Below, piece after piece: positions 1-64,000 of a stretch of DNA of 64,000 nt. The stretch spans positions 1-64,000 of the forward strand of contig NZ_JBGCUE010000008.1 of the NCBI RefSeq assembly GCF_041102575.1, in the 5' to 3' direction. This DNA comes from Tenuifilum sp. 4138str (GTDB taxonomy: Bacteria > Bacteroidota > Bacteroidia > Bacteroidales > Tenuifilaceae). The position numbers were made by a program, and so were the translations under genes. The notes beneath the pieces were generated by a model, which saw nothing but the letters and a program-made list of their open reading frames with translations, searched no databases and had not been told where the DNA came from. Each line of letters begins with the position of its first letter. Position 1 is the first letter of the stretch.

Positions 1-157
1 TCTCCTGACAGGAGAGGGGCGAAGCAATAAGGAAACCTTATTGCAGGGCTAAAGTCTCCCCTCTCAGGGGAGATTTAAAGGGGTCATCTGGGTTGAATGT
101 GGGATACGACCTCACACCAGCACTTTTCCCTGAGAGGGAATGGAGCGGAAGAAGCAA

Positions 158-460
158 GCAGAGGCATAAAAGCCTGACCCGGCAATGGGTCGAGGGTGAA
201 ACGTGGCGGTGGGCCTAGTAAGCGATACCACATGAGCCACGCAACAGGCGTGGCGAATTGTATCGCGTGGCAGTTCCACCCGCGGGGAACCCATCGGGTC
301 GGGCTTTTCAGCCTTGATTTTCTTTGGTTCTTTCTTGTATCAAGACAAGAAAGAACATGTAAATCGCTCTTAGCTATGTTTTTCTGTTGCGATGCAAAGC
401 CTCATCCTTGTTCTTTGGAAAATGTAATGCGTGCATCGCTTAATATTTTGAATACCACAA
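158..460. repeat. Dispersed ~300-bp repeat, copy A
   Basis: This block is closely similar to 52668-52965, with substitutions and small indels. It begins around GCATAAAAGCCTGACCCGG and runs past a perfect hairpin (12-bp arms at 327-338 and 345-356, 6-nt loop). A long imperfect inverted repeat pairs about 168-205 with about 268-310, so the transcript or single strand could fold over its whole left half. Both strands show short open frames, but these are equally conserved in the other copy and look like by-products of the structure. No transposase is linked. It could be a non-autonomous mobile element or a REP-like structural repeat. Confidence 0.75.
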
Positions 461-462
461 TT

Positions 463-507
463 CCCAGGGTTAAAACCCTGGGCTAATGAGATTTGCCCTT
501 TCAGGGC
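463..507. repeat. Pair of short REP-like palindromes
   Basis: Two adjacent perfect hairpins are visible: a 9-bp stem (CCCAGGGTT, 463-471, with 474-482) and a 5-bp stem (GCCCT 495-499 with 503-507). A related motif (cgccc-tacagggc) recurs near 618-630 and 52990-53001. These are small palindromes of the kind scattered between genes in Bacteroidota; no function is assigned. Confidence 0.6.
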
Positions 508-568
508 GATTTGTGTGCGTCTAAAGGCGTGTGCTAGTTTGTGAGTTCTTAAATCTTAAATCTTAAAT

Positions 569-740
569 CGAGATCCCTCGACTACGCTCGGGATGACAAT
601 GGAGTTGTAAATATTACGCCCCTACAGGGCTGGAAGCGTTGTTCGTTGTTCGTGAAGCTATTGCCATGTTGATCTAAGCGAAACGTCTCAAGGGGTCGTT
701 TAGAGATCCTTCGCTGCGCGCAGGATGTCAGGAATGTGTA
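569..740. repeat. REP-like repeats (GATCC..CGCTC..GGATGACA family)
   Basis: Two members of a dispersed family lie here: one at about 570-602 and a longer one at about 660-735 reading through AAACGTCTCAAGGGG and GAGATCCTTCGCTGCG. The same text recurs at 52470-52546, 53028-53125 and 53245-53275. Each contains a short imperfect palindrome around the ATCC...GGAT ends. The sequence after it (tttttgttaactaaac, 740-760) also recurs at 53280-53298, so the shared unit is larger than the palindrome. Confidence 0.65.
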
Positions 741-835
741 TTTTTGTTAACTAAACGACATTGATTAATGAATTTGATAAATTTTCGAAATTTATTGACG
801 AATATCTATTAAACCTAAGTGTCACGAGTTTAGAG

Positions 836-935
836 GAATGATTCGGAATGATTCGGAATGATTCGGAATGATTCGGAATGATTCGGAATAGTCGGAATAC
901 AATAGAGTTAGAATAAGTTAAAGGAATAGTCAAAA
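836..935. repeat. 10-bp tandem repeat with composite tail (inverted copy)
   Basis: Five consecutive copies of ATTCGGAATG/A occupy 841-890 with an exact 10-bp period. They are followed by GTCGGAATAC and a tail rich in agttag/aaagg. Read on the minus strand, this is the same composite (TTCCTNTAACTT...CTAACTC...ATTCCGACT...CATTCCGA) seen in plus orientation at 26354-26440 and 48226-48300. No gene overlaps it. Confidence 0.7.
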
Positions 936-1074
936 GTGAACATTTAAACCAAAATTCTTTCAGTGAGAAATAATGTTGGTGAATCGACTTACAAAAGCCC
1001 CTTCATTCCAAAATTTCGGAATGAATAGACTTAATAAGCCGGTGAGAGTGCTTTATATCGACAATTCTTGGTTA

Positions 1075-1097
1075 AAAAGCCCCGCCAGGGGGCTTTT
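1075..1097 (-). terminator. Rho-independent terminator of the oxidoreductase operon
   Basis: A 9-bp perfect stem (AAAAGCCCC 1075-1083 with 1089-1097) with a 5-nt loop is followed on the minus strand by a T run. It lies 12 bp past the stop of the last gene of the minus-strand operon that ends at 1109. Confidence 0.8.
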
Positions 1098-1108
1098 AGG
1101 GATGGGTT

Positions 1109-1564
1109 TTAGTTATCCTTTAGAACGTATTCATCGTATTCCAGTTCAAAACGTAGTTTATGGCGCGATTCTTCCTGTGCCAGCTGCTTGAATAGTTCCT
1201 TGTACTCAGTTTTATCAACTTTTTCAGAAAGGGCAAGGTATAGCTTAAAGGCCGCCTTTTCGCGTTTCATGGCCAGAATAAGTGCCTGCTCGTAGGTCAT
1301 GTCGTCGCGCTCGGAGTCGAGCACAACGTAATCGGCAATCTTTAGGTCAACCACTTTCTCGGTTGGGAGGGTAATAACTCCCTCTTCCTTTATCTTGGCA
1401 AGTCGTGCCTTATGCATCATTTCCTCGCGGGCAAACTGTTCAAATATATGCCGCATATCGTTGTTCCGTGCTTTTGCGGCTAACCGGTTGTAAAAATCAA
1501 CCGCATCCTGTTCACGGGCTATGGCAAAGTCCAAAATATCATTAATGTTGGAAAACTCTTTCAT
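1109..1564 (-). CDS. Rubrerythrin-like ferritin-fold diiron protein
   Basis: This 151-residue four-helix protein has the rubrerythrin/ferritin-like pattern: AIAREQDAVDFY near residues 14-25, then FAREEMMHK near 45-53 and a second E...EESRHK near residues 125-136, which supply Glu and His ligands for a diiron site. The C-terminal rubredoxin domain of classical rubrerythrin is absent, so it depends on an external electron donor. Such proteins reduce peroxide or act as iron/ferritin-like sensors in anaerobes. Its start overlaps the end of the upstream 1,237-residue oxidoreductase gene by 23 bp, so the two are translationally coupled. That gene supplies NAD(P)H/ferredoxin electron transfer, which makes it a plausible electron source; this partnership is inference. 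Confidence 0.85.
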   Translation of the reverse strand: MKEFSNINDILDFAIAREQDAVDFYNRLAAKARNNDMRHIFEQFAREEMMHKARLAKIKEEGVITLPTEKVVDLKIADYVVLDSERDDMTYEQALILAMKREKAAFKLYLALSEKVDKTEYKELFKQLAQEESRHKLRFELEYDEYVLKDN

Positions 1565-4500
1565 GGCTATGGGTTTTTGCGTTAATCAATTTGTTTTCAA
1601 ATTCAACATCAAAGTTGTGCATCAAATAGCTGCAACCTGCATGGAATTGAAGGTGTTGCCCCTCGCTGGAGGTTTGTGTAAACTGTAGATACTTACCAGA
1701 TTCTGTTTGCGGCAAAAGCGATAGTATTTCGGTTTGGATATCGTAAATATCGGTTGGGCTATTCACCCCAAACCCATTCAGCAGCTTGGTAAGTAAATCG
1801 GCAGTTGTTAACGCAACCTTAGGTTTTACACCTACCTCAAACTGTTGGATGGTATGGTTGGTGTTGGTGAACGAACCTCCACTCTCATACCAAAGCGAAG
1901 CAGGAAGGACTATATCGGCAATTTGGGCTGTTTCAGTTAAAAACGCATCGATTACCACCTTAAATCTTACTTTTTGTAAGTAATCCTTCACGGCTGCTTT
2001 ATGCTTGGCAGTTCCAATTGGGTCTTCGCCTACAATGAGAATATTTGATAAACTTCCTTTTTCTAAAAGTTCTACCAGGTTGTTTTTTTTGCTCGGTAAA
2101 CTTTCAACCCCCCATTTTCTCTTAAGTTTGTCGGCAAATTCCTGGTTAGTTATATCCTGTAAGCCTAATCCCCAATTGGGGTTTAAACCCATGTCCGATA
2201 GCCCATGTGAATTATTCTTAGGTTTTAAGGAAATCAAGCCGCCAGCTGTTTTGCCCAATTTGCCAGTAATCAGCATTAAGTTCATAATTTCAGCAGCGGT
2301 ATTATCGGAGACCTCGGCTTCGGCAAAAATTAACAGTGCGCCATAATCGTTATTGAATTCATCGGCAAAACGCTCAATAACACTCCGTTCGCAACCAGCC
2401 TGTTCGCAAAGGTTTGCGTAATCTTCCAGAAGTAAATTTGCGCTGTAAGCGCCAAAACCTTCACAGTGGTCGCCAATAAACACCATATTTTGCTTGTTAC
2501 CACTTAGTAGGTAATGGTTAGCCGCTTTAATGAAATGGTAGTATGAGTCTACCTTTATGAACTCTTTTGACCTATTGGACAGGTTCGATTCTTCCTTGGC
2601 AATTACGGTCACCGGTTTTTTCGATGCATTTACCATGTAACCAGCCACGGCGTTGTATCGGTTTATTTGAGTTGCAAATAGGTAGATATGGTTGGCTTTG
2701 CTTATATCGCCAAACATTGAACTCTGGATACTGTCAGACGTAAATCCGTTACCTGTGCCAAGGTAATGGAAACTACCAGCATTATTGGTTTTTGCGCCTG
2801 CCCGAGCAAGTTTCTGAACCAGGTATTGCTCCTCGTTGGTTAAAATTGCTCCAGCAAAAAAGGCGTTTGCATCGGGGTCAACGGATTTAAACTTTTGGTT
2901 GATAATATCGAAAGCCTCTTGGTAGCTGATTTCAACAAATTTGTTTCCCTCTTTTTTTAGTGGCTTGGTTAAACGGTTGATGCTATTGAACTCCCTGTAC
3001 CCGAACTTACCGTACATGCATAGGTTTGCATCGGTATTCACTTGACCATTAGCACCTGTTACACGCATTAGGTATCCGCTCTTATGGTGGAAGGTAAGCG
3101 TACAGCCCACAGAGCAGTATCCACAAATGGTTTCGAACTTATCGGTTTTAACGGGTCCGGGCTTAAAAGGTACATTCTCAGTGATAGCTCCTGTAGGGCA
3201 AGCAGAAATACACAAACCGCACGATTCGCAAGTAGTGTCGGCAAGGTTATCGCCAAAGGCGGGTGCTACAAATGTGTCGAATCCACGCTTAACAAGCGTA
3301 AGGGCGTTAGCTCCCACTATTTCCTTGCAAACGCGGACGCACCTTGAGCAAAGTATACACTTGTTATTATCAATTTCGATGAAAGGGTGGGTGAAGTTAA
3401 CATCAAACTCCTTATGGTCGCCCATAAATCGGAGTTGGTCGGCCTGATAGGTATCGGCGTGGCGTTTTAGGTCGCACTCAAAGTATTCAACACATCCACA
3501 TTCTAAGCAGCGAGCAGTTTCGTGCATGGCTTGTTCATGGGTATAGCCAAGCTCAACTTCCTTGAAGTTGACACGCTGGGTTGCTTCCATTACGGGCATT
3601 TCCTCGCGCTGCTGTTTTTGGTATCGGGTTACAAAATCGTTGCTGGACAGCTTGCGGAAATTATCCTTTTTGCTAAGGAACTCCTTGCGGGGTGGAACAA
3701 CTGGCTGTCCCGTAAGGTACAAGTGGCAGCTATGCGAGGCAAGTTTAGCCTGTGCTATTGCCTCGATAATGGTTGCAGGGCCGGTTACGCCATCGCCTGC
3801 AGCGAAAACCGATGGTATGCCCGTTTGGAGGGTTTGCCTATCAGCCTCAATATCGCCCCATTTGGTAACCTTCAGTTCACCATGCCGGGAGTGTTTGTTG
3901 ATGTCGTCGAGGAAATCAACCTCGGTTTTTTGGCCAATGGCTGCCAGGATATAGTCGAACTCCATTTCAAACTCTGAGCCCTCAACCGGAACAGGGCGTC
4001 GACGCCCTGATGCATCGGGATCGCCAAGCTCCATGCGGATAAGAGTCATCGATTTTACCTTGCCATCGGCGGTTTTGTTTACCCTAACCGGTGCGGTTAG
4101 GAACATGTACTTTACACCTTCGAGTTTTGACTCGTGTATTTCTATTGGGTTTGCAGGCATTTCGGCCTCAGTTCGGCGATAGATAACGGTTACATCGGTG
4201 CTGCCGCATCGGATTGAGGTTCTGCAGCAGTCCATTGCTGTGTTTCCACCTCCAACAACGGCAATGCGTTTACCTTTGAAGTCGTAACGCTGGCCAGTAA
4301 CCTCCATGTTGCGGAGGAAATCGATGCCGGAAAAAACTCCATCGGCATCATCGCCTTCAGCGCCAAGTAACTGTCCCCTTTGGGAGCCAATGGTTAGTAT
4401 GGTTGCATCATAGTTCTCGGCTATGGTTTTGTAGCTTAAATTCTTGCCAAGGCGCTGGTTGTAAAAGATTTTTACACCAAGCTCGGTAATGGTTGACACC

Positions 4501-5255
4501 TCCTTGTCCAGTATATCGTTGGGTAAACGATATTCCGGTATTCCATACCGGAGCCATCCCCCTGCGTGGGGTTGGGCTTCATATATGTCGCACTGATGAC
4601 CTTTCTGCTGAAGGAAGTATGCTGCCGACAGCCCCCCTGGACCAGCCCCAATAATTGCCACCTTTTTCCCTGTAGAGGGTGCAATGGTTGGTTTGTAGTG
4701 GTGCTCCGATTCCATATCGCGGTCGGCTGCAAAGCGTTTTAGGTAATCGATACCAACCCCGTTGCCCTCATCCATGTAATTCCTACGACATGCAGCCTCA
4801 CAAGGGCGAACGCATACTCTACCGCAGATTGCAGGTAGGGGGTTAACCTGTTTGATTAAACCAATGGCCTCACTGTAAAGTCCTTTCTCAATCAGCGAGA
4901 TATAGCCCTGAACATCAACGCCGGCCGGGCAGCGTTCGCGACAGGGCGCAACACAGTCGGCGTAGTGGTTGCTCATTATTAGGTCGAGCGCTGTCTTACG
5001 CGCCTTATAAACCCTCTCGTTGTCAGTGTTTATTTTCATTCCTTCGGCCACCCTGGTGGAGCAAGAGGGCTGGAGATTCCGTTGACCCTCAATTTCAACC
5101 ACGCAAACATAGCACGACGAATAGGGCTCAAGCCTTGGGTCGTTACAAAGGGTAGGGATTTCGATGCCATGACGGCGGGCAACATCAAGAATATACTCGC
5201 CTTTACTTGCGGTTGTGTTTTTACCGTTTAGAACTATATTGACCAATTCGCTCAT
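1542..5255 (-). CDS. NuoG/HydA-like subunit fused to a GltD-type flavoprotein and a degenerate molybdopterin domain
   Basis: The 1,237-residue protein reads, in order: a [2Fe-2S] ferredoxin domain with C37, C48, C51 and C65; a GltD-type Fe-S segment with C101, C105 and C109; a two-dinucleotide flavoprotein (GAGPGG near 203-208, GGGNTAMD near 340) like glutamate synthase small subunit and NfnB; a Cys-rich linker (CLECGC); two [4Fe-4S] sets (CILCSRC, CESCGLC); then a molybdopterin-oxidoreductase fold starting at CGYCSVGC. Where formate dehydrogenases carry Sec/Cys after TNN, this protein reads TNNAGSFHYLG with no Cys or Sec and a shortened loop, so formate or Mo catalysis is unlikely. With the NuoF- and NuoE-like genes upstream it resembles the Stn-type NADH/NADPH/ferredoxin transhydrogenase. 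A diverged NADPH-linked dehydrogenase is the alternative. Confidence 0.75.
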   Translation of the reverse strand: MSELVNIVLNGKNTTASKGEYILDVARRHGIEIPTLCNDPRLEPYSSCYVCVVEIEGQRNLQPSCSTRVAEGMKINTDNERVYKARKTALDLIMSNHYADCVAPCRERCPAGVDVQGYISLIEKGLYSEAIGLIKQVNPLPAICGRVCVRPCEAACRRNYMDEGNGVGIDYLKRFAADRDMESEHHYKPTIAPSTGKKVAIIGAGPGGLSAAYFLQQKGHQCDIYEAQPHAGGWLRYGIPEYRLPNDILDKEVSTITELGVKIFYNQRLGKNLSYKTIAENYDATILTIGSQRGQLLGAEGDDADGVFSGIDFLRNMEVTGQRYDFKGKRIAVVGGGNTAMDCCRTSIRCGSTDVTVIYRRTEAEMPANPIEIHESKLEGVKYMFLTAPVRVNKTADGKVKSMTLIRMELGDPDASGRRRPVPVEGSEFEMEFDYILAAIGQKTEVDFLDDINKHSRHGELKVTKWGDIEADRQTLQTGIPSVFAAGDGVTGPATIIEAIAQAKLASHSCHLYLTGQPVVPPRKEFLSKKDNFRKLSSNDFVTRYQKQQREEMPVMEATQRVNFKEVELGYTHEQAMHETARCLECGCVEYFECDLKRHADTYQADQLRFMGDHKEFDVNFTHPFIEIDNNKCILCSRCVRVCKEIVGANALTLVKRGFDTFVAPAFGDNLADTTCESCGLCISACPTGAITENVPFKPGPVKTDKFETICGYCSVGCTLTFHHKSGYLMRVTGANGQVNTDANLCMYGKFGYREFNSINRLTKPLKKEGNKFVEISYQEAFDIINQKFKSVDPDANAFFAGAILTNEEQYLVQKLARAGAKTNNAGSFHYLGTGNGFTSDSIQSSMFGDISKANHIYLFATQINRYNAVAGYMVNASKKPVTVIAKEESNLSNRSKEFIKVDSYYHFIKAANHYLLSGNKQNMVFIGDHCEGFGAYSANLLLEDYANLCEQAGCERSVIERFADEFNNDYGALLIFAEAEVSDNTAAEIMNLMLITGKLGKTAGGLISLKPKNNSHGLSDMGLNPNWGLGLQDITNQEFADKLKRKWGVESLPSKKNNLVELLEKGSLSNILIVGEDPIGTAKHKAAVKDYLQKVRFKVVIDAFLTETAQIADIVLPASLWYESGGSFTNTNHTIQQFEVGVKPKVALTTADLLTKLLNGFGVNSPTDIYDIQTEILSLLPQTESGKYLQFTQTSSEGQHLQFHAGCSYLMHNFDVEFENKLINAKTHSHERVFQH

Positions 5256-5293
5256 TTCAAATCAATTTAATGCGTTTAATCATCAACGTTTGG

Positions 5294-7072
5294 TTAACTC
5301 TTGGTAATAGCATCGAAACGGCAGCTGTTGTAGCAATCGCCGCATTTAATGCAAATATCCTGATTGATGTGGTGAACTTTTTTCCGTTCGCCATCAATGG
5401 CTTTAACCGGGCATTTTACGGCACAAACGGTACATCCGGTACACTTGTTGGGGTCAATCTCGTAGGTAAGTAGTTTCTTGCAGCTGTGGGCTGGGCATTT
5501 CTTGTCGCGGATGTGAGCCTCATACTCATGCCGGAAATACTTGATTGTGGTAAGTACAGGGTTAGGTGCTGTTTGACCCAAGCCGCACAGAGAACTCTCC
5601 CTTACCTGCAGGGCTAATTCCTCCAGTTTTTCAATATCGCCTTCCTGGCCTTCGCCTTCGGTGATGCGGGTGAGAATCTCCAGCATTCGTTTGGTACCAA
5701 TGCGGCAGAAGGTGCACTTACCGCACGATTCCTTTTGGGTGAAATCAAGGAAGAACCTTGCCACATCAACCATGCAGGTGGTTTCGTCCATCACTACCAT
5801 GCCCCCAGAACCCATGATGGCTCCGGTTGCGGTAACCTGTTCATAATCGACCTGAATGTCGATAAGATGTTCGGGAATACAACCGCCCGAGGGACCTCCA
5901 AGCTGAACGGCCTTGAACTTTTTATCGTTTTGTATGCCACCGCCAAGCTTGTAGATAATATCGCGCAGCGGTGTTCCCATGGGTACTTCAACAAGTCCGC
6001 CGTGTTTTATTTTGCCTGTTAGGGCAAATACCTTAGTTCCCTTGCTCTTTTCGGTACCATACTTGTTGTACGACTCGGCTCCGTTTGCTACAATGTAAGG
6101 TACATTGGCGTAGGTCTCCACGTTGTTTATATTCGATGGTTTTTGCCAAAGACCTTTTTCAGCAGGGAAAGGAGGACGTTTTGATGGCATACCCCTTTTC
6201 CCCTCAATGGAAGCCATAAGGGCGGTTTCCTCACCGCAAACAAAAGCTCCGGCACCCTCCTTAATGAAGATATCGAAATTGAAACCTTGGATTCCCATGA
6301 TGTTTTTGCCCAGGTAGCCATGCTCACGAGCCTGAGCCAAAGCAATATTTAGCCTTTTAATGGCCAATGGATACTCAGCACGGCAGTATATTACCCCCTC
6401 GGTGGCGCCTATAGCGTATGCGCCGATTATCATCCCTTCAAGTACTGCATGGGGGTCGCCTTCGAGCAGTGAACGATCCATGAATGCGCCTGGGTCGCCC
6501 TCATCGGCGTTGCAAATGATGTACTTCTCTTCCGATTGATTGGCGTGGGCAAAGCGCCATTTCATGCCGGTTGGAAAACCTCCACCACCACGGCCACGTA
6601 GGCCTGAGTCAATAATGGTTTGAATGATTTGCTCTGGCGAAAGGGCTTCGTTTGCAATCTTTCTTAAAGCCTGATAACCACCACGTGCCTCGTATTCGTG
6701 GATATTCTCGGGGTCAATATAACCACAATTCCTTAGCGCAATCTTGACCTGGCCGTCAAAATACGATTGATCAGGGGTGGGGAATAAATCGGTTTTTACC
6801 ACATACTCCTTTATGGGATTGTGCCCCAAAACGTGTTGCTGTATAATTTCAATGGCTTTGTCCTCATCAACATCGCCATAAATCATTGATCCATTTTCAT
6901 CTACCACCTCAACAAGCGGTTCGCGAAAACACATGCCAATACAGCTGGTTTTTGCCAGCTCAAAGTCCAAATTATCGGCTTCCTTTAGAGCTTTTAACCT
7001 ATTGTATACCTTGTTGGCTCCGGCTGCAATTCCGCAACTACCTAAGCCAACAATAACTTTTGTTTCAGCCAT
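5294..7072 (-). CDS. NuoF/HydB-like NADH-binding flavoprotein subunit
   Basis: The 592-residue protein has the full HydB architecture. An N-terminal thioredoxin-like [2Fe-2S] domain (GLGSCG with C13, later CIGMC) precedes the FMN/NADH domain (GLRGRGGGGFPTGMKW and CNADEGDPGAFMDR), an SLBB region, the NuoF [4Fe-4S] motif ESCGKCTFCRIG, and a C-terminal 2x[4Fe-4S] ferredoxin domain (CTGCTVCAVKCP, CIKCGDCYNSC). It should oxidise or reduce NAD(H) through FMN. The C-terminal ferredoxin domain is the feature associated with flavin-based electron bifurcation in HydABC-like enzymes. It lies 46 bp after the NuoE-like gene and 38 bp before the large fused subunit, in one operon. Confidence 0.9.
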   Translation of the reverse strand: MAETKVIVGLGSCGIAAGANKVYNRLKALKEADNLDFELAKTSCIGMCFREPLVEVVDENGSMIYGDVDEDKAIEIIQQHVLGHNPIKEYVVKTDLFPTPDQSYFDGQVKIALRNCGYIDPENIHEYEARGGYQALRKIANEALSPEQIIQTIIDSGLRGRGGGGFPTGMKWRFAHANQSEEKYIICNADEGDPGAFMDRSLLEGDPHAVLEGMIIGAYAIGATEGVIYCRAEYPLAIKRLNIALAQAREHGYLGKNIMGIQGFNFDIFIKEGAGAFVCGEETALMASIEGKRGMPSKRPPFPAEKGLWQKPSNINNVETYANVPYIVANGAESYNKYGTEKSKGTKVFALTGKIKHGGLVEVPMGTPLRDIIYKLGGGIQNDKKFKAVQLGGPSGGCIPEHLIDIQVDYEQVTATGAIMGSGGMVVMDETTCMVDVARFFLDFTQKESCGKCTFCRIGTKRMLEILTRITEGEGQEGDIEKLEELALQVRESSLCGLGQTAPNPVLTTIKYFRHEYEAHIRDKKCPAHSCKKLLTYEIDPNKCTGCTVCAVKCPVKAIDGERKKVHHINQDICIKCGDCYNSCRFDAITKS

Positions 7073-7118
7073 TTTTATTACGCGTTATATTGTTTTAAAG
7101 GTTGATGTAACTTGTAGG

Positions 7119-7652
7119 TTACTCACCTTTAGTTTGAGTTTCCTTTATCTTAATGTCCTTAACTATTTTCACAGCTGAGCTACCGGTAAGCTTTCCGTAG
7201 GTTTCTTCATCAATCATCATTACCGGTGCAAGCGAACAGCATCCTAAGCAGGCTACTGTTTCGAGCGTAAATAGCTTATCGGGCGTGGTTTCACCGTCGT
7301 TTACCTTAAGGGCCTCTTTCAGGGCTGTTGAAATGGCATCGGCGCCCTGAACGTGGCATGCAGTGCCATGGCAAACCTTAATGATATGCTTACCAACCGG
7401 CGATAGGCGAAATTGTGCGTAGAATGTAGCCACACCATACATATCGCTCAGGGTTAAGCCGGTTTCATGGGCAATTAGCTCAAAGGCAGAGCGGGGAATA
7501 TAGCCGTAAATGGACTGCACCCCTTGTAGCAATGGGATTAAATTTCCTTTTTTCCCCTTATACTTTTTGATAAGTGGCTCAATCAGCGCTAAATCGACTT
7601 CATCGGCAGGAATGCTACTTGCTGGTTTTGTGAGTATACGTTGAACTCGCAT
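7119..7652 (-). CDS. NuoE/HydC-like [2Fe-2S] subunit
   Basis: This 177-residue thioredoxin-fold ferredoxin has the NuoE ligand pattern: CHGTAC in the middle and ACLGCC near residue 135, and the family motif YGVATFYAQF. Upstream of the fold is the helical segment LIPLLQGVQSIYGYIP typical of NuoE/HydC. It forms the electron-transfer partner of the NuoF-like flavoprotein encoded next. It is the first gene of the four-gene minus-strand operon. It is paralogous to the 58365 gene of the hydrogenase operon. Confidence 0.9.
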   Translation of the reverse strand: MRVQRILTKPASSIPADEVDLALIEPLIKKYKGKKGNLIPLLQGVQSIYGYIPRSAFELIAHETGLTLSDMYGVATFYAQFRLSPVGKHIIKVCHGTACHVQGADAISTALKEALKVNDGETTPDKLFTLETVACLGCCSLAPVMMIDEETYGKLTGSSAVKIVKDIKIKETQTKGE

Positions 7653-7785
7653 GGTTAAGAATGATTAGATATTCAATGTTTTAGGTTGATATGAAAACAT
7701 ATTGATTACTCAATACAAAAAAAAGACTTTTTTGGTTTGGTTGTTCTATTCATGGGCAATAAAAGGGGATGTTTTTCAAAGCGAA

Positions 7786-7822
7786 AAACGGAGCACAAGG
7801 CAATGGGCCTCATGCTCCGTTT
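7786..7822 (-). terminator. Terminator downstream of gdhA
   Basis: A 10-bp perfect stem (AAACGGAGCA 7786-7795 with 7813-7822) and a 17-nt loop are followed on the minus strand by TTTTT. It lies about 47 bp beyond the gdhA stop codon and separates gdhA from the operon that starts at 7652. Confidence 0.7.
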
Positions 7823-7868
7823 GTTACAAAACTATAGGTTAGCGCAAATAGTTTTCATCTCAAATCAT

Positions 7869-9594
<1,726 letters not shown>

Positions 9595-12500
9595 ATGAAT
9601 AACAGCAAGCCAAATCCCGAGGAGTTTTACCGCCTACTAGCTCAAAGCAAGGAACGGTTAAAGGAGTTGAATGCCATTAATAGCGTTATCAATATTACCA
9701 AGGAAAACAGACCAATTCCTGAGACCCTCCACAGGGTTTGCTTTGTTTTACCCGATGCCTGGCAGTATCCGGAACACACTGTGGCCCGAATAAAATACGG
9801 GCAGTATGAGTTCCAAACCTTTGGATTTAAGGAAACCCCATGGTGTCAACGTCAGGGTTTTGAAAGCATCGACGGTGTCTTTGGGGCAATTGAAATTTTT
9901 TATACTAAACAGTTCCCCGATGAGTTTGAAGGGCCTTTCCTGAAGGAAGAGCGAGACCTGCTTAATAATATTGCCAACATTATTGAAGGCTACATCAACA
10001 GTATAAAGGGGCGGGATGTTTTAAAGGAAAAAACACAAGCTAAACGCAAGCCCGATCTCGCTGAGTCCCAAAGCAAAAGACTACTACAACGGTTTATAAA
10101 CCAGCATAATGCCGATAGGGATATTTACCACGACCTGATGCCCTTTAAGGTTCACGAGATATTGCTTATCTCCACCCTTTACGATGCATACAGCATTGAG
10201 CGCGAGGATAGGCTAACCGATAACATACTTGGCGAATATTCCAAGTTGAGCCTCTCAAGCGTGCCCCGTATTACAGGGGTATCAACACTGGACGAAGCCC
10301 TGGAGAAGCTCGAGGAGCGATACTTTAACCTTATCATTATCATGATGGGGGCCGATACGGTTACCCCCTTACGTATGGCTTCACGTATTAAGGGCGAGTA
10401 CAAGCATATTCCCCTTTACCTGCTTGTTAACAACAGCATTATTGTTAATGAGATTGAGAAAAACCCCAATACCATTGAGGGGGTCGATAGAATTTTTGTA
10501 TGGAATGGCGAGCCCAAGATATTCTTCTCAATGATAAAGCTGCTTGAGGATCGCGCCAATATTGAAAACGATACCCGAATAGCCTTAACGCGCGTTATTT
10601 TGCTGGTAGAGGATTCCCCAAAATACTACTCGCGATACCTGCCACTACTGTATGGCTCGGTGTTAGACCAAACCAAGCGGGTTATTGAGGACGTAAGCAC
10701 CGATGATCTTTACAAGGTGCTGCGTATCCGAATTCGTCCAAAAATTCTTTTGGCTGGCACATACGAGGAGGCCATTGACCTTTTCACCCGTTACAAGGAT
10801 TACATGCTTTGCATGATTTCCGATGTAAAGTTTTACCGCGATGGCAGACTCGACGAAAATGCCGGTGTCCGGTTGGTTGAGCATGCCCGTAAGATGCTCC
10901 CCGATTTGCCAATAATCCTTCAATCGTTCGAAAAATCGAACGAGGCCATTGCCTATAAGCTAAAGGTTGCTTTTTTGGACAAAAACTCGGAGAGTTTGCT
11001 CAACGATATTAAAAGTTTTTTGAGCAACTATCTTGGTTTTGGCGATTTTGTTTTTAAAGACGAGGCTGGGAATCCCATTGCCATTGCAACAACCATGGAG
11101 GAGTTTGAGCGCGCGCTGCGTATCATACCCGATGAGAGCTTACTTTACCATGCCCAAAAAAACCACTTCTCCATGTGGCTCTCGGCACGAGGCGAGATAC
11201 AGGTGGCCCGTATCATTCACCCGTCAAAGATTGACGATTTTTCCGGCCCATCCGAGATCCGGGAGTACCTGCTTAGTACCTTGAAAAAATACCGCCAGGA
11301 GAAACGACGTGGCAAGATTGTAGGTTTTGAAACCAACTGGGAGGTTGATTCCAGCAATATTGTTAGCCTTGCCGATGGTTCGGTTGGGGGCAAGGGTCGA
11401 GGGCTTGCTTTTATCAATACCCTGCTCTACACCTTCGATATTTCGCAGTATACTCCTAATATCAACCTGCTTACACCCCGAACTTCAATAATTGGCACCA
11501 ATGAGTTTGAGTGCTTCATGGCACGCAATGGGCTATACGATAAGGTGTTTGCTTGCAAAAGCTTTGAGGAGCTGCAAAGGCATTTTATAAAGGCCGAGCT
11601 TTCGGATCAGCTAAAGCTTAGGCTCGACAGGCTCTTGCAGATTTACTACAGGCCGCTGGCTGTGCGTTCATCGGGTATGCTTGAGGATTCAATCATGCAG
11701 CCCTTTGCCGGGGTATTTGAAACCTACCTTATCCCAAATGCTCATCCCGACAGGAGCGTCAGGCTACAGCGCCTGATGAATGCCATTAAGCTGGTTTACG
11801 CATCGGTATTTTCCCCAACGGCAAGGGCTTACATTAAAGCCATGAATCTTAGAGTAGAGGATGAGAAAATGGCCGTGATCATTCAGGAGGTTGTGGGCAA
11901 TAAGTTTGAGAACTACTACTATCCACACATCAGTGGGGTAGCCCAATCGCATAACTACTACCCGTTTGGGCACATCAACCCCGACGATGGATTTGCCAAC
12001 ATTGCCATAGGTTTGGGGAAACACGTGGTGGAGGGAGGTCGCTCATACCGGTTTTGCCCAAAATATCCAACGTTGGTCAACTATACCATGGAGGACCTGA
12101 TTAAAAATTCACAGGTCGATTTTCTGGCAGTTGACCTCAGCAAGTGCGATTACGACTTGCTAACCGGCGATGAAGCAGGACTTGCCCGCCTCGACCTCTA
12201 CGAGGCCGAAAGGCATGGAACCCTCAAGCATTGTGCTTCGGTTTACAGCTCCGAGAACTCCTCGCTCATTCCGGGTATAGGGCAATCGGGGCCAAGGGTG
12301 GTAAACTTTGCCAATATCCTAAAGTATAGCTACGTACCCCTTTCCCAAACCATCGATGTTTTACTCGATATTGTTGAGGAAGCTCTTGGGGCTCCCTGCG
12401 AGATTGAGTTTGCCGTTGACCTTAACCGCGATGTTAACTTTAGGTCATCGTTCTTCCTGCTTCAGATAAAGCCGCTAATGGCCAGCGCTCAGGAATATAG

Positions 12501-13038
12501 GCTCGATATTAACACTATTGATCGGGCTGAAGCCATTTTGCTCTCCAATAATGCAATGGGGAATGGACACCTGACAAATATTGAGGATATTGTATATATC
12601 CGCCGCGAGGCATTCAATAAGGCAATGACTTTGGAAATGGCTAGCGAGGTGGAATGGCTCAACAATACACTTGAGGACGAAGGGCGTAAGTATATCCTTA
12701 TAGGGCCTGGTCGGTGGGGAACTCGCGACAGGTGGATAGGTATTCCGGTTGCATGGTCGCAAATTTGCAATGCCAAGGTTATTGTGGAGACCAGCTTTGA
12801 GGATTTTCCTCTCGATGCCTCTTACGGCTCACACTTCTTTCACAACGTTATCTCAATGAATGTGGGTTACTGTTCTGTTCCCAATGGCGACTCATTCTCC
12901 CGTATCGATTGGGAACTGCTCGATAGCCTACCTGCGGTTAATGAAACAACATTTTTCCGGCATGTACGCTTCCCAAAACCTTTGGATGTTAAAATGGATG
13001 GCACACAACGGTTGATTGTGGTGACTTCAAAAGTCTAA
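9595..13038 (+). CDS. Receiver-domain protein fused to PEP-synthase-like ATP-grasp domain
   Basis: The protein is about 1,147 residues from the ATG; a TTG nine bases upstream is an alternative start. After a coiled N-terminal region of about 150 residues comes a first receiver-like segment (residues about 185-310, without a clear phosphoacceptor). A second, more canonical receiver follows with ILLVEDSP near 350, SDVKF near 415 as probable phosphoacceptor Asp, and FLDK near 470. The C-terminal half (from about 600) matches the ATP-grasp nucleotide-binding half of PEP synthase/PPDK: VGGKGRGLAF, RSSGMLEDS and IGPGRWGTRDRW. The phospho-histidine swivelling domain and the PEP/pyruvate TIM barrel are absent, so ordinary PEP synthesis is unlikely; a signalling phosphotransfer role is inferred. 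It stands alone as a transcription unit. Confidence 0.8.
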   Translation: MNNSKPNPEEFYRLLAQSKERLKELNAINSVINITKENRPIPETLHRVCFVLPDAWQYPEHTVARIKYGQYEFQTFGFKETPWCQRQGFESIDGVFGAIEIFYTKQFPDEFEGPFLKEERDLLNNIANIIEGYINSIKGRDVLKEKTQAKRKPDLAESQSKRLLQRFINQHNADRDIYHDLMPFKVHEILLISTLYDAYSIEREDRLTDNILGEYSKLSLSSVPRITGVSTLDEALEKLEERYFNLIIIMMGADTVTPLRMASRIKGEYKHIPLYLLVNNSIIVNEIEKNPNTIEGVDRIFVWNGEPKIFFSMIKLLEDRANIENDTRIALTRVILLVEDSPKYYSRYLPLLYGSVLDQTKRVIEDVSTDDLYKVLRIRIRPKILLAGTYEEAIDLFTRYKDYMLCMISDVKFYRDGRLDENAGVRLVEHARKMLPDLPIILQSFEKSNEAIAYKLKVAFLDKNSESLLNDIKSFLSNYLGFGDFVFKDEAGNPIAIATTMEEFERALRIIPDESLLYHAQKNHFSMWLSARGEIQVARIIHPSKIDDFSGPSEIREYLLSTLKKYRQEKRRGKIVGFETNWEVDSSNIVSLADGSVGGKGRGLAFINTLLYTFDISQYTPNINLLTPRTSIIGTNEFECFMARNGLYDKVFACKSFEELQRHFIKAELSDQLKLRLDRLLQIYYRPLAVRSSGMLEDSIMQPFAGVFETYLIPNAHPDRSVRLQRLMNAIKLVYASVFSPTARAYIKAMNLRVEDEKMAVIIQEVVGNKFENYYYPHISGVAQSHNYYPFGHINPDDGFANIAIGLGKHVVEGGRSYRFCPKYPTLVNYTMEDLIKNSQVDFLAVDLSKCDYDLLTGDEAGLARLDLYEAERHGTLKHCASVYSSENSSLIPGIGQSGPRVVNFANILKYSYVPLSQTIDVLLDIVEEALGAPCEIEFAVDLNRDVNFRSSFFLLQIKPLMASAQEYRLDINTIDRAEAILLSNNAMGNGHLTNIEDIVYIRREAFNKAMTLEMASEVEWLNNTLEDEGRKYILIGPGRWGTRDRWIGIPVAWSQICNAKVIVETSFEDFPLDASYGSHFFHNVISMNVGYCSVPNGDSFSRIDWELLDSLPAVNETTFFRHVRFPKPLDVKMDGTQRLIVVTSKV

Positions 13039-13392
13039 AACATTTTTGTAGTTTACTAAAACTCATGTGTTGTAAATGATAAAAAATTCTCTACTATCTG
13101 GCTAAAGTTTTAAGTAAAGTAATAACACTTATTTAGTATATCCTCCACTAGGAATAGCAAATGATGGGGGTTGTTTTTTAAAATCACTTTATCGCTAACG
13201 GCGAAAGGAAATTCTATTACCGCGAAGCGGTTAAACTCTAGTAATAGAAATAGAAAATAGAATACTTCAAATTCCTCGTAGAAGATAAAGATTTTAAATG
13301 GTCGGTTCTAAAAAAAGTAATATTAGATATTACATTTTAATGAAATTAATATAATTTTAACTGCAAAATTCATAAATCCAAAAAAAACATTT
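13039..13392. other. Intergenic region before the caspase gene
   Basis: A 354-bp AT-rich gap. The only structure seen is a pair of loosely inverted segments around 13210-13250 (tctattac ... gtaataga) flanking cgcgaagcg. No consensus TAnnTTTG promoter and no open frame of note were found. Confidence 0.5.
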
Positions 13393-15783
13393 ATGAGGCG
13401 GTTAAACTTGCTATTGATTTGCTTTGCAATAGCTATTAGCTCATTGAACGCTAATGCACAGTTTTCATCGGAGGTGCGATTAGCCAATGTTGATCTAAAC
13501 TACACAAACGACAAAGTGCAGGTTCTTTACAAATTGATAAATGGTAAAGAAACTGACAGATATGTTGTGTGGGTTGAGTTTTATAACGAAAAGAATCAAA
13601 AGTTGGATGCTAAAACATTACAAGGTGATATAAACCTTGTGGTTAAGGGTATTGGGGAAAAGAAAATAACATGGGACGCTAAAGCAGATGGTTTAGTGCT
13701 AAATGAGAAGATTACTGCAAGGGTTTGTGCAAAACTTATACCCGATGCAAGTATAGGAAAAGCCTTTGCTTACTCTACCCTTTTTCCTGGAGCTGGGGAT
13801 TATCAGTTCAAGCATGGGAAACCTTACTGGTTAAAGGGTGCACTAGCATATGGCTTAATAGGTGGCTCAATTGCAACATACTCCATGTCAAACAGTGCCT
13901 ATGATCGGTATCTGAATTCCAACTTGCCACACACCGAGGATCCAAACTATAAAACGGCACAGCAGTACCGCCAAATCTCGCTGATTATGGCCGGGGCAGG
14001 AGCTGCAATGTGGCTGCTCGATTATGCTGGCATTATTTCAAAAGCATCAAAGCATAAGAATATTAAGCCCCAATCGGTGATAACCGATAACGGTTACAGG
14101 CTATATGCAGCAACCTCACCTGCTAAACCTATAAACACACGTAGTTTACCGCCCAACCTCTTTGCCGACCTCGAATTTATTGATGATAATAGAAACGGAA
14201 TACTTGAAAACAGAGAAGGCGCAAAGCTAAAAATCACCCTGAGCAACCATGGCGGGGGCGATGCCATGCTGCTCGAGGTGAACGTAGCCTCGAATGTTAC
14301 CGATAAGAGTCTTAAGATAGGCAATGCCAGCCAAAGGATTAACGTTTTAAGGCCCAAGGAGAGCAAGGAGATTATTATTCCTATAACCACTGATATCGAC
14401 CTGAAAACCGCTACCCACAGGCTTGCCATTAACGTGAGCGAGCATTACGGCTACGATATGGAACCTGCATACCTTGTGCTTAACACATATGCCTACCAAC
14501 CTCCGCAGTTTTCTATTTCAGGTTACGAAATTATTGATGCTGGTATTGGTACCATGGCCATAAAATCGGATGGAAAATTACAGGCTGGCGAGCAGGTAAA
14601 GGTTAAGCTAGTTGTGCAAAACACAGGGCAAGGGGTAGCCAACAATGCTGTTTACACCATTACAACCACCGACCCCAATATATTTTTAGAAGATGTGAAC
14701 GGTAAGCTTGGAGATATTCAGCCGGGCGAGGTGAAAGAGATTTACTTCACCCTTAGCCCCAACCGCAGGGTGACCATCAAGGAGAATCTGCCCATATTCC
14801 TAAGTATAGTGGAGGATATCGGTAGAGGAAACTTAAAAAACAAACAGCTACCCATTGCGCTCGACCAAACCCCGCCAAAACCAAATATTGTTGAGGTAAA
14901 ATCGGATGTGGAGTCGCTTAGGAAGAGTGTTGCCCGTTTTGAGTACACCTCAAACAAGTTTAGGGCAAATATTGCCAATGTGGTAAATATTTCCACAGTA
15001 GCTCCATCGCAAACCAAGCGGCCAAACTCTGTGGGTATAGTAATTGGGGTTGCAAATTACAAAGAACTACCACCTGCCCCCTATGCCGATAACGATGCTA
15101 AGATTATGAAGAATTATTTTGAGAAGGTTTTGGGAGTTGAGCAGGTGTTGCTGTTTACCAACGAGCAGGTGGCAGGATTCTTTTTTGATGATATTTTTAA
15201 CCCCGATATTGGGGAGCTTCGCAAGGCCATTGTAAAGGGCGAAACCGAAGTGTTTGTATTCTATTCGGGCCACGGAGTCCCCGATAAGGAAGGTAAAAAT
15301 ATTTACCTATTCCCCAGCGATGGCAGGATAGCCCGACTGGAAACCCAGGGCTACAATATTGAGAAGCTTTACGAGAACCTGAGCAAACTGGGCGCAAAGC
15401 ACGTGACTGTTATACTCGATGCCTGCTTTAGCGGTGCATCGCGCAGTTCGGTTAAGGTTGCCACCGAGAACCTGATTGCACAGAAAGGGGTTAAGGTTAG
15501 GCCCAAGAATACATGGCTTTCCGACCCCGGCTTTACTGTAATCACTTCGTCAACTGGCGAGGAAACTTCGCTGGGGTTCGACGAATCCGAAACGGGTCTA
15601 TTCACCTACTACCTTGCAGCTGGCTTGCAGGGTGCTGCTGATGCTAACGGTGATAAGGTGATCACCCTAGGCGAACTTAGAGAATACGTTGTTAACAACG
15701 TTAAGGAAACCTCAACTAAAATCCTTGGAACACAAACACCGATGTTCCATGGTGATGATAATTTGGTGATGGCCATTTACTAA
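13393..15783 (+). CDS. Secreted caspase-like (C14) protease with CARDB-like domains
   Basis: The 796-residue protein starts with a signal peptide ending in NANAQ. A beta-rich domain follows (about 25-115), then two hydrophobic helices (about 130-165 and 195-215) in a DUF5683-like segment. Two CARDB/Ig-like modules span about 245-490, and a C-terminal caspase fold starts near VGIVIGVANY (about residue 545). The catalytic dyad is visible: His627 in FYSGHG and Cys678 in LDACFSG, as in bacterial orthocaspases/metacaspases. The Asp before the Cys suggests basic P1 specificity rather than Asp. It ends 14 bp before the repeat lipoprotein gene, so the two are probably cotranscribed. A role in processing surface proteins is inference. 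Confidence 0.85.
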   Translation: MRRLNLLLICFAIAISSLNANAQFSSEVRLANVDLNYTNDKVQVLYKLINGKETDRYVVWVEFYNEKNQKLDAKTLQGDINLVVKGIGEKKITWDAKADGLVLNEKITARVCAKLIPDASIGKAFAYSTLFPGAGDYQFKHGKPYWLKGALAYGLIGGSIATYSMSNSAYDRYLNSNLPHTEDPNYKTAQQYRQISLIMAGAGAAMWLLDYAGIISKASKHKNIKPQSVITDNGYRLYAATSPAKPINTRSLPPNLFADLEFIDDNRNGILENREGAKLKITLSNHGGGDAMLLEVNVASNVTDKSLKIGNASQRINVLRPKESKEIIIPITTDIDLKTATHRLAINVSEHYGYDMEPAYLVLNTYAYQPPQFSISGYEIIDAGIGTMAIKSDGKLQAGEQVKVKLVVQNTGQGVANNAVYTITTTDPNIFLEDVNGKLGDIQPGEVKEIYFTLSPNRRVTIKENLPIFLSIVEDIGRGNLKNKQLPIALDQTPPKPNIVEVKSDVESLRKSVARFEYTSNKFRANIANVVNISTVAPSQTKRPNSVGIVIGVANYKELPPAPYADNDAKIMKNYFEKVLGVEQVLLFTNEQVAGFFFDDIFNPDIGELRKAIVKGETEVFVFYSGHGVPDKEGKNIYLFPSDGRIARLETQGYNIEKLYENLSKLGAKHVTVILDACFSGASRSSVKVATENLIAQKGVKVRPKNTWLSDPGFTVITSSTGEETSLGFDESETGLFTYYLAAGLQGAADANGDKVITLGELREYVVNNVKETSTKILGTQTPMFHGDDNLVMAIY

Positions 15784-15797
15784 AAGCATTAAAAAGT

Positions 15798-18700
15798 ATG
15801 AAAAGATTAGCATACGTAACATTACTAATCCTTTCAGTTGGCCTTTTCTTGACCTGCCAAGAGTTTGAGATTAAACCAGCGACCAAGGTGGAGACCGGCA
15901 CGGCAACCCCTTTGGCAACCTCCATAACGGTTAACGCCAAAATTATTGAGCTTAGCGGCGAGGGTAATACCGACCATGGGTTCTGCTACGCCACGCACGA
16001 TAATCCTACTGTAAACGATGGTAAATTGAGTAAGGGAATCCCTAAAGTAGGGGATTTTACTGGCGAAATAGATGGCCTTGCTGTAAATACACGTTACTAC
16101 ATCAGAGCCTACTGCAATTCGCAACAAGGTGTTGTTTATGGCAAGTCAGTATCAGTTAAAACTCTTGATGGACAGCCAACTATAACCACAGCTGAGATAA
16201 CAGACATAACCTCTACCTCAGCGGTAAGCGGTGGAAGCATTACCTCCGATGGTGGCGCACCAATTACCGCTCGGGGTGTGGTGTGGAGCACCAGCCAGAA
16301 CCCAACCATTGAAACCAACCTTGGAGTAACCTCCAACGGCACAGGAATAGGCACATTTACCAGTAGCCTAACCAGCCTCCAACCCGGAACGGTTTACTAC
16401 GTTCGGGCCTACGCCACCAACAGCGTGGGCACTGTTTACGGCAACCAGCAAACCTTTACAACACACGATGGTTTACCAGTATTAACCACAGCCGCAGTAA
16501 CCAGCATTACCGCTACCACTGCCACTAGTGGTGGCAATATCACCTCCGATGGCGGTTTTGACATTACCGCCCGGGGCGTGGTTTGGAGTGCATCCGAAAA
16601 CCCCACTACCACAAGTAACCTTGGCGTAACGTCCGACGGTGCTGGCACGGGTAGTTACACCAGTAGCCTAACCAACCTTCAACCCGGCACGGTTTACTAC
16701 GTTCGGGCGTACGCCACCAACAGCGTGGGTACTGCATACGGCAACCAGTTATCATTTACAACACAAGATGGAGTTATTGCCTTAACTACTACTGAAGTGA
16801 CCAGCATAACTCCAACCTCGGCGGTTAGCGGTGGAAGTATTACCTCCGATGGCGGTGCGCCAATTACCGCTCGGGGTATAGTTTGGAGCACAACCGAGAA
16901 CCCAACCACCAGCAGCAACCTTGGCATGACAACCGATGGAACAGGAACGGGAAACTTCAGCAGTAACCTAACGAACCTTCAACCCGGCACGGTTTACTAC
17001 GTTCGTGCGTACGCCACCAACAGCGTGGGGACTATTTACGGCAACCAGCAAACCTTTACCACTCAATACGACCTACCAGAGTTAAACACCACTGCAGTTG
17101 GCAGTATTACCGCCACTACTGCCACCAGTGGTGGCAACATCACCTCCGATGGCGGTTCAACAATTACCGCTAGGGGTGTGGTTTGGAGCACCTCCGAGAA
17201 TCCCACCACCATCAGCAACCTTGGCATGACAACCGATGGAACAGGAACGGGAAACTTCAGCAGTAATCTATCAAACCTCCAACCCGGAATGGTTTACTAC
17301 GTTCGTGCCTACGCCACCAACAGCGTGGGTACTGCTTACGGTAACCAGCTATCGTTTACAACGCAAGATGGAGCTATTACCCTGTCAACTAATGCTGTAA
17401 CCAGCATAGCAGCAACATCTGCCGTTAGCGGTGGAAGTATTACCTCCGATGGCGGTGCGCCAATTAACGCTAGGGGTGTGGTTTGGAGCACCAGTCAGAA
17501 CCCCACCACCAGCAGCAACCTTGGTATGACAACCGATGGAACCGGAACGGGTAGCTTCACAAGTAACCTAGTAAATTTACAACCCGCAACTGTTTATTAT
17601 ATACGTGCATACGCTACCAACAGTGTGGGTACAGTTTACGGTAACCAGCAAACCTTTACCACTCAATGTGACCTGCCAAAATTAAGCACCACTGCAGTTG
17701 GCAGTATTACCGCCACTACCGCCACCAGCGGTGGCAATATCACCTCCGATGGCGGTGCACCAATTACCGCTCGGGGTGTAGTTTGGAGCACAACCGAGAA
17801 CCCCACCACCAGCAACAACCTAGGCATAGCAACCAATGGAACCGGAACGGGTAGCTTCACAAGCAACCTAACGAATTTGCAACCCGGAACGGTTTACTAC
17901 GTTAGGGCGTACGCCACCAACAGCGTGGGAACTGCATACGGCAACCAGCTATCATTTACAACCCAGGATGGAGCTATTACCCTGTCAACTAATGCAGTAA
18001 CCAGCATAACAGCAACATCGGCGGCTAGTGGAGGGAGCATTACCTCCGATGGCGGTGCGCCAATTAACGCTAGGGGTGTGGTTTGGAGCACATTCGAGAA
18101 TCCCACCCTTGAAAGCAACAGTGGTATGACAACCGATGGTGTAGGAACGGGAAACTTCAGCAGTAACCTAACGAATCTTCAACCCGGAACGGTTTACTAC
18201 GTTCGTGCGTACGCCACCAACAGCGTGGGCACTGCATACGGTAACCAGCAAACCTTTACAACACACGATGGTTTGCCAGTATTAACCACAGCCGCAGTAA
18301 CCAGCATAACCCCTACCACTGCCGCTTGTGGTGGCAACATCACCTCCGATGGCGGTTTTGCCATTACCGCCCGGGGTGTGGTTTGGAGCACCTCCGAGAA
18401 CCCCACCACCAGCAGCAACCTTGGCATGACAAACGATGGCACCGGAATGGGTAACTTCAGCAGTAATCTAACGAACCTACAACCCGGCACGGTTTACTAC
18501 GTTCGGGCGTATACTACTAATAGTTACGGAACGCAGTATGGTAACCAGGTTTCTTTTACCACCCCAGTCGATGGCCCAGGAGGAACCATAACCGATGCTG
18601 ACGGTAACACCTATAACACCATTTGGATAAACGGCCGCCAGTGGATGAAGGAGAACCTTAAAACCACCAGGTACAACGATGGTACTGCCATACCGCTGGT

Positions 18701-19172
18701 AACCGACAAAACGGCCTGGGCTGCCCTAAGCACCCCCGCCTACTGCTGGTACAATAACGACCAAACTACCTATGGAAACACCTACGGTGCGCTGTATAAC
18801 TGGTATACCGTAAACACTGGCAACCTCTGCCCCACAGGTTGGCACGTACCCACCGATGCGGAGTGGACAACGCTACTTGATTACGTTGGCGGTGATTCCA
18901 TAGCTGGAACCAAATTAAAGGCAACAAGCGGGTGGTATGTTAATTATGGTATGGGAAATGGTACTGATAACTTTGGTTTCTCTGCACTTCCAGGCGGAGT
19001 ACGCACTGGCGGTTACTTCTCCAGTGAGGGACTCGATGGCCATTGGTGGACTAGTACCGAAGAAGATGTTTCGAACGCTTTGGGCTGGAAAATGATATGG
19101 GATTTAGAGAGAGTGCTCTCCTCAACCGCCTATAAGGAAATGGGTTTTTCAGTTCGTTGTATAAAAGATTAA
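15798..19172 (+). CDS. Repeat lipoprotein with eight 100-residue fibronectin-like repeats and FISUMP domain
   Basis: The 1,124-residue precursor begins with a hydrophobic signal and Cys in LFLTCQEF, a probable lipobox. A diverged first module is followed by eight near-identical 100-residue repeats (DNA period exactly 300 bp, about 16167-18568). Each carries ITSDGG, ITARGVVWS, PGTVYYVRAYATNS and FTT, the pattern of fibronectin-III-like surface modules. The last about 200 residues form a FISUMP domain (DADGNTYNTIWI, WMKENLKTT, LCPTGWHVP, GFSALPGG, SVRCIKD). It is probably anchored in the outer membrane and exported. It follows the caspase gene and has a paralog immediately downstream. Confidence 0.9.
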   Translation: MKRLAYVTLLILSVGLFLTCQEFEIKPATKVETGTATPLATSITVNAKIIELSGEGNTDHGFCYATHDNPTVNDGKLSKGIPKVGDFTGEIDGLAVNTRYYIRAYCNSQQGVVYGKSVSVKTLDGQPTITTAEITDITSTSAVSGGSITSDGGAPITARGVVWSTSQNPTIETNLGVTSNGTGIGTFTSSLTSLQPGTVYYVRAYATNSVGTVYGNQQTFTTHDGLPVLTTAAVTSITATTATSGGNITSDGGFDITARGVVWSASENPTTTSNLGVTSDGAGTGSYTSSLTNLQPGTVYYVRAYATNSVGTAYGNQLSFTTQDGVIALTTTEVTSITPTSAVSGGSITSDGGAPITARGIVWSTTENPTTSSNLGMTTDGTGTGNFSSNLTNLQPGTVYYVRAYATNSVGTIYGNQQTFTTQYDLPELNTTAVGSITATTATSGGNITSDGGSTITARGVVWSTSENPTTISNLGMTTDGTGTGNFSSNLSNLQPGMVYYVRAYATNSVGTAYGNQLSFTTQDGAITLSTNAVTSIAATSAVSGGSITSDGGAPINARGVVWSTSQNPTTSSNLGMTTDGTGTGSFTSNLVNLQPATVYYIRAYATNSVGTVYGNQQTFTTQCDLPKLSTTAVGSITATTATSGGNITSDGGAPITARGVVWSTTENPTTSNNLGIATNGTGTGSFTSNLTNLQPGTVYYVRAYATNSVGTAYGNQLSFTTQDGAITLSTNAVTSITATSAASGGSITSDGGAPINARGVVWSTFENPTLESNSGMTTDGVGTGNFSSNLTNLQPGTVYYVRAYATNSVGTAYGNQQTFTTHDGLPVLTTAAVTSITPTTAACGGNITSDGGFAITARGVVWSTSENPTTSSNLGMTNDGTGMGNFSSNLTNLQPGTVYYVRAYTTNSYGTQYGNQVSFTTPVDGPGGTITDADGNTYNTIWINGRQWMKENLKTTRYNDGTAIPLVTDKTAWAALSTPAYCWYNNDQTTYGNTYGALYNWYTVNTGNLCPTGWHVPTDAEWTTLLDYVGGDSIAGTKLKATSGWYVNYGMGNGTDNFGFSALPGGVRTGGYFSSEGLDGHWWTSTEEDVSNALGWKMIWDLERVLSSTAYKEMGFSVRCIKD
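16167..18568 (+). repeat. Eight tandem 300-bp coding repeats
   Basis: Eight units of exactly 300 bp keep the reading frame and phase throughout. Alternating units are more alike: units ending in GNQQTFTT and GNQLSFTT interleave, suggesting expansion by duplication of unit pairs. Several blocks are identical to the units at 19769-21270. Confidence 0.9.
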
Positions 19173-19390
19173 TTTCATAAATTCTAGCAAACTTTATTTC
19201 TGATAGTTTGGATTAATAGGAAGTTTTCAAAGGAATTATAACCATTGTAAACATAGAAAAGCTGTTAATCTGGTTAGTCAAAGATATTTTTATGAGTAAC
19301 CCAAAAGAATCTTAAATAAATAGATGGAATAAAGCCTCGTATTTTTATTGTGTTGATAATAGTGTAAAAGCAATTTATTATTTTATTGGC
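19173..19390. other. Gap between the two paralogous lipoprotein genes
   Basis: A 218-bp AT-rich spacer. No strong hairpin terminator was found after the first gene and no consensus promoter before the second. The last bases (aaaagtatgaaaagattagca) match the start region of the first paralog, so the duplication begins right at the start codon. Confidence 0.5.
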
Positions 19391-21907
19391 ATGAAAAGTA
19401 TGAAAAGATTAGCATATTTAACAACAATAGTCCTCTCGCTAGGCCTTTTCTTGACCTGCCAAGAGTTTGAGATTAAGCCAGCGACCAAGGTGGAGACCGG
19501 CACGATAACCCCTTTGGCAACCTCCATAACGGTTAACGCCAAAATTATTGAGCTTAGCGGTGAGGGTAACACCGACCATGGGTTTTGCTATGCCACGCAC
19601 GATAACCCTACTGTAAACGATGGTAAATTGAGTAAGGGAATCCCTAAAGTAGGGGATTTTACAGGTGTAATAGATGGCCTTGCTGTAAATACACGTTACT
19701 ACATCAGAGCCTACTGCAATTCGCAACAAGGTGTTGTTTATGGCAAGTCTGTATCAGTTAAAACTCTTGATGGACAGCCAACTATAACCACAGCTGAGAT
19801 AATAGGCATAACCTCTACCTCAGCGGTAAGCGGTGGAAGCATTACCTCCGATGGTGGCGTACCAATTACCGCTCGGGGTGTGGTGTGGAGCACCAGCCAG
19901 AACCCAACCGTAGAAACCAACCTTGGAGTAACCTCCAATGGCACCGGAACAGGCACATTTACCAGTAGCCTAACAAACCTCCAACCCGGAACGGTTTACT
20001 ACGTTCGGGCCTACGCCACCAACAGCGTGGGCACTGTTTACGGCAACCAGCAAACCTTTACAACACACGATGGTTTACCAGTATTAACCACAGCCGCAGT
20101 AACCAGCATTACCGCTACCACTGCCACTAGTGGTGGCAATATCACCTCCGATGGCGGTTTTGACATTACCGCCCGGGGCGTGGTTTGGAGTGCATCCGAA
20201 AACCCCACTACCACAAGTAACCTTGGCGTAACGTCCGACGGTGCTGGCACGGGTAGTTACACCAGTAGCCTAACCAACCTTCAACCCGGCACGGTTTACT
20301 ACGTTCGGGCGTACGCCACCAACAGCGTGGGTACTGCATACGGCAACCAGCTATCGTTTACAACGCAAGATGGAGCTATTACCCTATCAACTAATGCAAT
20401 AACCAGCATAACCGCAACCACGGCGGTTAGCGGTGGAAGTATTACCTCCGATGGCGGTGCACCAATTACCGCTAGGGGTGTGGTTTGGAGCACCAGCCAG
20501 AACCCAACCGTTGAAACCAACCTTGGAGTAACCTCCAACGGCAGCGGAACAGGCACATTTACCAGTAACCTTACGAATTTACAACCCGGAACGGTATACT
20601 ACATTCGGGCCTATGCCACCAACAGCGTGGGCACTACATACGGCAACCAGCTATCGTTTACAACGCAAAATGGAGTTATTACCCTAACTACTACTGAAGT
20701 GACCAGCATAACTGCAACCTCGGCGGTTAGCGGTGGAAGTATTACCTCCGATGGCGGTGCGCCAATTACCGCTCGGGGTATAATTTGGAGCACCAGCCAG
20801 GACCCAACCGTTGAAACCAACCTTGGAGTAACAACCAACGGCACCGGAACAGGCACATTTACCAGTAACCTTACGAATTTACAACCCGTCACGGTTTACT
20901 ACGTTCGGGCGTACGCCACCAACAGCGTGGGTACTGCATACGGCAACCAGCTATCATTTACAACACAAGATGGAGCTATTACCCTGTCAACTAATGCTGT
21001 AACCAGCATAGCAGCAACATCTGCCGTTAGCGGTGGAAGTATTACCTCCGATGGCGGTGCGCCAATTACCGCTCGGGGCGTGGTTTGGAGCACCTCCGAG
21101 AACCCCACCACCAGCAGCAACCTTGGCATGACAGCAGATGGAACCGGAACGGGTAGCTTCACAAGCAACCTAACGAACCTTCAGCCCGGCACGGTTTACT
21201 ACGTTCGCTCGTATGCTACTAATAGTTACGGGACACGGTATGGGAATCAGGTTTCTTTTACAACCCCAATGCCCGATGGCCCCGGAGGAACCATAACTGA
21301 TGCTGACGGTAACACCTATAACACCATTTGGATTGGCGGCCGCCAGTGGATGAAGGAGAACCTTAAAACCACCAAGTACAACGACGGCACCAGCATACCC
21401 CTGGTAACCGACGCAGCAGCCTGGGCTGCCCTAAGCACCCCCGCCTACTGCTGGTACAATAACGACCAAACCACCTATGGAAACACCTACGGTGCGCTGT
21501 ATAACTGGTACGCCGTAAGCACGGGCAAACTCTGCCCCACTGGTTGGCATGTGCCTAGTGATGCCGAGTGGTATGCCATGGAAAACTATGTTGATCCCAC
21601 CATTAACAACCCTAACGCAACTGGCTATCGAGGCACCGATGGCGGTACCAAGTTAAAGGCAACAAGCGGGTGGTATAGTGATGGCAATGGTACTGATGAC
21701 TTTGGCTTCTCGGCCCTTCCGGGTGGCTACCGCGACAGCTACTATGGTTCCTTCTACGGTGTGGGCTACCAGGGTTACTGGTGGAGTAGTACCGAGTCCA
21801 TTGCGACGAATGCCTGTTACCGGTGCATGTTCTACGACTACGGGAATGTGTTCCGCGGCTACAGCTATAAGAGGAACGGGTTCTATGTCCGTTGCGTTAG
21901 GGATTGA
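19391..21907 (+). CDS. Paralogous repeat lipoprotein with five repeats and FISUMP domain
   Basis: The 838-residue paralog of the preceding gene shares its signal/lipobox (LFLTCQEF) and the diverged first module, then has five 100-residue repeats and a FISUMP domain (WIGGRQWMKENLKTT, LCPTGWHVPSD, GFSALPGGYRD, YVRCVRD). The start may be the ATG at 19391 or the one at 19400 that matches the paralog. The FISUMP end differs more from its neighbour than the repeats do. A stretch of roughly 370 bp (about 16377-16749 against 19979-20351) appears identical in both genes, indicating recent duplication or gene conversion. Confidence 0.9.
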   Translation: MKSMKRLAYLTTIVLSLGLFLTCQEFEIKPATKVETGTITPLATSITVNAKIIELSGEGNTDHGFCYATHDNPTVNDGKLSKGIPKVGDFTGVIDGLAVNTRYYIRAYCNSQQGVVYGKSVSVKTLDGQPTITTAEIIGITSTSAVSGGSITSDGGVPITARGVVWSTSQNPTVETNLGVTSNGTGTGTFTSSLTNLQPGTVYYVRAYATNSVGTVYGNQQTFTTHDGLPVLTTAAVTSITATTATSGGNITSDGGFDITARGVVWSASENPTTTSNLGVTSDGAGTGSYTSSLTNLQPGTVYYVRAYATNSVGTAYGNQLSFTTQDGAITLSTNAITSITATTAVSGGSITSDGGAPITARGVVWSTSQNPTVETNLGVTSNGSGTGTFTSNLTNLQPGTVYYIRAYATNSVGTTYGNQLSFTTQNGVITLTTTEVTSITATSAVSGGSITSDGGAPITARGIIWSTSQDPTVETNLGVTTNGTGTGTFTSNLTNLQPVTVYYVRAYATNSVGTAYGNQLSFTTQDGAITLSTNAVTSIAATSAVSGGSITSDGGAPITARGVVWSTSENPTTSSNLGMTADGTGTGSFTSNLTNLQPGTVYYVRSYATNSYGTRYGNQVSFTTPMPDGPGGTITDADGNTYNTIWIGGRQWMKENLKTTKYNDGTSIPLVTDAAAWAALSTPAYCWYNNDQTTYGNTYGALYNWYAVSTGKLCPTGWHVPSDAEWYAMENYVDPTINNPNATGYRGTDGGTKLKATSGWYSDGNGTDDFGFSALPGGYRDSYYGSFYGVGYQGYWWSSTESIATNACYRCMFYDYGNVFRGYSYKRNGFYVRCVRD

Positions 21908-21922
21908 TTATTTGGTTATTTA

Positions 21923-21953
21923 CAAACGAGAGAGTGTACTTCGCTCTCGTTTG
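21923..21953 (+). terminator. Hairpin after the repeat lipoprotein gene
   Basis: CAAACGAGAG and CTCTCGTTTG form a 10-bp imperfect stem about 16 bp after the stop codon. The T tract is short (ttt then actatttg), so this is a moderate terminator candidate; a stronger one lies at 22041. Confidence 0.5.
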
Positions 21954-22040
21954 TACTATTTGATTATTTGTCGCGAAGCGCCCGAAAAAAAATAAAAATG
22001 AGCATTTTCGAAATACTGAAAAAAGAAGCAATAAACCAAA

Positions 22041-22063
22041 CCCCTGCAAGTGCAGGGGTTTTT
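22041..22063 (+). terminator. Terminator between convergent genes
   Basis: A perfect 8-bp stem CCCCTGCA/TGCAGGGG with a 2-nt loop is followed by TTTTT on the plus strand. On the minus strand it is followed by a weaker T stretch (TTTGG). It sits 4 bp from the stop of the convergent TonB receptor gene and can serve both sides. Confidence 0.8.
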
Positions 22064-22066
22064 GCT

Positions 22067-24463
22067 TTACCGAATCATGTTGCCAAGCTTTATTCCAAAG
22101 TAAACTGTTCGTGGCGATGTGGGGCCGTAAATGTACGATGGATCCCTATCAATACCAACATCAAAATCCTTTTGGTAGGAGTTGAAAATATTCTTTACCC
22201 CACCGAATAGCTGAAGCGTTTTACCCTCGAGCTTGATGTTATAGGTTAGCTTTACCCCTACATCATAAAAGTCAGGTGTTGAGCGGAGTTCCCCTGCATC
22301 GGGATTGGTATTTGGCCCAAAGTAGGGGGCAAGCATTGGGCCTGTATATGTGCCCGATACCGATAGACATAAATCCTTTACAAAGTCCCAGTCGAGCATT
22401 AGGTAGCCATATTGCTTGGGAGTACGAAAGAACTCACGCGTGTTAAACTCCTGGGGGGTATCGTAAAGCGATTCCTGTAGGGTAAAACCCGCGGTAAGTG
22501 AAAAGTCCTTAAACGATTTGATTTTGGTTTCAAGGTTTATCCCCTTAACCGCTGCACCATCGGTGGCATTGCGACGGGTGTAAATTACCGTTCCGTTTTC
22601 GTCGGGTGCACCTATCTCGTTATAGAATGGATTTTGTAGGCGTGTATAAAAGATCTCAGCCAAAAAGCCGATAAAAAAGTTCCCCATTTCCCGGTTTGCG
22701 TCAGCTGAGAGCATAAAGCTGTGGCTGGTTTCCTGCTTTAGGTTTGGATCGTTCCTGTTGAATACCTGACGGGCACCGGAGGTTTCCACATGCAAGTCCT
22801 CATCAAAGATCTGTGGAGCACGGTAGCCCTGTGAGTACGATACTCTTGTCTGTATCCACGGAAGCGCATTGTACATTATGCTCAGCCGTGGCACAAGCAC
22901 CAATCCTTTTTTTATTCCATTTTCCGGATGGGCAAAATCTTCAATACGGTACTGTTCAGCCCTCAAGCCAACCGAAGTTTTCCATTTCCCAATGCCCATG
23001 TCGTGCTGGGCAAAAATTCCCGATGTCAAAAGTGATTGGTCCGAAACGGTTGTGTTTTTAACCTGGGGGAAACTTACTCCTAACGTATCGCCCGTTATTG
23101 GATCAATATCAAAAGTGGGACTGGTTAAATCGCGGTAAGCCAGCTTGGTGTCGTTAAGGTTGCTGCCGGTAAGTTCAAGTCCAGCGGTCAGGGTCGATAG
23201 CCCAATAATGGCCTTGTACTGTGCCCCGGTGTTATAGGTAAAATCGAATGAGTTGCCGTAACTGCTCAGCGACTGATTTGCCCCATAGTATGAGTCGCGG
23301 TTCAGGTACTGTGCTGAGGCAAAGATCGAGAGTAAGTCGAATTGCCTGAAGTAACGCTCAAAGATAAGCGAACCTGCACGCATGTCGTGCTTAACAGCTT
23401 CGGCTACATCGCGTTCGTGCAACGGGTAATCCTGTTTGTTTCCACCATCGCGTTTCTCCCGAATAGTGAAAATGTCGGCGCTAATTTTACCTCTCTCGCC
23501 AACGCGTTGCCAGAATCGGGTGCCAAGGCTTACGTTGCTCATGGGTGCAAGTTCCGAGTAACCATCGCCATTGGCATCGAACATGTTCCTGTCGCGAGTA
23601 AACCCGTAAATGGTTATGCCTGTACGGTTGTTTGTAGCAACAAATGTGTTGTTAAAGTTAACGGTATAGTCGCTGATAGGCCCATTTGAACGTGCCATCC
23701 CAGTTCCAATCAGCGAACCCGATGCCCCAACCTCATAGGAGTTTATGCTGGCATCTTTTAAAATGATGTTTATTGTTCCGGCTATAGCATTGCTACCATA
23801 AAGCACCGATCCACCACCACGCACAACCTCAACACGGTCAATCATGTTTGCAGGGAGCAGTTCCAGCCCGTAAACGCCTGCCAGCCCGCTAAAAATTGGC
23901 CGACTATTGATGAGTATTTGGCTGTAGGGGCCCTCCATGCCATTTATGCGAACCTGGTTGAATCCGCAGTTCTGGCAATCGTTCTCAAGCCTTAGGCCTG
24001 GCATAAAGTTTAGGGCTTCACCAACCACAACCGATTGTGTTGAAGCGAAAAGTGCAGGTGCAATGGTGTTTACCATTACTGGGGCTTGGGTACGCTTAAG
24101 CATACCCCTATCGGCCGAAACCACAACCTCATCAAGGTGTAAGAGGTCCTCCTGCAATTCAATTTCCACGGTTTTCCTGTCGGTTTCATCTATATCAACC
24201 TTGATTTCGGCAGTTTTAAATCCCACTGCGCTAACCGTAATGGTATAAGTTCCCTTTTTCAGGTCGCAAAGTGCAAAGCTGCCCGCTTCGTCGGTTACAG
24301 TCCCTATTGTAGTGCCTTTAACAATGACATTTGCAAAGGGTAGGGCTTTACCATTGCTCATAACTGTTCCGTTTAACTTGCAAACTTCCGATAGTTCATT
24401 TGCCCTTAGTGCGATATGATTGATGTATATGAATACCAATAGTATTGGTAAATACTTTTTCAT
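22067..24463 (-). CDS. TonB-dependent outer-membrane receptor
   Basis: The 798-residue protein has a signal peptide, a carboxypeptidase-regulatory-like beta sandwich (LNGTVMSNGKALPFANVIVKG, about 30-110), a plug domain (DEVVVSADRG, then RINGMEGPYSQILINSRP and VEVVRGGGSVLYGSNAIAGTINI) and a long beta barrel ending in YFGIKLG. This is the architecture of Cir/FepA-type receptors for metal chelates or heme rather than SusC, since no SusD follows. The next gene upstream, 128 bp away on the same strand, encodes a small His-rich protein behind a Fur-family-like operator. Metal uptake is therefore the best guess; the ligand cannot be read from the sequence. Confidence 0.9.
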   Translation of the reverse strand: MKKYLPILLVFIYINHIALRANELSEVCKLNGTVMSNGKALPFANVIVKGTTIGTVTDEAGSFALCDLKKGTYTITVSAVGFKTAEIKVDIDETDRKTVEIELQEDLLHLDEVVVSADRGMLKRTQAPVMVNTIAPALFASTQSVVVGEALNFMPGLRLENDCQNCGFNQVRINGMEGPYSQILINSRPIFSGLAGVYGLELLPANMIDRVEVVRGGGSVLYGSNAIAGTINIILKDASINSYEVGASGSLIGTGMARSNGPISDYTVNFNNTFVATNNRTGITIYGFTRDRNMFDANGDGYSELAPMSNVSLGTRFWQRVGERGKISADIFTIREKRDGGNKQDYPLHERDVAEAVKHDMRAGSLIFERYFRQFDLLSIFASAQYLNRDSYYGANQSLSSYGNSFDFTYNTGAQYKAIIGLSTLTAGLELTGSNLNDTKLAYRDLTSPTFDIDPITGDTLGVSFPQVKNTTVSDQSLLTSGIFAQHDMGIGKWKTSVGLRAEQYRIEDFAHPENGIKKGLVLVPRLSIMYNALPWIQTRVSYSQGYRAPQIFDEDLHVETSGARQVFNRNDPNLKQETSHSFMLSADANREMGNFFIGFLAEIFYTRLQNPFYNEIGAPDENGTVIYTRRNATDGAAVKGINLETKIKSFKDFSLTAGFTLQESLYDTPQEFNTREFFRTPKQYGYLMLDWDFVKDLCLSVSGTYTGPMLAPYFGPNTNPDAGELRSTPDFYDVGVKLTYNIKLEGKTLQLFGGVKNIFNSYQKDFDVGIDRDPSYIYGPTSPRTVYFGIKLGNMIR

Positions 24464-24590
24464 GCTGAAAAAAAATTAACGAAGTTAATGCTGATTTGAT
24501 TTCTATAACCATGCAAGCCGATGCATTGCAAGCATCAGTATAGGAACCCGAATGGTTTCAGGTTTACTGCTGGTTTTACATTGTGGTTAT

Positions 24591-24938
24591 TTATACAAAT
24601 GGGGGTGCCCTATTAGGTTTAAGCTGTAATGCTACTTGAAGGTGGTGTACTGCTGTTTTTAGATGTATTCGGGTAACAGCAATTTCGGGATTATAAACCT
24701 GGTTTTGTGAGCTTTCCTCGAATTGTTTTGCCTGGGCAAGCAATACAATTTCCGATAAGGTATGCTTATGGTTTTTAACGGGCTGCTTATCGGATTGTGT
24801 ATCGTATGGGTGTGAGTGGACTACCCATTGTCCGTTAATTCGGTGAACGTGGCTGTAGCTGCTGTAAATAAGAATATTCCCCAGCGCAATTATTACCAGG
24901 AGTATCGATATAAGCAGTCTTCTAGTACTTTTCACCAT
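24591..24938 (-). CDS. Small membrane-anchored His-rich protein
   Basis: This 115-residue protein is not recognised as a named family. It has one N-terminal membrane helix or signal (residues about 8-26). Then comes a His-rich segment with HVH, HSHPY and HKH between residues 30 and 60, and more His near the C-terminus (IHLKTAVHHLQ). Clustered His suggests metal binding. It precedes the TonB receptor on the same strand and has a good promoter and operator upstream, so the pair may form a metal-responsive unit. The start ATG at 24938 is about 19 bp after the predicted transcription start. Confidence 0.7.
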   Translation of the reverse strand: MVKSTRRLLISILLVIIALGNILIYSSYSHVHRINGQWVVHSHPYDTQSDKQPVKNHKHTLSEIVLLAQAKQFEESSQNQVYNPEIAVTRIHLKTAVHHLQVALQLKPNRAPPFV

Positions 24939-24963
24939 CTCGGCTGTTAGCGAATTAACACTG

Positions 24964-24993
24964 CAAAGGTAACTTTAGAATTATTCTAAACAA
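24964..24993 (-). promoter_or_regulatory. Promoter of the His-rich protein/TonB receptor unit
   Basis: On the minus strand a -33-like TTG (24991-24993) is separated by 19 nt from TACCTTTG (24964-24971), a perfect match to the Bacteroidota -7 element TAnnTTTG. The palindrome at 24974-24990 fills the spacer. Confidence 0.65.
24974..24990. promoter_or_regulatory. Fur/PerR-type operator candidate
   Basis: TTTAGAAT-T-ATTCTAAA is a perfect 8-1-8 inverted repeat. Its inner part TTAGAATtATTCTAA has the 7-1-7 geometry of Fur-family boxes and differs from the PerR consensus TTATAATnATTATAA by one symmetric base per arm. It lies between -33 and -7 of the minus-strand promoter and 63 bp upstream of the divergent rubrerythrin start, so one repressor could control both sides. 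Which Fur-family member binds is not shown. Confidence 0.6.
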
Positions 24994-25053
24994 TGGTTTA
25001 TTGGTGTTTTTTGCGTATTTTAGCAAAACTATAAACATAAACCAGTAATAGCA

Positions 25054-25632
25054 ATGGAAAAGAGCATAAAGGGAACAAAAACCGAACAGAACCTACTAAA
25101 GGCTTTTGCCGGTGAATCGCAAGCAAAGAACCGGTACACCTTTTTCTCAAAGGTTGCCAAGGAGGAAGGCTATGAACAAATAGCCGAGTTGTTCATGATA
25201 ACCGCCATGCAGGAAGAGCAACATGCCAAACAGTTTTTCAAATTCCTTGAGGGTGGCATGGTTGAAATAACTGCAAGTTATCCTGCAGGAGTTATTGGCA
25301 CTACTGCCGAGAACTTAAGGGCTGCCGCCATGGGTGAAAACGAAGAGTGGACAAGCCTATACCCTGAATTTGCTAAGATAGCCGAGGAAGAGGGTTTTCC
25401 AAAGATCGCAACGGCTTTTAAATTGATTGCAAAGGTTGAAAAAGAGCATGAGGAGCGTTACCGCAAACTGCTTGAACGGGTTGAGAGCGGAACTGTTTTT
25501 GAGCGCGAGGAGGAAATTGAATGGGTTTGTCGTAAATGCGGTTACGTTCATAAAGGGAAAAAGGCTCTAAAGAATTGCCCTGTTTGTAACCATCCTCAGG
25601 CATACTTTGAGGGAAAAGCTGATAATTACTAG
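25054..25632 (+). CDS. rbr: Rubrerythrin
   Basis: The 192-residue classical rubrerythrin has an N-terminal diiron four-helix domain ([47 protein letters not shown]) and a C-terminal rubredoxin-like domain with CRKCG and CPVCN holding one iron. It reduces hydrogen peroxide using electrons from rubredoxin or NAD(P)H-linked donors, protecting anaerobes. It is monocistronic, followed by a strong terminator, and divergent from the His-rich/TonB unit across a Fur/PerR-like palindrome. This fits peroxide-controlled expression, although the control itself is inference. Confidence 0.95.
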
Positions 25633-25649
25633 TATGCCATTAATTATTT

Positions 25650-25675
25650 AACCGCAGCCTTGCTGCGGTTTTTTT
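25650..25675 (+). terminator. Terminator of rubrerythrin gene
   Basis: A perfect stem ACCGCAGC (25651-25658) with GCTGCGGT (25662-25669) and a 3-nt loop is followed by a run of seven T. It starts 17 bp after the stop codon. Confidence 0.9.
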
Positions 25676-25693
25676 ATGTTTAAGAACAATTAG

Positions 25694-25724
25694 TTGTGTA
25701 TTAATTTAAAGCGTTTTAACTTTG
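25694..25724 (+). promoter_or_regulatory. Promoter of response regulator gene
   Basis: TTG at 25694-25696, a 20-nt spacer and TAACTTTG at 25717-25724 match the Bacteroidota -33/-7 pattern. The start codon of the response regulator follows 36 bp later. Confidence 0.55.
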
Positions 25725-25759
25725 CGCTTTAGAATGAACGTCTGAGTAAAATTAGGGGG

Positions 25760-26137
25760 ATGGAAAACTCCAGAAGGTTTAAGATACTGATAGCTGACGA
25801 CGATAATATTTCGGTAATACTGCTTACCAATTACCTAAAAAACATTGAAGCGGATTTCATTATTGCCCGCGATGGTGAGGAAGCACTTACCCTTTTTGAG
25901 CAAAACACCGATGTTGACCTTATCCTTATGGATATAAAAATGCCCAAGCTGAACGGGTTAGAGGTCACAAAGCAGATAAAATCCAAAAATCCTCACACAA
26001 AAATTATTGCCGAAACAGCCTTTGCCATGGTTGACGATGAGAAAAAGGCCATTGAGGTAGGCTGTGATGCCTACATCACTAAGCCAATAAATGGCGAAAG
26101 GTTGGTGACTATGGTAAAGAGCATGCTGGGAGTTTAA
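25760..26137 (+). CDS. Single-domain response regulator
   Basis: The 125-residue protein is a bare CheY-like receiver. It has the acidic pair in IADDDN near residues 11-16, phosphoacceptor Asp in LMDIKMP near 58, the conserved Thr in AETAFA near 88 and Lys in ITKP near 110. No output domain and no adjacent histidine kinase are present, so it probably relays phosphate to or from a kinase encoded elsewhere. Confidence 0.9.
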   Translation: MENSRRFKILIADDDNISVILLTNYLKNIEADFIIARDGEEALTLFEQNTDVDLILMDIKMPKLNGLEVTKQIKSKNPHTKIIAETAFAMVDDEKKAIEVGCDAYITKPINGERLVTMVKSMLGV

Positions 26138-26139
26138 GG

Positions 26140-26232
26140 TTAGCTGGTAGTTGACAGCTGTTGGTTGATAGTTGATAGTTGGTAGTTGATAGTTGATAGT
26201 TGTTAGTTGATAGTTGTTGGTTGTTGGTTTAA
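26140..26232. repeat. Low-complexity GTTGATAGT repeats
   Basis: About eight degenerate units of (G)TTGATAGTT / TTGGTAG follow directly after the response regulator stop. Similar text (gttgacagttgatggttaatagttgatag) occurs at 53123-53150. No structure or gene is apparent. Confidence 0.6.
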
Positions 26233-26593
26233 GAGTGTCCATTCCCAATCATTCCGAATCATTCCGAGTATTCCGACTCATTCCGATTCACTCCCGCTAA
26301 AAGTCACATATTAACGTTTAACGGCTCACGGCTCACGGCTCACGGTTCACGGACTCAAACTTCCTCTAACTTCCTCTAACTCCATCATATTCTGTCTATT
26401 CCGACTCATTCCGACTCATTCCGAGCATTCCGACTCATTTTCGTTGGTTTTACTTTTCACTTTTCACTTTTCACTATTCACTTTTCCTCTAACTTCCTCT
26501 AACTCCCTCATATTCTCAATTCTTCTTTTCACGTTTCACGGACTTCTTTTCATTTTTCTTTCTTACCTTTATACCTCAAATTACATCTACGCC
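26233..26593. repeat. Block of composite low-complexity repeats upstream of DUF2520 gene
   Basis: This gene-free stretch is a chain of short repeat families: CATTCCGAAT/CATTCCGACT units (26242-26296); four degenerate copies of ACGGCTC (26321-26353); then CTTCCTCTAACTTCCTCTAACTCC, a linker and ATTCCGACTCATTCCGA units (26354-26440); then CTTTTCA repeats (26450-26535). The 26354-26440 part recurs at 48226-48300 and inverted at 836-935. The open frame through part of it is not real; the downstream gene starts at 26594. Confidence 0.65.
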
Positions 26594-27391
26594 ATGATAC
26601 ACGATGTGGTACTGCTTGGTGCGGGCAATTTGGCAACCTCGTTGGCTGTTGCGTTAAGCAATGCAGGGTTTCCTATCCTACAGGTTTACTCCAGAACCGT
26701 GGAGAGTGCAAGTAAATTGGCAAACCTTGTTGGGGCTGAGCCAATTTGCAAACTTGAAAGTTTGAGAACCAGTGCGAGTATCTATATTGTTGCTCTTCCC
26801 GATGATGTTATTGCCAGTATTGTTTCAGTTTTGCCTGAGCTAAAGGGTTGTGTTGTTCATACTAGTGGAAGTACTCCCATGTCGGTTTTTGAAGGGTTGA
26901 GGGCTAAGGGCTTTGGCGTTTTTTACCCTTTTCAAACCTTTTCGCGGAGTAAGATAGTTCCCTTTAGTAACATTCCTATTTGCCTTGAGGCAAGTAACGA
27001 TGAATGCTACGCTTCCCTGGAGCAGTTTGCCTCAAAATTGTCGGGAACTATAGTTCCCATGAGTTCAGAGCAGCGAAGGTGGTTACACCTTTCAGGTGTT
27101 TTTGCATGTAATTTTACAAACCACATGTTGGCTTTGGCATACCAATTAACCACGGAGCATCATATTAGTTTTGAGGTTGTTAAACCTCTTGTGGAGGAAA
27201 CCATTCGCAAGGCTTTTGAGGGGAATCCGGCACTTTACCAAACCGGTCCCGCTGTACGTAACGATATTCAAACCATGGAGCGCCATGCTCAGATGTTGAA
27301 AGTATTTGGCTTGGCCGATTTGTACAAAGAGCTATCTTTGAGCATTCAAAAATTGTCAGGAAGTGACAAAGGGTTAAAAAACCGTACATAG
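26594..27391 (+). CDS. Rossmann-fold oxidoreductase-like protein with DUF2520 domain
   Basis: From the ATG at 26594 the protein has 265 residues. It begins with a dinucleotide-binding motif (VVLLGAGNLATSLAVALSNAG) like NADP oxidoreductase/pyrroline-5-carboxylate-reductase-type coenzyme domains. VVHTSGSTPMSVFEGL follows, and then the C-terminal helical DUF2520 domain (FACNFTNHMLALAYQL). The reaction is unknown. An upstream extension in frame runs through low-complexity repeats and was rejected. The gene leads a conserved Bacteroidota cluster with KdsC-, UbiA- and Maf-like genes. Confidence 0.85.
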   Translation: MIHDVVLLGAGNLATSLAVALSNAGFPILQVYSRTVESASKLANLVGAEPICKLESLRTSASIYIVALPDDVIASIVSVLPELKGCVVHTSGSTPMSVFEGLRAKGFGVFYPFQTFSRSKIVPFSNIPICLEASNDECYASLEQFASKLSGTIVPMSSEQRRWLHLSGVFACNFTNHMLALAYQLTTEHHISFEVVKPLVEETIRKAFEGNPALYQTGPAVRNDIQTMERHAQMLKVFGLADLYKELSLSIQKLSGSDKGLKNRT

Positions 27392-27406
27392 GCATAATCT
27401 TTCTTT

Positions 27407-27937
27407 ATGGTGGGTAAAAAGAATTTTAAGGAATTACTTAGTCATGTCAAGGCATTTGCCTTTGATGTTGATGGGGTGTTTACCGATGGTACAATTATCA
27501 TTCACCCATCGGGTGAACTACTTAGAACCTCGAACACGCGCGATGGCTATGCTGTTCACGTTGCTATAGAACGTGGTTTTCCGGTGGCTATCATTTCCGG
27601 AGGCAAGTCCGAGGCGGTTCGCCAACGCTTTCAGGGATTAGGTGTAACCGATATCTACCTTGGTACTACCGATAAAATTGAGGCTCTTGAGGATTTTCGG
27701 TTTAAGTATGGGCTTGAACTCTCCGATATACTTTACATGGGCGACGATTTACCCGATTTTGAGGTTCTGCAACGAGTAGGAATCCCAACCTGCCCAAGGG
27801 ATGCAGCACCTGAAATACAGCAAATTTCAGCCTACATTTCGAGTTTTGCAGGAGGCAAGGGCTGTGTGCGCGATGTAATTGAGCAGGTGTTAAGGGTCAA
27901 TGGGAAATGGGGCCCATCCGCAAACGGGTTACAGTAA
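27407..27937 (+). CDS. kdsC: KDO-8-phosphate phosphatase-like HAD hydrolase
   Basis: The 176-residue HAD-superfamily protein is of the KdsC type. It has FDVDGVFTDG near residue 20 (nucleophile and acid Asp), IISGGKS near 65, and MGDDLPD near 112 for metal binding, without a cap domain. The family dephosphorylates 3-deoxy-D-manno-octulosonate 8-phosphate in lipopolysaccharide core synthesis. It lies 15 bp after the DUF2520 gene and 14 bp before the prenyltransferase gene, in one operon. Confidence 0.9.
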   Translation: MVGKKNFKELLSHVKAFAFDVDGVFTDGTIIIHPSGELLRTSNTRDGYAVHVAIERGFPVAIISGGKSEAVRQRFQGLGVTDIYLGTTDKIEALEDFRFKYGLELSDILYMGDDLPDFEVLQRVGIPTCPRDAAPEIQQISAYISSFAGGKGCVRDVIEQVLRVNGKWGPSANGLQ

Positions 27938-27951
27938 AAAACATTTGTGCT

Positions 27952-28914
27952 ATGCTTAAATACTTTCGATTAGTCCGGTTCAAGAACTTGCTGATTATTG
28001 CAGCAACAATGGTGCTGGTTAGGTATATGCTTATACAAACCATACTTTCAGGTTATGGATTAGAATTACAGATGCCCATTTGGTATTTTGTAGCCTTAGT
28101 TCTTGCAACCATGCTGGTTGCAGCCGGCGGATACGTTATAAACGATTACTTTGATACTAAAGCCGATCTGATTAATCGTCCCGAAACGGTGGTTGTTGGA
28201 AAACAGGTAACCCGTCGGGGAGCAATTGCTTTCCATTTAGTGCTTTCCATTCTCGGGATTTTTCTGGGCACGGTAGTTTCGTTTCGTGTGGGAAGACCAG
28301 TGTTTTCGTTACTATTCTTCCTTACTGCCGGTGTGCTTTGGTTTTACTCAACTACCTATAAGCGTCAGCTATTTGTGGGTAACCTGGTGGTTGCGTTTTT
28401 AACTGCAATGGTTCCGCTCATCCCCCTGATTTTTGAGTTCCCCTTGCTTGGAACCTTCAGCGATGTCATTTTCATTTACCAGCTTAACATGAAGGTGATT
28501 GTTTACTGGGTAGGGGGGTATGCCTTTTTTGCCTTTATGCTTACTCTTGCACGGGAAATTATTAAGGATATTGAAGATTTTGAAGGCGATACATCGCTTG
28601 GGCGAAACACAATACCCGTTCACTTTGGGGTCAAAACTTCAAAATTGATTATTGCTACAGTGTTGTCGTTAACCCTGATTGCCCTGTTAGTTGCCTTTTC
28701 GGCATATCTTTTTAAGCTTTCGGTTAAGCCTTTCGATTATGTTTCGTTAGTTTACCTGGTGATATTCATAGTAATCCCCATTTTTATTTTGATTTTTAGC
28801 GTATTGCTTGCATCGTCCAAGAAGGATTACCATAAGGCAAGTTCGCTATGCAAGATTATCATGCTTTTAGGGCTGATTTACACACTCATTTTCCGTTTTA
28901 TAGTAAACCTGTAA
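27952..28914 (+). CDS. UbiA-family prenyltransferase
   Basis: From the ATG at 27952 the protein has 320 residues with about eight or nine membrane helices. The two Asp-rich motifs of the UbiA superfamily are visible: NDYFDTKADLINRP near residue 75 and REIIKDIEDFEGD near 205. They bind prenyl diphosphate through magnesium. Bacteroidota homologs are often annotated as geranylgeranylglycerol-phosphate geranylgeranyltransferase-like; the acceptor here is not determinable. The gene lies in the same operon as the kdsC- and maf-like genes. Confidence 0.85.
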   Translation: MLKYFRLVRFKNLLIIAATMVLVRYMLIQTILSGYGLELQMPIWYFVALVLATMLVAAGGYVINDYFDTKADLINRPETVVVGKQVTRRGAIAFHLVLSILGIFLGTVVSFRVGRPVFSLLFFLTAGVLWFYSTTYKRQLFVGNLVVAFLTAMVPLIPLIFEFPLLGTFSDVIFIYQLNMKVIVYWVGGYAFFAFMLTLAREIIKDIEDFEGDTSLGRNTIPVHFGVKTSKLIIATVLSLTLIALLVAFSAYLFKLSVKPFDYVSLVYLVIFIVIPIFILIFSVLLASSKKDYHKASSLCKIIMLLGLIYTLIFRFIVNL

Positions 28915-28926
28915 AGTTTTTTGTTG

Positions 28927-29535
28927 ATGTTGCTACATGAATTGCTCCAGGGGAAACGACTAGTTCTGGCATCTAAATCGCCTAGGAGGCGTGAGCTGCT
29001 TAAAGGGCTTGATGTGGAATTTGAGATATGGGATACAAATCACGACGATGAGGAGCCATTCCTTGCCAACCTTCCTTTGGCCGATGTGCCGGTTTACCTC
29101 GCAAAGCAAAAGGCTACACACTTAGCCGATAGGCTCGATGATAGCACAATCCTTATCACCTGCGATACAATTGTTATTTGCTGCAACCAAATCCTTGGCA
29201 AGCCAAAGGATGAAGCCGATGCCCGCCGAATACTAAGCGCTTTGTCCAATAAGTCGCATACGGTTATTACCGGCGTGTGCCTTAAATCCAAAAATTCCGA
29301 AAGGGTTTTCGATGTTGCAACCGAGGTTCATTTCAAACGCTTAAGTATGGAGGAGATAGATTACTACATCAGCAGGTATAAACCGTACGATAAGGCTGGA
29401 GCTTACGGGGTGCAGGAGTGGATTGGATACGTGGGGGTTGAACGCATCGATGGTTCATACTTTAACGTAATGGGGTTACCCATTCATACGCTGCACTCGC
29501 AATTAATCTCTTTTATCAATTCACTGTCAAAGTAG
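28927..29535 (+). CDS. maf: Maf-like nucleotide pyrophosphatase
   Basis: The Maf/HAM1-type protein has 202 residues from the ATG at 28927; TTG codons just upstream are less likely starts. The signature LASKSPRRRELL near residue 15, TCDTIV near 77 and DKAGAYGVQEW near 158 are the conserved Maf motifs. The family hydrolyses non-canonical nucleoside triphosphates and dTTP/UTP to monophosphates. It is the last gene of the DUF2520-KdsC-UbiA cluster. Confidence 0.93.
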   Translation: MLLHELLQGKRLVLASKSPRRRELLKGLDVEFEIWDTNHDDEEPFLANLPLADVPVYLAKQKATHLADRLDDSTILITCDTIVICCNQILGKPKDEADARRILSALSNKSHTVITGVCLKSKNSERVFDVATEVHFKRLSMEEIDYYISRYKPYDKAGAYGVQEWIGYVGVERIDGSYFNVMGLPIHTLHSQLISFINSLSK

Positions 29536-29551
29536 AAAAATCCGAATAGCT

Positions 29552-31711
29552 ATGAGAAAATCATTTTTGTTAATACTGCTTGCTGTGTCCCTTACTTTCA
29601 GGGGAATGGCCGATGAGGGCATGTGGATACCAATGCTTATTGGTAAAAATATTGCCGAGATGCAACGAATGGGCTTTAAGCTTACTGCCGAGGATATTTA
29701 TAGCGTAAATAAGGCAAGCCTTAAGGATGCCATAGTTCATTTTGGCGGGGGCTGCACCGGTGAACTTATCTCGGCTGAGGGCCTTCTGATTACAAACCAT
29801 CATTGCGGATACCCTGAAATACAATCGCACTCAACGGTTGAGAACAACCTTTTAGCCAACGGCTTTTGGGCTAGCAGTAAAGCCGAAGAATTGCCCAATC
29901 CGGGTCTCAAGGTGAGGTTCCTTGTGCGCATGGACGATGTAACCAATTTAGTCCTGAAAAACATAGCCCCATCTATGACCGAGCAGGAAAGGGCAAAGAG
30001 CATTCAGCAGGTGGCCGATAGCCTAATTGCAAAAGCTGAAAAGGAAGGCATTGGTTACGAAGCTAGCATTCGTCCTTTTTACTATGGCAATCAGTATTAC
30101 ATGTTTGTTTACCAGGTGTTTGAAGATGTGCGCCTGGTGGGTACACCCCCAGAGTCAATAGGTAAGTTTGGTGGCGATACCGACAACTGGGTTTGGCCTC
30201 GCCATACTGGCGATTTCTCGCTATTCCGTATCTACGCCGATAAGAACAATAATCCAGCACCATACTCACCAAGCAATGTTCCCTACAAACCCAAAAAATT
30301 CTTCAAAATATCGATGAAAGGTGTTAACGAAGGCGATTTTACCCTTGTCTATGGCTTTCCCGGCCGCACTCAGCAGTTTATAACCTCCCATGCCGTTAGG
30401 TTGCTTATTGACCAAAGCAACCCGCATAAAATAAATCTGCGCGATATCCGCCTTTCAATTTTCAATAAGTTTACCGAGTCAAACGATACTATTGCCATTA
30501 AGTATGCGGCTAAGCATGCCCGAGTGGCCAATGCCTGGAAAAAGTGGATTGGTGAAACAATGGGTTTGCGCAGGTTGGATGCTGTTTCCAAAAAGCAGGA
30601 GCAGGAGAGTATGTTTGCTGCGTGGGCGGCTACAAACCCTGAGCTTAAGGAGCGTTACGGTTGGTTACTTCCTACCTTCGATAGGCTTTACGCTGAGTTA
30701 GCTCCTCTGTCGCTGGTTGTGGATTACCGCAACGAGGCGGTTTATGGGGTTGAAATGCTCAGCTTTGCATCGCGTTTTGAGCGATTGTTGAGCATGGCTC
30801 TTGACCCCGGTGTTGATAAGGGGAAATTGGCTGAACAGCGTAATAAGCTAGTGGAGTATGTTCGCGATTTCTTCAAGGACTTTGAACTCAGTGTTGACAG
30901 GGAGGTTTTTGCTGCTATGATGCAAGCCTACTACGAGCGTATTCCCCAACAGCTTCAACCTGAATTTTTAGGTAAGTTCATCCAGCAGTCGGGTAATTGG
31001 CGGGAGTTAGCTAAGCAAATCTATTCACAAACCGCTTTTGCCGATAGCGTAAGGGTTTTAACCCTTTTGAATGACATTGATAGCACCAATGCCCGTGAGT
31101 TCCTGAACGACCCAATCTTTAGCATCTACTTTGAGTTCGAAGACCTTTACCGTAAGAATGTGCAAAAACGCTACTTTGAAATTACCGATAGTCTGGATAT
31201 CCTTTACAGAACCTACGTGGAAGGGTTAATGCGTATGCAACCCGATAAGCGATTCTTTCCCGATGCCAACTCTACCCTCCGCATTGCATACGGCAAGGTG
31301 GGCGGTTTTGCCCCGCGCGATGGTGTGGTTTACGACTACTATACCACTATCGATGGGATTTACGAAAAATCGCAGCAGCGCGACGTTCCCGATTACGTTC
31401 CGCCAAAACGGTTGATAGAGCTTTACCAGACAAAGGATTTTGGCCCCTATGCTGTTAATGGAACTGTTCCGGTTGCATTCATCGCCTCAAACCATACAAC
31501 TGGCGGTAATTCCGGTAGTCCCGTGCTCGATGCCGAAGGCAATCTTATAGGTGTAAACTTTGACCGCTGCTGGGAAAGCACCATGAGCGACGTAATGTTT
31601 GACCCCAACTACTGCCGTAACATATCGCTCGATATACGCTACGCGCTTTTTGTTATCGATAAGTATGCCGGTGCTAAGAATTTGATTAACGAGATGGTGA
31701 TTTTGCAATAA
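29552..31711 (+). CDS. dpp11: S46 dipeptidyl peptidase, DPP11 type
   Basis: The 719-residue S46 serine exopeptidase has a signal peptide (cleavage likely after FRGMA) for periplasmic location. The catalytic residues lie in LITNHHCGY (His83/84), DTDNWVWPRHTGDF (Asp) and GGNSGSPV (Ser654). Arg672 in GVNFDRCWE corresponds to the Arg that gives Porphyromonas DPP11 its preference for Asp/Glu at P1; DPP7 has Gly there. It therefore probably releases acidic dipeptides from peptides for amino-acid fermentation. It is followed by a strong terminator. Confidence 0.92.
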   Translation: MRKSFLLILLAVSLTFRGMADEGMWIPMLIGKNIAEMQRMGFKLTAEDIYSVNKASLKDAIVHFGGGCTGELISAEGLLITNHHCGYPEIQSHSTVENNLLANGFWASSKAEELPNPGLKVRFLVRMDDVTNLVLKNIAPSMTEQERAKSIQQVADSLIAKAEKEGIGYEASIRPFYYGNQYYMFVYQVFEDVRLVGTPPESIGKFGGDTDNWVWPRHTGDFSLFRIYADKNNNPAPYSPSNVPYKPKKFFKISMKGVNEGDFTLVYGFPGRTQQFITSHAVRLLIDQSNPHKINLRDIRLSIFNKFTESNDTIAIKYAAKHARVANAWKKWIGETMGLRRLDAVSKKQEQESMFAAWAATNPELKERYGWLLPTFDRLYAELAPLSLVVDYRNEAVYGVEMLSFASRFERLLSMALDPGVDKGKLAEQRNKLVEYVRDFFKDFELSVDREVFAAMMQAYYERIPQQLQPEFLGKFIQQSGNWRELAKQIYSQTAFADSVRVLTLLNDIDSTNAREFLNDPIFSIYFEFEDLYRKNVQKRYFEITDSLDILYRTYVEGLMRMQPDKRFFPDANSTLRIAYGKVGGFAPRDGVVYDYYTTIDGIYEKSQQRDVPDYVPPKRLIELYQTKDFGPYAVNGTVPVAFIASNHTTGGNSGSPVLDAEGNLIGVNFDRCWESTMSDVMFDPNYCRNISLDIRYALFVIDKYAGAKNLINEMVILQ

Positions 31712-31735
31712 TAGGTAAATATCAAGTATTAACTT

Positions 31736-31768
31736 AAACGCTTAGCTTCTTTATGTAGCTAAGCGTTT
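31736..31768 (+). terminator. Terminator between dpp11 and the convergent DUF364 gene
   Basis: A 12-bp perfect stem AAACGCTTAGCT (31736-31747) with AGCTAAGCGTTT (31757-31768) and a 9-nt loop is followed by TTT. It stands 24 bp after the dpp11 stop and 12 bp from the stop of the convergent gene. Confidence 0.85.
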
Positions 31769-31779
31769 TTTCGTAATAG

Positions 31780-32487
31780 CTATTTTCTTATCCTGTAAAC
31801 CTTCCGCATGGTGTGCATAAAGCCCTTGGTACCGTAACCCTGGGCTATAAGGTTGAGGGTTTCGGAGCTATGGATCGGGAAAATTGAGCCAAATAGTCCC
31901 TTCACCTGTGGAATGGTAAACATCAGGTCGTCCAGCGGGGTGGAGGGGCCAAGCATGTATATGGAGCATTGCGGGTTTACGGTTTTTACAATCCCGTTGA
32001 ATGTTCCATTGCTTAGGCTGGTTGAGGTGAGAATAACACAGTCGGCAACCGTGAGGTATTCGTGCTGTTTATCCATCGGTAGCACTGGCGCTTCGTGCTG
32101 GTCGATGTCGAAAACCAGGGGTTTGATACCCTTGGTTTGCAGCTTCTGAACCAGTGAGCCAAAGTAGCCTATCATCACCAGGTTGGTATGGCTGCTAAAA
32201 TCAACCGTGTCAAAAATATCACCAACCCCGTCGGGTTCTACAAGGTAGTTTAGGGTTGCGTTGGCAAATGCGTTAGCAGCAACCCGGCATTCAGCTTTGC
32301 CAAGGTCAAAATTTTCAAGGTTTGTGTGGTCTACCTTTTTACCTAATGTGGCGCATACACCTATTTGTCCCAGTCCGTTCTGAACTGCCACATACTTTTC
32401 ACCAAAGGTAAAATGCCCATCGCTAAAGGGGTTTATGCTCTTTGCCTTATCAAAAAGCTGTTCGAGTATATCGTAATTGTTGGCCAT
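31780..32487 (-). CDS. DUF364/DUF4213-type Rossmann-like protein
   Basis: The 235-residue protein matches the DUF364 family, which has an N-terminal DUF4213 half and a C-terminal Rossmann-like half thought to bind heavy-metal chelates or tetrapyrrole-like ligands. Visible markers are LVMIGYFGSL near residue 103, ADCVILTSTSLSNGTF near 150 and MLGPSTPL near 178. It is a monocistronic gene starting 32 bp from the divergent HEAT-like gene. Its substrate is unknown. Confidence 0.75.
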   Translation of the reverse strand: MANNYDILEQLFDKAKSINPFSDGHFTFGEKYVAVQNGLGQIGVCATLGKKVDHTNLENFDLGKAECRVAANAFANATLNYLVEPDGVGDIFDTVDFSSHTNLVMIGYFGSLVQKLQTKGIKPLVFDIDQHEAPVLPMDKQHEYLTVADCVILTSTSLSNGTFNGIVKTVNPQCSIYMLGPSTPLDDLMFTIPQVKGLFGSIFPIHSSETLNLIAQGYGTKGFMHTMRKVYRIRK

Positions 32488-32491
32488 ACAC

Positions 32492-32499
32492 TAAATTTG
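32492..32499 (+). promoter_or_regulatory. Possible -7 element
   Basis: TAAATTTG matches TAnnTTTG in the 32-bp gap between two divergent start codons. It lies 21 bp before the ATG at 32520. No well-spaced -33 element was found. Confidence 0.35.
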
Positions 32500-32519
32500 T
32501 GGTTTCGCAATTTTTGCTG

Positions 32520-33089
32520 ATGGAAATCGATAACCTAACGGAACGGCTAAAATACTCACTTCGTAAAAGCGAAGTGCAACAGCTGGCATCTTTTTTTTCT
32601 GCCATACCCAATGGAACTGATACGCTTTTTGAACTAAGCTTGTCCAAAAATAGCCAGTTGGCTTTCCATGCAGCTTGGGTTCTGGAGAACTGCTTATTGG
32701 ATAATACCTCGCTTTTAGATGTCCATGCCGATAGGTTACTGGCTGTTATTCCCAGTTTGCAAAACAACTCAGTTCGTCGCCATTTCTGCAAGCTGTTCAA
32801 AACATGGTTGGAAAGTAATCAAAATAAACTTACTGAATGGATTGAAGCGCGCAATAGCAAGGTTGAGGGATTGATAGAGGCTTGCTATGGCTGGTTGCTT
32901 AGCACCGATGTTCCCGTAGCAGTTAGGGTTCATTGCCTTGAAATTATGTGGATTCTATCAAATCAATATACCTGGATTGCCGAGGAGTTGCCTAATACCC
33001 TAAGGCTTATTCAAATCGATTCAACTCAGGGGGTTAAAGCTATGGTTCGGCGAATAAAAAAGACAAGGGCAGGGAATGGTAAGGCTTGA
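32520..33089 (+). CDS. Helical repeat protein (HEAT-like), unknown function
   Basis: From the ATG at 32520 the protein has 189 residues, almost all predicted helix. Repeating helical pairs such as NSQLAFHAAWVLENCLL and VAVRVHCLEIMWILS are typical of HEAT/ARM-like solenoids. No catalytic motif is seen. The upstream frame extension overlaps the divergent gene and was rejected. The end overlaps the TlyA start by 14 bp, so the pair is cotranscribed. Confidence 0.75.
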   Translation: MEIDNLTERLKYSLRKSEVQQLASFFSAIPNGTDTLFELSLSKNSQLAFHAAWVLENCLLDNTSLLDVHADRLLAVIPSLQNNSVRRHFCKLFKTWLESNQNKLTEWIEARNSKVEGLIEACYGWLLSTDVPVAVRVHCLEIMWILSNQYTWIAEELPNTLRLIQIDSTQGVKAMVRRIKKTRAGNGKA

Positions 33090-33867
33090 CATATATTTGG
33101 TGAAGAAAGGATTATGCCGCTCGCGCGAGCGCGCAAAAGCGCATATTACCGCAGGCGAGGTTCTGGTGAACGGGAAAAAGGTTACTAAACCATCGTTTGC
33201 GGTAGCCGAAACCGACTCTATTCAGCTCTCCATTAACCCCAACGATTTTTTTAGCCGCGGGGAACTTAAGCTTCAAAAGGCAATAGACGATTTTGGGCTC
33301 AACTTCCAAGACAAACTGGTGCTCGATGTGGGGGCTTCAACCGGTGGCTTTACCTATTGCGCCCTAAAGCATGGTGCAAGGTTTGTTTGGGCTGTTGATG
33401 TGGGAACCAACCAGTTAGACCCAGAATTGATTAACAATTCACGGGTCTGCTCCTTGGAAAAAACTGACATTCGAACCTTGGATATCTCGGCATTGGGTAC
33501 TAGGGTTGATGTAATTACCGCCGACCTTTCGTTCATTTCGCTTACGCAGGTAGCTCAATCGTTAGTGAAATTCCTTAAACCCGATGGGTTTATGGTTTTG
33601 CTCATTAAGCCACAGTTTGAAGCGGGAAAGGAAAATATTGGTAAAAATGGGGTGGTAAAGGATAAAAAGGTTCACGAGGTTGTAATTGAGAACGTGGCAA
33701 AGTGCTTTGCTCAGCATAACATCTACCTGAATAGTATTACCTTTGCACCCCTCAAGGGTAAGGGCTATAATATTGAATACCTTGCCCTTTTTAGCAATTC
33801 CATTAAAGGTTTACCCAACGTAAAGACAATAGTTGATAGCGCTTTTGAAAATAACAGGCTAGTTTAG
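33076..33867 (+). CDS. tlyA: TlyA-family rRNA 2'-O-methyltransferase
   Basis: The 263-residue protein has an N-terminal S4 RNA-binding domain (RLDIYLVKKGLCRSRERAKAHI at residues 3-24, VLVNGK near 30-36) and an FtsJ-type SAM methyltransferase domain (VLDVGASTGGFTYCAL near 80, WAVDVG near 103, LIKPQFE near 178). The family 2'-O-methylates cytidines in 16S/23S rRNA; the hemolysin name is historical. It is coupled to the preceding HEAT-like gene and followed after one base by the sulfatase-like gene. Confidence 0.93.
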   Translation: MVRLDIYLVKKGLCRSRERAKAHITAGEVLVNGKKVTKPSFAVAETDSIQLSINPNDFFSRGELKLQKAIDDFGLNFQDKLVLDVGASTGGFTYCALKHGARFVWAVDVGTNQLDPELINNSRVCSLEKTDIRTLDISALGTRVDVITADLSFISLTQVAQSLVKFLKPDGFMVLLIKPQFEAGKENIGKNGVVKDKKVHEVVIENVAKCFAQHNIYLNSITFAPLKGKGYNIEYLALFSNSIKGLPNVKTIVDSAFENNRLV

Positions 33868-33868
33868 T

Positions 33869-35911
33869 ATGACAGATAAAACGGGTTTCGATAGCTTTGT
33901 TGAGGCTATTCTTTGGATAGTAAAAAACTTAGCGGTTGGAGTACTAATCCTTTTTATTTCGAGGTTAATATTTCTGTTTTCGTTTGCTAATTGGAACGAC
34001 CTTAGTGGATTGTCGGGCGATATTGCAAAGGCTTTCACCGTGGGCTTAAAGTTCGACCTAAAAGTGCTGACTATTGCCCTGTTACCATGTTTATTACTGG
34101 CTTTTGTTAGATTGATTTTTAGCGATAGGGTGGGGAACTTTACAAAGTTTTTCAGGTATTACTCTACTGCACTTATGATTTTGGTGGTGATGTTTGAGGT
34201 AATCAACTTTTACTTTTATAAGTTCTACCATACAAAGATTAGCGTAATAATTTTTGGTTTTTTTGAGGATGATACCTGGGCTGTGCTAGTTTCCATTTGG
34301 AAAGAATATCCCGTAATCCCGATTCTGGCGTTGTTTATAGTGTTGATTTGGACTTTTAGTAAGCTGTTCGTGCATCTTTATAAGCCCATAAGTTGCAACT
34401 TCTGCAAGAGGTTAAGGCCTATTTGGCTGCGAGTATTAATTGTGGTTGCAATTTCGGGCTTATACTTTTTGGGAATGCTTGGCAACATAGGCGTTACTTC
34501 GATTGATGAGCAGCATACAATCATATCTAAAAATATTTTTGTAAATACGTTGCCTGTTAACGGTCTTTTCAGCACAAAAATTGCGTGGACTGATAGGCAA
34601 AGGAGCCGGATTGACATCAATATACCTAAAATGCTCAAGTCCTTAAAATTCAAATCAATAGAGGATGCAGCAGGTGTTTTTTATGGTTTAAAGGTCGATA
34701 GTGTATCAGCTGAAACCTTTTACACCACCACTCCTCAAAACCATTTTCTTGAAAATAATCCGCCGCATGTGGTTTTTATCCTAATGGAAAGCATGAGTAA
34801 CTTTTATATCGATATGCATTCCGATAGCTGCAACATGTTGGGTTCCCTTGCCGATGTTTTGGATAGCTGCTACCTGTTCCGTAACTTTTTACCATCGTAC
34901 TCAGGAACAATCTACTCCTTAGAAAGTATACTTGTAAACACTCCCAAAAGTCCACTATCTCAGTCACCTTATCAGAACTTTTCATTTGATGCTTCGGCAG
35001 CAAAGCCTTTTTATGAAAAGGGATATACAAATATATTTTTAACCGGAGGTAAAATGGGTTGGAGGAATATGGATAAGTTTATACCACGTCAGTATTTTAA
35101 TAGCATTGAAGCAGAACCAACCCTCAGGAAGTTATACCCCGAGGGCAAGGAAGGGGAGTGGGGCATGCACGATGAGGTGCTTTTCCAAAGGGCTTTCGAT
35201 GTGCTTGCAAATTCTAATGGCAAACCTTACCTGATATTCGGTATGACCATTTCGCACCATACTCCATACGACATTCCTGACAACTACCAGGGTTACCCCA
35301 TTTCAATTCCAGATTGGGCGCGCAAACGCATGAAGTTCGACGGGGCAATAGTGTTGAAAGGGCTTAGGGCATACCATTACGCCAATAGCTGTTTGGGCAA
35401 TTTTATCAAACGTATTATTGCTTCCCCCCTTGGCGAAAAAACTATAATTGTAGCCACCGGCGACCACAATATCCGACAGAACTTTGAGTATCCGCAGGCC
35501 GATTTGTTTATGCAGTACTCAGTTCCATTACTCATCTATATTCCACCTAAATATCGTCCTAAAAATCCAATCAATACCAGGCGTTTTGCATCGCATAAGG
35601 ACATTTTTCCTACCCTTTACAACCTTTCGCTTTCAAGTGCGCGATATCCAAACTTTGGAAACAACCTATGTAACACCTATTGTGCAAACGATTTTGGACT
35701 TTACTGCTACAGCATTGCTGCCGATAGCATTGGTCTGGTCGATTTTAGTTCAACCCCTTTGTTTTATCGGTGGAGCGATAGGGAGCATCGTAAGCTTGAG
35801 CCAAGCAACTATTCACCCGATAAACATCTCGACTCACTTATGTTGAGGGCTAAGGCGCTTACCGCATGTATGAACTACCTGCTTATTAAAGACATTGAAA
35901 AAAGCAGGTAG
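33869..35911 (+). CDS. LtaS-type membrane phospho/sulfotransferase family protein
   Basis: The 680-residue protein has five N-terminal membrane helices and an extracellular alkaline-phosphatase/sulfatase fold. Motifs are VFILMESMSNFY near 305, the probable nucleophile Thr347 in YSGTIYSLESIL, GMTISHHTPYD, and the metal site ATGDHN. This is the lipoteichoic-acid-synthase-like architecture. In Gram-negative Bacteroidota such enzymes transfer phosphoglycerol or phosphoethanolamine to envelope glycans, and the donor here is unknown. It begins one base after the TlyA stop codon. Confidence 0.85.
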   Translation: MTDKTGFDSFVEAILWIVKNLAVGVLILFISRLIFLFSFANWNDLSGLSGDIAKAFTVGLKFDLKVLTIALLPCLLLAFVRLIFSDRVGNFTKFFRYYSTALMILVVMFEVINFYFYKFYHTKISVIIFGFFEDDTWAVLVSIWKEYPVIPILALFIVLIWTFSKLFVHLYKPISCNFCKRLRPIWLRVLIVVAISGLYFLGMLGNIGVTSIDEQHTIISKNIFVNTLPVNGLFSTKIAWTDRQRSRIDINIPKMLKSLKFKSIEDAAGVFYGLKVDSVSAETFYTTTPQNHFLENNPPHVVFILMESMSNFYIDMHSDSCNMLGSLADVLDSCYLFRNFLPSYSGTIYSLESILVNTPKSPLSQSPYQNFSFDASAAKPFYEKGYTNIFLTGGKMGWRNMDKFIPRQYFNSIEAEPTLRKLYPEGKEGEWGMHDEVLFQRAFDVLANSNGKPYLIFGMTISHHTPYDIPDNYQGYPISIPDWARKRMKFDGAIVLKGLRAYHYANSCLGNFIKRIIASPLGEKTIIVATGDHNIRQNFEYPQADLFMQYSVPLLIYIPPKYRPKNPINTRRFASHKDIFPTLYNLSLSSARYPNFGNNLCNTYCANDFGLYCYSIAADSIGLVDFSSTPLFYRWSDREHRKLEPSNYSPDKHLDSLMLRAKALTACMNYLLIKDIEKSR

Positions 35912-36017
35912 GTTTGTTTAGGGGAATTGAAAATTTAGCTATTTTTATATAAGGCAATATCGCAAATGTTAAACAAAACATGCTGCGATGCGTTTCTTAT
36001 GCAAAATTCTTTATGCT

Positions 36018-38423
36018 ATGTTACGTAAAACATTATTGCTTTTTATATCGATTATACTATTAAACCCACTCAATGCCCAGGATAAGGGTATGATAAAGGG
36101 GAGAGTATTTGATAGTAAAACCAACGAACCAATTCCATTTGCCACAGTAATTGTATATGGAAAAATTATTGGCACCACCTCTGACTTTGATGGCAATTTT
36201 GTTATTGCCGGTCTGGAACCTGGGTGGGTTGAGCTACAGGTTACTGCCATTGGTTTTAAACCCTACATTTCCGAAGCAGTAATGGTAACCCGCTCAAAAA
36301 ATATTTTTATCGATATTCCACTGGAGGAAATGCCCTATGAGATTGAGAGTGTGGTGGTAAAGGCATCGCCTTTTAGGCGAAGCGAGGAAGCCCCGCTTTC
36401 TTTACGCCGTATCGGTATCGATGAGATTGAGCGTAATCCGGGAGGAAACCGCGACATTAGCCGCGTTATTCAGTCGTTGCCTGGCGTTGCTCCCTCGCTT
36501 GCTTACCGTAACGATGTTATTGTTAGGGGTGGAGGGCCAAATGAGAACAGGTTCTACCTCGATGGTGTTGAAATCCCAAACCTGAATCACTTTGCCACAC
36601 AGGGGGCTTCCGGAGGCCCAGTAGGAATCATTAATGTTGATTTTGTGCGTGAGGTAAACTTCTATTCTGGCGCTTTCCCCGCCTCAAAGGGCAACGCGCT
36701 TAGTTCAGTACTCGATTTCCGTCAGGTTGATGGAAACAGTGAGCGGCTAAAGGTTAAGGGAGCAGTAGGAGCATCGGATTTAGCGCTGACCCTCGATGGG
36801 CCATTAAGCAATAATACTACCATGATTTTCTCAGCTCGCCGCTCTTACCTGCAATTCCTTTTTAACGCCTTGGGACTTCCGTTTTTGCCCAACTATAACG
36901 ACTTTCAGTTCAAGACTAAAACCCGTATCGATACAAAAAATGAGATTACCGTAATTGGACTCGGTGCCATTGATGAGTTTGAGCTGAACCTGGGCTTGAA
37001 AAACCCCGATGAGTATCAACGTTACATCCTTGGTTATTTACCTGTAAATACACAATGGAATTATACCCTGGGAACAGTTTACAAGCACTATGCTAGCAAT
37101 GGCTACCATACCCTTGTGGTTAGCCGAAATATGCTAAACAACAGGCAGTACAAGTTTACGAATAACGATGATAACCTCCCCAAGGTTCTCGACTATACAT
37201 CGTGGGAGGCCGAGAATAAGTTACGCTATGAGCGCGATTTAGGGTTGAAAAATTACAGTATAAATTTTGGAGCGGGTTTGGAGTATGCCCGATATTTTAA
37301 CTCCACTTATAGAGCAAAGTTTATTGGTGAAACCTTTACCCCCGATACTTATGAAACCAACATGGATTTGTTTAAGTGGAATATTTTTGGCCAGGTGAAC
37401 AGAACCTTTTTCGCAAAGTTAACGGTTTCGTTAGGGGTTCGGGCCGATGCAAGTAGCTATTCAGCCGAGATGAATAACCTCTTTAAGCAGCTTAGCCCTA
37501 GGTTATCAGCCTCGTATATGCTTAAACCCAATTTATTTTTGAATGCAAATGTTGGAAGATACTACCAACTGCCTCCATACACAGCCTTGGGGTTTGCCAA
37601 CGCCACTGGCTCTTTAGTGAATAAAACAAATGGTTTGTCGTATATCCAATCGGACCATCTGATGGCTGGTTTTGAATGGCAACCCAATGAGCAAAGTCAG
37701 ATTACTGTTGAAGGTTTCATGAAATTCTACAATAAGTACCCGGTTTCCAAAAACGACTCGGTGTCAATATCAAGCAAAAGTGCCGACTATGGAACCTTTG
37801 GCGATGAGCCTTTAGTGTCCACAGGGAAAGGGCGAACCTTTGGGGTTGAGTTACTTTACCGAAATAAAAAGCTTTTGGGTTTCAATACTCTTTTCTCATA
37901 CACCTTGGTTAGAAGCGAAACTAGCTTAATGAATAGTAACCTAAAACCTTCAGGTAAATGGATTCCAACATCCTGGGATAATCGCCATTTGGTTACACTT
38001 ACAGCCACTCGTTCCTTTAAAAAAGGATGGGATTTTGGCTTCAAGTGGCGATTTGTAGGTGGCCCGCCGTACACCCCTTACGATTTAGCAACCTCATCGT
38101 TGATAAATGTATGGAATGTTCAGCGTCAGCCATCGCTCGATTACTCCCGTTTCAATAGTCTTCGACTGCAGTCGTTCCACCAGCTCGACATCCGTGTCGA
38201 TAAGTCTTACTACTTTCAGTCGTGGATGCTGAACTTCTATGTCGATATTCAGAATGTTTACAACTTCCAGGGCGATAGGCCCCCGCTTTACACTACAGTT
38301 TCCGATACCAGCGGTAATCCTGTGGTTGACCCAAACGACGCTACCCGATACCTGCTAAAGAAGATTGAGGGAACCGGTGGGGGAACCGTATTACCTACCA
38401 TTGGCGTAATTGTTGAATTCTAA
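36018..38423 (+). CDS. TonB-dependent receptor with carboxypeptidase-regulatory domain
   Basis: From the ATG at 36018 the protein has 801 residues and a clean signal peptide (LLLFISIILLNPLNAQ). An in-frame ATG at 35988 would add ten residues before it. A CarboxypepD_reg-like domain (IKGRVFDSKTNEPIPFATVIV) is followed by a plug (VIQSLPGV, VIVRGGGPNENRFYLDGVEI) and a beta barrel. The plug reading FYLDGVEIPNLNHF is common among Bacteroidota receptors of unknown ligand. No SusD gene is adjacent. The next gene (3 bp away) encodes a DUF2271-like protein. Confidence 0.9.
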   Translation: MLRKTLLLFISIILLNPLNAQDKGMIKGRVFDSKTNEPIPFATVIVYGKIIGTTSDFDGNFVIAGLEPGWVELQVTAIGFKPYISEAVMVTRSKNIFIDIPLEEMPYEIESVVVKASPFRRSEEAPLSLRRIGIDEIERNPGGNRDISRVIQSLPGVAPSLAYRNDVIVRGGGPNENRFYLDGVEIPNLNHFATQGASGGPVGIINVDFVREVNFYSGAFPASKGNALSSVLDFRQVDGNSERLKVKGAVGASDLALTLDGPLSNNTTMIFSARRSYLQFLFNALGLPFLPNYNDFQFKTKTRIDTKNEITVIGLGAIDEFELNLGLKNPDEYQRYILGYLPVNTQWNYTLGTVYKHYASNGYHTLVVSRNMLNNRQYKFTNNDDNLPKVLDYTSWEAENKLRYERDLGLKNYSINFGAGLEYARYFNSTYRAKFIGETFTPDTYETNMDLFKWNIFGQVNRTFFAKLTVSLGVRADASSYSAEMNNLFKQLSPRLSASYMLKPNLFLNANVGRYYQLPPYTALGFANATGSLVNKTNGLSYIQSDHLMAGFEWQPNEQSQITVEGFMKFYNKYPVSKNDSVSISSKSADYGTFGDEPLVSTGKGRTFGVELLYRNKKLLGFNTLFSYTLVRSETSLMNSNLKPSGKWIPTSWDNRHLVTLTATRSFKKGWDFGFKWRFVGGPPYTPYDLATSSLINVWNVQRQPSLDYSRFNSLRLQSFHQLDIRVDKSYYFQSWMLNFYVDIQNVYNFQGDRPPLYTTVSDTSGNPVVDPNDATRYLLKKIEGTGGGTVLPTIGVIVEF

Positions 38424-38426
38424 AAA

Positions 38427-39161
38427 ATGATAACGATGAAAAGATATTCTATCATAGTTTCCGTGATTTTGAGTTTGTTGGTTTTGCAGGAGTGCAAACC
38501 AACCCAGCAGTCACTGACCGAAACAATTACTCAAGAGCTGACAACCTCACCATTCAGCAATGGTGTACCAGCCCAAGTTGTAGTAATTGGCGGACAGGAA
38601 TACAAGTATCCAATTATTGCCATTTGGGTTGAAGATTTAAGTGGGAACTTTATAGGCACACTTTACGCATCGCAATCCATTTCAACAGGAATCTTCCGCT
38701 ATGGCGTTTACGATAAAGGGAAATGGCTGCCGGGTGAGCGAAATAAGCCAGCTGCATTGCCGCGCTGGAAAAATTTAACCGCGTCAAACGCTCCTCGCGT
38801 TAATCAGGGGGTCGATGCGTTTAGCGGTGCAACCCCTTCAGGTTCATTTGCTTTAAAGACCATGCTGCCTGCTGGTATTGATGAATTTAAGGTGTATATG
38901 GAGGTCAATAAACCGTGGGACTTTAACAACTACTGGCACAACAACCGGTTCCCGGGCGATGAGGAGTATGCCACATCGGGGCAACCAGCAATCATCTATG
39001 AGGCTTTGGTATCTAGAAAAACGGGCGATAGCCTATTCTATTTCAAACCCATTGGCCATAGCAACCCATCGGGGGCTAATGGCGAAATTATTCCCGATAT
39101 AGCTACCTTTACATCTGCGTTAAAAATAGTAGAAAGAGCCTGGATTGAACTGTCCAAATAA
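38427..39161 (+). CDS. Exported DUF2271-like protein
   Basis: The 244-residue protein has an N-terminal export signal with Cys near the cleavage region (LLVLQECKPT), so it may be a lipoprotein although the lipobox is not canonical. An ATG at 38436 (MKRYS) is an alternative start. The middle reads IIAIWVEDLSGNFIGTL, KWLPGERNK and GVDAFSGATPSGSF, resembling DUF2271 periplasmic domains often found near PepSY/ApbE or metal-uptake genes. It sits directly after a TonB receptor and its stop overlaps the next start (TAATG). Confidence 0.65.
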   Translation: MITMKRYSIIVSVILSLLVLQECKPTQQSLTETITQELTTSPFSNGVPAQVVVIGGQEYKYPIIAIWVEDLSGNFIGTLYASQSISTGIFRYGVYDKGKWLPGERNKPAALPRWKNLTASNAPRVNQGVDAFSGATPSGSFALKTMLPAGIDEFKVYMEVNKPWDFNNYWHNNRFPGDEEYATSGQPAIIYEALVSRKTGDSLFYFKPIGHSNPSGANGEIIPDIATFTSALKIVERAWIELSK

Positions 39162-40090
39162 TGGAGAAAGTTATTGATAACAAGGTTGCAGTAATTGCAG
39201 GGGGAACTGGTCTTATTGGAAGGAGTCTGGTTCCCATGCTCCTAAATGAAGGGTATCGGGTAAAATTGCTTACCCGTAACCCCAAAAAGGTTCAAAAATC
39301 TGGTATCAATGTTGATATTATAGAATGGAGCGGTAAACCCGATAGCGAATTAACTGCCCTGCTTGAGGGTGTTGATGTTGTTGTTAACCTTTCGGGCTAC
39401 AATATTGCAACGCTTTTGACAAAACGAAATAGAAAGAGGATTGTTGATAGCCGAATACTTCCAACAAGGGCTCTAGCGCAGGCTATGACATCATGCCGTA
39501 AACCACCCAAAGTGTTTGTCCAAGCTTCAGCTGTTGGCGTATATCCATGTAATAGTAGTTCTGTTTTAACTGAAAAATCGGCAGTAGGTACTGGTTTTTT
39601 ACCTGCCCTTGTAAGCGATTGGGAAAATGAGGCTTTGGCTTGCGCTAATGTTACCCGGGTGATTTTACTCCGCACGGGTATAGTGCTGGCCAGCGATGGT
39701 GGTTATTTTCCTAAAATTGCGAAACCAATCCGTTACTTTGCAGGCGCAATACTGGGCGATGGTAAAAATATTGTCCCGTGGATTCATATAGCCGACCATG
39801 TTAGGGCAATAAAGTTTCTTATCGATAATTCGGCTGCCTCGGGAGCATTTAATCTTACCGCACCCACTACCAATTCCAATGCCGATATAGCTTCCCAGGT
39901 TGCCCATTACTACCGCCGTCCAATCCTATTCCGCATACCATCTTTTATCCTACACCTTTTGCCGGGAAATATGGCTAACGAGGTGCTTTTGGCAAACCAG
40001 CCTGTTTACCCAGAACGTTTAACCCAGTTAGGCTTTAGCTGGAACCTCCCTGTCCTTGAAAATGCCATTGCCGATTTGTTGGCAAAGTAG
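39161..40090 (+). CDS. TIGR01777-type NAD(P)-dependent epimerase-like protein
   Basis: The 309-residue SDR-superfamily protein is of the YfcH/TIGR01777 type. It has the Rossmann motif GGTGLIGRSLVPML near residue 15, WSG near 58, VVNLSG near 75, QASAVGVYP near 126 and a C-terminal DUF1731-like tail (PVYPERLTQLGFSW). The function of this family is unknown in bacteria. Its start overlaps the stop of the DUF2271-like gene by one base. Confidence 0.9.
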   Translation: MEKVIDNKVAVIAGGTGLIGRSLVPMLLNEGYRVKLLTRNPKKVQKSGINVDIIEWSGKPDSELTALLEGVDVVVNLSGYNIATLLTKRNRKRIVDSRILPTRALAQAMTSCRKPPKVFVQASAVGVYPCNSSSVLTEKSAVGTGFLPALVSDWENEALACANVTRVILLRTGIVLASDGGYFPKIAKPIRYFAGAILGDGKNIVPWIHIADHVRAIKFLIDNSAASGAFNLTAPTTNSNADIASQVAHYYRRPILFRIPSFILHLLPGNMANEVLLANQPVYPERLTQLGFSWNLPVLENAIADLLAK

Positions 40091-40138
40091 ATTCTATTTT
40101 TTTTCTTACCTTAGCGTTTTGAAACATTTCGGCATTAT

Positions 40139-40846
40139 ATGGATAATTTTACAGTTGATATTCGTTCAGCCAACATATTTCAGGAGGATAATCTTGTTCT
40201 GTCCGATGTTAACTTTTCGCTAGGTAAGGGTGAGTTTGTTTACTTGGTGGGTAGAGTTGGTAGCGGAAAAACAAGTCTAATTAAAACCATTACTGCCGAA
40301 ATACCTCTCAAAGAGGGCGATGGGCTTGTGTGTGGTTTCAACTTGAAGAAGCTTAAACGCAAGCATATTCCTAAGTTACGCCGAAAAATTGGTGTAGTAT
40401 TTCAGGATTTTCAGCTGCTTACTGACAGAAGTGTATACGATAACCTGCTTTTTGTGCTAAAAGCAACTGGTTGGAAAGACAAGTCAGCAATAAAGCAGCG
40501 TATTGCTGAGGTTCTGGATATGGTAGAGCTAAAGTTTAAGGATTATAAGATGCCCCATCAGCTATCGGGTGGTGAGCAACAGCGTGTTGTTATTGCAAGG
40601 GCACTATTGAATAATCCTGAACTTATACTTGCCGATGAGCCAACCGGTAACCTTGACATGGAGACCTCGGAGGGAATTATGCAAATACTCCATAACCTCT
40701 CAGCTTCAGGAATCTCCATAATAATGGCAACACACAACAATCAAATCATAAAGAAATTTCCAGCCCGCACCATTAAGTGTGAAAAGGGTAAGGTTGTTGA
40801 GACCGAGCAAATGACCGAAATTGATTTCGAAAGTTTGATGGATTAG
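40139..40846 (+). CDS. ftsE: Cell-division ABC ATPase FtsE
   Basis: The 235-residue ABC ATPase has Walker [10 protein letters not shown] near residue 41, the Q-loop VVFQDFQLL, signature LSGGEQQRV and Walker [13 protein letters not shown]. The wording closely follows FtsE, which with FtsX controls peptidoglycan hydrolases at the septum. No ftsX is adjacent, as is common in Bacteroidota. A weak -7-like sequence (TTACCTTAG) lies about 27 bp upstream. It is convergent with the next gene, with a 5-bp gap. Confidence 0.85.
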
Positions 40847-40851
40847 CGCCA

Positions 40852-41940
40852 CTATATAAATGCACAGTCACCATCGCCATCCATTAGTTCAAAACTGTCT
40901 CCTATTGAATCAGCCATACTGTCGGCCACTAGATATTTACGGGTTCGTTTTTTGCTGTAGAAGTAGTATGGTCGTAGATTAAGCATGGAATTCACAATCT
41001 TTTGATTGTAAATGTTGATAAATGATGCTTTGGCCCTTGAAGCATGCAGCAGTATCACCCTGGCCATAATATCTTCGGTGCCGCTTTCAAACCAGTAGTA
41101 AGGAACTGTAAAACGGGTATTGCTATGCTGCATGAGTAAAACACCAATAAGTTCATCATCTTTAAATACTTTTACCATGTAATATGCAAAGGCAGGTATC
41201 ACCGAGGCAAAAAAGAACTTTTGTGCTGCTCTGTCGGGCAGCAGGCCGTTAATCAACCACGGATATCGGATAATCCAATTTATCTCTTCAGTGCTTCGTT
41301 TTGTAAGCGTGTTGGCTGTTGCTAGGGTTAGCTTGTTTAGTATTTCGTCGTCGGGTCTTGTAAAGTATTCAATTTCAATATTTTTTGGAATTTTAAGAAA
41401 TTTGCGCGTAAGGTTTGAGTAGTTCAACAAGTTTATGAACTTTTCGGCTGTATAGGAAAAGGGATTGCTATGGCTGCAGCAGTTGTAGTAACTTAATAGG
41501 GTTTTGCGTAGGAAAAACCTTTGCCCTTCAATTTTTTTGATAGTTTTAAATGTTTTGGTCTTTTCAAATACAGCTTCGGTAATTTTAGAGAAGTTAGTTG
41601 CCATTAACATACCCTTCCAGTCCAACACCACTGCGTCAATTAGTTTTGTGGCTATTCCTTGCCTTCGGAAACTGGGATGAACCCATGCTCCACTAATCCA
41701 TGCAAATGGTATCGATTGGTTGTTGGCATATGCAATGTCGGGCAATACCGTTAGGTATGCAATAAGTTTTTCGTTCCAGTGGGCTTGGTAAAGCACATTT
41801 TCGTTTGAGTTGGCACGGGGGTTTGCTATTAACGACATTGCTCTAACCTTACTAATGGGCAAAAAATCTTTCTCGCTTAAACCCGTATCATCATTGAATA
41901 GTTTCAGCTCCCTTAACGAGATTTTTGATATCGACAGCAT
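40852..41940 (-). CDS. GNAT-family N-acyltransferase
   Basis: The start at 41940 gives 362 residues and a 4-bp gap from the upstream gene; a longer frame would overlap that gene by 119 bp and was rejected. The first 140 residues form a GNAT domain with acetyl-CoA motif WVHPSFRRQGIATKLIDAVV. The remainder is a second, more diverged acyltransferase-like half with LIGVLLMQH. It is the last gene of a three-gene minus-strand cluster with a FemAB-like protein and a polysaccharide-deacetylase-like protein, suggesting envelope glycan or peptidoglycan modification. Confidence 0.75.
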   Translation of the reverse strand: MLSISKISLRELKLFNDDTGLSEKDFLPISKVRAMSLIANPRANSNENVLYQAHWNEKLIAYLTVLPDIAYANNQSIPFAWISGAWVHPSFRRQGIATKLIDAVVLDWKGMLMATNFSKITEAVFEKTKTFKTIKKIEGQRFFLRKTLLSYYNCCSHSNPFSYTAEKFINLLNYSNLTRKFLKIPKNIEIEYFTRPDDEILNKLTLATANTLTKRSTEEINWIIRYPWLINGLLPDRAAQKFFFASVIPAFAYYMVKVFKDDELIGVLLMQHSNTRFTVPYYWFESGTEDIMARVILLHASRAKASFINIYNQKIVNSMLNLRPYYFYSKKRTRKYLVADSMADSIGDSFELMDGDGDCAFI

Positions 41941-41944
41941 ATCC

Positions 41945-42886
41945 CTAAATGAGTTTAAGTTTTTGCTTGATGCTAACCAATGCCTCACCTGCCGGTAAGG
42001 AGTTACGATGGTAATTAAAATAAGTACACGGTTTTGCCCCAAAACCACTAAAAAATCGTGCAATTGATAAAATCATTGAACCCTCAAAATCAAGTACTTT
42101 ATCCATTCCGCAGTGGTTTTTTATTACTCCATCCATTAAGTAAAACATTGCACCTTTTTTCTTATTTTCGGGTTCGGCTGAGCCAAGCAGGTAGTGTAAG
42201 GCGTTGTGGCTTTCAGCAAACAATGCCACTGCACAAAGTTTGTTATTCCTATCAGTTACTCCGGCAATGTTTGCTTTGTTGTGGGTTAAAAGACTCTCAA
42301 TGAGTTTCTCAATAACAATGACATCCTTTTTCCGATTAACCATAAAGCCGTATTGCCTGTAAAATTTCATAAAATCTCCCGGATTTAACGTGGTGGTAAG
42401 TGTAAACTCGTTGGCAATGGCTTTAAAAATATTCCTTTTGGTATTTTGGTTGTAGTTTCTGAATACTTGCTCGTTATAGTTTAATAAATCGAGCATGTAT
42501 GTTTTTCGTTTGTTGATATGACCAGTGTGCTTATTGGTTTTATTATGGATGTTAAGATTTAAATCAACATACTTGAACTTTGCGGGTATTTGGTCAATGA
42601 ACAAATCTACAATATTTGCCGAAATGTGATTTGTTGAAAATAGTCCCAGCTGCTGGCAGTGTAAGGGTTGAACTATGTAGTTTATGCCATATTTTCGTTT
42701 TATTGGAAGCGGAAAAAGGTAGCTGTAATCATTTGTTGCCAGTGCCCCCCAGTTTGGAGAAACCACATCCAGATACCATGAGTATGCATAAATACTTCCA
42801 TTAAAGGCATTGTCAATTGTTGCATTCCAACGCTTACAGTCAATCTCCTCGCGATGTAAAAACTCTATTTCAAGATTTTTCTTCAT
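41945..42886 (-). CDS. FemAB/GNAT-like acyltransferase
   Basis: The protein has 313 residues from the ATG at 42886, or 318 from 42901. It resembles FemAB-type peptidoglycan or lipid aminoacyl/acyltransferases: YSWYLDVVSPNWGAL near residue 35, FMKFYRQYGF near 175, and LHYLLGSAEPENKKKGAMFYLMDGVI near 235. Its start lies within the end of the deacetylase-like gene, indicating translational coupling. The substrate is unknown. Confidence 0.75.
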   Translation of the reverse strand: MKKNLEIEFLHREEIDCKRWNATIDNAFNGSIYAYSWYLDVVSPNWGALATNDYSYLFPLPIKRKYGINYIVQPLHCQQLGLFSTNHISANIVDLFIDQIPAKFKYVDLNLNIHNKTNKHTGHINKRKTYMLDLLNYNEQVFRNYNQNTKRNIFKAIANEFTLTTTLNPGDFMKFYRQYGFMVNRKKDVIVIEKLIESLLTHNKANIAGVTDRNNKLCAVALFAESHNALHYLLGSAEPENKKKGAMFYLMDGVIKNHCGMDKVLDFEGSMILSIARFFSGFGAKPCTYFNYHRNSLPAGEALVSIKQKLKLI

Positions 42887-44189
42887 TCCTGCACATTTCA
42901 ATGGTTTTTTCCAGAATATCCATGAGCGAAATACCTGGGTTATTTTGAGCTAAGTAATCGATGTGCCATACGCTGACAAAGTTCCCGTTTACATTTTTAA
43001 CAGCCTGGACCAAGCGCTTAACTAGTTCAAAGGCTTGATTCGGGTCGTAGCGTACAATGTTAAGCAGCGATTTATCCATTATGGCAAAGGGGAAGATTTT
43101 TAGATTCTTGGTTGTGTTATCAAATAGGTCGAAAAAGGGGTAGGGGGTACAGGTTCCTGCCCTAAATCCTGGCTTATCGGCATACCCCATTGAGTACTCC
43201 TGGGTGATTCCTGCTCGCATTAGCGGGTAGTATGAGTAAGGTATGCTTTGTCGTAGGTAATGAAACCTCGATGCCGATACAGCTTGTCCTAGAATATCTA
43301 CTAGTTTCGACAGTTCCTGTCGGAAAATTGTATCGCTCAGAAAGGTTTTATATGATGGGTGTATGCCAATTGGATAGCGTGTCGACAGCTTGTTGATCAG
43401 ATTTAAGAACGAAGGGTTACTGGTTTTTATCTGCTTATCGTATTTGCTCCAGCTGCCAACATGTATAAACCATTTGGTGGCTTCGCCTGCTGGTAGTTTA
43501 GTAAATAAATGGTCGTAAATATCAAAGGGGTCTTGTTCTTTGTTTGCAAGCACCCTGAATCGAGTTTTAGCCCTTTTAAAATCGAATGTAATGGCTGACT
43601 TGGTAAAGCCCAGTGCGCTTCTGATTATTCCTTTGCCCTTGAAAGCGAATGCGCTGTCCAGGTCAAAAGTTATTTGGCTGGTAAAGCTACGGTGTTTTGA
43701 GTGTGAGTTGCCAATCTTTTCCTTAATAACTGCCCCTAGCTTGTGCGCCCAAACATCAACAACAGGTATTTCCAGAAAACCATTTTTGTATGCAATGCTA
43801 TTAGTAAACCTGAAACGTCCGTGTTTATCGGGCTTGTGGGGTAAGTACTCTTCGTAGCGGGTAACCAGGTAGAATGCGCCTGCAAGCAGGTCAAAAGGAA
43901 TATCGGCTTTATGGTTCCAGGTCATGGGGAATGCAGGCGTGCTATACCATTCACCTATTTCCATTGGAATTTGGTTGATTCCTGTTTCAAACAGTAGGGT
44001 TGTTGGTATAATGCTTATTGAGCCGGGTATCGGCTGTTTATCGTAGCTTAGTATTGGCCCTTTGTATTCCGATGCTTCGGTGTAGGAACTCGATAATCGG
44101 TAGGGCATACGGAGTATGTCCTTGAAAATAAATCGGCAAATATATTCTAGCCTCGTACTTGATTGACGGCTGTAAATAAGTAATTCCAC
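42870..44189 (-). CDS. Polysaccharide-deacetylase-like protein
   Basis: The 439-residue protein is similar to the Bacteroidota family with an N-terminal DUF7033-like region and a C-terminal NodB-like barrel. QITFDLDSAFAFKGKG near 165 takes the place of the usual TFDxD metal motif, and IGIHPSY near 280 resembles the His motif. The family is often encoded with glycosyl- and acyltransferases for surface polysaccharides, as here. Whether it is catalytic is uncertain because the motif is modified (Ser-Ala-Phe after the Asp pair). Confidence 0.65.
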   Translation of the reverse strand: MELLIYSRQSSTRLEYICRFIFKDILRMPYRLSSSYTEASEYKGPILSYDKQPIPGSISIIPTTLLFETGINQIPMEIGEWYSTPAFPMTWNHKADIPFDLLAGAFYLVTRYEEYLPHKPDKHGRFRFTNSIAYKNGFLEIPVVDVWAHKLGAVIKEKIGNSHSKHRSFTSQITFDLDSAFAFKGKGIIRSALGFTKSAITFDFKRAKTRFRVLANKEQDPFDIYDHLFTKLPAGEATKWFIHVGSWSKYDKQIKTSNPSFLNLINKLSTRYPIGIHPSYKTFLSDTIFRQELSKLVDILGQAVSASRFHYLRQSIPYSYYPLMRAGITQEYSMGYADKPGFRAGTCTPYPFFDLFDNTTKNLKIFPFAIMDKSLLNIVRYDPNQAFELVKRLVQAVKNVNGNFVSVWHIDYLAQNNPGISLMDILEKTIEMCRNEEKS

Positions 44190-44248
44190 AACCTATTATT
44201 TTGATTGGCAATATACAAAATGCCTTTCAATTTTCATAGGCTAAGGCG

Positions 44249-46726
44249 CTAAACGTCAAGGTCAACCACCGTAATTCCTGCCCCGCCAAACTCCACATGT
44301 TCGTCGCTAAAGTTTTTTACGCCCGGCGTAGCCTTTAAAAAGTCACGAATTACCTGCTTGAGAATTCCATTTCCTTTCCCATGTAGAATTCGCACCCGGT
44401 TGAACCCGAGCATCAGGGCATCATCTATTAAATCCTGAACTGCTTCAAGGGCCTCTTCGGCCCTGTATCCTCGTACATCAATATCGGACTTGAAGTTTAA
44501 CCTCCGCTTATAAACGTCGAATCCAGTGATTAAAGTTGGTTTCTGCTTTGCCGCTTCACGGTATTCTCCCGTTGATATTTTCTTGAGTTTATTTACCTTA
44601 ACTACGGTTATCATTCCGCCTATGGCAACCGATGCGCTTTTATCGCTAATGCTAATCACCTCGCCAACCATATCGCTTCCTTCCACTTTCACCTTATCGC
44701 CGGGTTCTATTGCTTTTACTTCATCCTCCTTTACAGGTTTGCTTGTTATGGTCTCTTTTTGCTGATTCTTTCGTGCTTTTCTTTCCTGCCGTTGCTTAAT
44801 AAGTTCCATTTTACGCTCAATTAGAGCGTTAGTGGTTTCTGGATTTTCTATTTCGATTTTTAAATTTTCTAGCTCTTTTCTGGCCTCGCGCGTTCGTTCC
44901 TTATCAGCGTTAGTTTCCTTAATGGTTCTAATAGTGTTTTCAATTTGTTTGTTCACGTTGGCCAGTAATTCCTGGGCTTCCTTTTTTGCAGTAGCAAAAA
45001 TCTCCTTACGTTTTTTCTCTAGCTCTTCCAGTTCCTTTTGGAGTTTTTCCTCAGCCTCTTCGGCTCGTTTATTGGCAAGCCTTATGCTTTCGCGTTTCTT
45101 TTCCCAGTATCGTTTGTCGCGCGATATCTCACGCAGATGCTTTTCAAAGGTGATGTAATCGGAGCCCACCTTCTGTGATGCCACATCCAAAACCTTTTCC
45201 GGAAGTCCAATTTTTCTTGCAATTTCAAATGCAAAGCTACTGCCGGGCTTGCCAATTTCAAGCTTAAACAGGGGCTCAATACGTTCGTTGTCAAAAAGCA
45301 TGGCTCCGTTTACAATGCCAGGTGTATTGGCGGCAAAATGTTTAAGGTTGGAGTAGTGAGTTGTAATAACCCCAAAAGTTCCTTTGTTGCATAGCTCTTG
45401 AAGAATTGCCTCGGCTATTGCTCCTCCAGCGGTAGGTTCAGTTCCAGCCCCAAACTCATCAATTAGCACAAGGCTTTGGCCATCGGCATGCCTAAGCATT
45501 TGTTTCATGTTGATTAGGTGCGAGCTGTAAGTGCTTAGGTCATTCTCTAACGACTGCTCATCGCCAATATCGATGAAAATCTTTGAAAATATTCCCATTT
45601 CGGAATTTTCCAAAACACACGGAAGGAAACCGCATTGTAGCATGTACTGCAGTAACCCAACCGTTTTTAAACAAACCGATTTGCCCCCGGCATTAGGGCC
45701 CGATATCAGTAGAATCCTATCGTTTAGGTTCAGCTCAATATCGAGCGGAACAATCCTTTTCCCCTCTCTTTTAAGGCTCAGCTGTAGAATTGGATGTCGG
45801 GCTTGACGAAGGTATATTACCGTTGAGTTACTGTTTAGTATGGGCTTAACCCCATCAAACTCCATGGCTAGTAGCGCTTTTGCCCTGATGAAATCAATTT
45901 CGCCTATGAAATCGTAGGCAGTAAGCAGCTCCGGCAGGTACGGTCTTATACTATCGGCTAGTTCAATCAGTATTCTAACTATTTCACGCCTCTCCTCGTA
46001 CTCAAGTTCCCGAATTTCATTGTTAAGTTCAACCACTTCAACGGGCTCAATGAAAACGGTTTTGCCGGTAGCCGACTCGTCATGAACAATCCCCTTTAGT
46101 TTCCTTTTGTTTGCAGCCGCAACGGGAATAACCACCCGTCCTTCGCGGACTGTTGGCTGTGTGTCAGCTTCAACAACTCCTTGTTCGCGAGCGCTGCGCA
46201 TTATTCCTTGCACTAGCTTGTTTACCGATGCTTCCTTTGCTCTTATGCTTGCTCTAATTTCGGCCAGCTTTGTCGATGCATTATCCTTTATTCGACCGTA
46301 TCTGTCCAGAATGCTGTCAATACGTTCAATAACATAAGGGTAGTAGTTTATTCCTGTTGCAAGCTTCGCAATTGCTGGGTATTTATCCGATACCCTTTTC
46401 ACAAATGCAAGAAGTTGCTTTATGGTATCCAGCGAGCGCCGTAGCTGTTGTAGCTCATTCTCATCGAGCCATTGCCCTTCCACATTAAGTTTACGTAGGG
46501 CATGAGTAACATCAATAAAGCCATCGGTGGGGAAGCCATCCTCCATCTGGCAGATAGTCTTCATTTCATGGGTTTGCTCAATCCATTCAAAAACAATGTC
46601 AGGATTGGTGTTGAATCCGGCATCCCTTACTCGCTGTTCGCCAAGTTCACATAGGCAGTGCGCAAGCGTTAACTCGCGAACCTTATCAAATCCAACCTTT
46701 TGCTCAAAGGTATCGGGGTAAATCAT
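44249..46726 (-). CDS. mutS2: Endonuclease MutS2
   Basis: The 825-residue protein has an N-terminal MutS lever/core region, an ABC-type ATPase (GPNAGGKSVCLKTVG near 340, LIDEFGAGTEP near 415), a long charged coiled coil (about 520-650), a KOW-like region and a C-terminal Smr nuclease domain (DIDVRGYRAEEAL, LHGKGNGIL). The family acts on branched DNA or collided ribosomes, not in mismatch repair. It is a single-gene unit; a -7-like TAACTTTG lies on the minus strand at 46752-46759, 26 bp upstream. Confidence 0.95.
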   Translation of the reverse strand: MIYPDTFEQKVGFDKVRELTLAHCLCELGEQRVRDAGFNTNPDIVFEWIEQTHEMKTICQMEDGFPTDGFIDVTHALRKLNVEGQWLDENELQQLRRSLDTIKQLLAFVKRVSDKYPAIAKLATGINYYPYVIERIDSILDRYGRIKDNASTKLAEIRASIRAKEASVNKLVQGIMRSAREQGVVEADTQPTVREGRVVIPVAAANKRKLKGIVHDESATGKTVFIEPVEVVELNNEIRELEYEERREIVRILIELADSIRPYLPELLTAYDFIGEIDFIRAKALLAMEFDGVKPILNSNSTVIYLRQARHPILQLSLKREGKRIVPLDIELNLNDRILLISGPNAGGKSVCLKTVGLLQYMLQCGFLPCVLENSEMGIFSKIFIDIGDEQSLENDLSTYSSHLINMKQMLRHADGQSLVLIDEFGAGTEPTAGGAIAEAILQELCNKGTFGVITTHYSNLKHFAANTPGIVNGAMLFDNERIEPLFKLEIGKPGSSFAFEIARKIGLPEKVLDVASQKVGSDYITFEKHLREISRDKRYWEKKRESIRLANKRAEEAEEKLQKELEELEKKRKEIFATAKKEAQELLANVNKQIENTIRTIKETNADKERTREARKELENLKIEIENPETTNALIERKMELIKQRQERKARKNQQKETITSKPVKEDEVKAIEPGDKVKVEGSDMVGEVISISDKSASVAIGGMITVVKVNKLKKISTGEYREAAKQKPTLITGFDVYKRRLNFKSDIDVRGYRAEEALEAVQDLIDDALMLGFNRVRILHGKGNGILKQVIRDFLKATPGVKNFSDEHVEFGGAGITVVDLDV

Positions 46727-47026
46727 TGTAAATGCAAAATGTTAGTTTGTGCAAAGTTAGCGATTTGATACCGATGTGGATGAAAATTTGTTGCTTGAAG
46801 TATAGAAAATAACTCATTCTATTTATGGTTAATGTATTGAAAGGCTATAGGTTTCAGTTGTCAAAACCTGAATTATTATGGTTTAGAATGCAATTGCGAT
46901 TGTAATCCTGAGTTATTCATGTTTCGGATACCATTATGTTAATGCTATAATTTGATGTTGATTTTTTTTATAACTTACACATCAATTAGTTCAAATCAGT
47001 AGCCAACATTTTAAAAAAAACTATCT
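46727..47026. other. Divergent promoter region mutS2/chemotaxis transducer
   Basis: A 300-bp gap between divergent genes. The minus strand has TAACTTTG at 46752-46759 as a likely -7 element for mutS2. The rest is AT-rich, and no clear promoter was found for the transducer gene at 47027. No other feature is visible. Confidence 0.45.
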
Positions 47027-48157
47027 ATGGACTTCATAATTAGTTTACTTATCAGCACTCTAGTTTCGGGAGTGGCCGCTGCAATTCTCCTTAGCAGGGT
47101 TTATAAGAATAGCATATTTGTGAAAGTTGGCATTGTTTGGCTAATAAACCTGCTGTTCATCATGACAACGGTGAGCATCAGGGTGAAATTTTACGATGGC
47201 GACACATTGATTCGTTACGTGATGCTTGCCGTTAACGTGCTTTTCAGCGTGCTATGCTTTTATTACGCAACCATAAAAGTGGTTCGTCCGCTATCAAGGG
47301 CAATTGATAAGCTTTACAAGCTAGCCGAGGGCGATTTTAACATTCCCGATGACGATACAAATGTCAACCCCAAAACCGATTTGGGTCAGCTTATTCAGGC
47401 TACCAGTATGATAAAGGATAACTTTGGGCGAATTGTTTTGCAAATCCAAAATAACGTGAGCAGGTTACGCGACATGAGCGATGAGCTAAACACCATTTCA
47501 AGCCAGTTGGCTGAAGGGGCTGCTGAGGAATCATCGTCAATTGAGGAGATATCATCGTCCATGGAGCAAATTGCTGCCCATATTGAAAGGAATGCCGATA
47601 ACTCTAAGCAAACCGAGGTTTACTCGCGCAAGGTTCTTGATGGCGTTAAAAATCTGAACAAATCGGCTGAGGAGAATTTGGAGTCCATCAACCACATTGC
47701 TCAAAAAATCAATGTTATAACCGATATAGCCTTTCAAACCAACATACTTGCACTTAATGCAGCCGTTGAGGCAGCCCGTGCAGGTGCACATGGCAAGGGC
47801 TTTGCCGTGGTTGCTGCTGAGGTGCGTAAACTTGCTGAAACAAGCAAGCTGGCCGCCGATGAAATAGTTCAGCTAGCAGGTAAAAGTGTGAATGTTGCCC
47901 AGCATACTCAGGTCATGCTTAACGAGCTTATTCCTGATATTACACGAACCACCAATCTGGTTGAGGAGATTACATCTGCAAGTATTGAGCAGCACGTAGG
48001 TGTTGAGCAGGTTAATAATGCCATTCAACAGCAAAATGTTGTTGCACAGCAAAATGTTGCTATCAGCGAGGAGGTTGTTACAACCAGTAATAAACTTTCA
48101 GAGTTTGCAAACCAATTTGTGGAATTGGTATCGTATTTTAAGATTCGGAAGGAATAG
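47027..48157 (+). CDS. Methyl-accepting chemotaxis-type transducer without sensor domain
   Basis: The 376-residue protein has three N-terminal membrane helices (about 1-25, 30-50 and 60-90), then a HAMP-like stretch and a long coiled coil. The hairpin tip carries the conserved [28 protein letters not shown] (about residues 235-262). No periplasmic or cytoplasmic ligand-binding domain and no C-terminal CheR-binding pentapeptide are present. With no che genes nearby, it may signal membrane state or partner with another sensor. It is followed by repeats. Confidence 0.85.
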
Positions 48158-48225
48158 ATTCTGTTTGTTGATTCATCGACTGTATTTTTCAATTAAAAAA
48201 TTTTGGTTTAACTGTTCACTTTTAC

Positions 48226-48300
48226 AATTCCTCTAACTTCCTCTAACTCCATCCCATTCTATCTATTCCGACTCATTCCGATTCATTCCGACTCATTCCA
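48226..48300. repeat. Composite repeat (TTCCTCTAAC + CATTCCGA units)
   Basis: Two units of TTCCTCTAAC are followed by a linker and four ATTCCGA(C/T)TC units. The order and wording match 26354-26440, and the reverse complement of 836-935. It lies in the 176-bp gap between the convergent transducer and Tex genes. Confidence 0.7.
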
Positions 48301-48333
48301 TAAAATTCATGTCACTTGGTGTAAATGCATTTC

Positions 48334-50478
48334 TTACTGCTCCACATCCTTCATTGATAGTTGAATCCTTTTTCTGGGAATATCAACCTCAAGTACTTTC
48401 ACCTTTACGTGTTGGTGTAACTTAACAACATCAAGCGGGTTTGATACAAATCGGTTGGCCATTTGCGATATATGTACCAGCCCATCTTGCTTAACACCTA
48501 TATCAACAAATACTCCAAAATTGGTGATATTGGTAACTATCCCGGGCAGTACCATCCCGGGCTTAAGGTCATCAATGCTAAAAACACCTTCGGCAAATTC
48601 AAATACCTTGATAGCTTTACGTGGGTCACGACCGGGCTTTGAGAGCTCCTGCATTATGTCGTTTAGTGTGGGCAGGCCTACCTTGTCGGTTACATATTTT
48701 TCAAGCTTGATTTTTGTCCTTAGCTCCTCATTCCTGATTAGGTCCACTACTGAGCAGCCCAAATCGGCTGCCATTTTTTCAACAATATGGTAGCTTTCCG
48801 GATGAACAGCTGTGTTATCGAGTGGGTTTTCAGCCTCGGCAATTCTAAGGAATCCCGCACATTGTTCAAACGCCTTTTCGCCCAGGCGTGGAACCCTTTT
48901 TAGCTCATCTCTGCTTCTAAATGCGCCATTTTGGGCTCGGTATTCAACAATGTTTTTTGCCAGCTGGGGTCCAAGCCCGGAAACGTACGTTAGTAGGTGC
49001 TTGCTGGCTGTGTTCAGGTGAACCCCAACGTGGTTAACACAGCTTTCCACAACCTGGTCAAGGCTACCTTTCAGCTTGGTTTGGTCAACATCGTGCTGGT
49101 ATTGGCCTACGCCAATCGACTTGGGGTCTATCTTAACCAGCTCGGCCAACGGGTCCATTAGGCGACGGCCAATTGAAACCGCTCCCCGAACGGTTACATC
49201 GTATTCTGGGAATTCCTCGCGAGCCACCGGCGAAGCCGAGTATACCGATGCTCCATCCTCGCTAACAACAAAAACCTTTACATCGCGGTTAAACCTAATT
49301 CGTTTAATCAATGCCTCGGTCTCACGACTTGCTGTTCCGTTACCAATTGCAATAGCTTCAATCTTATAGGTATCAACCAATGCCGATATCTTACTCATGG
49401 CCTTCCCTTGCTCGCTTTGGGGTGGGTGTGGAAAAACGGTTTCGTTATGCAGTAGGTTTCCCTGTGGGTCAAGGCAAACCACCTTGCATCCTGTTCGGTA
49501 GCCTGGGTCAATGGCAAGCACGCTTTTTTGACCAAGGGGTGGCGAGAGTAAGAGTTGCCTCAGGTTTTCAGCAAAAACCCTTATGGCCTCATCGTCAGCT
49601 TTTTCCTTTAGTGCGGCGGTAAATTCGTTTTCAATCGATGGTTCAATAAGTCGTTTGTAGCTGTCGGCTATTGCTAGCTTTAGCTGTTCGGCGGCTTCGC
49701 CGTTTGAACGGATAAATACACGCTCCAGCTCTTCAATAACAGGCTCAGTTGGAGGAGTTATGCTAACCCGCAGGTATCCTTCGTCCTGCCCGCGCTGCAT
49801 CGCCAAGAACCTGTGCGATGCACATCGCTTCACCTCCTCCTCCCAGTTAAAGTAGTCGGAGTACTTAATGCCCTCCGTTTCCTTGCCCTTTACCACCTTC
49901 GACTTTATGATGGCCGATTTTCGGAAATGCTTTCGGGCCACGTTTCGCGCTTTCTCATCTTCGCTAACCCACTCCGCAATAATATCGCGTGCGCCGGCAA
50001 GCGCTTCGTCAGCATCGGCAACTTTATCGTTTATAAAGGCTTCTGCCTTAGCAAGTATGTTCCTTTCCTGCTGTTTAAAAATCAGTAAGGCTAAGGGTTC
50101 TAATCCTTTCTCCTTGGCAATGGTTGCCTTAGTTCTTCGCTTGGGTTTGTAGGGTAGGTAGATATCTTCCAGTTCGGTAGGGTTATAGCAGGCAATAATT
50201 CTTGCTCTAAGTTCATCGGTTAGCTTTCCTTGCTCTACAATGGTGGAAAGTATAGTTTCCTTTCGTTTGTCGAGTTCTGAATACTTAACGGATAGGTCAC
50301 GGATAGCAGTAATTTGTGTTTCATCAAGGTTCCCAGTCATCTCCTTACGGTAGCGGCTTATGAAAGGGATTGTAGCACCCTCATCAAGTAGCTTAATGGT
50401 GTTCGCAACTCCTCGGCTGTTAATGTTAAGTTCAGCTGCTATCAGTTCTACGTGCTTGGTTTTACTTGCTATCTCCAT
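48334..50478 (-). CDS. tex: Tex-like RNA-binding transcription accessory protein
   Basis: From the ATG at 50478 the protein has 714 residues. The Tex layout is complete: N-terminal helical region, YqgF-like nuclease-fold domain (AIDPGYRTGCKVVCLD near 320), helix-hairpin-helix region (YVSGLGPQLAKNIVEYR near 495), and a C-terminal S1 domain (GIVTNITNFGVFVDIGVKQDGLVHIS near 640). The protein associates with RNA polymerase and nucleic acids. It is monocistronic and convergent with the transducer gene. Confidence 0.95.
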   Translation of the reverse strand: MEIASKTKHVELIAAELNINSRGVANTIKLLDEGATIPFISRYRKEMTGNLDETQITAIRDLSVKYSELDKRKETILSTIVEQGKLTDELRARIIACYNPTELEDIYLPYKPKRRTKATIAKEKGLEPLALLIFKQQERNILAKAEAFINDKVADADEALAGARDIIAEWVSEDEKARNVARKHFRKSAIIKSKVVKGKETEGIKYSDYFNWEEEVKRCASHRFLAMQRGQDEGYLRVSITPPTEPVIEELERVFIRSNGEAAEQLKLAIADSYKRLIEPSIENEFTAALKEKADDEAIRVFAENLRQLLLSPPLGQKSVLAIDPGYRTGCKVVCLDPQGNLLHNETVFPHPPQSEQGKAMSKISALVDTYKIEAIAIGNGTASRETEALIKRIRFNRDVKVFVVSEDGASVYSASPVAREEFPEYDVTVRGAVSIGRRLMDPLAELVKIDPKSIGVGQYQHDVDQTKLKGSLDQVVESCVNHVGVHLNTASKHLLTYVSGLGPQLAKNIVEYRAQNGAFRSRDELKRVPRLGEKAFEQCAGFLRIAEAENPLDNTAVHPESYHIVEKMAADLGCSVVDLIRNEELRTKIKLEKYVTDKVGLPTLNDIMQELSKPGRDPRKAIKVFEFAEGVFSIDDLKPGMVLPGIVTNITNFGVFVDIGVKQDGLVHISQMANRFVSNPLDVVKLHQHVKVKVLEVDIPRKRIQLSMKDVEQ

Positions 50479-50535
50479 AAATTTCAATTTTCATCGCAAA
50501 AAAACGAAATTATATTTTGGCTTGCAAACAAAAAA

Positions 50536-50563
50536 AACGGCCACCTAAATAAAAGTAGCCGTT
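50536..50563 (-). terminator. Terminator downstream of the P5C dehydrogenase gene
   Basis: On the minus strand the stem AACGGCTAC pairs with GTGGCCGTT (one mismatch, 10-nt loop) and is followed by a run of T. It lies 21 bp after the pruA-like stop codon. Confidence 0.75.
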
Positions 50564-50583
50564 CTTAATTTTATGAATTTATG

Positions 50584-52227
50584 CTATTCGCCACAGCGGG
50601 CATTAGTCATGTAGGGGTATCTGTAATCGGTTGGTGGGTTTAGGTTTTCCTTGATAGTTCGGGGGCTTGTCCAGCGAATCAGGTTGAAAGGGCCACCGGC
50701 CTTATCGTTGGTTCCACTTGCACGAGCGCCACCAAAGGGTTGTTGTCCTACCACAGCCCCTGTGGGTTTATCGTTAAAGTAGAAATTACCAGCCGAGTAT
50801 CGCAGTACCCTGCATGCCTTGTTCAATGCTTGCCTGTCGGACGAGAATATTGCACCCGTAAGCGCATACGGTGAGGTTTTATCGCAAAGCTCAAGCGTTT
50901 CCTCAAACTTCTCATCGGGGTAAACGTATATGGTCAGCACTGGGCCAAATATTTCCTCTTCCATCGTCACAAAGTGTGGGTCGGTTGTTACTATGATTGT
51001 TGGCTCCACAAAGTAACCCTTGCTTTTATCGCCCTTGCCTCCGGCAATTATTTCAGCAGCATCGGATTGCTTTGCTTTTTCAATGTAGCTCATAATATTG
51101 TCGAACGATGCCTCGTCAATAACTGCGTTTACAAATGTTTCGTAGTCGGTAGGGTCACCCATGTTGATCTCATGCATAATGCCTAGTATGTTTTTCTTAA
51201 ATTCCGGCCAAAGTGACTCTGGAATGTATGCCCTCGATGCTGCTGAGCATTTTTGCCCCTGGTACTCAAAGGCACCCCGAACGGCAGCAATCACTGCCTG
51301 GTTTATGTTGGCGCTAGGGTGAACAAAAATGAAATCCTTACCGCCCGTTTCTCCAACTAGTTTGGGGTACGAACGGTATTTAGCTATGTTGTTGCTAACC
51401 GCTTTCCAAAATGTGTTGAATGTTGCTGTTGAACCGGTAAAGTGGATTCCTGCAAGCATTGGATGGTTGAACACCGCATTGCCAATGGCAGAGCCCTTGC
51501 CCGGTATAAAGTTGATTACACCATCGGGAACTCCGGCCTCCTTGTAAATTTGCATGAGTATGTAGTTCGAAAGTAGTGCGGTTGAAGCTGGTTTCCAAAC
51601 CACAGTATTACCCATCAGCACAGGTGCCATATTCAGGTTCGATGCTATAGCCGTAAAGTTGAATGGGCTTACTGTAAAAATAAATCCTTCCAGCGGCCTG
51701 TATTCCAACCTGTTTATTGTTCCGGTTTCTGAAATGGGTTGCTGGTTGTAAATCTCAGAGATATAGTGAGCATTGAATCTCAAAAAATCAATTGTTTCGC
51801 ATGCGGCATCAATCTCAGCCTGGTAAACGTTTTTGCCCTGTCCAAGCATGGTTGCTGCATTTAACGTGGCTCGATATTTTTTTGATATCAGTTCGGCCAC
51901 CTTAAGTGTGATGCTCAAGCGCTCAACCCACGATACCTGCGACCAGTACTCATGCGCCTTAAGCGCAGCCTCAATGGCCATATGGGTTTCTTCCTCGCCT
52001 GCAATATGGTACTGGGCTAAAACATGACTGTGATTGTGTGGCATAACCACTTTGCCTAACTTACCTGTTCGAACCTCCTTGCCTCCTATAATAAGCGGTA
52101 TATCCATTACGCTGGATGATAGCCGTTTAATTTCTTTTTCCAGTGCTTCGCGCTCTGGTGAGCAAGGCAGGTAGCTGAGCACCGGTTCGTTTTTTGGTAA
52201 ATCGTACATGAAAATTGCGTTATTCAT
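50584..52227 (-). CDS. pruA: 1-pyrroline-5-carboxylate dehydrogenase
   Basis: The enzyme has 547 residues from the ATG at 52227. It is an aldehyde dehydrogenase of the L-glutamate gamma-semialdehyde type that makes glutamate from proline or ornithine catabolism using NAD. The active-site Glu lies in LVGETGGKDF near 293 and the catalytic Cys in GQKCSAASRAY near 327; SPFNFTAIASNLNMAP near 190 is specific to this subfamily. Its product feeds the glutamate dehydrogenase encoded at 7.9-9.2 kb. No proline dehydrogenase is adjacent. Confidence 0.94.
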   Translation of the reverse strand: MNNAIFMYDLPKNEPVLSYLPCSPEREALEKEIKRLSSSVMDIPLIIGGKEVRTGKLGKVVMPHNHSHVLAQYHIAGEEETHMAIEAALKAHEYWSQVSWVERLSITLKVAELISKKYRATLNAATMLGQGKNVYQAEIDAACETIDFLRFNAHYISEIYNQQPISETGTINRLEYRPLEGFIFTVSPFNFTAIASNLNMAPVLMGNTVVWKPASTALLSNYILMQIYKEAGVPDGVINFIPGKGSAIGNAVFNHPMLAGIHFTGSTATFNTFWKAVSNNIAKYRSYPKLVGETGGKDFIFVHPSANINQAVIAAVRGAFEYQGQKCSAASRAYIPESLWPEFKKNILGIMHEINMGDPTDYETFVNAVIDEASFDNIMSYIEKAKQSDAAEIIAGGKGDKSKGYFVEPTIIVTTDPHFVTMEEEIFGPVLTIYVYPDEKFEETLELCDKTSPYALTGAIFSSDRQALNKACRVLRYSAGNFYFNDKPTGAVVGQQPFGGARASGTNDKAGGPFNLIRWTSPRTIKENLNPPTDYRYPYMTNARCGE

Positions 52228-52469
52228 AGGTTTCAATGTGTTTTTTTTGTTATCGATATGTAAAAATATGCATAACGGTTGTTTCTTGAAATGACTTTTA
52301 TCAAAAATTGCCTATTTGGAATTAATCTAAATAATTAAACAATGAGAAATTCAAATTGTTTTGAGGTATTAATCAATTTCAACAGAATTTCCGGTAATGC
52401 ATGTCTTTTATAGACATCTTGCGAGATTTTTTTAATGTATTAATCAATGTTGTTTAGTTAAGGTTATTT

Positions 52470-52546
52470 GTCATGTTGCGCGCAAGCGAAACATCTTAAG
52501 GGGTCGATTAGAGATCCTTCGCTACGCTCAGGATGACAAATGAAGT
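52470..52546. repeat. REP-like repeat member
   Basis: The block reads CATGTTGCGCGCAAGCGAAA, a linker aaggggtcgattagag and ATCCTTCGCTACGCTCAGGA followed by TGACA. It matches 662-735 and 53028-53125. Confidence 0.65.
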
Positions 52547-52667
52547 TATTCGTGTAAGTTGCTCGTTGTTCGTTGTTCGTTGTTTGTGAAACCATTGTCA
52601 AGCTGAGCATCTCTTAGTGCCTTCAACTCTTCTTTTATGCAATTCCTTAACCAATACGGAGAGTCAA

Positions 52668-52965
52668 GCACAGTGGCATAAAAGCCTGACCCGGCAATGG
52701 GTCGGGGGTGGAACGTGGCGGTGGGCTTAGTAAGCGATACCACATGAGTCACGCCACAGGCGTGGCGAATAGTATCGCGTTGCAGTTCCACCCACGGGAC
52801 ACCCATCGGGTCAGGCTTTTCAGCCTTGATTTTCTTTGGTTCTTTCTTGTATCAAGACAAGAAAGAACGTGTAAATCGCTCTTTGCCATACTTTTCTGTT
52901 GCGATGCAACGCTTTCCCCTTGCTCTTTGGAAAATGTATTGCGTGCATCGCGATACATTTAAGAA
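52668..52965. repeat. Dispersed ~300-bp repeat, copy B
   Basis: This is the second copy of the 158-460 element, in the same orientation, sharing the perfect 12-bp hairpin (52839-52850 with 52857-52868) and the long imperfect inverted repeat around gcctgacccg/gggtcaggc. The copies differ by scattered substitutions. Both conserve the boundaries AAGC..GGCATAAAAGCC on the left and TGCGTGCATCGC on the right. Confidence 0.75.
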
Positions 52966-53027
52966 TAATCATGGTGTTACAAATATTACGCCCTTACAGG
53001 GCTTGAGACGTTGCTCGTGAAACTATT

Positions 53028-53125
53028 GTCATGTTGAGCGCATGCGAAACATCTCAAGGGAGCGATTAGAGATCCTTCGCTCCCGACTAGGGCGGGACAG
53101 GCCGCTCTGGATGACAAATGGAGTT
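53028..53125. repeat. REP-like repeat member with insertion
   Basis: The member has the same frame as 52470-52546. Between the ATCCTTCGCT and GGATGACA parts, the other members have about 8 bases and this one has about 30 (ccgactagggcgggacaggc and flanks). A shorter fragment lies at 53245-53275. Confidence 0.6.
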
Positions 53126-53393
53126 GACAGTTGATGGTTAATAGTTGATAGTGAAAAAAAGCATTTCACGAAACACTAAAAACCAAACACTACTCTCCAT
53201 CTTCCCTGTAAACTGCACACTGTACACTGCACACTATTCAAAAGCTCCTTCGCTACACTCAGGATGACAGGCATGAATATTTTTGTTAACTAAACCACAT
53301 TGATGTATTAATTGACAATTTTGTTTGCATCCTTGGGGTTGTTTCAATCAAAAATTTCTGACTAAAATCATTTCTAAAAATATTTTAACTGGT

Positions 53394-53401
53394 TAACTTT
53401 G
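53394..53401 (+). promoter_or_regulatory. -7 element for ppnP
   Basis: TAACTTTG matches TAnnTTTG and lies 14 bp before the start codon at 53416. The -33 region is a weak TTTC. Confidence 0.5.
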
Positions 53402-53415
53402 AAAAAAAATAAGTT

Positions 53416-53697
53416 ATGTTTAAAACCAATGAATACTTTGATGGCAAGGTTAAGTCAATAGCCTTTGAAACTGCCGAAGGCAGGGCAACTGTAGGGGTTA
53501 TGGCTCAGGGTGAATACGAGTTTGGTACATCAACCGTGGAGTATATGACCGTTATTTCAGGTCAAATGGACGTTATGCTTCCCGGTGAGTCAACCTGGAA
53601 AACCTACAAGGAGTTTGAAACCTACATTGTTCCCAAGGATGTTAAGTTCAAGGTTCGCGTAAATGGCGATACCGCTTACCGTTGCCTTTACAAGTAA
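53416..53697 (+). CDS. ppnP: Pyrimidine/purine nucleoside phosphorylase PpnP
   Basis: The 93-residue cupin protein has the full length of the PpnP (DUF1255) family. It starts FKTNEYFDGKVKSIAF and includes VGVMAQGEYEFGT, MTVISGQMDVMLPGE and FETYIVPKDVKFKV. The family phosphorolyses a broad range of nucleosides to bases and ribose-1-phosphate. It is monocistronic with its own -7 element and terminator. Confidence 0.95.
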   Translation: MFKTNEYFDGKVKSIAFETAEGRATVGVMAQGEYEFGTSTVEYMTVISGQMDVMLPGESTWKTYKEFETYIVPKDVKFKVRVNGDTAYRCLYK

Positions 53698-53704
53698 AAA
53701 AATT

Positions 53705-53725
53705 AGGGGGAATAATCCCCCTTTT
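53705..53725 (+). terminator. Terminator of ppnP
   Basis: The stem AGGGGGA/TCCCCCT with a 4-nt loop is followed by TTTT, 8 bp after the ppnP stop codon. Confidence 0.8.
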
Positions 53726-53726
53726 G

Positions 53727-53755
53727 TATATTTGCCGATAGGAATGCAATTGCAT
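53727..53755 (+). promoter_or_regulatory. Promoter and palindromic operator of the mod/wtp operon
   Basis: TATATTTG (53727-53734) matches the -7 consensus. A perfect 12-bp palindrome ATGCAATTGCAT (53744-53755) covers the expected transcription start region and ends 13 bp before the start codon of the ModE-like gene. Autoregulation by that regulator is inferred. Confidence 0.5.
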
Positions 53756-53768
53756 ATCAGGTGGGGTT

Positions 53769-54149
53769 ATGGCAGGACCTAAGGGCTCAAAATACTACGA
53801 TGTTTTTCTGGACTACTCAATAGTGTTGCGCGAACGTAACACTAACCAATCGATTCTTACCCAGGAGCAGCTTTGTTTACTGTTGAACATCGATGAGCTG
53901 GAATCAATTGCAGCATCTGCAAAAAAAATGGATATCAGTTACCGTAAGGCATGGGAGTTGGTCCGTAGAGCCGAGGAGGAACTTGGTTTTCCCCTTGTGA
54001 GCAAGTCGCGGGGTGGTAGCGATGGCGGCAAATCGGAGCTAACTCCCGATGGTAAGCAACTGGTTGATGCATACCGCCAGCTTCGCAACGAGTTTAACGA
54101 ATCCGTTAAGCGCGTGGTTAAAAAATTCTTCCAAACCATAAACAAGTGA
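53769..54149 (+). CDS. modE: ModE-like winged-helix regulator
   Basis: The 126-residue protein matches the ModE N-terminal DNA-binding domain: IAASAKKMDISYRKAWELVRRAEEELGFPLV, then the glycine-rich wing RGGSDGGKSELTPDG. The molybdate-binding TOBE (MOP) domains of full-length ModE are absent, so metal sensing must be indirect or by the short form alone. It begins a four-gene unit for molybdate/tungstate uptake, 4 bp before the binding-protein gene. Confidence 0.88.
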   Translation: MAGPKGSKYYDVFLDYSIVLRERNTNQSILTQEQLCLLLNIDELESIAASAKKMDISYRKAWELVRRAEEELGFPLVSKSRGGSDGGKSELTPDGKQLVDAYRQLRNEFNESVKRVVKKFFQTINK

Positions 54150-54153
54150 TATA

Positions 54154-55098
54154 ATGCGAAGTTGGATAGCCCTATTTGCTGTAATCTATTTATTGACTGG
54201 TTGCTCCAATTCACACAATAGCAGAAAAACGCTCACAGTATTCCATGCCGGCAGTCTGTCCTTGCCCCTAAAAGCTGCGGTTGATAGCTTTATGAAGTTT
54301 AACCCTGAGGTAACCATCAACCTCGAGGCGTCCGGCAGTGTTGAGTGCGCACGCAAAATCACCGACCTTAACCGACCCTGCGACCTGTTTTTCTCGGCCG
54401 ACTATAAGGTGATTAACAGCCTACTGGTCACTGAGCATGCCGATTTTCTTATTCCCTTTGCAACAAATCGCATGGTTATAGCCTATTCATCTAAATCAAA
54501 GTATGCCAATATAATCGATTCGTTAAATTGGCCTACCATTCTTTTACGTTCCGATGTGGCTTATGGACGTAGCGATCCCAATTCCGACCCTTGCGGTTAT
54601 AGAACCTTACTTCTTTTTCAGCTTGCTGAAAAACACTACTGTATTGATGGCTTGGCTGAATCACTCGAGGGGAAAGATAATCAGTTTATTCGTCCTAAAG
54701 AGGTGGATTTGGTGGCCATGCTCGAAACATCTGCCATTGATTACCTTTTTATATATGAGTCGGTGGTTAAGCAGCATAAGTTAAATTACATTCCTTTGCC
54801 TGACAGTATAAATCTTGGAAACTTTTCATTAGCTCAGCACTATGGCTCTGTTCAGGTGAAGATAAGGGGAAACTCGCCCAACGATTCAATAACCATTGCA
54901 GGCGAACCTATAGTATATGCATTTACAATTCCTAAAAACGCACCTAACCCCCAGTTGGCACGCAAATTTGCAACCTACTTTTTGTCCGATACCGGAGGAA
55001 TGAAGTTTATAACCAAAATGGGACAGCAGTCGCTTATTCCGTTTAGCTGCAACAGTTGTGGTTCAGTCCCCGACGATTTTAAAGAGTTTATTCGCTAA
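54154..55098 (+). CDS. wtpA: Molybdate/tungstate-binding lipoprotein (WtpA type)
   Basis: The 314-residue protein has a lipoprotein signal (LLTGCSNS). It matches the WtpA branch of ModA proteins: VFHAGSLSLPLKAAVDSF near 26, ASGSVECARKITDL near 55, DLFFSADYKVINSLL near 75 and GRSDPNSDPCGYRTL near 135. WtpA-type proteins bind tungstate and molybdate tightly. It precedes the permease and ATPase genes. Confidence 0.92.
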   Translation: MRSWIALFAVIYLLTGCSNSHNSRKTLTVFHAGSLSLPLKAAVDSFMKFNPEVTINLEASGSVECARKITDLNRPCDLFFSADYKVINSLLVTEHADFLIPFATNRMVIAYSSKSKYANIIDSLNWPTILLRSDVAYGRSDPNSDPCGYRTLLLFQLAEKHYCIDGLAESLEGKDNQFIRPKEVDLVAMLETSAIDYLFIYESVVKQHKLNYIPLPDSINLGNFSLAQHYGSVQVKIRGNSPNDSITIAGEPIVYAFTIPKNAPNPQLARKFATYFLSDTGGMKFITKMGQQSLIPFSCNSCGSVPDDFKEFIR

Positions 55099-55108
55099 AT
55101 CATTGTTG

Positions 55109-55897
55109 ATGAGTAAAGGCGGAGTAAATAGCTATTCAACATTTCGTCTTGTTCTAACCCTTTTGGGTGCCTTTGTGTTACTTTTCATTATTGCTCCATT
55201 ACTGGGGATGATAATCAACACTCCATTTAAGGATGTTGCCGCAACTACAGCCGACAGTCAGGTGCTAAGTTCCATATGGTTATCCATTTGGGTAGCCATG
55301 CTAACCTCCATTCTTTTTGCAATTCCAGCGATTCCTTTAGCGTATATACTTGCCCGTTACGATTTTCCGTTTAAAAGTGTAATAAACGGAATAATTGATT
55401 TGCCAATCGTTATTCCACACTCCGTAGCTGGTATAGCTTTGCTCGGATTAATTGCTGGCGATGGCTTGGTTGGTAAATCTCTTGATGCCTTTGGGGTAAG
55501 GTTGATTGGAACTCCATTTGCCATTTCTTTGGCAATGGCCTTTGTCAGCTTGCCATTTCTTATTAATTCAGCCCGCGATGGTTTCATACAGGTTCCCGTG
55601 AGGTTGGAGCAGGCAGCATTATCCCTGGGCGCAACCCCCTTTCAGGTATTTTTTACCATCTCATTGCCGCTTGCCTGGCGTAACATCCTAAGCGGGCTGG
55701 TAATGATGTTTGCCCGTGGCATGAGTGAGTTTGGGGCCGTAGTTATTATTGCATATCATCCTATGGTTGCCTCGGTTATGATTTACGATAGGTTTACAGC
55801 TTTTGGACTCAAATATGCACAGCCTGCCGCTATAATTTTTCTTGTGGTAAGCCTTGTAGTTTTCATTTTGCTGCGTGTTATCTCCCGTAAACGGTAG
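55109..55897 (+). CDS. wtpB: Molybdate/tungstate ABC permease
   Basis: The permease has 262 residues from the ATG at 55109; an in-frame start farther upstream would overlap the binding-protein gene. Six membrane helices are likely, with the ModB/WtpB coupling loop RLEQAALSLGATPFQVFFTISLPLAWRNI near 175 and SEFGAVVIIAYHP near 220. It works as a homodimer with the ATPase encoded next and the preceding binding protein. Confidence 0.92.
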   Translation: MSKGGVNSYSTFRLVLTLLGAFVLLFIIAPLLGMIINTPFKDVAATTADSQVLSSIWLSIWVAMLTSILFAIPAIPLAYILARYDFPFKSVINGIIDLPIVIPHSVAGIALLGLIAGDGLVGKSLDAFGVRLIGTPFAISLAMAFVSLPFLINSARDGFIQVPVRLEQAALSLGATPFQVFFTISLPLAWRNILSGLVMMFARGMSEFGAVVIIAYHPMVASVMIYDRFTAFGLKYAQPAAIIFLVVSLVVFILLRVISRKR

Positions 55898-55901
55898 GGT
55901 T

Positions 55902-56963
55902 ATGATGGTTGTAGATCAAATATCAAAGCATTTTAAATTATTTTCACTTAGGGAGATAACCTTTAAGGTGTCGCAAGGCGATTACTTTATGTTGTTAGGC
56001 CCGTCTGGTTCTGGGAAGTCGCTTTTACTGCAAATAATTGCCGGTCTTGTGAAGCCCGATGGCGGTAGAATCCTTTTTAATGGTATCGATATAGCTAAGA
56101 GTCCTGCAGGTAAACGCAATGTAGGGATTCTCTTTCAGGATTTAGCCCTTTTCCCTCATATTAGTGTTTTCGATAACATTGCTTACCCTTTAAAGCTCCG
56201 AAAATACAGTTCTTTTGCAGTTAAGCAAAGGGTAGTTGAACTTGCGGAACAGTTTTCTATTTCCCATATCCTTAACCAGGGTGTAACAAGCCTCTCAGGT
56301 GGTGAAAAGCAGAGGGTTGCTCTTGCCCGTACACTCGCATTTAATCCGCCAATACTTTTACTCGATGAGCCTTTATCTGCCATAGATTCTCAGCTCCATC
56401 TGGATTTAGGTGTTCTGCTTAGGTCAATCAACCGTGCAGGAACAACCATTATTCACGTTACCCATAACTACCAGGAGGCCATTTCGCTGGCAAGCAAGGT
56501 GGGAGTCTTGCACAACGGACAGTTGGTGCAGGTTGGCGAGCCCGTTGAGGTATTCCAAAACCCTCGTTCCGAGTTTGTGGCTAACTTTACAGGGGCTAAA
56601 AACTTCTATAGGGTAAAGGGAGTTCGTGCTACTCCCGATGGTCTTATTTATGCCGAGTTACCTTTTGGTGAAACCATTGCATTTTATGCTAACCCATCTT
56701 ACTCTAATGGCTTTGTCTGTTTCCCTGAGGAAAGCGTTGTGCTATCAACACAGGCCGAGAATCAAAGTGCAATAAATGTTTTTAGCGGAAGGGTTATCGA
56801 TATTTTTGCCCAGCGTTTTGGCTACGAGGTAGTGATTGACTGCGGTTTTAAGGTGTTTGCACTAATAACTAAAGAATCGTTGGAAAAGCTAAAAATCTCA
56901 CCGGGCATTAAGCTTTATGCAGCAGTAAAGGCTAATGCAGTGAGGTTCATTCCTGAAATTTAA
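55902..56963 (+). CDS. wtpC: Molybdate/tungstate ABC ATPase
   Basis: The ATPase has 353 residues from the ATG at 55902, 4 bp after the permease stop. It has Walker A GPSGSGKS near 35, Q-loop ILFQDLALFPH, signature LSGGEKQRV and Walker B ILLLDEPLSAID. The last about 110 residues form a TOBE-like (MOP) regulatory region, FSGRVIDIFAQRFGYEVVIDCGF. It ends 9 bp before the stop of a convergent gene. Confidence 0.92.
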   Translation: MMVVDQISKHFKLFSLREITFKVSQGDYFMLLGPSGSGKSLLLQIIAGLVKPDGGRILFNGIDIAKSPAGKRNVGILFQDLALFPHISVFDNIAYPLKLRKYSSFAVKQRVVELAEQFSISHILNQGVTSLSGGEKQRVALARTLAFNPPILLLDEPLSAIDSQLHLDLGVLLRSINRAGTTIIHVTHNYQEAISLASKVGVLHNGQLVQVGEPVEVFQNPRSEFVANFTGAKNFYRVKGVRATPDGLIYAELPFGETIAFYANPSYSNGFVCFPEESVVLSTQAENQSAINVFSGRVIDIFAQRFGYEVVIDCGFKVFALITKESLEKLKISPGIKLYAAVKANAVRFIPEI

Positions 56964-56972
56964 TTCCAAAGG

Positions 56973-57815
56973 CTATTTCCGTAACCTGTGTTTAATACCA
57001 TTCTGGTAAACCACATGTATGTATCGCGAAGTGAAAAATACAATCATAAACACAATTGCGTAGTAGCTTAAGGCTATAACAAGGAAAAATGTGGTTGAAA
57101 AAATGAATAACCCAAACAGAAAGTCCATAAATGAAAGTAATGTTCCAAACCTTAAGCCGGTTTTGAAAATGGAGCCGAGGTAATCATAAAGTATGCTGAT
57201 TGCCAAAAGCGATAATTGAATCCATATGGAGATGGTAACGATGTCAGTTCCAAAACTGTTAGCCGAAATACCTTTTGTTATACTCTCAATGAAATAATCC
57301 TTCCAGTAAATGTAAATGATGCCCGATAGTAGGCCAACCACAAAAAAAGTTACGTACGACACAATAACCTCCTTGATATTAAAATCGTGTCGTTTCTTTA
57401 AAAACTGTTTTGCTTCTATTACAAGCTCTTCGGCTATAACCCAGATAAACAGTAGTGCAATGGTTATAACCCAGAAGTACCAATTTTGCCAGTTCGCTAA
57501 ACGCTCAATTAGCTTCAAAAATTTAGGTGTGCTGGGATACTCAATTTTACTTAGGTAATCGGTGGAAACGTAACCGGTTGCATACCCATTCCGCACCATA
57601 ATCCAGTATTTATCCGATACCACTGCAACTACGGTATCACCCTGCCCAAGGGTGCCAATTATCTCCGATACGGTTGATGGTGCAGTGCGTACGTATAGCG
57701 AACGGGTAGTTACTACATACCTGTCGCGCATGCCATAATTTCCTGGTTTAACACATGCCGTTAGGGCGAATAGGCAAAATAGGAGTAAAATATACCAAGT
57801 TGACTTGTAGCTCAT
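56973..57815 (-). CDS. SH3-domain membrane lipoprotein
   Basis: From the ATG at 57815 the protein has 280 residues, with a lipoprotein-type signal (LLLFCLFALTAC). A bacterial SH3 domain follows (RYVVTTRSLYVRTAPSTVSEIIGTLGQGDTV, about 30-85), then four membrane helices in the C-terminal half. The upstream extension of the frame gives an unlikely N-terminus. The combination of a lipid-anchored SH3 and polytopic C-terminus is unusual, and the function is unknown. Confidence 0.75.
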   Translation of the reverse strand: MSYKSTWYILLLFCLFALTACVKPGNYGMRDRYVVTTRSLYVRTAPSTVSEIIGTLGQGDTVVAVVSDKYWIMVRNGYATGYVSTDYLSKIEYPSTPKFLKLIERLANWQNWYFWVITIALLFIWVIAEELVIEAKQFLKKRHDFNIKEVIVSYVTFFVVGLLSGIIYIYWKDYFIESITKGISANSFGTDIVTISIWIQLSLLAISILYDYLGSIFKTGLRFGTLLSFMDFLFGLFIFSTTFFLVIALSYYAIVFMIVFFTSRYIHVVYQNGIKHRLRK

Positions 57816-58305
57816 TATGTCCCAAACCATTTCCAATGCAAATGTATCACTTTGCAACAAATAGGCCATTGTATATAGCACTTTTTAATAATTAGAAAGG
57901 TAAGAATTGTTTTTTCTCACACCAAACCCTTCGTGGTAAAGGGCTTAAGCTGCTTTTTTGTTTCTGATAACCAAGTTTTCGTCATTATATGCATTTAATG
58001 TTTCCCCTCCTCCCATCTTAAACCATGTAACCATTACCTGTTTATCTTAAACCTTACACCTTGAAGCTTAAGCCTTAAGCCTGCCTTAAGCCTTAAACCT
58101 TAAACCTTAAACATTTATCCTTTATCCTTCAGTAACCCAGCGTCATACAACCCAAGGTTTCAATCCGTAACTTTCTTACTTTGAATGGTTCTAAATTTTA
58201 GCTTTTTCAGTCGTTTCAGTGAAAAAAATGACAAAAATCAGGTTTGTGATTCATTTAACTATATATATTTAGGCAAGTAAATCAATGTTTTAGAAATAAT
58301 ATTGA
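57816..58305. other. Gene-free region upstream of the hydrogenase operon
   Basis: About 490 bp without a gene. CCTTAAG/CTTAAACC low-complexity repeats occupy 58045-58115, followed by TTTATCCTTTATCCTTCAG, the reverse complement of text at 9530-9590. A loosely spaced inverted pair ATCAAT (58281-58286) and ATTGAT (58301-58306) precedes the two Rex-like sites. Confidence 0.55.
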
Positions 58306-58338
58306 TGTTATAAAAGTAACAGTGTTAACAGAATAACA
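58306..58338. promoter_or_regulatory. Two tandem Rex-like operators
   Basis: TGTTATAAAAGTAACA (58306-58321) and TGTTAACAGAATAACA (58323-58338) are both perfect TGTTA-N6-TAACA inverted repeats, one base apart. This matches the core and spacing of the clostridial Rex operator TTGTTAANNNNTTAACAA. They end 26 bp before the HydC start codon, well placed to repress the NADH-linked hydrogenase when NADH is low. No rex gene is in the window. Confidence 0.6.
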
Positions 58339-58364
58339 AAAAGCAATTTTTAAATTTTAAGGTT

Positions 58365-58829
58365 ATGACGGATACCAAGGAATTAGTGAAAAATCTTGCC
58401 GACAAGTACGGTCGGTCAAGGGAGAGCTTGATACCCATTCTTCAGGGTGTGGTTCAGGAGGAGCGCTACATTTCAAGTGAGGCAATGACTGAAATTGCCC
58501 GTGAACTCGACATGTCAGCCGCCAAAGTATATGGAACGGCAACTTTCTACTCCTTCCTCGATACTCAGCCCCGGGGAAAGTTTGTAATTAGGGTATGCAG
58601 AACCATTTCGTGCGCCATGAAAGGCAAAAACCTTATCATCCAGGAGCTCGAGGATATGCTCAAGATTAAGGTGGGGGAAACAACTTCGAACCGTAAGTTC
58701 TCGTTACTCGAAACAAACTGCTTGGGTTGGTGCCATAAGGGACCCGCTATGCTCATTAACGACGAGGCTTACACTGAACTTACCCCGGAGAAGGTTCGTG
58801 AGATTATTAATGAATACATGAAAAAGTAA
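58365..58829 (+). CDS. hydC: NADH-linked [FeFe]-hydrogenase subunit HydC (NuoE-like)
   Basis: The 154-residue thioredoxin-fold [2Fe-2S] subunit has the ligand pattern CRTISC and later CLGWC, the helical start SLIPILQGVVQEERYIS and the family motif KVYGTATFYSFL. It carries electrons between the NuoF-like and hydrogenase subunits. It is first in the hydCBA order, 17 bp before hydB, behind two Rex-like operators. Confidence 0.93.
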   Translation: MTDTKELVKNLADKYGRSRESLIPILQGVVQEERYISSEAMTEIARELDMSAAKVYGTATFYSFLDTQPRGKFVIRVCRTISCAMKGKNLIIQELEDMLKIKVGETTSNRKFSLLETNCLGWCHKGPAMLINDEAYTELTPEKVREIINEYMKK

Positions 58830-58846
58830 TAATAGGAGATTCGATT

Positions 58847-60010
58847 ATGTCAAACAACTTCTTACGTCGTGTCGATCTGATTTTCGATAAGGATTGCGAC
58901 TTCAAACAGGTGTTACAGTCGGCCTATAAGCGCAACAACGATGAAATAATCAACGAACTCCTTGAGTCAGGACTCAAAGGTAGGGGTGGTGCTGGTTTCC
59001 CTACAGCCCTGAAGTGGAAATTCACCAGTGAACAACCCGACCCTGAAAAATATGTGGTTTGTAATGCCGACGAGGGCGAACCCGGAACTTTTAAGGATCG
59101 CGAAATACTATTCCAGGTTCCCCTAAAGGTTTTTGGCGGTATGGCCATTTGCGCCAAGGTAATTGGCGCCAAGGAAGGTTTTATCTACCTCCGTGGTGAG
59201 TACCGTTTCTTGCTAAAGGAACTTGAAAATCAGCTTGAGATTTTCCACTCCATACTCAATGATCTTAAAATCCCCTTCCGCATAAAAATTGTTATGGGAA
59301 GCGGCGCTTACATCTGTGGCGAGGAAAGCGCTTTGTTCGAGTCAATGGAAGGCGACCGCGGCGAACCCCGCAATAAGCCTCCCTACCCAACCGTTTCCGG
59401 TTTCCGCAAGAAACCTACCGTTATTAACAACGTTGAAACGTTGGTTTACTCTTTCATGATATTCCGCTACGGTGCTCGCAAGTTTAAAGAACTTGGTACT
59501 GCCGATTCTCGCGGTTCAAAGGTGTTCTCCGTTTCAGGCGATACCCCAAAACCCGGTATTTATGAGCTGGAACTTGGTATGACAGTTGACCAGTTTGTTC
59601 AGGAGTTTGGCGATGGCGACACCAAGGCAGTTCAGGTTGGGGGTGCTTCAGGTTTTTGCGTTCCCCGCAAAAAGTTCAAGGATACCATTATTGGTTTCGA
59701 AGGAGTCCCCACTGGCGGTTCAATGATGCTTTTCAATAGCTCACGTTCAATGTACAACGTACTGCATAACTACCTCGAATTCTTTGAGGAGGAATCATGT
59801 GGACAGTGTACCCCCTGCCGCGTGGGTTGCCAGCAGCTTAAGCTGGGTATCGAGGCGGTTAAGAAGGGCGAAAAGCATGCTAACTACCTGGAACAGCTTC
59901 AGAAACTTGCTCAAACCATGAAAATAACCGCAAAGTGCGGTTTAGGCCAAAGCGTGGCTAACTCCTTCTTCTCAATTGTTGAGAACTTTAGGGAAGAAAT
60001 GATTTACTAA
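58847..60010 (+). CDS. hydB: NADH-linked [FeFe]-hydrogenase subunit HydB (NuoF-like, short form)
   Basis: The 387-residue protein has the FMN/NADH domain (GLKGRGGAGFPTALKW, CNADEGEPGTFKDRE), the SLBB region and the NuoF cluster motif ESCGQCTPCRVGCQQ, ending soon after. It lacks both the N-terminal thioredoxin-like domain and the C-terminal 2x[4Fe-4S] domain of about 600-residue bifurcating HydB proteins and of the paralog at 5294-7072. This favours direct NADH-dependent hydrogen cycling rather than flavin-based bifurcation, as inferred for short-HydB enzymes. The stop overlaps the hydA start (TAATG). Confidence 0.9.
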   Translation: MSNNFLRRVDLIFDKDCDFKQVLQSAYKRNNDEIINELLESGLKGRGGAGFPTALKWKFTSEQPDPEKYVVCNADEGEPGTFKDREILFQVPLKVFGGMAICAKVIGAKEGFIYLRGEYRFLLKELENQLEIFHSILNDLKIPFRIKIVMGSGAYICGEESALFESMEGDRGEPRNKPPYPTVSGFRKKPTVINNVETLVYSFMIFRYGARKFKELGTADSRGSKVFSVSGDTPKPGIYELELGMTVDQFVQEFGDGDTKAVQVGGASGFCVPRKKFKDTIIGFEGVPTGGSMMLFNSSRSMYNVLHNYLEFFEEESCGQCTPCRVGCQQLKLGIEAVKKGEKHANYLEQLQKLAQTMKITAKCGLGQSVANSFFSIVENFREEMIY

Positions 60011-61821
60011 TGATCAAAATTGAACCAATTATGGCAAAACAGATAAACCTTATAATTGATGGCATGCCCGTTACCGTGGATGAGGGAACAACTATACTGC
60101 AGGCTGCCAAAAAGTTGAATATCCATATTCCAACACTCTGCTACCACGACGACCTTTGCGTTGCTGGTAACTGCCGTGTGTGTGTTGTTGAAATGAAAGG
60201 ATCGCGTACTCTTCCTGCTTCGTGTGCAATGCCTGTTGCTGAGGGTATGGAGATCAGCACCAACACTATTAAAGTTCGTACTGCTCGTAAGCATATTATT
60301 GATTTACTGCTCTCAGAGCATAATGCTAAATGTACCACCTGCTATAAAAACGGGAACTGTGAGCTGCAGGATTTAGCAGCAGAGTACAAGATTTCCGAGC
60401 CTATGTTTATCGATCTTGTTCCCCACAAGAACTACCAGATGGATGCTTACTCCCCTTCAATTATTAAGGACGATAGCAAGTGTATCCGCTGCCAGCGCTG
60501 CGTTCGTACATGCGAGGAGTTGCAGCACGTTAGCGCCTTAGGTGTAGCTTACAAGGGCGACAAGATGAAGATTTCAACTTTCTATGAGAATCCTATGTTC
60601 GAGGTGGTTTGTACCAACTGCGGACAGTGCGTTAACCGTTGCCCAACCGGTGCGCTTATTGAACGCAACTACGTTGATGAGGTATGGCAAGCCATTTTCG
60701 ATGAAGACAAGCATGTGGTTGTTCAAACTGCTCCTGCAGTTAGGGTTGCCCTTGGCGAGGCACTGGGAATGGAGCCTGGCGAGATAGTTACCGGCAAAAT
60801 GGTTACCGCCCTCAAACGCCTTGGTTTCGATTCAGTTCTCGACACCGATTTCTCAGCCGACTTAACCATCATGGAGGAGGGCTTTGAATTGCTTGGTAGG
60901 CTGAAGAAGGCTTTGGTTGATAAAGATCCTTCAGTTAAGCTCCCAATGGCTACCAGCTGCTCACCCGGTTGGATAAAGTTCATTGAGCATACCTACCCCG
61001 AGTATCTCGATAATCTTTCAACCTGCAAGTCGCCACAGCAGATGTTTGGCGCGCTAGCCAAGACATACTATGCTCAAAAAAGGAATATTGATCCGGCTAA
61101 GATTGTATCAGTTTCAATAATGCCTTGTACGGCCAAGAAATTTGAGGCCGATAGGCCTGAGATGCGCTCAAGCGGTTTCAAGGATGTTGATTATGTACTC
61201 ACCACCCGCGAGCTTGCCATTATGATTAAGCAGGCAGGTATTGAGTTTAGCACACTACCCGAATCACACTACGATAGCATAATGGGTGCTTCAACCGGTG
61301 CTGCAGTAATATTTGGTGCTACCGGTGGTGTTATGGAGGCAGCCCTACGTACCGCTTACGAGGTGGTTACTGGTCGCGAGGTGCCTTTCAACGGGCTAAA
61401 CATCACCCCGGTTCGTGGTATGGAAGGCGTTCGTGAGGCAGCCATTAAGATTGAGGGCACCAAACCCGAGTGGAAGTTCCTGGAAGGCGCTGAGCTAAAA
61501 ACCGTTGTTGCTCACGGTCTTACCAATGCCAAGAAGGTTATGGATGCCGTTCGCGATGGCAAGGGTAGCTGGCACTTCATTGAGATTATGGCCTGCCCCG
61601 GTGGATGTATTGGTGGCGGTGGTCAGCCTATACCTACCAACGAGGAAATCCGTAAGAAACGTGCCGAGGCTATTTATCGCGAGGATGCCGGAATGCCTAT
61701 ACGTAAATCGCACGAGAACCCTGAGGTTATTGCTATTTACAAGGAGTTCCTCCATGAACCCAATAGCCATAAGTCGCACGAACTACTACATACTCATTAC
61801 AAGGAGCGTCAACGCTACTAG
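60010..61821 (+). CDS. hydA: [FeFe] hydrogenase catalytic subunit
   Basis: The 603-residue protein (596 if it starts at the ATG at 60031) has an N-terminal [2Fe-2S] domain (CYHDDLCVAGNCRVC), the His-Cys3 cluster (CTTCYKNGNCELQDLA), two [4Fe-4S] clusters (CIRCQRC, CTNCGQC), and the H-cluster domain. Its three H-cluster motifs are TSCSPGW (315-321), MPCTAKKFE (371-379) and EIMACPGGCIGGGGQP (from 525, C529 and C533). A fused small-subunit-like tail follows. The first motif has Ser where most enzymes have a second Cys. With HydB and HydC it forms a soluble NADH-linked enzyme; maturases are not in the window. Confidence 0.94.
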   Translation: MIKIEPIMAKQINLIIDGMPVTVDEGTTILQAAKKLNIHIPTLCYHDDLCVAGNCRVCVVEMKGSRTLPASCAMPVAEGMEISTNTIKVRTARKHIIDLLLSEHNAKCTTCYKNGNCELQDLAAEYKISEPMFIDLVPHKNYQMDAYSPSIIKDDSKCIRCQRCVRTCEELQHVSALGVAYKGDKMKISTFYENPMFEVVCTNCGQCVNRCPTGALIERNYVDEVWQAIFDEDKHVVVQTAPAVRVALGEALGMEPGEIVTGKMVTALKRLGFDSVLDTDFSADLTIMEEGFELLGRLKKALVDKDPSVKLPMATSCSPGWIKFIEHTYPEYLDNLSTCKSPQQMFGALAKTYYAQKRNIDPAKIVSVSIMPCTAKKFEADRPEMRSSGFKDVDYVLTTRELAIMIKQAGIEFSTLPESHYDSIMGASTGAAVIFGATGGVMEAALRTAYEVVTGREVPFNGLNITPVRGMEGVREAAIKIEGTKPEWKFLEGAELKTVVAHGLTNAKKVMDAVRDGKGSWHFIEIMACPGGCIGGGGQPIPTNEEIRKKRAEAIYREDAGMPIRKSHENPEVIAIYKEFLHEPNSHKSHELLHTHYKERQRY

Positions 61822-61843
61822 AATTTTTTAAACCATGAATATG

Positions 61844-61878
61844 AAAGGCAGGGATAACATTTTCCCTGCCTTTTTTTT
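61844..61878 (+). terminator. Terminator of the hydrogenase operon
   Basis: An 11-bp perfect stem AAAGGCAGGGA (61844-61854) with TCCCTGCCTTT (61863-61873) and an 8-nt loop is followed by a run of eight T. It starts 22 bp after the hydA stop codon. Confidence 0.95.
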
Positions 61879-61935
61879 GTAAACGTTTGGTTTAACCGCG
61901 ATGAGTCAAATAGAAACACAAAAAACAGGTAGACT

Positions 61936-62067
61936 TAACAGTTTCGGCTTTGCGTTCGGGCCGGTTTCGGAGTTCCGCACCTGCGGGATCAACCAGCACT
62001 GAACATGAATAGAAGCACAAAGTTGCTAGTTTGCACGTCAACCCGCCTGACGCAAAACCCATGGTTA
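61936..62067. other. Long imperfect hairpin block, attC-like outline
   Basis: TAAC at 61936 and GTTA at 62064 bound two imperfectly complementary arms, GGCTTTGCGTTCGGGC (about 61946-61961) and GCCTGACGCAAAACC (about 62045-62059), around a GC-rich centre. The layout recalls integron attC sites, but the right-hand core GTTACAG does not fit the GTTRRRY consensus, so this is only a resemblance. The short minus frame across it (61892-62095) is not taken as a gene. Confidence 0.4.
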
Positions 62068-62091
62068 CAGGCTGGCTTTCACTTTTTCTTG

Positions 62092-64000
62092 TCAAGTTGA
62101 AAGAGGTTCCACATCGTTAATGTCATTTTGTATTCCTTGTTCTCTAAACTCCGAAGCAACATTGATTTGAATAATTTCTCTTTCTTTTTTCCAATATATG
62201 ATGCATAGAAATGCAATAGTCAATTGAACTTTTAAATCTTCGTTATCAAGTTCGTTATTAAAATTCCATTTGTCCTTAATCGCCATATTCTCTTCTAAGT
62301 TTATGTCAATTACTGAAGCATAAATTTTTAAATGTTCATTTATACATTTCAATTGTAATTCTTCGATTTCTTCTTCTTTAATGTCTCGATGTTCAATAGC
62401 AGGCAAGTCATTTTTTCTTAAAACAAATAATGTGTCTTTTAAATCATATTCTGTTGATGGAATGTAAAGAATCGAATTTTTAAAATCACTATTGTCAAGA
62501 ATTTCTTTGGTTTGGTATCCAAGCTGTACTCCAACAATGACTATATCATTGTTGTTGGCAATGATTTTTGATAAAGCATAAAGCAAATTTTCTTTATTTA
62601 GCAAATAACGTTTAGTCCTTGCTATATGAAATGCAAGGGGGATGTATCGCTCAATTTTCTTTGTTGCTATTGTGTCTGCAAAAAAAGTATCATAATTTAA
62701 AAGTGGAATATCTGAATCTGTAAATGCATACTTTGGCATTAAAATCTGTTCGCCATTAATTGTTAATTTAAGGTCACTTTTTAAGTGCTCTTCGCTTTTT
62801 TCTATGAAGATAGGTTTATATAGTGAAAAAGAATTTGAAATTATTTCATTTGATTTAGAATAAAAATTCTCTATTTTTTCATCAGATAATTTTGCGTTTA
62901 GTTTATGCTGTCCGATTTTGTTTTTTATATCATTCTTAAAATCATTAATAAAAGCAATAAAATTTGCCCTGTTTGATTCTACTAGTTTTTCAAATTCAAG
63001 TGCATCAATCAATTCTTTATTAGAAAGTAATTCATTTAAAGTTCTTTCAAAAAAAGATATACTATCAAGCCAGCTGTTAAGTTCCAATATATTATTAGGA
63101 AGATTTGGTAGATCAGTAAAGTTTTGATAAATGTAATATTGATGTAGAGTGTATTGTCTTAAGAATAGAATAGAGATGTAACTACAAATCCAATAATTAA
63201 CTTGACCTATGTTTCCTAAATTGTTAAGTTCGGGGAAGCCATATCTAAAACCTATTGGAATTTTGTGTTTAAATTCATTCCAAAAATATTCAAACCAATA
63301 AAATATTTCGGTTGTTGTCTCTGGGAGCAAAACATATTTGGGTGGTTTAGATTGTGAGTATTCAAATAAATACTTAAGTGTTTTATACTGTTTCTGGTAG
63401 AGCAATAATCCACCAAGTGCATAATGAAATTCAAGAAACCGTTTTCTTTCAGTTTCTCTTTTTTCAACTTGTTCCTGATTTGTAATTACAGGTTTTTCTT
63501 TTCCAAAATCATATTTAGGAAAAAAAGATTTTAAATTATATTTAAAATATTGACTTGAATTTGCCCAAAACATTTCCACCAAACGTGGATTGTCGTAAAT
63601 GGTATAAATGTTTCTCCAAAGCCAACTATATGTTTCATCTGAGATTGGAATATCTTCAAAATCTTTGCCTAACAGCCAGAATCCACTAACAGCACTATGT
63701 TCGATTGCTCTCAGTTTAGTTTTGTTTTCTGCTGCTATTTCATTGATCTTACTAACAAGAAAATACAAATCAATAGGGTAAACCAATGGTTTAGTTTTAT
63801 CGTGATTCTTTCGAATATTTGCAAATACGGTGTAATAAAATTCAAGTAAAGTTTCTTGAAGGTGTTCGTCTTGTTTTTCTATAGCGTAAAATGCAAGTTC
63901 GTTTATTGCTTTCAAATTATAACTCTGTAATTCTGTGCCTGCCTTTGACTTGTTGTATTTGCTAATTATGTGAGTTAAAAGAATCTTTGATTTTCCATTA
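62092..64000 (-). CDS. Unrecognised large protein, partial at window edge
   Basis: The minus-strand frame is open from the right edge of the window to the stop at 62092; the TTG at 63915 is not needed as a start because the frame continues without a stop. At least 635 residues are present. No catalytic motif or known domain was recognised. The sequence is rich in Lys, Asn, Ile, Tyr and Phe and in helical segments (KAINELAFYAIEKQDEHLQE, EIIQINVASEF near the end). Base composition is clearly more AT-rich than the neighbouring operon, suggesting acquisition by transfer. It is convergent with the hydrogenase operon. Confidence 0.75.
   Translation of the reverse strand, partial: NGKSKILLTHIISKYNKSKAGTELQSYNLKAINELAFYAIEKQDEHLQETLLEFYYTVFANIRKNHDKTKPLVYPIDLYFLVSKINEIAAENKTKLRAIEHSAVSGFWLLGKDFEDIPISDETYSWLWRNIYTIYDNPRLVEMFWANSSQYFKYNLKSFFPKYDFGKEKPVITNQEQVEKRETERKRFLEFHYALGGLLLYQKQYKTLKYLFEYSQSKPPKYVLLPETTTEIFYWFEYFWNEFKHKIPIGFRYGFPELNNLGNIGQVNYWICSYISILFLRQYTLHQYYIYQNFTDLPNLPNNILELNSWLDSISFFERTLNELLSNKELIDALEFEKLVESNRANFIAFINDFKNDIKNKIGQHKLNAKLSDEKIENFYSKSNEIISNSFSLYKPIFIEKSEEHLKSDLKLTINGEQILMPKYAFTDSDIPLLNYDTFFADTIATKKIERYIPLAFHIARTKRYLLNKENLLYALSKIIANNNDIVIVGVQLGYQTKEILDNSDFKNSILYIPSTEYDLKDTLFVLRKNDLPAIEHRDIKEEEIEELQLKCINEHLKIYASVIDINLEENMAIKDKWNFNNELDNEDLKVQLTIAFLCIIYWKKEREIIQINVASEFREQGIQNDINDVEPLST

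Follow-up and report, generated by a model that had tools for sequence, protein, structure and literature searches.

A perfect palindrome lies in the promoter of a putative metal-uptake unit in Tenuifilum sp. 4138str, beside a divergently transcribed rubrerythrin gene. This arrangement raises the question of which regulator reads the site and which of its two neighbors it serves. The original prediction assigned it to one Fur-family repressor that controls both directions and links peroxide defence to metal uptake. We examined the site within a 64,000-nucleotide stretch of DNA (the window) and in related genomes, and we propose that TTTAGAATTATTCTAAA is very probably a Fur operator, through which this iron repressor would act on an operon encoding a His-rich protein and a TonB receptor.

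The palindrome and the promoter that contains it

The predicted Fur box TTTAGAATTATTCTAAA at 24974-24990 is, as first reported, a perfect 8-1-8 palindrome; it contains an odd-centred 7-1-7 inverted repeat, the Fur-family core TTAGAATTATTCTAA. Promoters of the -33/-7 type in Bacteroidota follow the consensus TTG and TAnnTTTG, and the minus strand reads TTG (24991-24993), a spacer of 19 bases (24972-24990), and the -7 element TACCTTTG (24964-24971). This promoter type is named in PMC5609570, a study of Riemerella anatipestifer. The palindrome had been described as filling the spacer exactly; it does abut TTG, but it occupies 17 of the 19 bases and leaves two before TACCTTTG.

Placed between these two elements, the box stands ahead of a TonB-receptor operon on the minus strand. 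The gene nearest the box (24591-24938) encodes a His-rich protein of 115 aa, in whose sequence a hydrophobic N-terminus is followed by the motifs HxH, HSHPY, HxH, and RAPP. Beyond it lies a TonB-dependent receptor (22067-24463) with profile matches to CarboxypepD_reg_2, Plug, and beta-barrel domains, which is linked to the box only via the His-rich gene. Among NCBIfam models, haem and siderophore receptors match this protein best, all 25 matches listed being below the cut-off, and its one PDB relative, 9gbc, matches residues 31-238 only. The plus-strand gene at 25054-25632, divergent from the uptake unit, is a rubrerythrin as originally stated, since its product matches Pfam PF02915 (E 1.2e-29) and NCBIfam NF045767 (294.7 bits against a cut-off of 200).

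The His-rich protein of the window has no match in Pfam or NCBIfam. It belongs to a small family, defined by HxH, HSHP, HxH, and a RAPP end, that comprises the window protein and loci L066-L091 and L096; some members have weak NCBIfam matches that are apparently spurious. Nine members share H30, H32, H41, H43, P44, H57, H59, and a C-terminal RxPP. Most units continue with a TonB receptor gene; in L072, L081, L086, and L089 the following gene is, by eye, efflux-adaptor-like. These gene neighbors suggest a metal role for the family, and the operon is presumed to function in metal uptake, probably of iron or haem.

A bare 8-1-8 repeat is common, and the rare part is its sequence together with its place. 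The window holds three perfect repeats of this form, against a mean of 0.95 in 20 Markov shuffles. Allowing up to three mismatches, the TTTAGAATTATTCTAAA 17-mer occurs at two places in the window, where 0.61 are expected. The strict pattern TTG-N19-TANNTTTG has three matches on both strands of the window, one of which is the promoter described here, and of the three repeats only TTTAGAATTATTCTAAA falls inside such a match.

Published Fur boxes and recurrence in related genomes

The closest published counterpart is the 19-base Fur-box consensus of R. anatipestifer, ATTTAGAATTATTCTAAAT, itself a prediction (PMC5609570), of which the TTTAGAATTATTCTAAA 17-mer forms the core, with the inner 17 of 19 bases identical. 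This paper was the sole match in a text search for the palindrome, within the texts searched. R. anatipestifer likewise has -33/-7 promoters, and its boxes precede outer-membrane iron and haem receptors (HmuR and an Fe3+-dicitrate receptor); four promoters carrying putative boxes were retarded by purified Fur in gel-shift assays. Individual boxes there diverge widely from the consensus (PMC5609570, Table 5). The window box differs in its outermost bases, which are C...C; in having a divergent rubrerythrin alongside; and in being a predicted site, whereas four promoters were shifted in R. anatipestifer. A second Bacteroidota regulator of the Fur family, PgFur of Porphyromonas gingivalis, likewise controls a haem-uptake operon; it is assigned to a divergent subfamily and reportedly did not bind the E. 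coli Fur box (PMC6613475).

The exact 17-mer, with its centre left free, is present at 17 sites, distributed over 14 of 60 related genomes (a list that includes the host genome, G000), against 0 for the reversed control in the same 60. All 17 sites were inspected, and Pfam was run on ten neighbors. Three sites lie ahead of the His-rich/receptor unit (G000, G005, and G045), two ahead of a superoxide dismutase (G016 by Pfam, G010 by eye), and one each ahead of a di-haem cytochrome c peroxidase (G035), an OsmC protein (G001), and a DUF438/hemerythrin protein (G047). Further sites lie upstream of genes for a 2Fe-2S thioredoxin-like subunit (G035), a DUF255 thioredoxin-like protein (G039), an aldehyde dehydrogenase (G019), a TPR protein (G008), and a protein with no Pfam match (G032). 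For the remaining four (G019, G024, G031, and G047), there is no clear target, or the site falls inside a reading frame or at its end.

Scanning genome contigs for a box embedded in a promoter (TTG-N0-4-box-N4-8-TTTG) matched 107 genome stretches, two of them in records titled as Proteobacteria (L208 and L288). Two others correspond to the window locus itself in related genomes, namely L234 (Bacteroidales bacterium Bact_07, treated as one record with G005) and L239 (Bacteroidales bacterium Gw_SlDig_bin_127). A downstream ORF of at least 40 aa was present in 100 of the 107 loci (77/80 and 23/27), leaving seven without one. FeoB_N was found in 45 of these 100 ORFs (34/77 and 11/23) and the TonB Plug domain in 20 (14/77 and 6/23); the other products include two iron-sulphur carrier ATPases and one each of a haem peroxidase, a glutamyl-tRNA reductase, and an imelysin. 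Because the pattern set was defined by box and promoter and not by gene function, this enrichment for iron uptake is informative, although the FeoB cases come mainly from one genus, Polaribacter, and therefore represent few independent events. Where the target is feoB, a small ORF that looks FeoA-like by eye separates it from the box.

The geometry recurs as well. Among the 80 of the 107 pattern loci for which spacing was measured, across all taxa, TTG abuts the box in 70, as it does in the window; of the 49 without Polaribacter in their record titles, 39 show this register. The distance from box to TTTG is 6 in the window and 7-8 in 69 of the 80 loci, the pattern having allowed 4-8. The promoter-embedded feoAB boxes, mostly from Polaribacter, thus resemble the window in that TTG abuts TTTAGAATNATTCTAAA and a -7 element follows, and differ in their target, which is FeoAB there and a TonB receptor operon in the window. 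Directly behind a promoter-embedded Fur box, five Flavobacteriales loci encode short peptides (about 50 aa) that contain a run of lysines, with cysteines after it in at least four (L218:5291-5440, L244:2456-2605, L247:3004-3150, L249:2236-2379, and L266:5028-5180); they apparently form a small family of Fur-controlled peptides.

For scoring, we built a Fur matrix from 17 loci (10 distinct boxes) picked from the 28 readable of 30 fur loci; since these boxes were chosen by their likeness to the query core, the matrix favours the query and is biased toward T. The window box scores 21.4 bits. A genome-wide motif scan had been suggested as a check, and its outcome was divided: in the host genome, the loose 15-mer (up to two mismatches) is barely enriched, with 35 sites against 30 for the reversed control, whereas the exact 17-mer in the 60 relatives gave the count of 17 against 0. 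One exact 15-mer of the host genome sits in a terminator-like hairpin. The accompanying expectation of further sites near redox or metal genes was borne out by weaker ones: the genome encodes Fur, and degenerate related boxes lie upstream of its own fur (17.6 bits) and feoAB (a PF07664 match; Fur-type site TTTAGATCGATTTTAAG, 15.5 bits). A degenerate related box also lies upstream of fur in relatives. Against a Fur assignment, host-genome sites scoring close to 21.4 also precede genes without an evident iron link, by eye an ECF sigma gene (20.2) and a lipoprotein (21.0). Within 300 bp upstream of the genome's 26 TonB-plug proteins, one site, a weak one (15.3, L185), exceeded the 99% random level. 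Fur-type palindromes were also noted ahead of an operon and a gene that by eye are RnfB-like (G000:C14:73494-73510, 19.4 bits) and NrfH-like (G000:C1:105464-105480, 19.8 bits), respectively, and that are possible further redox targets.

There is strong support for a Fur-family operator overlying a metal-type uptake promoter. Within that family, Fur is the most likely regulator, on the strength of the R. anatipestifer consensus core, the siting at feoAB and TonB receptors elsewhere, and a contrast with the perR box at position -6 that is described below. When iron is available, a Fur dimer at 24974-24990, between the -33 TTG and the -7 TACCTTTG, would exclude RNA polymerase; when iron is scarce, Fur would leave and the His-rich protein/TonB receptor operon would be made. 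Binding by the Fur protein encoded on contig C14, repression, and the iron signal we infer from what is established about Fur and from the gel shifts in R. anatipestifer. The site is new and the operator type is already known, an otherwise standard iron operator in a standard promoter. What it adds is that a small His-rich family, whose window member has no Pfam or NCBIfam model, is placed together with its TonB receptor under likely Fur control.

The uptake unit and the divergent rubrerythrin

The same Fur operator might act in both directions, so that iron limitation would raise the uptake unit and the rubrerythrin together. This extension is compatible with Fur control of the uptake unit, and we consider it possible, though doubtful. 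The sequence offers a weak candidate promoter for rubrerythrin on the plus strand (24994-25023), consisting of TGG (24994-24996), N19, and TATTTTAG (25016-25023). Three bases separate the box from its -33 element, the two -33 elements stand back to back, and the TATTTTAG block is retained in L239 and L234. A role for Fur at this candidate promoter is therefore geometrically possible: a Fur footprint would reach the presumed -33 region of rubrerythrin and may also lower its expression. The order of receptor, His-rich gene, and divergent rubrerythrin is retained in G001, G002, G004 (where rubrerythrin is broken), and G005, and that of the divergent His-rich gene and rubrerythrin also in L239, a further point in favor of control in both directions.

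The distribution of the box speaks against it. Rubrerythrin was matched in 53 of the 60 genomes; 30 loci were taken, and the five without a start were dropped, leaving 25 upstream regions. The exact box was present in 2 of these (G000 and G005), two more were marginal (14.6 and 14.5 against 14.3 at the 99% random level), and 21 fell below that level. The latter include G001 and G002 of the same genus, whose rubrerythrins share 95% and 94% protein identity with that of the window. Within the genus, the box was found in the gap between the His-rich gene and rubrerythrin in G000, G005, and L239 only, and it is absent ahead of the homologous unit in G001, G002, and G004, which tells against the Fur reading of the uptake promoter as well; in G004, only 9 of the 17 box positions match. 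In L239 and L234 the box is identical at 17/17 positions, with the rest of the gap matching at 90/98 and 75/98, respectively, a conservation that favors the Fur reading. In G004 (G004:C41:21246-21819), the rubrerythrin adjoining the missing box is split by stop codons, which could reflect a pseudogene or an assembly error.

On the other side of the gap, 27 His-rich units were scored, 26 found by protein and L096 found via its box and hence not independent. Four units (window, G005, G019, and G045) exceeded the 99% random level, a count that includes the window itself and L096; five, where about one is expected, lay between the 95% and 99% levels, and 18 were below. The box recurs in this way ahead of the His-rich/receptor unit in two other genera: G019 carries an 18.0-bit box that overlaps the -33 element, and G045 carries the exact box, overlapping the -7 element. 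In both, no rubrerythrin was seen alongside in the locus examined. Given this recurrence and the 21 of 25 rubrerythrin regions below the 99% level, the box appears to belong primarily to the uptake unit and to be readily gained or lost.

Fur, PerR, and other candidate regulators

The host genome has seven Fur-family matches. Fur itself (C14:37693-38163) adjoins an ORF that reads, by eye, as adenylosuccinate synthetase. A PerR-like protein (C11:72075-72515), whose best NCBIfam match is below the cut-off, is encoded in an operon with, by eye, a ferritin-like protein and a peroxiredoxin. Five paralogs (L016-L020) lie within about 26 kb on C3 (C3:56752-85957), some beside heavy-metal RND efflux genes recognized by eye; two of them, L018 and L019, have identical ORF sets, which suggests a recent duplication. 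NCBIfam fails to separate Fur from PerR for the C14 protein (82.2 bits on the Fur model and 80.8 on the PerR model, both below cut-off), so we call it Fur because of its context, the box at its own gene, and the contrast with C11.

In Bacillus subtilis, the Fur, PerR, and Zur boxes share a 7-1-7 consensus, with the half-sites TGATAAT for Fur and TTATAAT for PerR. These three boxes are described as highly similar to one another (PMC4324032). The window box has the same symmetry and a half-site of its own, TTAGAAT; in B. subtilis, too, the family members are distinguished by few half-site positions.

It is improbable that the window palindrome is a PerR box, through which the C11 PerR would repress the uptake unit and rubrerythrin and release both under peroxide. 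Such a reading could draw on the operon context of the PerR-like gene, on the rubrerythrin next to the box, and on 4 of the 17 exact sites, which are those at two superoxide dismutases, the di-haem cytochrome c peroxidase, and OsmC. The perR operator of the host's family, however, is different. Motif discovery on 20 of 24 perR upstream regions, with no motif given, returned TAAATAAGAATnATTCC, and on 23 of 28 fur upstream regions, with no motif prior, TTnAATTnAnTCTAAAT, which lay at -21 to -33 in 15 of the 23. The family's perR operon is preceded by TAAGAATNATTCYTA or a close form, with the best match at -20 or -21 in 12 of 18 loci; L140 shows it at -21 on visual inspection, and the remaining loci deviate. 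At position -6, T occupies 20 of 20 half-sites in 10 distinct fur boxes, whereas the 22 half-sites of 11 distinct perR boxes have A in 20 and G in two; the perR boxes were also selected by likeness to the query core, yet still show A. The window box carries T in both half-sites and differs there from TAAGAATNATTCYTA.

Scores on the two matrices agree with this contrast. The PerR matrix was built from 14 of 25 loci (11 distinct boxes), which score 16.4-24.5 on it and no higher than 4.6 on the Fur matrix; against its 21.4 on the Fur matrix, the window box still reaches 11.6 bits on the PerR matrix, a point for PerR. The same architecture ahead of feoAB and TonB receptors counts against PerR, as does the presence of the exact box at only 2 of the 25 rubrerythrin upstream regions, so that it is not conserved ahead of this peroxide-defence gene. 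We therefore rejected a PerR box as the main reading, on the ground that the conserved perR operator differs; of the original Fur/PerR-like description, the Fur-type half stands, with its consensus core and T at -6, and the PerR half does not. The PerR-box pattern itself gave 20 strand matches (forward and reverse) in the 60 relatives, against 20 in the control, and amounts to 15 distinct sites, six of them perR promoters. With a count equal to the control, the pattern alone defines no regulon.

Returning to Fur as the preferred regulator, a wider scenario can be put forward tentatively. In the host's family, the Fur and PerR palindromes would stand one base per half-site apart (T versus A/G at -6), and a Fur box would have arisen in a small clade of the genus between the His-rich/TonB-receptor unit and rubrerythrin. 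A peroxide-defence gene would thereby have come to lie next to an iron-controlled promoter or under iron control itself, with sister species keeping the same gene order without the box. The base at -6 would offer a simple rule by which Fur and PerR sites of uncultured Bacteroidales could be told apart.

Use of the box by one of the five C3 paralogs is very unlikely and was rejected: they are Fur-family proteins of the same genome, but they are located among metal efflux genes, and in the 200 bp upstream of each, no site exceeds 8.8 on the Fur matrix and there is no perfect inverted repeat (arms of at least 6, centre of 0-2 bases). A DtxR/MntR operator was rejected as well, because the genome has no match to such a repressor: the C-terminal domain PF02742 gave 0 matches, whereas 11 of 14 genomes were positive in the control search, and this absence also favors Fur. 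That the palindrome arose by chance in AT-rich promoter sequence is very unlikely, since, even if a perfect 8-1-8 repeat is expected about once per window and the host genome shows scarcely any enrichment of the loose motif, exact sites in relatives outnumber the reversed control by 17 to 0, the box is fully conserved in two further genomes whose flanks have changed, and it is identical to the published Fur consensus core.

Two other features of the window were noted in passing. Positions 15798-19172 and 19391-21907 encode two long neighboring surface-type proteins, each built of near-identical repeats; by eye their C-terminal ends are alike, and the pair probably goes back to a recent tandem duplication. 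The intergenic stretch 26140-26560 contains short degenerate repeats of the ATTCCGACTC, TTGATAGT, and CACGGCT types, and similar repeats also occur upstream of perR (L015).
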